Assembly: GCA_030615745.1 (NCBI GenBank)
Contig: JAUWYR010000027.1
Coordinates: 1-31,508 of the forward strand
Reading direction: 5' to 3'
DNA length: 31,508 bases
DNA from: Candidatus Zixiibacteriota bacterium
GTDB taxonomy: Bacteria > Zixibacteria > MSB-5A5 > SM23-73-2
The position numbers and the translations under genes are program-made. The first letter of the stretch is position 1. Every line of letters starts with the position of its first letter. Below are positions 1 through 31,508 of this stretch, in pieces. The notes beneath the pieces are model-generated. The model saw only the letters and a list, made by a program, of their open reading frames with translations, did not search any database and was not told the origin of the DNA.

Positions 1-230
1 TATCAAAGACACAGAGGTTTAACGGAAAAACACAAAATTCAATACATAAATTGGTACTGTTTCCTTAAAAATCAAATGAAAATAGCAACACTTTAAAACC
101 TTTATACCCGCAATGACAGTGTAAAGAAATGTTAGAGACACTACACTATCTAATTCCTCCTGAACCTTTAACTTATGTTTTACCCTTGAAAAAATTCAAC
201 CCCATACAAGGGAAAGGGTTATTATAATAG

Positions 231-249
231 GCGGAGCTCCCAGCTCCGC
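231..249. repeat. Short GC-rich palindrome
   Basis: GCGGAGCT and AGCTCCGC form an 8-bp perfect stem around a CCC loop in otherwise AT-rich DNA. It resembles the hairpin halves of the repeat modules elsewhere in the window but lacks the GTAG/CTAC boundary. No T-run follows, so a terminator role for an upstream gene is weakly supported. Confidence 0.6.
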
Positions 250-293
250 TAAATGATGGGCTTTCCTGCTTTTGATTATTTTCTTTTTCTATC

Positions 294-321
294 TTGCATC
301 TGTTTTCAAAATCCTTATAAT
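294..321 (+). promoter_or_regulatory. Candidate sigma-70 promoter of the permease gene
   Basis: A perfect TATAAT lies at 316-321, with TTGCAT at 294-299 after a 16-nt spacer. The -35 half matches consensus only in its first three bases. It would give a short 5' leader of about 20 nt before the ATG at 348. Confidence 0.4.
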
Positions 322-347
322 TATAAAAAGTTTTTTAAAAAAAGTCT

Positions 348-2645
348 ATGCCTGATAAGAAGAAAACAGAGGAAAAGGTAACTTTTGCGAGGGAGCTGGG
401 TGTATTTGATGCTACTATGCTCGGTGTGGGGGCTTTGATCGGGGCGGGCATTTTTGTCTTGACCGGAATGGCCGCTGGGGTGGCTGGCCCTGCCTCGATT
501 TTAGCTTTCGCACTCAACGGAGTGGTCACGCTTTTTACTGCCTTAAGCTATGCTGAGTTAGCCTCCGCTATCCCTGAAGCTGGAGGGGGTTACTCCTTCG
601 TCAAAAAAGCATTTCCTGAGCCTGTGGCTTTCACTGCCGGGTGGATGGACTGGTTTGCCCGGATTATTGCCTGCAGTTTATATGCTTTAGGATTTTCCGC
701 TTACTTCTGGGAATTTATAAATATATATCTACATCCCCTGTATAGTTTAGTTGTGGGGAACTTAGGACCTCATCTTTCCTTGAGCCTTATGACCCTTTTG
801 GTTGGATTTGTCTTTATAAGCTTAAACTACAAGGGCGCATCTGCCAGTTCCAAAATTGAGAATATCATAACTTTATCCAAAATATTTATTCTTTTTATAT
901 TTGTATTATTCGGGCTCAAAGAGATATTCCATTTTCCCGGTGAGGCAGTAGCCAATTTTAAACCATTTTTCCCCAAAGGCTTTGGAGGGGTGATAACTGC
1001 TATGGGTTTGACCTTCATCGCATTTGAAGGATACGACATAATAACAACGGTCTCCGAGGAGATAAAAGATCCGAAGAAAAATATTCCTAAGGCTATATTC
1101 AGAGCCTTAGGGATAGTTATCCCGTTATATCTTCTTATCCTTTTCGTCTCCCTTGGAAGTTTACGAGCGGAAGGGTTGCCCTCCTGGCAATTCTTAGGAA
1201 AATATAAGGAGATCGCTATCATAAAGGCAGCAGAACAATTTATCCCATACTTGGGAGTAGCTCTGATAGGTTTAGGAGCAATCCTTTCAACTATGTCAGC
1301 TCTGAATGCCACATTATGGGCATCTTCAAGAGTCTCCTTTGCCATGGCAAGAGACAAATTGCTTCCTGAAAAACTGAGCACAATTCACCCTAAAAGGAGA
1401 ACTCCTCATATAGCAGTTGTGGTGAGCGGAGCGATATTTTTGTTAATGGCAGTTCTTTTGCCAATTGAGGTGGTGGGCTCAAGTGCAAGTTTGATGTTTC
1501 TTTTGACCTTCTCCTTGGTAAACTTATCCGTTATTGCCCTGAGAAGAAAAAGACCTGATATGAAAAGAGGGTTTAAAATTCCATTCTATCCGATCCCTCC
1601 GATATTAGGAGTATTTTGTTGTCTGTTCTTAGCCATATTTCAATATAAGTTCAAACCTTTAACCTGGTATATCAGCTTGATCTGGATATTTGTCGGACTT
1701 TTGATTTACTTTGCCTATTTTGAGAAGAAAACTTCTAAGAAAAAACCTCAGGTTCTGGATGTGGATAGGAAAAAAAGGGAAGAAGAAAAAGAAGCTGAAA
1801 GAAAAAAGTTCAGGATATTGGTTCCTTTGCACAATCCAGATCATGTAACAAAGCTTTTGGATTTTGCCATTCCTTTAGCAAAAAAATATGATGGGGAGAT
1901 AGTGGCTTTGGTTGTGGTGGATGTTCCATTTCAGCTGCCCATTCGTGAGGGTTTAAGATTTGTTCATCATAAAAGACCACTAATTAAGTCTGCAATCGAA
2001 TACGCTAAGTCGAAAAATATAGAGATCGAATCTGATATAAAAGTTGCTCACAGGGTAGCGGATGGGATCCTGTCCTCTGCAGAGGAAGAGAAGATCTCCC
2101 TTTTGCTTATGGGATGGAAAGGGTTTACTAATACCAAAGATAAAATTTTCGGCGAGGTCACAGACCACCTGATAAGATATTCTCCATGTGATTTAGTGGT
2201 TTTAAAACTGAGTAAATATCCGATCAAAAAAATTCTTTTGCCAAGCGCAGGTGGTCCAAATGCACAACTTGCCGCTGAATACGCCTCGGTTTTAACCAAA
2301 GAATTCGAATCAGAGCTCACCGCTTGCTACGTTGTTCCTAAAAAAGCAAAAAATGAGGATGAAAAGAAAGCCTGGGAATGGATCGAGAAGACTTTGGAGA
2401 ATAAAGTATTTCCTTTCGGGTTAAAAAAGAAACTTATCGAATCAGACTCCATACCTGCTGGTCTTATTCGCGAGGGGAAAGATTATGACCTTATCGTAAT
2501 TGGAGCTACAAAAGGAGGTATTTTCAGAAGTATCTTTTTAGGGGATATTCCAGAAAAAGTGGCAAGGCATTCTCCCTCATCAGTTATGGTTGTGAAAAAA
2601 TATGAAGGGGCTGTCAAATCTTGGATAAAAAAGTTTTTAGGCTAA
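348..2645 (+). CDS. APC-family amino acid/cation permease with two C-terminal universal stress protein domains
   Basis: A 765-residue inner-membrane transporter. Residues 1-460 carry about twelve hydrophobic segments and the APC signature GVGALIGAGIFVLTG near residue 27, which in the family lies in the unwound substrate-binding helix TM1. A charged linker (K/E-rich, about 460-482) leads to two cytoplasmic USP-like domains at about 483-620 and 625-755. The second ends in VIGATKGGIFRSIFLGDIPE, a USP-like G-x(2)G-x(9)G nucleotide-binding pattern. Substrate is probably amino acids; archaeal and bacterial APC-USP fusions are known, but their regulation is not well characterised. No clear Shine-Dalgarno precedes the ATG. 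The stop lies directly against a repeat-rich region, so it is probably monocistronic. Family assignment is firm; substrate is unknown. Confidence 0.93.
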   Translation: MPDKKKTEEKVTFARELGVFDATMLGVGALIGAGIFVLTGMAAGVAGPASILAFALNGVVTLFTALSYAELASAIPEAGGGYSFVKKAFPEPVAFTAGWMDWFARIIACSLYALGFSAYFWEFINIYLHPLYSLVVGNLGPHLSLSLMTLLVGFVFISLNYKGASASSKIENIITLSKIFILFIFVLFGLKEIFHFPGEAVANFKPFFPKGFGGVITAMGLTFIAFEGYDIITTVSEEIKDPKKNIPKAIFRALGIVIPLYLLILFVSLGSLRAEGLPSWQFLGKYKEIAIIKAAEQFIPYLGVALIGLGAILSTMSALNATLWASSRVSFAMARDKLLPEKLSTIHPKRRTPHIAVVVSGAIFLLMAVLLPIEVVGSSASLMFLLTFSLVNLSVIALRRKRPDMKRGFKIPFYPIPPILGVFCCLFLAIFQYKFKPLTWYISLIWIFVGLLIYFAYFEKKTSKKKPQVLDVDRKKREEEKEAERKKFRILVPLHNPDHVTKLLDFAIPLAKKYDGEIVALVVVDVPFQLPIREGLRFVHHKRPLIKSAIEYAKSKNIEIESDIKVAHRVADGILSSAEEEKISLLLMGWKGFTNTKDKIFGEVTDHLIRYSPCDLVVLKLSKYPIKKILLPSAGGPNAQLAAEYASVLTKEFESELTACYVVPKKAKNEDEKKAWEWIEKTLENKVFPFGLKKKLIESDSIPAGLIREGKDYDLIVIGATKGGIFRSIFLGDIPEKVARHSPSSVMVVKKYEGAVKSWIKKFLG

Positions 2646-2727
2646 TTTGATACTTTGTCTTTATAAGTCCCCACCGATTCTAAAGTAAATAGAACGACGA
2701 AAAAGTAAAATCTATAGGAGTAGCTTT

Positions 2728-2768
2728 TTGGAGTGTGAAGCCGTCAAGGTCTTCGACTTCAGCTTTAC
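2728..2768 (+). repeat. Dispersed repeat with GT(A/G)AAGC...GCTTTAC ends, copy 1
   Basis: This 41-nt unit starts TTGGAGTGTGAAGCC and ends AGCTTTAC. The same unit occurs at 2891-2945 with a different centre, and in reverse orientation at 26615-26655, where nearly the whole centre (CCGTCAAGGTCTTCGAC) is identical. Its ends are a 7-nt imperfect inverted repeat. No function is known. Confidence 0.7.
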
Positions 2769-2791
2769 CTTTACTTTGTGAAAGAGGTTGC

Positions 2792-2862
2792 GTAGGAGCC
2801 TGCCCGCCAGGGAACCCTCACGGCTCTCATTCTGTCTATCGGAGGGGTAAACCCTCCGCTAC
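2792..2862. repeat. Double-hairpin REP/BIME-like element, copy 1
   Basis: GTAG (2792-2795) and CTAC (2859-2862) bound two adjacent hairpins. The first pairs GAGCC with GGCTC around a 21-nt loop. The second is CGGAGGG-GTAA-ACCCTCCG with a slightly imperfect stem. The outer GCGTAG...CTACGC ends are themselves inverted. This is the layout of two inverted REP units, whose RAYT transposases recognise GTAG/GGAG next to a hairpin. Confidence 0.55.
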
Positions 2863-2890
2863 GCGAAAATTCATTTTGATAACTCACATA

Positions 2891-2945
2891 TTGGAGTGTA
2901 AAGCCCCCCCGCCTTTGGCGGGGGAATCTACGACTTTAGCTTTAC
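2891..2945 (+). repeat. Dispersed repeat with GTAAAGC...GCTTTAC ends, copy 2
   Basis: The ends are the same as at 2728-2768 (TTGGAGTGTAAAGCC ... TTTAGCTTTAC), but the centre is an unrelated hairpin, CCCCCGCC-TTT-GGCGGGGG. So the ends are conserved while the centre is exchanged. Confidence 0.65.
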
Positions 2946-3024
2946 TTTGCCATAAGCAAAGATAAATGTTTGCACTCCTGTTTTACTTCTAAAGCTAATT
3001 TTTAAGAGACTAACTAAATAAAGC

Positions 3025-3053
3025 TTGACTTTTGAAAAGAAATAGGATAGAAT
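3025..3053 (+). promoter_or_regulatory. Repeat-borne sigma-70 promoter, upstream of inositol-phosphate gene
   Basis: TTGACT (3025-3030), a 17-nt spacer, then TAGAAT (3048-3053). The preceding bases TAAATAAAGC and the TTGACTTTT core are shared with the repeat blocks at 5061-5080 and 22150-22165. It faces the gene starting at 3302, leaving a leader of about 240 nt. Confidence 0.6.
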
Positions 3054-3301
3054 AAAAAATACATCAAGAACTTTTGGGGCGTCAGTTGGAACAAAACGTG
3101 TTTTTGGTTGAATCCAATGTGTTTGCGATGCGTCTTTTGGATATACTCCAAATTGGAAGGATCTATTCTGAAGGAAGGAGCTTGAAGGGTGTCCGCAACT
3201 TGTGATGAACTGAGTTATACTATCTGGGAATGAGCAAGTGTTATACGAGATTTTTGAATTGCCTTCAGAGAACCTGTATAAGAAAAAGCAAGGAGAGGAA
3301 T

Positions 3302-4663
3302 GTGAAAGCTCTAATAATTGCTGCTGGAAAAGGTGATAGACTAAATCATTTAACTAAAGATAAACCTAAGCCATTAATTAAAATTTTAGGCTTATCTTTA
3401 ATTGAGAGAGTGGTATTAACTGCAAAACAGGCAGGGATTAACGAATTTTTAGTGGTGGTGGGTTATCTTGGGGATAAAATAAAAGAAAAATTAAAAGATG
3501 GAGAAAGGTATGGAGTAAAAATAAACTACATTGAAAATAATGAGTGGCAAAGGGGGAATGGAGTCTCTGTTTTAAAGGCGAAAAAATCATTAAAAGAAAA
3601 CTTTATTTTACTGATGTCCGACCACATCTTCAAAGCAAAAATATTACATCATTTAAAACAAATAAAATTGGAAGATGGTGAATGCGTTCTTTGCGTGGAT
3701 AAAACACCAAAAGAGCATATTGATTTGGAAGATGCGACAAAGGTTAAAGTAGAAAATGATAAAATAGTCGAGATTAGCAAAAAATTAAAGGATTATAATA
3801 GCATTGATTGTGGAATATTTTTATGCACTCCTTCTATTTTTGAAGCATTGGAGGAGAGTATCAGAGAAGGAGAGGAAACATTATCTGCTGGAATAAGGGT
3901 TTTAGCAAAAAAAGGAAAAATTAAATATTTTAATATTAAGGATAGTTTTTGGATTGACGTTGACACCGATTTTGGATTCAAAGAAGCTGAAGAAATACTG
4001 TGTAATAGATTAACAAAACCAACCGACGGTCCCATTGCCAAATTTTTGAATAGACCGATCTCGATAAGAATATCAAAACTCTTATTAAAGACGAAAATAA
4101 AGCCCAATACAATTTCATTTGCAAGTTTTATTATCGGAATATTGTCAGCTTTCTTTTTTTGTTTAGGAAATTATTTAAGCATTGTCATTGGTGGTTTACT
4201 GGCTCAAGTTTCCTCGATCGTTGATGGTTGCGATGGTGAGGTTGCCAGGTTAAAATTTCAGCAATCAAATTATGGAGGATGGTTTGATACGGTTCTTGAT
4301 AGATATGCTGATGCCCTAATTATTTTTGGTATGGTATATGGATATTGGAGTTTACACCAGAATATTATAATAATATGGATTTTTGGTTTTATTGCACTTG
4401 TGGGTAGTTTTATGAACAGTTATACTGCAGGGATGTATCACCTTTTTTTTGGAAAGGAAATGAAAACCAAAAGACTTAAGATAAGAATTGGAAGAGATAT
4501 AAGATTATTCTTGATTATGGCAGGGGCATTATCCAATCAAATATTTTATACCCTGATAATTCTGGGAATCTTAACAAATATTGAGTCGATAAGAAGATTA
4601 TATGTTTTGAGGAATAAACAAATCTCAGACGATTCAAAAACTCTTAAAGGAGTTCGGTGTTAA
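3302..4663 (+). CDS. Bifunctional inositol-1-phosphate cytidylyltransferase / CDP-alcohol phosphotransferase (DIPP synthase type)
   Basis: The N-terminal half (about 1-220) is a nucleotidyltransferase with ALIIAAGKGDRL and KPLIKILG near the start, the sugar-nucleotide transferase signature. The C-terminal half is a membrane CDP-alcohol phosphatidyltransferase with several hydrophobic helices and the full motif DG-x2-AR-x8-G-x3-D-x3-D (DGEVAR...GGWFDTVLD). The same order occurs in enzymes that make CDP-inositol and condense it with inositol phosphate into di-myo-inositol-phosphate-phosphate, a heat/salt solute precursor; a related role in inositol lipid synthesis is possible. I chose GTG 3302 because AGGAGAGG sits at 3291-3298 and homology starts there; an in-frame ATG at 3230 would add an unrelated leader. 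No inositol-phosphate synthase gene is nearby. Confidence 0.85.
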   Translation: MKALIIAAGKGDRLNHLTKDKPKPLIKILGLSLIERVVLTAKQAGINEFLVVVGYLGDKIKEKLKDGERYGVKINYIENNEWQRGNGVSVLKAKKSLKENFILLMSDHIFKAKILHHLKQIKLEDGECVLCVDKTPKEHIDLEDATKVKVENDKIVEISKKLKDYNSIDCGIFLCTPSIFEALEESIREGEETLSAGIRVLAKKGKIKYFNIKDSFWIDVDTDFGFKEAEEILCNRLTKPTDGPIAKFLNRPISIRISKLLLKTKIKPNTISFASFIIGILSAFFFCLGNYLSIVIGGLLAQVSSIVDGCDGEVARLKFQQSNYGGWFDTVLDRYADALIIFGMVYGYWSLHQNIIIIWIFGFIALVGSFMNSYTAGMYHLFFGKEMKTKRLKIRIGRDIRLFLIMAGALSNQIFYTLIILGILTNIESIRRLYVLRNKQISDDSKTLKGVRC

Positions 4664-4727
4664 CGCCTTCCGACAAAAGCGAACGTATAGCTTCCTCTTT
4701 GACAACTTCATATATCTGAGGGATGGT

Positions 4728-4762
4728 ATACTCTCAAATTCACTCCTAAAAAGTATTTGATC
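4728..4762 (+). repeat. Dispersed intergenic repeat, copy 1
   Basis: ATACTCTCAAATTCACTC, one variable C, then TAAAAAGTATTTGATC. An almost identical stretch is at 25442-25476. In both places it lies upstream of a hairpin element and the conserved TTGA(T/C)ACTTTATG block, so it is probably an outer part of one larger composite module. Confidence 0.65.
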
Positions 4763-4825
4763 ATCGGATGTCAAGTATTATCTGCTTCAATTAAGTATCA
4801 TCTGTAACTTTGAGTTCACTTCGTG

Positions 4826-4849
4826 CTGTCGGGAGTTTCCTCCCGACAG
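4826..4849. repeat. 10-bp perfect hairpin
   Basis: CTGTCGGGAG and CTCCCGACAG pair around a TTTC loop. No T-run follows on either strand, so it is more likely a structural or REP-like unit than an intrinsic terminator. Confidence 0.65.
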
Positions 4850-4917
4850 GAATGTGTGTCAGGAAATAACTTTTGACACCACCTGTAAGTGCTTATCAAA
4901 CAAAATAAACCTAATAC

Positions 4918-5009
4918 GTAGGGGAGACCCTCGTGGTCTCCCTAAAAGGGAGGGGACCCCCCGCCAGAGGCGGGGGGATTTCGCCAGGCTCAACAAGCCC
5001 CTCCCCTAC
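4918..5009. repeat. Double-hairpin REP/BIME-like element with nested palindrome, copy 2
   Basis: GTAG (4918) opens hairpin GGGAGACC-CTCGT-GGTCTCCC. After a short TAAAA spacer comes GGGAGGGG...CCCCTCCC closing with CTAC (5006-5009). Compared with the reverse-oriented copy at 30220-30279, the loop of the second hairpin holds about 37 extra bases, themselves mostly a CCCCCCGCC-AGA-GGCGGGGGG hairpin, as if one palindrome had inserted into another. Confidence 0.65.
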
Positions 5010-5020
5010 TTTAAGTTTAG

Positions 5021-5100
5021 GTTGATACTTTATGCCTGTAAGTCTCCATTGGTGCTAAGGTAAATAAAGCTTGACTTTTAGAACAGAGCAGATAAAATAA
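5021..5100 (+). repeat. Conserved promoter-bearing intergenic block, copy B
   Basis: GTTGATACTTTATG, a few variable bases, GTAAGTCTC(C/T)ATTGG, CTAAGGT(A/G)AATA and then TTGACTTTT. The same ordered block follows the hairpin elements at 22101, 24450 and 25523, and the 3' end occurs alone at 3015-3053. The 3' part contains the promoter at 5071-5098. Confidence 0.7.
5071..5098 (+). promoter_or_regulatory. Repeat-borne sigma-70 promoter upstream of the Hrb operon
   Basis: TTGACT (5071-5076), a 16-nt spacer and TAAAAT (5093-5098). It points toward the rubrerythrin fragment and the flavin reductase-rubredoxin gene, about 175 nt downstream. Confidence 0.55.
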
Positions 5101-5273
5101 AGAAAATCGAACTTTTTGTTCGTAATATCGTAATTTTATCTTTGACAAATAACAGCGGAAACAAAGCTCGCTTCGCTTAATACTTTGTATCTCCGCAAAA
5201 AGGTAAATCGAAGACTTAGGCATTAAAATATAAAAAGGTTGAACCTTTAACTAAATGAATGGAGGTAAAAACT

Positions 5274-5405
5274 ATGGAGAACACAATCCAACATTTAACC
5301 AAAGCATTTATTGGCGAAAGCCAGGCAAGAAACCGCTACAATTTTTACTCAAAAATTGCCAAGAAAGAGGGTTTCGAGCAGATTGCAGAAAGAGAACTCT
5401 TTTGA
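5274..5405 (+). pseudogene. Truncated rubrerythrin N-terminus (43 codons)
   Basis: From the SD at 5261 to about 5390 this is almost identical to the start of the intact rubrerythrin gene (8322-8451): the same GGAGGTAAAAACT leader and MENTIQ(H)[12 protein letters not shown] onward, with only a few base changes. Homology stops after QIAE; four unrelated codons (RELF) and TGA follow. It lacks most of the diiron helices and the rubredoxin domain, so it cannot be a working rubrerythrin. It keeps a good ribosome binding site and lies 16 nt upstream of the flavin reductase ATG, so it may act as a translated leader. The near-identity implies a recent duplication. Confidence 0.85.
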
Positions 5406-5421
5406 ATAGAGAGGAATAGTA

Positions 5422-6123
5422 ATGAACCGATTGACACTTCACATGATTAGTTATGGAATGTATATTATCAGTTCAAGAAAGGAAGAACGGTTCAATGCAC
5501 AGATTGCTAACACAGTATTTCAAACGACATCAGAACCTCCAACCATAGCGGTAAGTATCAACAATAAGAATTTGACTCACCAGTTTATTAGGGAAAGCAA
5601 AGTTTTTTCAGTATCCATTCTATCTAAAGAAACGCCGTTGAAATTCATAGGGCATTTTGGCTTCAAATCTGGTCGTGACATTGATAAGTTTAAGGATATA
5701 AATTATAAGGTTGGCATAAGTGGTGCCCCGATAGTTATGGAAAATACCATAGGTTACATAGAGGCTGAACTTGTTGACAGTTTAGATGTTGGAACGCATA
5801 CTGTTTTTATCGGGAAGGTAAAAAGCGCCGAAATCATCAAGGATAAGGAACCTATGACTTATGCATACTATCACGAAATAAAAGGGGGTAAGGCTCCAAA
5901 AACAGCACCAACATACAATAAAGGAGATAATAAAAAGGAGACAAAGAAGATGAAAAAATACGTTTGCACCGTTTGTGGCTATGTTTATGAGCCGGAAAAA
6001 GGAGACCCCGATTCCGGGATAAAACCAGGGACCCCCTTCGAGCAGTTGCCGGATGATTGGGTGTGCCCGGTCTGTGGAGCGGACAAGAGCGCATTCGAGT
6101 TTGCGGAAGGAGGTGAAAAATGA
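5422..6123 (+). CDS. hrb: Flavin reductase-rubredoxin fusion (high-molecular-weight rubredoxin, Hrb type)
   Basis: Residues 1-155 form a flavin reductase-like FMN-binding domain ([26 protein letters not shown]). A lysine-rich linker leads to a complete rubredoxin at 177-233 with iron ligands C182, C185, C215 and C218. In Moorella, Hrb takes electrons from NADH and passes them to the flavodiiron protein FprA for NO/O2 reduction; fprA lies just downstream here, which supports that role. The SD AGAGG is at 5410-5414. The linker DNA contains a strong SD (AAGGAG, 5935-5940) 9 nt before an in-frame ATG at 5950, so free rubredoxin of 57 residues could also be made. The stop overlaps the next ATG (ATGA), implying translational coupling. 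Confidence 0.9.
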
Positions 6124-6584
6124 AACATTGGCGCTGCACGGTTTGTGGATACATTCACCAAGGTGAAGAACCACCAGAAAAATGCCCTAACTGTCAAGCT
6201 CCCAAAGAGAAGTTCGTAGAGGTATCTGAGGATTTCGAGGAGATTCATATGCATTATGCTCAAAAACTGTCCTATGGTGAACAGGTGGATGTCAATCCCT
6301 TCTTTGGAAATTTTTCGGTGTTATCTCCCTTTGTATACAACCTTCCTGTAGGCCAGCGTGTGCCCCTGCATAAGCATCCCACCACCGACGAACTTTTCTT
6401 CATCTTAAAGGGGCGGATAAAATTTAAAGTTGCTGACAAGGAACTTGTTGCTGTCATGGGTGACGTGGTTCAAGGGAAGATGAATGTGCCCCACACATTT
6501 GAAAACATCGGGGATGAGCCTGCGGCATTCTTGTCGGTCAAAGGGCCCAAGCCGGTTGACCTGATAATGCTGGAGAAACAGTAA
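6120..6584 (+). CDS. Rubredoxin-like domain fused to a cupin
   Basis: 154 residues. The N-terminus is a short rubrerythrin-type iron site (C6, C9, C22, C25; [10 protein letters not shown] and CPNC). From about 60 on it is a cupin barrel with motif 1 (G78...H84-x-H86...E91...G98) and motif 2 (G114...P124-H125...N129), so H84, H86, E91 and H125 could bind one metal. It shares ATGA with the upstream hrb stop. I know no characterised protein of this architecture; a redox-coupled dioxygenase, an oxygen/peroxide sensor or a small-molecule binder are all possible. The context suggests oxidative stress. Domain calls are firm, function is not known. Confidence 0.8.
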
Positions 6585-6751
6585 AGTGATAATCCTCATT
6601 CATAATTCCATGGCTCAAACATAAGGCTTTTAGAACACCCGGGAAAAGTTGATTGACAATGTTAAGAGAAATTGAAAGAAAAGGTCAAAAAATTGAGCAC
6701 AATTCTTATTAAATTGACACAGAATAGCAAGAAAAAATAGAGGAGGTTGAT

Positions 6752-7942
6752 GTGGTTGTCCGCGAATTAGAACCAAGTATTTATTCCGTAGGTGCAATAG
6801 ACTGGGATAGAAGGTTATTTGACGAACTCATCCCGCTTCCAGATGGGACAAGTTATAATGCCTACTTGATAAGGGGAGGTGAAAAGACAGCGCTTTTGGA
6901 TACGGTTGATCCGACCAAGGAGCATGAACTTTTGGCAAACTTGGAAAAACTGGGAGTCAAAAAAATAGATTATGTCATTTCCCATCATGCCGAGCAGGAT
7001 CACTCAGGAGTCCTCCCTGCGATTCTGAAGAGTTATCCTGACGCCAGGATTGTGACCAACTCTAAATGCAAATCCATGCTTATGGATTTGCTTTTGATTC
7101 CTGATGATAAGTTTATAACAGTAAATGATAGGGAGACAGTGGGGTTAGGAGATAAAACACTCGAGTTCATCTATGCCCCCTGGGTCCATTGGCCAGAGAC
7201 AATGTTTACCTATCTAAGAGAGGATAAGATCCTTTTCACCTGCGATTTTTTCGGGTCTCATCTGGCGACAAGTGATCTTTTTGTAAAAGATGAAGCGGAA
7301 GTATACCGAACAGCCAAGCGGTATTATGCGGAGATTATGATGCCCTTCAGGACAGTTATCAGGAAAAACTTGGAAAAGATAAAAAAGCTGGATATGAAGA
7401 TAATAGCTCCAAGCCATGGTCCAGTCTACGACAAACCAGAGTTTATTCTCAATGCTTATAGAGATTGGACTTCTGATGAAGTAAAGAATGAAGTTGTTAT
7501 ACCTTATATCTCAATGCACGGTAGCACAAAAAGGATGGTCGATTATTTTGCGGGCGCTCTGATGGAAAGAGCTATCACTGTAAAGCCGTTCAATTTGACA
7601 AAAACAGATATAGGAGAATTGGCGATGGCTCTTGTAGATACCGCTACTATAGTGATAGCCTCGCCCACTGTATTAGTTGGTCCTCATCCAAATATTGTAT
7701 ATGCAACTTACCTTGTCAATGCCTTAAGGCCAAAATTAAAATTTGCATCAATAATTGGCTCTTATGGGTGGGGAGGGAAGATGGTGGAACAGATTAAAGG
7801 AATTTTGACCAACCTTAAAGTGGAAATACTTGCGCCAGTTGTGGTGAAAGGTTATCCTAAAGAAGAAGATTTTAAATCCCTGGAAAACTTAGCAGATGAA
7901 ATCTTGAATAAGCACAAAGAGCACAATATTGTCAAAGAGTAG
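6752..7942 (+). CDS. fprA: Flavodiiron protein FprA (O2/NO reductase)
   Basis: 396 residues. The N-terminal metallo-beta-lactamase-like domain carries the diiron ligands H79-x-E81-x-D83-H84, H146, D165 and H222. From about 250 a flavodoxin domain follows (IPYISMHGSTKRM, the FMN phosphate loop). The family reduces O2 to water and NO to N2O in the cytoplasm with electrons from rubredoxin. Length is normal for two-domain FprA with no fused rubredoxin, which fits supply by the Hrb upstream. I chose GTG 6752 because AGGAGG lies at 6741-6746; the ATG two bases earlier is out of frame. There are 167 nt between the previous gene and this one, so it may have its own promoter; I found no convincing one. 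Confidence 0.95.
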   Translation: MVVRELEPSIYSVGAIDWDRRLFDELIPLPDGTSYNAYLIRGGEKTALLDTVDPTKEHELLANLEKLGVKKIDYVISHHAEQDHSGVLPAILKSYPDARIVTNSKCKSMLMDLLLIPDDKFITVNDRETVGLGDKTLEFIYAPWVHWPETMFTYLREDKILFTCDFFGSHLATSDLFVKDEAEVYRTAKRYYAEIMMPFRTVIRKNLEKIKKLDMKIIAPSHGPVYDKPEFILNAYRDWTSDEVKNEVVIPYISMHGSTKRMVDYFAGALMERAITVKPFNLTKTDIGELAMALVDTATIVIASPTVLVGPHPNIVYATYLVNALRPKLKFASIIGSYGWGGKMVEQIKGILTNLKVEILAPVVVKGYPKEEDFKSLENLADEILNKHKEHNIVKE

Positions 7943-8088
7943 AAATGGTAAATTAAGAGATTTTCAAGAGAAATAAGGACATTCTGATAAAGCTATCTAC
8001 TCAGCAAAAGGACTTTACAAAAAGCAATTAAGCAATATATTGGTAAAGAAAAAAATTAAGAAGAATATAAAGAGAGGAGGTATTAAAA

Positions 8089-8309
8089 ATGGGAACAAAA
8101 GGAAGAGAGATTGTGGGTTTGGATGTGGACAAACTCATAGAGTTGCTAAACAAGGCACTCGCAGATGAGTGGCTTGCCTACTATCGTATTGGATAGGAGC
8201 AAAGCTAGTCAAAGGTCCTATGAGAGGGCAGGTGGTTGCTGAGCTCGAAGAGCATGCAGGAGATGTTCTTCAGGCGAGGGAATATTGTAATATTGATAGC
8301 TTTTGGTAA
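8089..8309 (+). pseudogene. Chimeric pseudogene: ferritin-like (Dps/bacterioferritin type) N-terminus joined to desulfoferrodoxin C-terminus, with frameshift
   Basis: A strong SD (GAGAGGAGG) precedes ATG 8089. The first 32 codons (MGTKGREIVGLDVDKLIELL, ADEWLAYY) are the start of a ferritin-like protein. One base is missing at about 8185: the expected YYQYWIGAK needs CAG but CG is present, giving TAG at 8194-8196. In the restored frame the ferritin sequence continues ([24 protein letters not shown]) to about 8265. It then switches to the last codons of desulfoferrodoxin ([13 protein letters not shown], stop 8307-8309), matching 9562-9600 of the intact gene. The ferritin core helices are missing. 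This looks like a recombination joint between neighbouring stress genes that then decayed. Confidence 0.82.
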
Positions 8310-8334
8310 CAAAAAAATAAAGGAGGTAAAAACT

Positions 8335-8919
8335 ATGGAGAACACAATCCAAAATTTAACCAAAGCATTTATCGGCGAAAGCCAGGCAAGAAACCGCTAC
8401 AATTTTTATGCAAAAATTGCCAAGAAAGAGGGTTTCGAGCAGATTGCAGAAATTTTTCTGATCACCGCGGAGAATGAAAAAGAACATGCCAGCTGGTTGT
8501 TTAAATTGATAAATGAATTGAAGAAGAAAACTGAAAAGAATTTAGATGAGATAGAAGTTGAAGCCAAAGCTCCAACAATTCTTGGCAACACTTTTGAGAA
8601 TCTAAAGGTAGCAATTTCTGGCGAAAACTATGAATATACAAAGATGTATCCAGAATTTGCTGAGGTTGCTGAAAAAGAAGGGTTACCTGAAATAGCCAAA
8701 AGGCTAAAAGCAATCGCCAAAGCGGAAGAGCATCACGAGGAAAGATTTAAGAAACTTTTGAAAGAGGTTGAAGCAGATACAGTCTTCAAAAAGGAAAAAG
8801 AAGTATGGTGGGTTTGTCGCGAATGCGGTTATGTCCATTTCGGAAAACAGCCACCAGAAGAATGTCCTTCCTGTGACCATCCAAGAAGTTTTTATCAAAT
8901 CAAATGCGAGGAATATTAA
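8335..8919 (+). CDS. rbr: Rubrerythrin
   Basis: 194 residues. The ferritin-like four-helix domain (1-145) carries the diiron carboxylate/histidine motifs ([23 protein letters not shown]). A C-terminal rubredoxin domain has C161, C164, C177 and C180. Rubrerythrins reduce hydrogen peroxide in the cytoplasm of anaerobes using rubredoxin electrons. I chose ATG 8335: AAGGAGG lies at 8320-8326, and the open frame further upstream is derived from the chimeric pseudogene. Its leader is the same as that of the fragment at 5274. It starts a close-packed set with the ferritin-like and desulfoferrodoxin genes (gaps of 21 and 12 nt), probably one operon. Confidence 0.95.
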
Positions 8920-8940
8920 AATTAAAAAGGAGAAAGAAAA

Positions 8941-9222
8941 ATGCTATCAAAAATACCCATTAATCTTGAGAGAATAAAAAAAGAGGATTTGGATAAAGAG
9001 ATATTGAGAGTTGGAATAATAGCTGAATTAGATGCAATAAATCTTTATGAACAGATGGCAGCCATGGCTGGAAATGAGAATATTAAGAAAATTCTTTTGG
9101 ATATAGCAAAAGAAGAAAAGACGCACATGGGAGAATTCCAATCTCTATTATTAAAAGAAGACAAAGAGCAAGAAAAAGAATTAGAAGAAGGGAAAAAAGA
9201 AGTTGATGAGTTAACAGAGTAA
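8941..9222 (+). CDS. Encapsulated-ferritin-like (EncFtn-family) protein
   Basis: 93 residues, one helical pair rather than a full four-helix ferritin. The motif AELDAINLYEQMA and EEKTHMGEF places E29, E59 and H62 with the spacing (30 and 3) of the ferroxidase ligands of encapsulated ferritins. From memory it closely resembles the ferritin-like domain fused to the encapsulin shell in Pyrococcus furiosus, and ends (KKEVDELTE) about where that shell domain would begin. The family oxidises Fe(II) at a dimer interface and stores iron inside an encapsulin. No shell gene is in this window. SD AAAGGAG precedes the ATG; it sits between rbr and the desulfoferrodoxin gene. Confidence 0.85.
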   Translation: MLSKIPINLERIKKEDLDKEILRVGIIAELDAINLYEQMAAMAGNENIKKILLDIAKEEKTHMGEFQSLLLKEDKEQEKELEEGKKEVDELTE

Positions 9223-9234
9223 AGGAGAAGGTAT

Positions 9235-9615
9235 ATGACAGAACAAAAACAAATCTACAAATGTGAGGTCTGTGGAAATATAGTTGAGGTTTTACACGAA
9301 GGTGCGGGGGAACTTGTATGCTGTGGTCAACCGATGAAGCTTCTGGAAGAGAAGGTGGAAGAGCAGGGTAAAGAGAAGCATCTTCCTGTGATTGAGAAGA
9401 AAGATAAGGTTGTCAAGGTGAAAGTGGGTTCAGTTCCTCATCCTATGGAGGAAAAGCACTATATAGAGTGGATAGAGGTTCAAACTGAAAAAGGGATATT
9501 CAGAAAGTTTCTAAAACCGGGTGAAAAGCCAGAGGCTGAATTTGAAATTAGAGAAAATATTCTTCAGGCAAGGGAATATTGTAATATTCATAGTTTGTGG
9601 GCAACAAAAAAATAA
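9235..9615 (+). CDS. dfx: Desulfoferrodoxin (two-iron superoxide reductase)
   Basis: 126 residues. The desulforedoxin domain binds Fe(Cys)4 through C10, C13, C29 and C30. The neelaredoxin domain has the active-site ligands H49, H69, H75, C116 and H119, with the catalytic E47-K48 pair intact, at the same numbering as well-studied two-iron enzymes. It reduces superoxide to peroxide without releasing O2; the rubrerythrin upstream can then remove the peroxide. SD AAAGGAG lies 6 nt before the ATG. Its 3' end is duplicated in the chimeric pseudogene at 8266-8309, and an orphan ribosome binding site follows its stop. Confidence 0.96.
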
Positions 9616-9616
9616 A

Positions 9617-9639
9617 GGAGGTGACTCTTGACATCACCT
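9617..9639 (+). other. Orphan ribosome binding site and small hairpin
   Basis: Right after the desulfoferrodoxin stop comes GGAGGT, the same sequence that leads into rubrerythrin after the desulfoferrodoxin tail in the chimera (8322-8327). No start codon follows here. AGGTGA and TCACCT also pair around a 9-nt loop. The orphan SD suggests that a downstream rubrerythrin copy was lost. Confidence 0.5.
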
Positions 9640-9667
9640 TTAATCAATTGGAAAAGGAGATAAAATT

Positions 9668-10888
9668 GTGAGTGAACCTTTTGGCAAAAAAGAAGATAAA
9701 AAAGAACTTTTAAAAGGACTAATAAAGAGATTGCATAAGGGTGCAAATCCAGAGGAGATGAAGGAAGAATTCAAAGAAGTGTTTAAAGATGTTACGCCCA
9801 CTGAGATAGCCCAGATGGAGGAGGAGTTGATAAAAGAGGGTATGCCACCGGAAGAGATCCAGAGGCTTTGCGATGTTCACCTTGCTTTGTTCAAGGAATC
9901 GCTTGAAAAAGAGAAGACTTTAGCACCTCCAGGACACCCCATCCACATTCTTATGGAAGAGCACAAAATAATCCTAAAATTTGCTTTTGAACTCAAAGAT
10001 ATTGCAAAAGAGATAAAGAAAGCAAAAGATTTCGCATCTGTTAGTGAAAAGATTAAACATTTGGGTCACATTGCCAAGCATTTCAAGGAATCAGAAAGCC
10101 ACTATTTGCGAGAGGAAAATGTCCTTTTCCCTTACCTTGAGAAACACGGCATCACCCAGCCTCCAAAAATGATGTGGATAGAACATGATAAGATAAGAGA
10201 GATAAAGAAAAATCTTTACAGCCTTCTTGATACACATAAAAGTATGGGTTTTCAAGATTTTGCTGACCGACTGGACCAAGAGGCAAAATCCTTAGCCGAT
10301 ATGCTTTCCAGTCATTTTTACAAGGAAAACAATATTCTTTTCCCAACTTCATTAAAAGTTATAGAAGGAAAAGAATGGAAGGATGTGAGACGTCAATTCG
10401 ATGAACTTGGCTACTGCTGTTTTACTCCAGAACCTGCGAGGATGACCACAGAAAAGACAGAGATGCCTCTTTCTAAACCTGAAACAGAAGGAATGGTTAC
10501 TTTCGAGACCGGCAATTTATCAAATAAGGAAATTGAGGCAATTTTTAACAGCCTACCCATAGATATCACTTTTATTGATAAAGATAACACAGTCCGATAC
10601 TTCAGTCAGTCTAAAGACAGAATCTTTGTTAGAACAAAAGCAATAATTGGTAGAACAGTTCAGCAATGCCATCCTCAAAAAAGCCTTCATCTTGTTAATC
10701 AGATATTGGAAGATTTCAAAAGTGGCAGAAGGGATATGGCCGAGTTCTGGATTAATTTTGAGGGTAAACTTGTTCATATACGTTATTTCCCGGTCCATAA
10801 CAATAAAGGTGAGTATCTGGGATGCATTGAGGTGACACAGGACATAACCAGTATAAAAAAGATAGAAGGGGAAAAGAGGTTATTATAA
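9668..10888 (+). CDS. DUF438 - hemerythrin - PAS domain protein
   Basis: 406 residues. Order: an N-terminal helical DUF438 domain (about 1-75), a hemerythrin/HHE domain (about 90-225) with HPIH, EEH, HFKESESHYLREENVLFPYLE, WIEHD and HFYKENNILFP, then a PAS domain (about 285-400, IFNSLPIDITFID to YLGCIEVTQDIT). The hemerythrin domain should bind O2 or NO at a diiron centre; the PAS domain suggests signalling, but no output domain follows. This architecture is common in anaerobes and its exact role is unknown; related hemerythrin proteins act in nitrosative stress. GTG start supported by AAGGAG at 9654-9659. It is between the stress genes and the 2-oxoacid oxidoreductase, 26 nt before the latter. 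Confidence 0.85.
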   Translation: MSEPFGKKEDKKELLKGLIKRLHKGANPEEMKEEFKEVFKDVTPTEIAQMEEELIKEGMPPEEIQRLCDVHLALFKESLEKEKTLAPPGHPIHILMEEHKIILKFAFELKDIAKEIKKAKDFASVSEKIKHLGHIAKHFKESESHYLREENVLFPYLEKHGITQPPKMMWIEHDKIREIKKNLYSLLDTHKSMGFQDFADRLDQEAKSLADMLSSHFYKENNILFPTSLKVIEGKEWKDVRRQFDELGYCCFTPEPARMTTEKTEMPLSKPETEGMVTFETGNLSNKEIEAIFNSLPIDITFIDKDNTVRYFSQSKDRIFVRTKAIIGRTVQQCHPQKSLHLVNQILEDFKSGRRDMAEFWINFEGKLVHIRYFPVHNNKGEYLGCIEVTQDITSIKKIEGEKRLL

Positions 10889-10914
10889 AAGTATAAAACA
10901 CGTAGGATACTTAT

Positions 10915-12570
10915 ATGAGGAAGGATGTGTTTACTTTTCTTGTGGGTGGTAAGGCAGGCGAAGGGGTCAGAAAGGCGGGGTCTGTTGCTGCCGGATTGTT
11001 TGCCAGTATGAAGCGCCAGGTCTTTAATATGGACGATTATCAGAGTTTGATTAAAGGAGGCCATAACTTCTCGATTATCAGCACAGCTAACAGGCAAATC
11101 ACCAGCCATTATATAAAAGCGGATCTGGTGGTGGCACTGGACAAAAGGAGTTATGAGATGCATAAGGGAGATCTGACAGAAGGGGGAATTATGGTCTATA
11201 ACTCTGATGCTGTTGGAGATGCAGAGGGCGTGGGGGTGCCATTAACAAAAGAGGCCAAAAAATATCCCAACCCTAATTTAAGATTGGGGGTGGGAGCAGT
11301 GACAACACTGGCCGCAGCCATAGGCTGGGATAAAGAGAGTCTGAAAAGGCTTATTGAGAAGAAGTATCCCCGGGATATTGAAAACAATATTGCTTATGCC
11401 ATGACAATATATGAAATGGTAAATCCTAAAATTGAAAATAGGTTTAAACTGGATGATGGGGATAAGGAAAGGTCCATTCTTTCGGGCAACGAGGCGATAG
11501 CTCTTGGAGCAGCAGCGGGCGGGCTGGACATCTATTTTGCTTACCCCATGACACCCTCATCATCTCTTCTGCATACACTGGCCACCCATGGTGGAAAGAT
11601 GGGCCTTCCGGCGGTGCATCCTGAAAATGAGATCGGGGTTATCAATATGGCAATTGGGTCCGTTTTCGCAGGGGCAAGAGCCATGGTGGGCAGCAGTGGA
11701 GGAGGCTTTGCTCTGATGCAGGAGGCTTTTTCCCTTGCAGGTATGGCAGAGGCACCTCTTTTATGTGTTTTGGGATCCAGGCCTGGCCCATCCACAGGCG
11801 TCCCCACCTATACAGCCCAGGGAGACCTGAAATTTGCTATACATCAGGGGCATGGCGAGTTTCCGAGAATCATCGCCTCTCCCGGCAGTATGGAAGAGGC
11901 GTTTTATCTTGCTGCTGAAATGCTGAGTCTACTCTGGAGATTCCAGACCCCGGGGATATTGCTTACCGAGAAACATATGGCGGAGAGTAGGATGACAGTC
12001 GATATTGATGCGGAAGGAGCGAAATGGCCTGAACCTATTGTGCATGGCGCGGGTGAGTATAAAAGGTACCTTGACACCGAAAACGGAGTCTCGCCACTTT
12101 TGTTTCCTCCCTCGAAGGAACTGATTAAGTGGGATAGTTATGAGCATGATGAATTGGGAATAACAACTGAAAATCCTGAGATGATCGCCAGGATGCAGGA
12201 AAAGAGGAACAGAAAGAAAAAGGCAATTATAGATCACTTAAAGGATATCCATACTGTAAATATGTATGGCGAGAAGGGTCCTGTAATTCTCACTTACGGA
12301 TCAACCACCATGAGTGTTTTAGAGGCACTCAAAGTTAGTGATATAGAAGCTATGGTGGTTCAGCCAATATATCTTGAGCCCTTACCTGTATGGGAACTTG
12401 AAAGATACAAGAAGGGTGGGGTAATAGTCGTGGAGCAGAGTTGCGCAGGCCAGTTTGCTTCACTTCTTAAGGAAAAGGTTGGAATTGAACCAATCACGGT
12501 TATCAAAAAATATGATGGGAGGCCCTTTGATCCCATAGAATTGGCTGACAAAATAAAGGGGGTGGTATAG
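10915..12570 (+). CDS. 2-oxoacid:ferredoxin oxidoreductase, fused gamma-alpha subunit
   Basis: 551 residues. The gamma domain (1-185) starts with FLVGGKAGEGVRKAG, and the alpha domain (from about 190) contains GNEAIALGAAAGGLDIYFAYPMTPSS, the substrate/TPP-side helix region, and ends with the transketolase C-terminal-like domain. With the beta subunit it oxidatively decarboxylates a 2-oxoacid to acyl-CoA and reduces ferredoxin. The absence of a ferredoxin-like delta subunit resembles KorAB-type 2-oxoglutarate or broad-range enzymes; substrate cannot be fixed from sequence. The start has a moderate SD (AGGA, 10904-10907). Confidence 0.92.
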   Translation: MRKDVFTFLVGGKAGEGVRKAGSVAAGLFASMKRQVFNMDDYQSLIKGGHNFSIISTANRQITSHYIKADLVVALDKRSYEMHKGDLTEGGIMVYNSDAVGDAEGVGVPLTKEAKKYPNPNLRLGVGAVTTLAAAIGWDKESLKRLIEKKYPRDIENNIAYAMTIYEMVNPKIENRFKLDDGDKERSILSGNEAIALGAAAGGLDIYFAYPMTPSSSLLHTLATHGGKMGLPAVHPENEIGVINMAIGSVFAGARAMVGSSGGGFALMQEAFSLAGMAEAPLLCVLGSRPGPSTGVPTYTAQGDLKFAIHQGHGEFPRIIASPGSMEEAFYLAAEMLSLLWRFQTPGILLTEKHMAESRMTVDIDAEGAKWPEPIVHGAGEYKRYLDTENGVSPLLFPPSKELIKWDSYEHDELGITTENPEMIARMQEKRNRKKKAIIDHLKDIHTVNMYGEKGPVILTYGSTTMSVLEALKVSDIEAMVVQPIYLEPLPVWELERYKKGGVIVVEQSCAGQFASLLKEKVGIEPITVIKKYDGRPFDPIELADKIKGVV

Positions 12571-12571
12571 G

Positions 12572-13414
12572 ATGGATGACCTTGCAACCTATGCGGAAAA
12601 CACCTGGTGTCCTGGCTGCGGAAATTTCGGCATCCTCAGTGCCTTTAAAAAAGCGGTGAGGAAGCTTGAGGAAAAAGGAATTAAACGGGGAAGGATTGTT
12701 ATCTCTGCTGGGATCGGCTGTCACGGAAAGATCTTTGACTATCTCAAACTCAGCGGGCTCTATTCAATACACGGGAGGTCTATGGCAACGGTACAAGGGA
12801 TGAAGATTGCCAATCCTGATCTGAAGGTGGTGGCATTTGCCGGTGATGGTGATGCCTTTGGTGAGGGTATCTCACATATGATATTTGCTGCTAAAAGAAA
12901 TGCAGACATAACGGTAATTATCCATGATAACGGCGTTTATGGACTTACCACCGGTCAATATACGCCGACCAGTGAAAAGGGTTTTAAAGGTCCCTCCACA
13001 CCGAAGGGGAGTATTGAGGAACCACTGAACCCTTTAGCTTTGATGTTAGAGGCTGGAGCGACCTTTGTTGCCAGAGGGTTTCCTGTAAAATTAGATCACC
13101 TTGCTGATATAATAGTCCAAGCCATTGAGCATGAGGGCTTTTCCTTTGTGGATGTTCTGCAACCATGTGTCAGTTTTTACAATACATATAAGAAATATAA
13201 TACAATGGTGGAGATTTTGGATCACATACCTGCTGATTACCAGAAAGCTATGGCTGTGGCTAAAAGGGGTGATAAATTGCCACTGGGAGTAATATATAAA
13301 ATCCAGAAGCCTCCGTTTCACAAGGAACTATATGGTGACTGGAATCCCGTAATGAAGCGGATGTCAAAGGAAGAAAGAAGGAAAAGGATTCTAAATTTGT
13401 TTCAACCAAGATAA
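12572..13414 (+). CDS. 2-oxoacid:ferredoxin oxidoreductase, beta (TPP-binding) subunit
   Basis: 280 residues, starting one base after the alpha stop, so translationally coupled. CPGCG near residue 15, together with cysteines such as C51 and C197, fits the single [4Fe-4S] cluster of this subunit. The TPP/Mg motif is GDGDAFGEG followed by DNGVYGLTTGQ. Works with the upstream subunit in anaerobic central carbon metabolism. The enzymes are O2-sensitive, which may explain the placement beside the O2/NO defence genes. No third subunit follows. Confidence 0.94.
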   Translation: MDDLATYAENTWCPGCGNFGILSAFKKAVRKLEEKGIKRGRIVISAGIGCHGKIFDYLKLSGLYSIHGRSMATVQGMKIANPDLKVVAFAGDGDAFGEGISHMIFAAKRNADITVIIHDNGVYGLTTGQYTPTSEKGFKGPSTPKGSIEEPLNPLALMLEAGATFVARGFPVKLDHLADIIVQAIEHEGFSFVDVLQPCVSFYNTYKKYNTMVEILDHIPADYQKAMAVAKRGDKLPLGVIYKIQKPPFHKELYGDWNPVMKRMSKEERRKRILNLFQPR

Positions 13415-13616
13415 AAAAAGAGCTGTTAAATTGGCTGGGAGAAAAGGTGATCCCGAGATAGTAGATAGGGTCTCAGAGTTTTATCTTCCTAACCAATATA
13501 TTACACAAAATCTTGCTATAACACTGAAACTCAAATATTCTTAGATTTAGAGCAAAACCACCAAACATAAAAAAAATTCTTGAACTATAGAATAAAGTGA
13601 AGATTTCTTCAAATAA

Positions 13617-13639
13617 ACCCTACGGGGGTAGCGTATAAG
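13617..13639 (+). promoter_or_regulatory. Candidate CsoR operator with -10 box
   Basis: ACCCTACGGGGGTA (13617-13630) is a G-tract/C-tract inverted repeat like the operators bound by CsoR/RcnR proteins. It touches a -10-like TATAAG (13634-13639) and lies 19 nt upstream of the csoR ATG. No good -35 is present. The fit to copper autoregulation is by pattern only. Confidence 0.5.
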
Positions 13640-13657
13640 AATAAAAAGGAACTCAAA

Positions 13658-13942
13658 ATGAATGATGCTAAAACAACACATTTAGGAGAATTACAAAGGC
13701 TGAAAAAGATAGAGGGACAAATCCGAGGAATTCAGAGAATGATTGAAGAAAAAAGGTATTGCATCGATATTCTTACCCAGATTTCAGCCGTGGTTGGAGC
13801 GATAATGAAGGTTGAAGAAGATATCTTAACCAGACATCTTGAAAGTTGTGTCTCTCAAAGCTTCTCTAAGGGTGACCGCCGGGATCGGGAAGAAAAAATA
13901 AAAGAAATTATCGGACTATTAAAGAGATTTAGAAAATATTAA
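13658..13942 (+). CDS. csoR: CsoR-type copper-sensing repressor
   Basis: 94 residues, all-helical CsoR/RcnR fold. The Cu(I) ligand set C-H-C is present as C35 (in RYCIDILTQ), H60 and C64 (RHLESC), with Y34 and Glu 78/79 in the usual second-shell places. The family leaves DNA when Cu(I) binds. It heads a run of copper genes through 18439 and has an operator-like site in front, so it likely represses the whole cluster including itself. Nickel, formaldehyde or sulfide sensing by relatives is less likely given the C-H-C pattern and CopA downstream. Confidence 0.9.
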
Positions 13943-13959
13943 AAAAGGAGGTAATAAAA

Positions 13960-14184
13960 ATGATGTGGGGAGATCACTTAATGTTCGGAGGATTTATGTG
14001 GATATTTTGGGTTCTTGTCATTGTTGGTCTGGTCTTTTTAATTAAATGGTTGGTCCAACAGAGTCAACCAACTGAAACTAAACATCGTGAGACTCCTTTA
14101 GAGATATTGAAAAAAAGATATGCCAAAGGTGAAATTGACAAAGAGGAGTTTGAGCAAAAGAAAAAGGATCTGACTGGCTCTTGA
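13960..14184 (+). CDS. Small SHOCT-domain membrane protein
   Basis: 74 residues: one hydrophobic helix (about 8-30, [19 protein letters not shown]), then a C-terminal SHOCT motif (about 45-72, [23 protein letters not shown]). AAGGAGG lies 8 nt before the start. Small SHOCT membrane proteins are common beside copper ATPases and CsoR; their job is not known, though oligomerisation or partner binding has been proposed. Confidence 0.85.
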
Positions 14185-14228
14185 GGGTGATTCTGATTTC
14201 AGTTTAAATCTTAAACCGAGGAATCAAA

Positions 14229-14471
14229 ATGAAGGTTACAATTTATTCATCCCCCACCTGAGTGGATTGCCAGGCGGCGAAAAGGTTCTTTTCGCAAAAT
14301 GGAGTTGAGTTTGAAGACAAAAATGTGGAGGAGCCGAGATTCAGAGATGAGTTGGTGGAAAAATATGGCAGAATGGCGACGCCAACCATTATCATCGACG
14401 ATGAAGTCATCCTGGGTTTCGGAATAAACAAAGAAAAGATTGTGAAAAAATTAAACATAAAAGGAGGATAA
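14229..14471 (+). CDS. Glutaredoxin-like selenoprotein (UxxC), Sec at codon 11
   Basis: Reading TGA 14259-14261 as selenocysteine gives 80 residues starting MKVTIYSSPT-U-VDC. This is the glutaredoxin/NrdH N-terminus with Sec in place of the first Cys of CxxC. The rest fits the fold: ATPTIII (cis-Pro strand, GRMATPT) and the C-terminal helix. An SD (GAGG, 14218-14221) sits 7 nt before ATG 14229, upstream of the TGA, so ribosomes are set to read into it. A hairpin at 14277-14295 fits a bacterial SECIS. Likely a cytosolic thiol-disulfide oxidoreductase in the copper operon. Alternatives: a nonsense mutation of TGC/TGT, or a start at GTG 14262 that loses the catalytic residue and first strand. 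SelA/B/C genes are not in this window. Confidence 0.75.
14259..14295 (+). promoter_or_regulatory. In-frame UGA and putative bacterial SECIS hairpin
   Basis: Downstream of UGA (14259-14261), GCGAAAAG and CUUUUCGC (14277-14284 and 14288-14295) form a perfect 8-bp stem with a GUU apical loop; opening the top pair gives GGUUC. Bacterial SECIS elements need a stem-loop with a G-U in the apical loop about 16-37 nt after the UGA; here the loop G lies 24 nt after the UGA's last base. The hairpin is within coding sequence, as expected for bacteria. Confidence 0.68.
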
Positions 14472-14475
14472 GAAG

Positions 14476-14727
14476 ATGGCTGGAACCAAGTTAAATCCTT
14501 TGGCCTTGGGATATGCTGCAGCAATTTTCTCTGCAGCGATAATGTTGTTGTTGGGAATAGGAGGAAATATCGGAGTTTATGCTGGCGCCGCTGAGCAGAT
14601 GGAGAAATGGCATATGTTCTTTTCCCTCAGCATCGGCGGAATAATTGCAGGGATCGTAGAGGCAGCTATTCACAGCTTTGTAATTGGATTTGTTTTTGGA
14701 TGGCTGTATAACAGATTTGTAAAGTAA
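14476..14727 (+). CDS. Small two-TM membrane protein (DUF5676-like)
   Basis: 83 residues with two hydrophobic segments (about 8-35 and 48-75) and a short Lys/Arg end; the first begins LNPLALGYAAAIFSAAIMLL. The pattern resembles DUF5676 proteins seen in metal-resistance operons, but I assign this from general resemblance only. Its SD (AAGGAGG, 14461-14467) overlaps the end of the selenoprotein gene, so the two are likely coupled. Function unknown. Confidence 0.75.
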   Translation: MAGTKLNPLALGYAAAIFSAAIMLLLGIGGNIGVYAGAAEQMEKWHMFFSLSIGGIIAGIVEAAIHSFVIGFVFGWLYNRFVK

Positions 14728-14809
14728 GAAATGGTAAAATGGCAATTAGAATTCAGGATAAACAAGGAGACATTGCAAAACATTAAACCTTGAAAGGAGG
14801 TGAAGAAAG

Positions 14810-15271
14810 GTGAAAAGATACTGGAAAACTATCGGGGCTATCTCTTTAGTTTTTATCGTTGTCGTTCTATTCGGATCATTCAGTTTTTCCCAGCAGGAGA
14901 AGGGCATGAAGCAACAGAAGGGTATGATGGGTGGCATGATGGGATCCATGGACAACATGATGGGGCAGTGCGACCAGATGATGAATAAGATGGACATGAT
15001 GATGGGACAGAAAATGAGCTCTGGTTGCATGGGGATGATGAACATGAGAGGTATGGGAATGATGATGGGTAATATGTCCCAGAACATGAAGAGAATGATG
15101 GAGAACATGGATTCGGTGATGATGAACGAGGAGATAATGAAAGACGAGGTGATGAAGAAGCACATGGGAGAGATGCAGAAACACATGCAGATGATGACCG
15201 AACACATGCAGGGGGTCATGAACAGCATGCAGGATATGACTAAGAGAATGGAGGAGGCGGAGTCTAAGTAA
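14810..15271 (+). CDS. Exported methionine-rich protein, probable copper binder
   Basis: 153 residues. An N-terminal signal peptide or anchor (K/R then ISLVFIVVVLFGSFSFS) is followed by an extremely Met-rich domain: 43 of 153 residues are Met, mostly as MM, MMG and MxxM, with only two Cys. Met clusters bind Cu(I) in the periplasm. The second half (about 90-150) becomes helical, with MKxHM/MQ-type spacing. GTG start with AAAGGAGG at 14793-14800. It lies just upstream of copA, so a periplasmic Cu(I) sponge or chaperone is the natural guess. Silver binding is possible. I do not recognise a named family. Confidence 0.8.
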   Translation: MKRYWKTIGAISLVFIVVVLFGSFSFSQQEKGMKQQKGMMGGMMGSMDNMMGQCDQMMNKMDMMMGQKMSSGCMGMMNMRGMGMMMGNMSQNMKRMMENMDSVMMNEEIMKDEVMKKHMGEMQKHMQMMTEHMQGVMNSMQDMTKRMEEAESK

Positions 15272-15272
15272 C

Positions 15273-15366
15273 ACCTGCAGAAGTTTGGTTTAGATCTCCA
15301 TGTGCACAGAGTTGTCTGCAGGTAAAACCGTTGCCAGGGAAGGAAGACAATTCCTTTCCTGGCGGC
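15273..15366. repeat. Two inverted repeats between the Met-rich gene and copA
   Basis: ACCTGCAG (15273-15280) pairs with CTGCAGGT (15316-15323). Next, CCAGGGAAGGAA (15334-15345) pairs with TTCCTTTCCTGG (15351-15362) around GACAA, with one G-U pair, and the stem can extend with flanking G-C. No T-run follows. These could be an mRNA-stabilising or attenuating structure that lowers copA relative to the genes before it. Confidence 0.5.
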
Positions 15367-15419
15367 AAAATCATTCCTTATCAAAGATGTAATTTTCTGT
15401 ATCTATGAGGAGGTAAGCA

Positions 15420-18053
15420 ATGCCCCGAGATTTAGTTTGTGGAATGGAAGTAAAAAAAGGAGAGGCCGCAGGGGTTTCAGGTTATAAGGGGAAGAAGTAC
15501 TATTTCTGTTCAAAAAATTGCCAGGAAAAGTTTGATCAAGCTCCAGAAAAATACATCCAATCAGGAATAGATTCAAAGACAAAAGTAAAGGATACCTCCA
15601 GAGAAACCAAAGTTGAGCAACTTGAAAGGGTAGATCTTCCTATAGGGGGAATGACCTGCGCCAGCTGTGCCCAGACAATCCAAAAAAGTCTCTTGGAATT
15701 AAAAGGTGTAAACAAAGCTTCAGTGAACTTCGCCACCTCCAGGGCCACCCTAACATATGATCCCCAGCAAGCAGAAGTAGAAAATTTCATCTCTGCTATT
15801 CGGAAAAGCGGTTATGATGTAGGAACCGCCTTCATAGAAGTGCCCATTCAGGGGATTGACTGCGCCTCATGTGTTCAGAAGATCGAGAAAGCTTTACTTG
15901 CCACCAAAGGGGTAACCCAGGCAGTGGTAAATTTAGCTACTCAGAAGGCTAAGGTTGAATATTTGCCTTCAGAAACCCGTCTGGATGAGGTCAAAGATGC
16001 GATAGAATCCACCGGTTATAAGGTGATGGAAATCCCTACAGAAGAACAGGTGGAGGATGTGGAGAGGGTTCAAAGGGAGAAGGAATACAAAAAGTTAAAA
16101 AAGAAGTTTTTGGTCGGTCTGGTAATAAGTGTGCTGATATTCTTGGGCAGCTCTGAATGGATCCCCGGGGTACCAGAGATTTGGCGAAACTTTCTTGTGT
16201 TGTGGATTTTGGCAACGCCGGTTCAGTTTTGGGTGGGCTGGCAATTTTACCGGGGAGCCTGGGGAGCTTTCATCCACAGAAATGCAGATATGAATACTCT
16301 CATAGCTGTGGGCACCTCTGCGGCTTATCTTTATAGTGTGGTGGCTACCTTATTACCCGCCTTATTTACCAGAGGGGGCATAGAACCAAAGGTATATTTT
16401 GACACCTCCACTATCATCATCACCCTAATCCTTTTGGGAAAGCTTTTGGAAGCCAGAGCTAAAGGTCAAACCTCTGAGGCTATACGAAAGCTGATGGGGT
16501 TGCAGGCCAAAACTGCTCGGGTAATAAGGGAGGGAAAGGAAACGGATATTCCAGTGGAGGAGGTCTTAGTCGGAGATGTGGTGTTAGTAAGACCTGGAGA
16601 GAGGATTCCAGTAGATGGAATCATTAAGGAGGGCAAATCCTCAGTGGATGAATCTATGATAACCGGAGAGAGTATCCCTGTAGAAAAAAGCGAAGGGGAT
16701 GAGGTTATCGGAGCCACCATAAACAAGACTGGAACTTTCAAGTTTGAGGCCATCAAGGTGGGAAAGGATACCGCTTTAGCTCAAATCATAAAATTAGTTC
16801 AAGATGCTCAGGGATCCAAAGCCCCCATACAAAGATTAGCCGATGTGATCTCTGGCTATTTTGTCCCCATTGTGATTTCTATTTCTATTGCTACCTTTAT
16901 AATCTGGTTTGACTTCGGACCAAATCCAGCTTTAACCTTTGCCCTTTTGAATTTCGTGGCGGTTATGATTATCGCCTGCCCCTGTGCTTTAGGATTAGCT
17001 ACTCCCACCGCCATAATGGTGGGAACCGGAAAGGGAGCTGAGCACGGAGTTTTAATCAAGGGAGGAGAAAGCTTGGAAACGGCGCACAAGCTTACCACCA
17101 TCGTCTTTGACAAGACCGGAACTTTAACCAAGGGACAACCCGAGGTAACAGATATAATTTCAGCAAATAATTTCACCCCAAAGGATATCTTAGAATATGC
17201 CGCATGTGCTGAGAAGGGTTCGGAACATCCCCTGGGAGAAGCCATTGTTAAAAAAGCTACCGGGGAAAACATAGAACTTTCTGATCCTAAAGATTTCAAT
17301 GCCATAGCCGGGCATGGAATAGAAGCCAATATCAACAAACGTGAAGTAATCCTGGGAAACCTAAAACTCATGCATGACCGAAAAATAGAATTAGGTGACC
17401 TCGAATCTAAATCAGAGAGATTGGCTAATGATGGGAAGACCCCCATGTATGTGTCTATTGATGGGAGGGCTGCCGGGATCATTGCAGTGGCAGATACCTT
17501 GAAACAGAATTCGAGAAAGGCAGTGGAGGATCTCCACAAGCTTGGTCTGGAAGCGGTGATGCTTACCGGCGACAATCCAAGGACTGCTGAGGCTATTGCC
17601 AAGAAAGTGGGAATTGATAAGGCGCTCTCAGAGGTGCTTCCTGAGGATAAAGTTCGTGAAGTGAAAAGGTTGCAATCAAAGGGGAAAGTAGTAGCTATGG
17701 TTGGGGACGGAATAAACGACGCACCGGCTTTAGCCCAGGCGGATGTGGGAATCGCTATCGGAACCGGAACAGATGTAGCTATGGAGGCTTCGGATATAAC
17801 CCTGATTAAAGGAGATCTTCAGGGCGTGGTGGCAGCCATTGAATTGAGCAAACGAACTATAAAGACAATAAAACAAAATCTTTTCTGGGCTTTCTTCTAC
17901 AACACTGTAGGAATTCCTATTGCCGCTGGAATACTTTATCCTTTCTTTGCGATCCTCTTAAATCCAATAATCGCCTCCGCCGCTATGGCCTTTAGTTCAG
18001 TTTCAGTAGTATCTAATTCCCTCAGGTTAAGAAGATTTAGATTTAAATCTTAA
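15420..18053 (+). CDS. copA: Cu(I)-exporting P1B-type ATPase CopA with N-terminal YHS and two HMA domains
   Basis: 877 residues. A YHS/TRASH metal domain (1-47, CGM...[12 protein letters not shown]) precedes two heavy-metal-associated domains with GMTCASC (C80, C83) and GIDCASC (C148, C151). The transmembrane core has the copper signature CPC (C520-P-C522). The ATPase domains carry the TGES actuator motif, the phosphorylated D564 in DKTGT, SEHPLG, TGD and GDGINDAP. It pumps Cu(I) out of the cytoplasm. The gene has AGGAGG before ATG and is followed 11 nt later by a cupredoxin gene. Length exceeds standard CopA because of the YHS domain, which may deliver or sense copper. Confidence 0.97.
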
Positions 18054-18064
18054 GGAGGTTAATT

Positions 18065-18439
18065 TTGGAAGCTAAAATAGTGATTACAATTTTAGGAATC
18101 TTGCTCATAATTTTAGTAAACTGGTATTTTTTCTTTTCAAAAAGAAAGGCAACTGTGGCTGAATTAAAAGAGAGGGGAATTCAAGAAGTTAAGGTAACTG
18201 TAAAAGGTGGCTACACTCCGGATGTAATAGTGGTTAAAAAAAACCTTCCGGTGAGAATCAATTTCTACCGGGATGAAACTGCCGAATGTTCAGATACCAT
18301 CGTCTTTGGTGATTTCAACATAAGAAAACCCCTGCCAGCATTCAAAATCACCACCATAGAATTTACTCCAGAAAAACCTGGCGAATACACCTTCACCTGT
18401 GGAATGGGGATGATGAAAGGAAAGTTAGTTGTGGAATAG
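18065..18439 (+). CDS. Membrane-anchored cupredoxin-like protein
   Basis: 124 residues. One N-terminal TM helix (about 4-24) then a short linker and a cupredoxin-type beta domain (about 40-124: VTVKGGYTPDVIVVKKNLPVRI..., ETAECSDTIVF, YTFTCGMGMMKGKLVV). The ETAECS and CGMGM motifs supply Cys and Met ligands, as in cupredoxin_1 proteins beside copper ATPases. It is probably exposed outside the membrane, accepting or buffering copper exported by CopA. TTG start chosen because AAGGAGG lies 6 nt upstream (18052-18058); no ATG is suitably placed. Confidence 0.85.
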   Translation: MEAKIVITILGILLIILVNWYFFFSKRKATVAELKERGIQEVKVTVKGGYTPDVIVVKKNLPVRINFYRDETAECSDTIVFGDFNIRKPLPAFKITTIEFTPEKPGEYTFTCGMGMMKGKLVVE

Positions 18440-18460
18440 TCGTGATGTCCTCTAGGGAGG

Positions 18461-18528
18461 TTGTCACTAAATTTGCACTTTTATAATATGAGAGTAGATC
18501 AAGCGACGTAAAAGTGTGCAAATTTTTT
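18461..18528 (+). promoter_or_regulatory. AT-rich inverted repeat with embedded promoter-like boxes and T-run
   Basis: AAATTTGCACTTTTA (18469-18483) pairs with TAAAAGTG-TGCAAATTT (18509-18525, two bulged bases), and the right arm runs into six T (18523-18528). This could end the copper operon. The same region has a perfect TATAAT (18482-18487) and TTGTCA (18461-18466) with a short 15-nt spacer, so it could instead be an operator-promoter for the next gene. I cannot decide between them. Confidence 0.45.
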
Positions 18529-18542
18529 AGATTGGAGGGAAG

Positions 18543-18880
18543 ATGAAAGAGATAAAAGCATATATCAGGACAGATACCTTAGAAAAAACCGTAAAGGCTT
18601 TGGAGGAAGCAAAGGGCCGGGGATCTCCGTGACAACTGTTCATCCGGTTGGCTATGGATTCGATCCCAATTACTTTTCGAGCTCTCAGCAGGTTACTAAA
18701 AGATATTGGCCCATAACTAAGCTGGAGATAGTCTGCTCTGACAAAGATGTGGACCGCCTGGTGGAGGTAATTAGGAGCAATTCTTACACTGGCTTAAAAG
18801 GAGACGGAATGATCTTTGTTTCCCCGGTGGGAACGGCGATTCGAATCCGAAGTGGAGAGAAGGGCGAAGCAGCACTCTAA
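18543..18880 (+). pseudogene. P-II family protein, frameshifted
   Basis: ATG 18543 (SD GGAGG close by) opens MKEIKAYIRTDTLEKTVKAL, the usual P-II start, but stops at TGA 18630-18632. The remainder continues in another frame (VTTVHPVGYGFDPNYF..., KLEIVCSDKDVDRLVEVI..., LKGDGMIFVSPVGTAIRIRSGE) to 18880. Adding one base in the CGGGGATC run near 18620 joins both into a normal-length P-II protein of about 112 residues. The T-loop (SSSQQVTKRY) is unlike GlnB, so it may belong to the metal-associated P-II-like group. Either a true pseudogene or a homopolymer sequencing error. Confidence 0.8.
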
Positions 18881-19086
18881 TATTTAGACGCTTGATCTAA
18901 TATGATTGATTACAGGAGAAATGAGAGTGTTGCTTTTGTTGGGAGAATATCTTTGGGGGCATTGCTTCTGAGTTTGATGTTAAAAGTAATTTTAAAAAAC
19001 CTCAAGAATGAGGGAATATGCTATAATAGGAGACCAGGGAATGCACGGATGAGATCCAGCATATATTCATGAAAGGAGGAACTGTT

Positions 19087-19473
19087 ATGAGCTACTATTT
19101 TAGCAAAATATTGAATATATCTTTCGAGGAAGCGATTGGAAGGGTAAATGATGAATTAAAAAAAGAGGGATTTGGTATTCTCACTGAAATCGATGTCAGG
19201 GAAACTCTCAAGAAAAAACTGAATGTGGATTTCAAAAAATACAAAATCCTTGGTGCATGCAACCCACCCTTTGCCTATCAGGCATTGCAAGTAGAGGACA
19301 AAATTGGAACGATGTTGCCGTGTAATGTCATTGTGCAAGAAGCTTCTAACGGACAGGTAGAAGTATCTGCCATAGATCCCGTAGCTTCCATGCAGGCCGT
19401 AGAGAATCCTGCGCTGAAGGAGATTGCTGCCGAAATTCGAGATAAATTAAAAAAGGTTATCGACAGTTTATAA
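19087..19473 (+). CDS. DUF302 family protein
   Basis: 128 residues: MSYYFSKILNISFEEAIGRVNDELKKEGFGILTEIDV..., ILGACNPPFAYQAL, GTMLPCNVIVQE and a C-terminal helix. These are the conserved parts of DUF302, a small alpha/beta domain seen beside metal and redox genes; its function is unknown. I chose ATG 19087 because AAGGAGG (19073-19079) lies 7 nt before it; an in-frame ATG at 19069 would overlap that SD. A perfect TATAAT at 19022-19027 may be its -10 box, without a clear -35. Confidence 0.88.
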   Translation: MSYYFSKILNISFEEAIGRVNDELKKEGFGILTEIDVRETLKKKLNVDFKKYKILGACNPPFAYQALQVEDKIGTMLPCNVIVQEASNGQVEVSAIDPVASMQAVENPALKEIAAEIRDKLKKVIDSL

Positions 19474-19639
19474 AACAACAATAAGGTATTGATGGATATG
19501 ATGAGGGGAATAAGGTGCGCAGTGTGGAGTTTGTCTAAATTTTCTCATTGGCAAAGACCAGAAGCTTGGGAGAACCCTTAAAATTATTAGCAATAAACAA
19601 CATACGAGAATGATATATTAATACAGAAAAGGAAAAAAG

Positions 19640-20677
19640 ATGGACATGCGAGGAGATGATACAATGAATCATCAACACCACAATAAACACAGCCATAATC
19701 ACCATGCTTACCGTATAGAAGAGTTCAAAAGAAAGTTAAAGTACTTATGGAAAGGTTAATGGCAAAAAGTACATGTGGGAAGCCCGAACCTCTTAAAAGA
19801 GCTAAAGATAGTGGTTGAGAATGAAGAAATAAAAAAGATTCAAAAGCAGGGTAAAACTGTTGTTTTTACTGTAGTTGATGGCAAATTCGTGGGTGCCTTT
19901 GCTCTTGCTGATAAAATAAGAGAGGAGTCCCATGAAGCGATCAAAAAGCTTAAAGAAAATGGGGTCAGAGTTTATATGCTCACCGGGGATGCAAAAGAAG
20001 TTGCAAGGTGGGTTACAAAGGAGCTGGGTATAGATGACTACTTTGCACAAGTTTTGCCCGACGAAAAAGCAGAAAAAGTTGAGTTTCTGAAGGAAAAAGG
20101 TTACAAGGTTTCCATGGTTGGCGACGGTATAAACGATGCTCCCGCTCTTGTCACAGCAGACGTTGGCATCGCCATAGGTGCTGGGACGGATGTAGCCATA
20201 GAAAGCGCAGACATAATTCTTGTAAAAAATGACCCAAGAGATGTTTCAAAGGTTGTAGACCTTTCAGGGAAAACATACTCAAAGATGGTTCAGAATCTGT
20301 GGTGGGCAGCAGGTTATAATATTGTGGCTATACCATTAGCGGCTGGAGTATTGTATAATATGGGCATTGTAATAAACCCCGCAATTGGAGCTATGCTTAT
20401 GTCCTTAAGCACCGTTATAGTTGCCATTAATAGCCAGATTTTGAGAAAATATGAACCAAAGGAGGTAAAATTTATGGAGAAAAAACACATAACCAAAGAT
20501 CCGGTTTGCGGAATGGAGGTAGAGCATGAAAAAGCTTATGGGACGATTGAGCATCAGGGAAATCTCATCTATTTCTGCTCAGGAAAATGCGAAGAGGAAT
20601 TCAAGAAAAATCCCAAAAAATATTTATCAAAGATGAAAAAGGAAGAACACGAAGAATATAAACACCATCATCACTGA
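19640..20677 (+). pseudogene. Internally deleted CopB-type metal ATPase
   Basis: The N-terminal 37 codons are the His-rich start of a CopB ATPase (MNHQHHNKHSHNHHAYRIEEFKRKL), ending in TAA at 19757. What follows is the last third of the ATPase. KVNGKK lies in one frame (19752-19769) and then, after one missing base, GSPNLLKEL opens at 19775, followed by [15 protein letters not shown], two or three TM helices and a YHS domain with a His tail. The CPx helix, actuator domain and DKTGT segment are gone, so it cannot pump. About 370 residues have been lost compared with a normal CopB. The remaining long frame (19775-20677) could still be translated from GTG, but no SD is evident. Confidence 0.82.
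20474..20677 (+). CDS. YHS-domain metal-binding protein, nested at the 3' end of the broken ATPase
   Basis: 67 residues starting MEKKHITKDPVCGMEVEHEK, with the YHS/TRASH pattern (VCGM...IYFCSGKCEEEF) and a C-terminal HHHH. AAAGGAGG (20458-20465) lies 8 nt before its ATG, inside the frame of the ATPase remnant, so it can be made alone even though the ATPase is dead. YHS domains bind soft metals and are often single genes beside metal pumps. It may be the only useful product left from this locus. Confidence 0.6.
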   Translation: MEKKHITKDPVCGMEVEHEKAYGTIEHQGNLIYFCSGKCEEEFKKNPKKYLSKMKKEEHEEYKHHHH

Positions 20678-20795
20678 GAGAAAATTTTGTTCTGTAGTGT
20701 CAGGTATTCTCCAGCACTGGGCAAACGTAAAAGACGTTAGTTGTTATGCTATTTAAAATAAATTTTCAAACAAACTAAAACCGAGGAGGTGCATC

Positions 20796-22034
20796 ATGAA
20801 ATGCAGAGTTATTATCATTTTTCTGGTGTGCTTGTTTGTTGCTTCCGTTACTTCAGCCCAGGAATGCGTTGACTGTCACAAGAAAATCACCCCTAATATT
20901 GTCTCCGACTGGCAATTGAGCAAACACAGCCAGAATGAGATTGACTGCTCAGTATGCCATGGGGATGGGCACAGATCAAAGCAAGATGTGGCAAAAGTGC
21001 AAATTCCAACGCCCCGGACCTGCGCGCTCTGTCATGAGATGAAGTTTCAACAATTCAAATCTGGAAAGCACGCTTTTGCCTGGGCTGCGATGAAAGCTAT
21101 GCCAACTGCCCACTGGCAGCCAATGGCGATGATGGAGGGGATGAAGGGCTGTGGCGGGTGTCATAAGATTGGATTGAAGACCGAGGGTGAGATAAAAGAA
21201 TTGAAAAAGGATGGTGCAGGGTTTGGTGTTGCCTCATGTGATGCCTGTCATACTCGTCACATCTTCTCCATTCAGGAAGCCAGGCAACCACAAGCCTGTC
21301 AAACCTGTCATATGGGATTTGACCATCCGCAATGGGAGATGTATTCATCCTCCAAACATGGTGTCAGATATTTGTTGAAGCAGAAAAAGATCCTTCCTGA
21401 AACTGCTGCTGCACCCACATGTCAGAGTTGCCACATGCAAGAGGGGAATCATGCTGTCAGAACAGCCTGGGGTTTTTTGGCGGTGCGACTCCCAATGCCT
21501 GAGGATAAAAAGTGGGCGGATGACCGAAAAACGATTTTACAAGCCTTAGGAGTGCTTGACCCCGATGGAAACCCTACTCCCAGACTTGACGTTGTAAAGG
21601 CAGCAGATGTTGTTCGACTCACTGAAGAGGATTGGCAAAAAGAAAGAGATAAGATGGTAAAGACCTGCAACCTGTGTCATTCTATTAATTTCGCCAAGGC
21701 AGAATTGCAAAAAGGGGATAAGATGATTAAAGAAGCGGATTATCTTTTGGCTGAGGCAATTCGCACCATTGCCGCATTGTACCAAGATGGCATACTTGCC
21801 AAACCGGAAAGCTATGCTTATCCATTTCCAGACTTGCTTACATTTCATGATGCGCCAACTGTGATTGAGCAGAAGCTATTTGTGATGTATTTCAAACATC
21901 GGATGAGAACCTTCCAGGGAACTTTTCACGCCAACCCGGATTATGCGTTGTGGTATGGCTGGAGTGAAATGCAGCGTGACCTGACGGAGGTTAAAACAAT
22001 GGCTGAAGAGTTGCGAAGAAGAAAGCAAAGATAG
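20796..22034 (+). CDS. Octaheme cytochrome c, hydroxylamine oxidoreductase (HAO)-like
   Basis: 412 residues with a signal peptide (1-22, VIIIFLVCLFVASVTSA). Eight CxxCH haem sites at C24, C51, C76, C119, C148, C168, C209 and C291. The long gap before the eighth, and the helical C-terminal region (KMIKEADYLLAEAIRTIAAL, FVMYFKHRM, HANPDYALWYGW), match the HAO family. It is a periplasmic enzyme. HAO oxidises hydroxylamine or hydrazine when a C-terminal Tyr cross-links the haem, whereas the Tyr-less relatives reduce nitrite or hydroxylamine. Y383 and Y387 are candidates, but only an alignment can say. GAGGAGG precedes the ATG. No partner quinone-linked cytochrome gene is adjacent. Confidence 0.87.
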   Translation: MKCRVIIIFLVCLFVASVTSAQECVDCHKKITPNIVSDWQLSKHSQNEIDCSVCHGDGHRSKQDVAKVQIPTPRTCALCHEMKFQQFKSGKHAFAWAAMKAMPTAHWQPMAMMEGMKGCGGCHKIGLKTEGEIKELKKDGAGFGVASCDACHTRHIFSIQEARQPQACQTCHMGFDHPQWEMYSSSKHGVRYLLKQKKILPETAAAPTCQSCHMQEGNHAVRTAWGFLAVRLPMPEDKKWADDRKTILQALGVLDPDGNPTPRLDVVKAADVVRLTEEDWQKERDKMVKTCNLCHSINFAKAELQKGDKMIKEADYLLAEAIRTIAALYQDGILAKPESYAYPFPDLLTFHDAPTVIEQKLFVMYFKHRMRTFQGTFHANPDYALWYGWSEMQRDLTEVKTMAEELRRRKQR

Positions 22035-22046
22035 GAAAAAAAGAAA

Positions 22047-22095
22047 GCCCGAAGGTTATTGAAGAAAAACGGGAAGGGATATGTCCCTCCCCTAC
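22047..22095. repeat. Half REP/BIME-like element
   Basis: Only the second hairpin (GGGA-AGGGA-TATG-TCCCT-CCC) and the closing CTAC (22092-22095) remain. The preceding spacer GGTTATTGAAGAAAAACGGGA is nearly the same as in the full copy at 24360-24444. The first hairpin is reduced to GCCC. Confidence 0.6.
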
Positions 22096-22100
22096 CTCTA

Positions 22101-22170
22101 TTTTATGTTGACACTTTATGACGGTAAGTCTCTATTGGCTCTAAGGTGAATAAAACTTGACTTTTGAGAT
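22101..22170 (+). repeat. Conserved promoter-bearing intergenic block, copy C
   Basis: TTTTATGTTGACACTTTATG, then GTAAGTCTCTATTGGCTCTA, AGGTGAATAAAAC and TTGACTTTT. This is the most consensus-like copy, directly behind the half hairpin element ending at 22095. The complementary strand reads VLFTLEPIETYRHKVST then stop, the same tail as the diadenylate cyclase gene at 25528. Confidence 0.72.
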
Positions 22171-22185
22171 AGGTTCGTTTATTAT
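22157..22185 (+). promoter_or_regulatory. Repeat-borne sigma-70 promoter of the pentapeptide gene
   Basis: TTGACT (22157-22162), 17-nt spacer, TATTAT (22180-22185). It faces the gene at 22312 with a leader of about 120 nt. Confidence 0.55.
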
Positions 22186-22311
22186 CTTCTCAAAGTTATA
22201 TTTTTTTCCCGTAACTCAGGCAGGGCAGAAGAGAGATTGCAAAGATGGAGTTTAGATTTTACGGTTGATTTTCTTTTTGAGATGCTCTGAAACTTGGATA
22301 GGGGGTAGATA

Positions 22312-24336
22312 ATGCAGCCCATTAAAGAAATAACAGATGACCTCTTCAAATATGTTATCCCGGATGATGCTACTGAGGAGGAAAAAGAGAAAAATGCAAT
22401 TCAGGCACAAGAGGTTGTAGATGCCATCAAGGCAGGGAAATCAGTTGAGATCATAAATGCGGTGATTGAGGGCTCCCTTAACCTTGAATCTGAAGTTATC
22501 GAAGGCAAGATTACCATTCAGCGAACCAAAATCAAAGGTCCCGTGGATTGCTCATATGCGGAGTTCAAACAGGTGGTGAATTTTGAGAACTCGACATTTG
22601 AATCCGATGTGATCTTTTATTCCACCAGAATGAAAAAGGACATCATTTTCAATAAAGCTACCTTTGAAGGGGAGGCTGACTTTGGAAGTGCACGGATTGG
22701 GGGTAATGCTGAGTTTACTGGAGCTTTATTTAAGCAGCAGGCTAACTTTAACAGTACTCAGTTTGAGGCAGCTGCTTTTTTTAACCCAGCTACCTTTAAA
22801 GGGGAGGCTGACTTTACGCACGCCCAGTTCAGGGGCGGTGCCGACTTCAACGGTGCTGCATTTAAAAAACTGGCTATCTTCAACAGTGCTCAAATCGAGC
22901 GAGTTGCTTTCTTTAAAAAAGCTACTTTTGAGGAAGAGGCTAACTTCAACAGTGCTCAGATTGAGGCACCTGCTTTCTTTGAGCTAGCTACCTTTGAAGA
23001 AGAGGTAGACTTTGGGCATACTCGGGTTGCGGGTACCGCTGATTTCACCAAAACTTTATTTAAGCAAAAGGTTAGCTTCAACAGTGCTCAAATCGAGGAA
23101 GGTGTTTTCTTTAGACCGGCTATCTTTGAGGGGGAGGTTGACTTTATAAGCACTCGGATTGGGGGTACTGCTGAGTTTACTGGAGCCACATTTAAGCAGA
23201 AGGCTGATTTCAACAGGGCTCGTATCGAGGAGACGGCTTTCTTTAAAGAAGCTACCTTTAATGAGGAGGCTAATTTTATAAGTGCACGGATTGGGGGTAA
23301 TGCTTATTTCACAGGAGCCACATTTAAGCAGAAGGCTGATTTCAGCAGTGCTCAGATTGAGGGGCATGCTTTCTTTAGGCCAGCTACATTTGAGGGGGAG
23401 GCTAATTTTATAAGTGCACGGATTGGGGGTACTGCTGAGTTTACTGGAGCTGTATTTAATAAAGATGTTAGCTTCAGTAACGTTCAAATAGGAGGAAATG
23501 CTTTCTTTCGACCGACGACTTTTAAGGAGCAGGTCAAGTTTATAGGTGCCATTATTGGTGGCAATGCTGAGTTCCAAGGTGCGAAATTTATGGAGAATGC
23601 GGCTTTCTACTGTAGTCAATTCAAAATGGACGCCTTTTTTTGGGGCACAATCTTTGCAAAGAACGTCAACTTTCAGAATACCTCCTTCAGAACCATATTT
23701 TTTGCATATCCAAAAACTACTTTCCAGGGAAAGATTGACCTACGGGGCTGTACATACGATCGCATCGATCCTATCTCAATGTGGGAAGAACTTACGGATC
23801 GACTCGAGCCATACGGTAGGCAGCCTTTTACTCAGCTTGAACAAACATTCCGTCGGGCAGGACAGGATGGATTGGCAAATAAAGTATACTATAAAAGCAA
23901 GTGTCGTGAGTTTTGGATTGTCAAAAGAAAGAATCCTTTTGCTTGGACAAGCAATGGCTTTCTCTGGTTATTGACCGGATATGGAGTGAAACTCTGGCGT
24001 CTATTAGCAGCCATTGTTTTAGTACTTGCGTTTGGCACTTTTGTCTTTCATCATACTGGGGCGGTAGAACCAATTAGCGACCCTTTACTAATGCCTGTGT
24101 TCGGACCTCAGTCACAAGGAGGTGGGACAATTTCCCTATCAATCTTGGACGCCTTTCGGGTTAGTTTAAACCTCTTTCTTCCGGTGGAAATCCCATCAGG
24201 ATCGGAGTGGAAACCTTCTTCTCAGACTTTGTGGAGGATAATAAAGTTTTCAGATATTGGCACTTTTTGGAAACTGATCGGATGGATTCTCGTTCCCTTA
24301 GGAGTGGCAGGTTTATCCGGGTGGCTGAAGCGTTAA
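22312..24336 (+). CDS. Large pentapeptide-repeat protein with C-terminal membrane/pore-like segment
   Basis: 674 residues. Residues 121-450 form a right-handed beta-helix of alternating 5- and 6-residue coils with Phe/Ile at the core (ADFxSAxI, AxFTGAxF, AFFxxATF), organised as 44-residue units. A Cys-containing cap (DLRGCTYDRI) and a helical region follow, then a TM segment (about 555-580, LLAAIVLVLAFGTFVF), a hydrophobic loop, and a last TM (about 650-670). Two TMs around a loop resemble pentapeptide proteins fused to ion-channel pores. The function is unknown; sensing with gated ion flux, or defence, are guesses. The SD is weak (GGGGGT). A repeat-borne promoter lies upstream. Confidence 0.82.
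   Translation: MQPIKEITDDLFKYVIPDDATEEEKEKNAIQAQEVVDAIKAGKSVEIINAVIEGSLNLESEVIEGKITIQRTKIKGPVDCSYAEFKQVVNFENSTFESDVIFYSTRMKKDIIFNKATFEGEADFGSARIGGNAEFTGALFKQQANFNSTQFEAAAFFNPATFKGEADFTHAQFRGGADFNGAAFKKLAIFNSAQIERVAFFKKATFEEEANFNSAQIEAPAFFELATFEEEVDFGHTRVAGTADFTKTLFKQKVSFNSAQIEEGVFFRPAIFEGEVDFISTRIGGTAEFTGATFKQKADFNRARIEETAFFKEATFNEEANFISARIGGNAYFTGATFKQKADFSSAQIEGHAFFRPATFEGEANFISARIGGTAEFTGAVFNKDVSFSNVQIGGNAFFRPTTFKEQVKFIGAIIGGNAEFQGAKFMENAAFYCSQFKMDAFFWGTIFAKNVNFQNTSFRTIFFAYPKTTFQGKIDLRGCTYDRIDPISMWEELTDRLEPYGRQPFTQLEQTFRRAGQDGLANKVYYKSKCREFWIVKRKNPFAWTSNGFLWLLTGYGVKLWRLLAAIVLVLAFGTFVFHHTGAVEPISDPLLMPVFGPQSQGGGTISLSILDAFRVSLNLFLPVEIPSGSEWKPSSQTLWRIIKFSDIGTFWKLIGWILVPLGVAGLSGWLKR
22672..23661 (+). 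repeat. 132-bp tandem repeats inside the pentapeptide gene
   Basis: Units begin at 22672, 22804, 22936 (a half unit of 66 bp), 23002, 23134, 23266, 23398 and 23530. Each encodes 44 residues starting EADF/EANF/EVDF and ending ATFEG or similar. DNA similarity is high between the 23134, 23266 and 23398 units (for example AGTGCACGGATTGGGGGTA recurs), suggesting recent expansion by recombination. Confidence 0.8.
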
Positions 24337-24359
24337 GACTTTAACTTTGCAAACACTAC

Positions 24360-24444
24360 GTAGGGGCGACCCTTGCCTGCCCGGCCAGGGTGGTCGCCCG
24401 ATGGTTATTGAAGAAAGACGGGAGGGGATGAACCCCTCCCCTAC
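24360..24444. repeat. Double-hairpin REP/BIME-like element, copy 3
   Basis: GTAG (24360-24363), then GGGCGACC paired with GGTCGCCC around a 20-nt loop that itself contains CCTG...CAGG, a 20-nt spacer, then GGGAGGGG-ATGAA-CCCCTCCC, then CTAC (24441-24444). The same order as the copies at 2792, 4918 and (reversed) 30220. Confidence 0.68.
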
Positions 24445-24449
24445 ATCTA

Positions 24450-24559
24450 TTTTATGTTGATACTTTATGACGATAGGTCTCTATTGACTCTAAGAAGAAA
24501 GAGAACTAAAAGGAAGCTTAAAGAATATCTTAACTTTTTAGAAGAGGAATTGATAAAAT
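24450..24559 (+). repeat. Conserved promoter-bearing intergenic block, copy D
   Basis: TTTTATGTTGATACTTTATG, ATAGGTCTCTATTGACTCTA, then about 35 unrelated bases, then TTAACTTTTTAG and a TAAAAT box. The two conserved parts are the same as in the other copies but moved apart by an insertion. Confidence 0.65.
24530..24559 (+). promoter_or_regulatory. Repeat-borne promoter of the DUF6946-like gene
   Basis: TTAACT (24530-24535), an 18-nt spacer and TAAAAT (24554-24559), facing the gene at 24669. Confidence 0.45.
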
Positions 24560-24668
24560 AAAACAAGAGAAAAATGAATCAAAATAAAAAAGGACTAAAG
24601 CCAGAGGTATGTACCTCCGAACTTAAGATATGAACGAGTTATCGAAAATTCTCAATAGGAGACTCACT

Positions 24669-25355
24669 ATGAATAAAATTTTTATTCCCACTAATAAACC
24701 AGAAGATTGGAAATCACTTTTAGCTGAGCCTGATAAACAATGGAAAACAGGTTACTCTGCCAAAGCAATTGCATATTGTTGGTATGAAGCTAAGGATTTC
24801 CCAGAGTGTGTGAGAAACGTATTCAAAAAGTCTGGGATACAGTTGTTTCAAAACATTGAATTGCTCTTGGCTTTTCCGGAGTATAAGGTAATACTGCCAG
24901 GTGGTGCACGCCCCTCTCAAAACGATGTTTTCATTTTAGCAAGAGGAAATAACCAATTGATTTCAATAATGGTAGAAGGAAAAGTCTCAGAACCTTTTGG
25001 TAATACCATAGCTGAATGGAGAGAGAATAATAGCGAAGGGAAAAATATAAGGCTCAAGTTTTTGCTTGAGGAGTTAGGTTTAGAAGAGGATATGCAAATT
25101 AGCACTATTCGTTATCAACTTTTACACAGAACAGCATCTGCGATAATTGAAGCGAAAAGGTTTAAAGCAGAAAATGCTCTAATGCTGGTTCATTCTTTTA
25201 GCCGATCCGATAAATGGTTTGATGATTATAATCGATTTTTAACTTTATTTGGTGTAACCGCAGAAATAGATTCCTTAGTATTTGCTAAGAATATCAATGG
25301 CATAGATTTATATTTTGGGTGGGTTAAGGGAGATGAGAAATATTTACATAAATGA
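24669..25355 (+). CDS. DUF6946-like protein, possible PD-(D/E)xK-type fold
   Basis: 228 residues. Conserved-looking blocks are FIPTNKPEDWKSLLAEPDKQWKTGYSAKA (starts at 3), LPGGARPSQNDVFILARG, SIMVEGKVSEPFG, IRYQLLHRTASAIIEA and MLVHSFS. I recall this set from DUF6946, whose function is unknown. ND...VEGK is reminiscent of the D...ExK pattern of restriction-like nucleases, but this is inference. ATG 24669 has AGGAGA at 24657-24662; the in-frame ATG at 24630 has no SD. No partner gene is adjacent. A defence-related nuclease is one option. Confidence 0.7.
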   Translation: MNKIFIPTNKPEDWKSLLAEPDKQWKTGYSAKAIAYCWYEAKDFPECVRNVFKKSGIQLFQNIELLLAFPEYKVILPGGARPSQNDVFILARGNNQLISIMVEGKVSEPFGNTIAEWRENNSEGKNIRLKFLLEELGLEEDMQISTIRYQLLHRTASAIIEAKRFKAENALMLVHSFSRSDKWFDDYNRFLTLFGVTAEIDSLVFAKNINGIDLYFGWVKGDEKYLHK

Positions 25356-25441
25356 GAGATTGACAAGTCCAGGTAAAGCCTGTTTGCTATTCAGTACACT
25401 CACCTAAATGCATTCAACACTTAGCAAACCTCGATATTATT

Positions 25442-25476
25442 ATACTCTCAAATTCACTCTAAAAAAGTATTTGATC
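25442..25476 (+). repeat. Dispersed intergenic repeat, copy 2
   Basis: ATACTCTCAAATTCACTC followed by TAAAAAAGTATTTGATC, nearly the same as 4728-4762. It lies about 20 nt before the half hairpin element at 25497. Confidence 0.65.
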
Positions 25477-25496
25477 TTTGGAGGGTCAAATGTTTT

Positions 25497-25515
25497 GGAG
25501 GGGACGAGCCCCTCC
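25497..25515. repeat. Half REP-like hairpin
   Basis: GGAGGGG-ACGAG-CCCCTCC, a perfect 7-bp stem. It is followed by ACGAC instead of CTAC, then directly by the conserved block at 25523. Confidence 0.6.
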
Positions 25516-25522
25516 ACGACTT

Positions 25523-25578
25523 TGATTTTATGTTGACACTTTATGACGATAAGTCTCTATTGGCTCTAAGGTGAATAG
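25523..25578 (+). repeat. Conserved intergenic block, copy E, overlapping the 3' end of the diadenylate cyclase gene
   Basis: GATTTTATGTTGACACTTTA, then AAGTCTCTATTGGCTCTAAG and GTGAATAGAAC match copy C; homology ends there, so the promoter part is missing. The opposite strand of 25528-25578 encodes the last 17 residues (VLFTLEPIETYRHKVST) of the gene on the minus strand. Confidence 0.72.
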
Positions 25579-26436
25579 AACCTTTCCATTTTTAAAAAGG
25601 GCAACATTCCCGGTGGTCTCCGATACAACTACCGCTATGGCTTTTGTTTTTTTAGTGATGTAGGCAGCTGCATTGTGCCTTGCACCATAGCCTTTTAAGA
25701 TCTGAACTTCCTCTTTAGGCATCAGAAGTAGTCTTCCTGCTGTGTTCACCACACCATCAGATTTTATCAAAAAGGCGCCATCGATCTGAGCGAACTCCTT
25801 GATAGATTCCTGAACTTCCGGGTCCATTATATTTTTCTGTTTTTCCTCATATCCTTTAAAAGGATTAAAAGTAATCTGTCTGGAGAGCTTCAATACATTT
25901 GCGGTATCACCAATAACAAAAATTGTCCCCACAGGTCTTCCTCCATGACCGAATGTTCCTATCTCTGTTGCTATATCCAAAACCGATTTTATTACCTCAA
26001 GCTCTACATCCTCCTCAAGCTTGTGACCTTTAGGCACAGTTAATTCAGTAAAAGGACCTCCTATCTTCAACACCATGATATTATCAAGGACATTTCTTGA
26101 AACCGGTCCGGTGAGACAAACTATCTTTTCATTCTTTTTTATCATTTTTTTGGACAAAGCTGAGATGATCGCATGTCTGATCCTTGAGAACCTGGCTAAC
26201 CGGTAAGGGGATGAATAGACCACTTCATAACCAGCCCTTTTGTAGCCCTGGCAAAGCTTTTTGGAATGGAAAATAAGTATCAATTTGATACTCTTGGAGG
26301 CTTTTTCCATCCACTCTTTGTTTATTCTGCCGATGGCTATAATTAGTATAGCCTTAGCTCCTACCCTTTTTGCTAAAAAGAGGGCGGAGTCCAAAACAGC
26401 CTCTGTGCCCAATTTTGTATTCTTCTTTTTTGGCAT
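25528..26436 (-). CDS. dacZ: DacZ-type diadenylate cyclase (c-di-AMP synthase)
   Basis: 302 residues. The first ~130 resemble the pyruvate-kinase C-terminal-like domain found in archaeal DacZ (GTEAVLDSALFLAKRVGAKAILII). The DAC catalytic domain follows with DGA (219-221, IDGAFLIKSDG) and RHN (253-255, YGARHNAAA) in place of the common RHR. It makes c-di-AMP from ATP, a regulator of potassium and osmotic balance. No SD is seen, but TATAAT (26447-26442 on this strand) ends 5 nt before the ATG, so a leaderless transcript is possible. The C-terminus runs into an intergenic repeat that supplies the stop codon. The gene is alone on the minus strand. Confidence 0.85.
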   Translation of the reverse strand: MPKKKNTKLGTEAVLDSALFLAKRVGAKAILIIAIGRINKEWMEKASKSIKLILIFHSKKLCQGYKRAGYEVVYSSPYRLARFSRIRHAIISALSKKMIKKNEKIVCLTGPVSRNVLDNIMVLKIGGPFTELTVPKGHKLEEDVELEVIKSVLDIATEIGTFGHGGRPVGTIFVIGDTANVLKLSRQITFNPFKGYEEKQKNIMDPEVQESIKEFAQIDGAFLIKSDGVVNTAGRLLLMPKEEVQILKGYGARHNAAAYITKKTKAIAVVVSETTGNVALFKNGKVLFTLEPIETYRHKVST

Positions 26437-26558
26437 AGCTTATTATATGATTCGGCAATATCTTTTAGCTAATAATATAAAATCTGCAAATGGGTTAGTC
26501 AATTTTAAAAGGTAAAAAATGAAAATAAATTTTGTTGAGATAATCCAATTTTTTGCCT

Positions 26559-26609
26559 CACCCCCTTTTTCTCCCCCTCTCCACAGGTGGAGAGGGGAGA
26601 AGGAGGTGA
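26559..26609. repeat. Long GC-rich palindrome
   Basis: The core CCCCTCTCCAC-AG-GTGGAGAGGGG (26574-26597) is a perfect 11-bp stem. Outer arms CACCCCCTTTTTCTCC and AGAAGGAGGTG extend it with mismatches. No T-run follows. Confidence 0.65.
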
Positions 26610-26614
26610 GGATA

Positions 26615-26655
26615 GTAAAGCTTTTGTCGAAGACCTTGACGGCTTTACACTCCAA
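26615..26655 (-). repeat. Dispersed repeat with GTAAAGC...GCTTTAC ends, copy 3 (reverse orientation)
   Basis: Read on the minus strand this is TTGGAGTGTAAAGCC, GTCAAGGTCTTCGAC and AAAGCTTTAC. It matches 2728-2768 at all but a few positions, 24 kb away. Confidence 0.72.
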
Positions 26656-26762
26656 GATATCATCCTCAAATTCGAATTTTTCAAAAGATCACCATTTAAT
26701 TCCTTGACTTTTTATTTTCGATTATTTTTTTAGGTTCAGGCTTTTTAGAAAGAGGAGGATTT

Positions 26763-28517
26763 ATGTCTTTTTCAAAAATTTCTTTTACTATTTTATTCCT
26801 TTTCTTTTTCTTGCTTTCAGCTTTCAGTTCTTCTTTTGCGCAACAGAACACCTTTCAGTTTGCTGTATTGGGTGATAGGACTGGAGGGCATCAGCCGGGA
26901 ATTTTCTCTGAGGCGGTGGAGGAGGTCAATCGTTTAAATCCAGATATAGTCATGACAGTGGGAGATTTTATCGAGGGGTATACCATAGATACCACTGTGC
27001 TCAATCAAGAGTGGGATGAGTTCTTAGGTATTATAGGAAAGCTTGAAGCTCCCTATTATTTTGTTCCGGGAAATCACGATATCACCTACGATGAATGTGA
27101 GCCAGTATATAAAAAAAGAGTCGGAGCTCCATATTATTCTTTTGATTACAAGAACGTTCATTTTGTGATATTGGATGTCAGCCGGGTCGAAAGATCAGAG
27201 GATGTGCCGGAGGAGCAGATAAATTGGTTGATTTCTGATTTAGAAAAAAACAAAGAGAAAGAGAATATTTATGTCTTTTATCACAAGCCCTTGTGGTTTA
27301 AATCGGTAAAGGAAAAAAAATCAGATAAACTTTACCAGATTTTCAAAGAATATGGAGTTGATGCTGTTTTTACCGGACATTACCATCACTATTTTTCAGG
27401 GGAAGTTGAGGGGATCAGATACATCTGCGTGGGTAGTTCAGGAGGTGCGATGGATATAGACTCAGAGAATTTAGGATTTTTTTATCATTATCTCTGGTGC
27501 ACGGTAGATGGGGATAAACTGGATGTGGCGTTAATTGATCTTGGATGCGTGAAAGATGTTGATTTCGTAACTATCGAAGATGAACTGGTGATAGATGCTT
27601 TGATTTATGAGGAGAAACTTATTAATTCAACCCCGCTATTTATTCGTGAGGAGGTTGAGGGCTGGTCAGGACCGTCTTTTCTCAATATCACAAATATTGA
27701 CACCAGCATCTTAGAAGATACGGTTAGATGGGAATTTTCAGATAATTGGACGATTACCCCAACTTCTTTTCCAATTGAAATTGCTCCTTCAAACACAGAG
27801 AAGTTGGAGTTCCAATTTCAGCTTAAAGGACATATCTATCCACTTCCCCAGTGCAGATTTAAATATAGTTTTGGGGATAACAAAACCTACGATTATCAAA
27901 ATCCTATTCTGGTTAAAAGGGAAGCTTTGTGCAATAAAATAAGAAAATCGATAAAAATAGATGGAAAAGTGGAGAAGAAAGAATGGGGTGATTTTGTGCC
28001 AATCCAACAGTTTGGTTCCCCTGAAGGGGGTGCCACTATAGTGGAGCCCACTAAATTCTATTTTGGCTATGATAAAAAGAACCTCTATTTAGCAGTTTTC
28101 TGCGAAGAGAGCGAAAAAGAAAATATTTTAGCCAGGGCTGAAAAACAGGATGGAGCAGTTTATGCTGAGGATTGTGTAGGATACTTTTTCTGTCCGGATA
28201 CAGTTAAAAAGATAGTTTATCAGATTTATTTCAATCCCAAAGGAACTGTTTTTGACCAGTTGATAAAGATATTTAGAGATGATATGGATGTTAAAAGGGA
28301 ATGGGATGGGGAATATGAGGTTGCTACTCAGATCGGAGATGATTTCTGGAGCATTGAGATAAAAATTCCATTCTCTGTTTTAAAAACCAAGCCTGAAAAA
28401 GGAGATATCTGGCAGGTCAACTTCAGAAGAAAGCAGAAAAGAGTAAATTCCGCCTCTGACTGGATAGTGCCTATATCTTATGAGCCGAAATATTTTGGGT
28501 TTTTGAGGTTTGAATAA
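26763..28517 (+). CDS. Secreted metallophosphoesterase with C-terminal CBM9-like domain
   Basis: 584 residues. A signal peptide (1-26, ending SSSFA-QQ) leads to a calcineurin-like phosphoesterase (about 30-265) with GDRTGG, VGDFIEG, PGNHD, YHKPLW and TGHYHHY supplying the two-metal ligands. A middle beta region (about 290-400) follows, then a CBM9/DOMON-like domain (about 410-584; IDGKVEKKEWGD, FYFGYDKKNLYLAVFCEE, WSIEIKIPFSVL). It probably acts on phosphoesters outside the cell or in the periplasm while held to a carbohydrate or lipid surface. AGAGGAGG precedes the ATG. Substrate unknown. Confidence 0.88.
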   Translation: MSFSKISFTILFLFFFLLSAFSSSFAQQNTFQFAVLGDRTGGHQPGIFSEAVEEVNRLNPDIVMTVGDFIEGYTIDTTVLNQEWDEFLGIIGKLEAPYYFVPGNHDITYDECEPVYKKRVGAPYYSFDYKNVHFVILDVSRVERSEDVPEEQINWLISDLEKNKEKENIYVFYHKPLWFKSVKEKKSDKLYQIFKEYGVDAVFTGHYHHYFSGEVEGIRYICVGSSGGAMDIDSENLGFFYHYLWCTVDGDKLDVALIDLGCVKDVDFVTIEDELVIDALIYEEKLINSTPLFIREEVEGWSGPSFLNITNIDTSILEDTVRWEFSDNWTITPTSFPIEIAPSNTEKLEFQFQLKGHIYPLPQCRFKYSFGDNKTYDYQNPILVKREALCNKIRKSIKIDGKVEKKEWGDFVPIQQFGSPEGGATIVEPTKFYFGYDKKNLYLAVFCEESEKENILARAEKQDGAVYAEDCVGYFFCPDTVKKIVYQIYFNPKGTVFDQLIKIFRDDMDVKREWDGEYEVATQIGDDFWSIEIKIPFSVLKTKPEKGDIWQVNFRRKQKRVNSASDWIVPISYEPKYFGFLRFE

Positions 28518-28553
28518 ATGAGATTTGTTTAACCTAAGCCTTTCTAAAATAGC

Positions 28554-29456
28554 ATGCTGAAAGTATATTTTGATACGAATATATATTCGCATATTGAGTC
28601 TATGAAAGAGTGTCTCGATCTGATTTTACTTAGAACAGAGCAGGGAAAGATAGGTGTACATTTTACTATAGTGAATATGTGGGAGATTGTACGTGGAATT
28701 ACTGAAAAGACGCTACAAGAGTTTCAACAAAAGATAAAACTTGCTTGGAAGATTACTGGAAAAGGACATGTATTGACTGATCCCTGGCAACATGTTCAGA
28801 GGAATGTAAAGCTTAACTTTTTGATAATACCAGAACCTCCATCTGCAGATTTTGTTAAAATACTAAGGGAAATCACTTTTGCTAAATCAACTAAGCAAAT
28901 AGAGCAAATTATCAATCCGCTAAAGATATCAGCAAAGGAGTTTGTTAGAAATTGGACCAAATCTATGCAGAAAATAAAAGAGAAAACTATCCAAACTCTT
29001 AATATTAAATATCCCACATTAAGTAAAAAGGAACGGGCTTCCAAATTTTTGTCAGAACCTGTTGCGTCACACTTAAGAGCAGAAACTTGGGCAAATTTAA
29101 TTCGGCGCTATAGATTGCCTTCAGAGGCTACACTGCTAGATTGGCTAGAGGCTTACAATCTTTTTCCTAGCATAAGATATAAAATTGACGTTTGGATGTC
29201 TTATCTCTGGAAAATTTACCATGAAGGTAAAGAACCAGATGTAGGTGATTATTTTGATTTGGAGCAAGTTATCTATCTTGACGCGATGGATTACTATATT
29301 TCAAACGATGGATCATTTTTATCCCTTTTAAAAAGATCCGGTAATCTTGAACTTCAAAATCGATGCATTTCTTTGGATGAATTTTGTCAAATGTTGTCGT
29401 CAGAAAACATACCTCCGTCATGTGCACCATTAACTTCTAATAAGATTCCATTATGA
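28554..29456 (+). CDS. PIN-like domain protein
   Basis: 300 residues. VYFDTNIYSHI at the N-terminus is a PIN first motif (D7, N9). An acidic Glu follows in VNMWEIVRG (E44), and the C-terminal part has DYFDLEQVIYLDAMDYYISNDGSFLSLL, which fits the later Asp ligands. The ~150-residue helical insert in the middle makes it far longer than a VapC toxin (about 130). I infer a PIN-like nuclease; RNA processing or defence are possible. No antitoxin-like small gene is beside it, and no SD precedes ATG 28554. Confidence 0.65.
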   Translation: MLKVYFDTNIYSHIESMKECLDLILLRTEQGKIGVHFTIVNMWEIVRGITEKTLQEFQQKIKLAWKITGKGHVLTDPWQHVQRNVKLNFLIIPEPPSADFVKILREITFAKSTKQIEQIINPLKISAKEFVRNWTKSMQKIKEKTIQTLNIKYPTLSKKERASKFLSEPVASHLRAETWANLIRRYRLPSEATLLDWLEAYNLFPSIRYKIDVWMSYLWKIYHEGKEPDVGDYFDLEQVIYLDAMDYYISNDGSFLSLLKRSGNLELQNRCISLDEFCQMLSSENIPPSCAPLTSNKIPL

Positions 29457-29513
29457 GAAATTAAGAAGGATTGAAAGTTTTTACTTAGTAATAAAAATAT
29501 CAGGTTATTTTTA

Positions 29514-30212
29514 ATGCTAAACTTAGTCTTAGACATAGAAACCCTACCCTGCGATGAAAAAACACGTGATATTTTGCCTGAGATTCAACCTCCATTCAGG
29601 CTTAAGACCGAAAAGCAGATTTCTGAATGGAAAAAAAAGATGCTACCAAAATTGAAAAAGGACCAATTCCTCTTCACTGCTTTGAACCCGAATTACGGTC
29701 GAATCTTTTGTATAGGGATGTTTTTTTTCGATGATGAAAAGGACTTTTACAAAGCAATCTCTTTCTATGGAAACGAGGAAAAAACCCTTTTAAAAGAGTT
29801 CTGGCAGAAACTTAAAGAAAACAACTATCCATATGTGATAACATACAATGGCTTGGGCTTCGATTTGCCCTTTATCTGGAAAAGGTCGGTGATACTTGCT
29901 GTTGAGGGAACAAAGGAATTCAATCTCAGAAGGTATACCACAGATTATAACTACGATATAATGGCGGTCTGGTGTAACTGGGATGTTCGGAATGCAATAA
30001 AGCTGGATAATCTTACGAAGATATTAGGTGTTGAGTCAAAAAGCGGGAGTGGTGCTGATGTTTATGATATGTGGCAAAAAAGGGAATACAAAAAGATAGC
30101 TGAATATTGTATGCAGGATGTTTTTGTTACCTACCAATGCTACTCTCGGATGAATTTTTTAACTCCAATAGATTATTCAAAAATAGATATTGAATATAGG
30201 GAGTTCTTTTAA
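29514..30212 (+). CDS. Predicted 3'-5' exonuclease, PolB-like DEDDy family
   Basis: 232 residues. ExoI motif LVLDIETLP (D7, E9), ExoII TYNGLGFDLPFI, and ExoIII YCMQDV with Tyr four residues before Asp make it DEDDy. It matches the stand-alone proofreading-like domain DNA_pol_B_exo2, without a polymerase domain, and the length is usual for that group. Likely trims single-stranded DNA or RNA ends in the cytoplasm. The stop is 7 nt before a double-hairpin repeat. The SD is weak. Confidence 0.82.
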   Translation: MLNLVLDIETLPCDEKTRDILPEIQPPFRLKTEKQISEWKKKMLPKLKKDQFLFTALNPNYGRIFCIGMFFFDDEKDFYKAISFYGNEEKTLLKEFWQKLKENNYPYVITYNGLGFDLPFIWKRSVILAVEGTKEFNLRRYTTDYNYDIMAVWCNWDVRNAIKLDNLTKILGVESKSGSGADVYDMWQKREYKKIAEYCMQDVFVTYQCYSRMNFLTPIDYSKIDIEYREFF

Positions 30213-30219
30213 TTTCAAA

Positions 30220-30279
30220 GTAGGGGAGGGGCTTGTCCCCTCCCGTCACCCATCGGGAGACCACGAGGGTCTCCCCTAC
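30220..30279. repeat. Double-hairpin REP/BIME-like element, copy 4 (reverse orientation)
   Basis: GTAG (30220-30223), GGGAGGGG-CTTGT-CCCCTCCC, spacer GTCACCCATC, GGGAGACC-ACGAG-GGTCTCCC, CTAC (30276-30279). Both hairpins are perfect. Reverse-complemented, it matches the 4918-5009 copy apart from that copy's nested insert. It is the simplest full copy. Confidence 0.75.
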
Positions 30280-30290
30280 ATATCAATAGA

Positions 30291-30345
30291 AGCTCACCAG
30301 TAAGACTGGTAAGCTGTCATATGATAGGTGGTGAGCTATCATATG
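30291..30345 (+). repeat. Overlapping inverted repeats
   Basis: AGCTCACC (30291-30298) pairs with GGTGAGCT (30330-30337). CATATGATAG (30318-30327) pairs with CTATCATATG (30336-30345). CCAGT-AAG-ACTGG (30297-30309) is a further small hairpin that shares bases with the first stem. The first two cross and share two bases, so the RNA would form a pseudoknot or alternate structures. Confidence 0.6.
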
Positions 30346-30365
30346 GGGTTTAATGAGTTGATAGA

Positions 30366-30394
30366 CCACGAGTCTTGCTCGTGGGAATTTTTTT
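30366..30394 (+). terminator. Intrinsic terminator-like hairpin
   Basis: CCACGAG-TCTTG-CTCGTGG (7-bp perfect stem) followed by GAA and seven T. It could end the exonuclease transcript or lie in the leader of the aminotransferase gene 258 nt downstream. Confidence 0.65.
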
Positions 30395-30651
30395 ATTTAA
30401 GGGACGTAAGAACCTGAAAGATTGGGGTTGACTTTTTTCTCATATCTATATAAATTGTGAAAAAATTCTCTAACTTTTTTGAAAGAGTAAAGGAATTTTT
30501 TATGTTTCAGCTCTTACGAAAGATATTGTATAAGATTTACATTAAAGGTCAGACTTAGTCCTTTGTGCTTTTTGGAAGTATCAAGTATAAACTTTTCTTT
30601 TTGAAATAAATTCAAAAAAAATTTTTAAGATTTGTCTTAGAAAGGAAAAAA

Positions 30652-31508
30652 ATGAAAAAGGATAAAATACCCCATATAAAAACAAAGTTGCCCGGACCTA
30701 AAAGTAAAAGATTGATCTCAGATGATGAGAAATATGTATCCCAATCCTATACCAGAGTTTTTCCAACAGTTATAGATCATGCAAAAGGTGCTTTAATCTA
30801 CGATGTGGATGGTAATTCCTTTATAGATTTTCACACCGGGATCGGAGTCTGCTCAACTGGAAATACTCATCCTGAGATAGTTAAAGCTATAAAACAACAG
30901 ACTGGAAAAGCAATTCATATCGCCACAGCTGATTTTTATCATGAATTAGTGGGGAAATTAGCAAAAAAGCTGGCTGAGATAACACCGGGGACAAAGAGCA
31001 AAAGGACATTTTTTACAAACTCAGGTGCAGAGTCAATAGAGTGTGCGATTAAACTTGCCCGCTATAATAAGAAAAGACCGAGGATGATAGCTTTTATAGG
31101 AGCTTTTCATGGGAGGACCATGGGCGCATTGTCTTTGACCTGCAGTAAACTTAACCAGAGAAGATATTTTGCTCCACTTTTGCCAGAAGTAACTCATATT
31201 CCTTATGCTTATTGTTATAGATGTGCCTATCATTTAACCTATCCCAGATGCGATATGGCTTGCGTTAAATTCTTAGATGAAGTTATCTTACAGAAAGTTG
31301 CTCCAGCTGAAGAGGTCTCAGCGATATTTGTTGAACCCATTCAGGGTGAAGGGGGATATATAGTTCCCCCCAGGGAATTCCATCCAATGCTGAAAAAGAT
31401 AGCAGAAAAATATGACATACTTTTGGTTATGGATGAGATTCAGTCAGGAATGGGCAGAACCGGTAAGATGTTGGCTATCGAGCACTGGGGAGTTGTCCCG
31501 GATATAAT
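30652..31508 (+). CDS. Class III PLP-dependent aminotransferase (acetylornithine/4-aminobutyrate type), 3' end beyond window
   Basis: 285 codons are present and the frame runs off the window. MKKDKIPHIKTKLPGPKSK opens it; IDFHTGIGVCSTGNTHPEI, TFFTNSGAESIECAIKLAR, IGAFHGRTMGALSLT, AIFVEPIQGEGGY and LLVMDEIQSGMGRTG are the class III aminotransferase blocks, with the PLP-binding Asp in MDEIQ. The PLP lysine lies beyond the window end. A Cys-rich insert (YCYRCAYHL...CDMAC) resembles archaeal 4-aminobutyrate aminotransferase/amino acid racemase relatives. Could be an aminotransferase, racemase or aminomutase-like enzyme. SD AAGGA lies at 30643-30647. Confidence 0.88.
   Translation, partial: MKKDKIPHIKTKLPGPKSKRLISDDEKYVSQSYTRVFPTVIDHAKGALIYDVDGNSFIDFHTGIGVCSTGNTHPEIVKAIKQQTGKAIHIATADFYHELVGKLAKKLAEITPGTKSKRTFFTNSGAESIECAIKLARYNKKRPRMIAFIGAFHGRTMGALSLTCSKLNQRRYFAPLLPEVTHIPYAYCYRCAYHLTYPRCDMACVKFLDEVILQKVAPAEEVSAIFVEPIQGEGGYIVPPREFHPMLKKIAEKYDILLVMDEIQSGMGRTGKMLAIEHWGVVPDI

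Follow-up and report, generated by a model that had tools for sequence, protein, structure and literature searches.

A predicted selenocysteine glutaredoxin encoded in a csoR-copA copper operon of a member of the Zixibacteria

Introduction

Glutaredoxins containing selenocysteine (Sec) are an established family and are tabulated in a 2026 review (PMC13188914). Among them, cGrx1 of Clostridium (Alkaliphilus) oremlandii contains Sec in its native form and has the selenoprotein MsrA as its proposed partner; copper goes unmentioned in the paper describing it (PMC7642778). The NCBIfam Uxx-star models (NF041212, NF041211 and NF041114) and YruB (TIGR02196) likewise cover glutaredoxin-like proteins with Sec and Cys interchanging at the same site. 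Links between glutaredoxins and copper have also been described: the copZ-prxgrx-gorB operon of Bordetella pertussis is copper-induced and encodes a glutaredoxin domain (PMC7794356), and the redox status of Atox1 is under the control of human Grx1, which has also been linked to that of ATP7A/B (PMC5039574). Furthermore, selenoproteins are listed in the CopZ-like, P-type ATPase and Cu/Zn-efflux families (PMC13188914), so that the meeting of selenium with copper proteins is not wholly new. We found no report of a Sec-glutaredoxin in a csoR-copA operon in the literature, in which our coverage of recent work on selenoprotein neighbourhoods is incomplete. The initial annotation of the locus presented here had noted no described selenoprotein from such an operon; for the operon itself, this agrees with the literature covered here, in which the review lists selenoproteins of copper-related families.

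The locus lies in a stretch of 31,508 nucleotides (hereafter, the window; contig JAUWYR010000027.1, assembly GCA_030615745.1) from a Candidatus Zixiibacteriota bacterium, whose genome comprises 2.28 Mb in 74 contigs and is 98.6% complete.

Results

The gene and its operon

The predicted gene (Table 1) starts from an ATG with a good Shine-Dalgarno sequence, its UGA replaces exactly the first Cys of a CxxC motif (SPT-U-VDC), and the frame remains open to a normal C-terminus ending at TAA (14469-14471), all of which agrees with the initial annotation. With UGA read as Sec, the product is MKVTIYSSPTUVDCQAAKRFFSQNGVEFEDKNVEEPRFRDELVEKYGRMATPTIIIDDEVILGFGINKEKIVKKLNIKGG. When Sec was read as Cys, this protein matched the Pfam Glutaredoxin family with 60.4 bits (cut-off 22.9), and AlphaFold predicted a confident thioredoxin-type fold (pLDDT 92.8). 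The best match in the PDB, both by sequence and by fold (Foldseek rank 1), was cGrx1 (7c10).

The gene order in the window is csoR, SHOCT gene, Sec-glutaredoxin, small membrane protein, Met-rich protein, CopA and cupredoxin, followed by DUF302. The CopA protein scored 653.6 bits against TIGR01511 (cut-off 397), and the C-x24-H-x3-C spacing in the CsoR protein is the one known from copper-sensing CsoR. A copper-type CsoR thus stands near a Cu-type P1B ATPase, and the CsoR-CopA setting proposed in the initial annotation is borne out. Upstream of csoR, an operator-like palindrome (ACCCTACGGGGGT) presumably resembles known CsoR boxes, and a matching stretch (ACCATAGGGGGGTA..CGTATAA) is found at the same place in locus L034. 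No sigma-70-like promoter was matched upstream of csoR on the plus strand, and the promoter and terminator scans gave nothing above chance.

Two further regions of the window should be mentioned. Positions 19763-20677 encode the C-terminal part of a Cu-type P-ATPase together with a YHS domain and without the N-terminal part, which is either a gene remnant or a stand-alone domain protein. An oxygen-defence gene cluster of the kind known from anaerobes, identified by eye only, occupies positions 5422-12570, with rubredoxin-, flavodiiron-, rubrerythrin- and desulfoferrodoxin-type proteins and, after these, a subunit of a 2-oxoacid:ferredoxin oxidoreductase.

Table 1. Positions of the features of the copper operon and of the Sec-glutaredoxin gene in the window
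Feature	Position	Strand	Basis
Operator-like palindrome upstream of csoR, putative CsoR site	13617..13629	+	read in sequence
csoR, copper-sensing repressor, 94 aa, C35-x24-H60-x3-C64	13658..13942	+	PF02583 2.4e-27; residues from translation
Small membrane protein with SHOCT domain	13960..14184	+	PF09851 5.4e-12
Shine-Dalgarno GAGGA	14218..14222	+	read in sequence, ahead of ATG 14229-14231
Predicted selenocysteine glutaredoxin, 80 aa, UVDC active site	14229..14471	+	PF00462 2e-16
UGA codon for selenocysteine (predicted), residue 11	14259..14261	+	UGA at the same site in 8 other clade genomes
TGC, resolving Cys14 of UxxC	14268..14270	+	translation; invariant in alignment
Bacterial SECIS hairpin (predicted), 8 bp, GUU loop	14277..14295	+	bSECIS criteria (PMC13188914), synonymous-codon test
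Small membrane protein, 83 aa, weak holin-like match	14476..14727	+	NF037947 3.9e-09, below cut-off
Secreted Met-rich protein, 153 aa	14810..15271	+	sequence; homologs at L034 and L035
copA, Cu(I) P1B-type ATPase, N-terminal YHS and two HMA domains	15420..18053	+	Pfam; TIGR01511
Membrane-anchored cupredoxin-like protein	18065..18439	+	PF13473 9.3e-22
DUF302 protein	19069..19473	+	PF03625 5.8e-27; also beside Sec-glutaredoxin in L034 and L038

Conservation of the UGA codon

Nine genomes of the clade, all of them metagenome assemblies and from two phyla (Zixibacteria, n=5; Chloroflexota, n=4), have the UGA at this residue. A search at the level of the order revealed it in three more genomes of another family, with 63-73% identity, and a search of the phylum added the fifth Zixibacteria genome (G017, locus L037); the Chloroflexota loci are L038, L039, L040 and L041. 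With eight genomes besides that of the window carrying UGA at this site, four from each phylum, the codon is not an assembly error. Cys forms, with TGT or TGC, were found in Gracilibacter (L036), two actinobacteria (L042 and L043) and Paenibacillus (L087). The comparison with homologs that the initial annotation had called for shows either UGA or a Cys codon at this site, and the UGA is common to independent assemblies, other families and a second phylum. A search of viral contigs with the alignment found no relative.

Substitution patterns indicate coding selection upstream as well as downstream of the UGA: past this codon every pair has a pN far lower than pS, and ahead of it most pairs do. 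The amino acids encoded by the nine codons between the start codon and the UGA (KVxIYSSPT) are conserved, and this speaks against a gene start at GTG 14262.

The SECIS hairpin

The hairpin GCGAAAAG[GUU]CUUUUCGC, noticed in the initial annotation and confirmed here, has eight perfect pairs and starts 15 nt past the UGA. Bacterial SECIS elements are expected to have a loop of 3-9 nt with G in its first two positions and a stem of 4-16 bp, to lie 16-37 nt from the UGA and to have an energy of at most -7.5 kcal/mol (PMC13188914). The hairpin in the window agrees with all of these, its 3-nt GUU loop lying 23 nt after the UGA on the 8-bp stem, with an energy of -16.4 kcal/mol for 54 nt. The raw folding energy is ordinary (z -1.27) and uninformative on its own.

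We therefore rely on a test in which synonymous codons were randomised in the 20 codons past the site and recodings with an equally good hairpin in the permitted place were counted. Only 0.15% of the recodings matched the quality of the window hairpin (p = 0.0015); the other UGA forms gave p = 0.001-0.065 each, and the combined value over eight representatives was 5e-11. Every UGA form has a SECIS-like hairpin 22-23 nt after the UGA. The Cys homologs, in contrast, have no hairpin of such quality in the same test (p 0.03 to 1), their best hairpins being short or placed elsewhere. When genome G000 was compared with the other Zixibacteria, synonymous differences amounted to 0.88-0.99 over the final two thirds of the gene but, in the same pairs, to just 0.14-0.57 over the codons of the hairpin, a drop that selection on the RNA would lead one to expect. 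In a set of ten UGA sequences, the helix is 92.5% paired and three pairs have changed on both sides; these paired changes support the helix weakly, since two of the three distinguish the two clades and go along with amino-acid changes (Lys-Arg-Phe-Phe to Lys-Glu-Phe-Leu), and may thus represent one event. Synonymous-codon randomisation is firmer evidence than the covariation counts, and by this test and by its conservation the hairpin is judged non-random despite its ordinary energy.

Paralogs with a CxDS site, in which the resolving Cys is lost, occur in the operon region of the Sec-glutaredoxin, 0.8-1.9 kb from it, in loci L072 and L035 (genomes G003 and G004). A weaker stem, of 5 bp, is left in the G004 paralog (p about 0.07), as if this gene were derived from a Sec gene.

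Selenocysteine machinery and code usage

A complete set of genes for Sec insertion was found on contig C32 of the window genome, in a single cluster (L033, 3203-7868) with the order tRNA-Sec (anticodon TCA), selD, selA and selB, all above cut-off. The genome can therefore decode UGA as Sec; selD is a selenoprotein gene as well, with UGA at its active site. All twelve genomes tested contain selA, including those with Cys forms, so that its presence cannot separate Sec from Cys forms. A genome-wide change of the code was rejected, because the SHOCT gene directly upstream of the Sec-glutaredoxin ends in TGA, UGA being a normal stop elsewhere in this genome. The four components that the initial annotation had suggested looking for are thus present, and the UGA is not unique to this assembly; neither of these two possible objections applies. 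Judged by sequence, the locus is a genuine selenoprotein gene.

Relation to known glutaredoxins

The protein of the window and cGrx1 share the PF00462 domain, the fold and a native UxxC site. They are 42% identical, and differ in that cGrx1 has UPxC and the window clade UxDC. The window protein scores below the cut-offs of all three Uxx-star models (46.2 against 66 for NF041212, 32.1 against 100 for NF041211 and 22 against 72 for NF041114) and of YruB (70.8 against 88.55). In the tree, for which an E. coli Grx3 sequence served as outgroup only, the window protein belongs to a separate clade with a UxDC site and support of 98/99.

On the copper side, the B. pertussis protein differs in being a Prx-Grx fusion that is glutathione-based with its own reductase and is not described as a selenoprotein. 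Human Grx1 is akin in that it ties a glutaredoxin to the redox state and copper loading of the metal-binding domains of Cu-ATPases (PMC5039574, PMC7057996), but it is a glutathione-dependent Cys protein and not part of an operon. The same operon logic is seen on a plasmid of Paenibacillus urinalis, where a Cys glutaredoxin (WP_205054954.1, active site CSDCNYAKRFF) is encoded in a copZ-copA operon; this protein is 42% identical, has a TGT codon for Cys, and is annotated only as a glutaredoxin family protein. Sec-glutaredoxins and Cys glutaredoxins in copper operons are thus both known, and their combination is represented by a distinct clade.

More distant relatives were observed on plasmids of cultured Bacillota. 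Glutaredoxin frames that lack annotation and have UGA in place of the catalytic Cys codon are present in Cytobacillus firmus M7 plasmid p1 (NZ_CP107028.1, 263078-263293; L086, 5001-5216) and in C. pseudoceanisediminis (NZ_CP097350.1; L088, 6001-6267), with the sites UPDC and ULDC, respectively. The former has a perfect SECIS-like hairpin, GCGAAAGA[GUU]UCUUUCGC. Neither plasmid was among the best 20 of the 149 plasmids that matched in a search for plasmid-borne selA.

Recurrence of the copper linkage

A Cu-ATPase gene is located near the Sec-glutaredoxin in seven of the nine Sec loci. CopA is adjacent in all five Zixibacteria and nearby in two of the four Chloroflexota. The trio of SHOCT gene, Sec-glutaredoxin and YHS-CopA is present in every one of the Zixibacteria genomes (5/5), with csoR in two of them, and a SHOCT homolog also stands beside the Sec-glutaredoxin in the Chloroflexota locus L038, where a Cu/heavy-metal-type ATPase, DUF302 and SHOCT lie within about 6.5 kb. 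In L040, a CopA gene is 0.4 kb away. Neither L039 nor L041 has a Cu-ATPase within the flanks examined, and the same is true of copper linkage for the two actinobacterial Cys forms. The Cys form of Gracilibacter is followed by CsoR, CopA and CopZ, and that of Paenibacillus (L087) lies within a CopZ-CopA operon.

The genomes of the five Zixibacteria have one to three matches each to Cu-ATPase models, fragments included, and by a rough estimate the probability of a chance adjacency to CopA lies well below 1% for each genome, although the related genomes are not independent. With so few CopA-type matches per genome, the five adjacencies are hardly due to chance. As the same arrangement recurs in distant bacteria, selenium chemistry is probably used in the handling of toxic copper; linkage alone does not prove a copper function.

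In L038 (Caldilineae; 7720-8234), we also observed two tandem Sec-glutaredoxin genes of different clades, with the sites GULFC and then TUGDC, both with SECIS-like hairpins and adjoined by a cytochrome c gene.

Discussion

We propose, with a probability of roughly 0.72, that the Sec-glutaredoxin belongs to a copper-responsive csoR-copA operon and acts as a selenol/thiol reductase for the copper machinery; its most probable role is that of a thiol/selenol oxidoreductase by which Cu(I)-handling cysteines are held in the reduced state. SelB with Sec-tRNA would read the UGA as Sec, directed by the downstream hairpin, and in the resulting protein Sec11 would be the attacking nucleophile and Cys14 the resolving residue. 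Cu(I) would lift CsoR from the operon, so that the protein would be made alongside the Cu(I) exporter CopA. Its activity would most likely be that of a fast cytosolic selenol/thiol reductase, with the Cys pairs of the CopA HMA domains, the YHS domain, CsoR and other copper-damaged thiols as candidate targets. A role in reducing the cysteines of copper machinery is suggested by analogy with the B. pertussis operon and human Grx1. A search of the genome for the glutathione synthetase GshB (PF02955) gave no match, so that, unless glutathione is supplied by a gshA/gshF-type route or by import, the reductant may be other than glutathione, perhaps a thioredoxin-reductase-type system.

The strongest rival, which we consider rather unlikely, is that the protein is mainly a Cu(I) carrier, that is, a selenolate chaperone whose UxxC selenolate-thiolate pair would bind Cu(I) and deliver it to the CopA HMA domains, taking the place of CopZ during copper export in an organism for which the search for glutathione synthetase gave no match. 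Our search for HMA domains in the genome found just the pair within CopA and no free CopZ, which fits this reading, as do the tight adjacency to CopA in the Zixibacteria and the ability of human Grx1 to transfer Cu(I) to the metal-binding domains of ATP7B and to Atox1 (PMC7057996). However, the Cys relatives of Gracilibacter and Paenibacillus keep CopZ beside the glutaredoxin, so that the two are not simply alternatives, and a UxxC motif together with a TPT loop makes an ordinary redox site. If the protein were such a chaperone, biology would be using a selenium-copper bond in copper trafficking.

It is also unlikely, in our view, that this is a Sec-glutaredoxin of the general redox household, serving MsrA, peroxiredoxins or ribonucleotide reductase and standing in a copper operon by chance. 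The closest solved relative, cGrx1, is indeed proposed to reduce the selenoprotein MsrA (PMC7642778), and the genes in L039 and L041 have no Cu-ATPase near them, but the linkage to Cu-ATPase recurs in three phyla, in different gene orders and with both Sec and Cys forms. A quite improbable alternative is that the protein is directed at a different soft metal or a metalloid, such as mercury or arsenic, and that the operon is a broad soft-metal operon. Metal ligand roles have been proposed for UXX-star selenoproteins (PMC13188914), and in a distant locus a Sec-glutaredoxin adjoins MerR-like, MerT-HMA fusion, CsoR-family and DsbD genes; in the window, the sensor carries the CsoR-type C-H-C fingerprint, the ATPase is a strong Cu-type match, and the neighbouring genes examined, from 13658 to 20677, included none recognisable as mer or ars. 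The distant locus just mentioned (L075, 6961-11041, genome G018) encodes a divergent Sec-glutaredoxin with a GUIFC site in a mercury-like operon with a MerR-like gene, DsbD/CcdA, a CsoR-family gene and a MerT-HMA fusion. Finally, there is next to no probability that the UGA is an ordinary stop, a nonsense mutation or a sequencing error, in a gene that is dead or starts at GTG 14262: this GTG, directly past the UGA, does open a 69-aa frame, but the sequencing-error, pseudogene and GTG-start readings were rejected on the UGA shared at the same site by independent assemblies and another phylum and on selection on the codons before it, and the selected hairpin and the Sec machinery of the genome also speak against them.

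We retain the reading of a Sec-dependent reductase for copper machinery as the preferred one. The clade escapes the current NCBI models, and reading TGA as a stop would shorten or miss such genes. What Sec would gain over Cys in a copper operon is a question raised by these loci, with faster reduction of copper-damaged thiols and direct handling of Cu(I) as the two candidate answers. The finding would tie selenocysteine to copper homeostasis in at least two phyla, the Zixibacteria and the Chloroflexota, with Cys counterparts in the copper operons of Bacillota.
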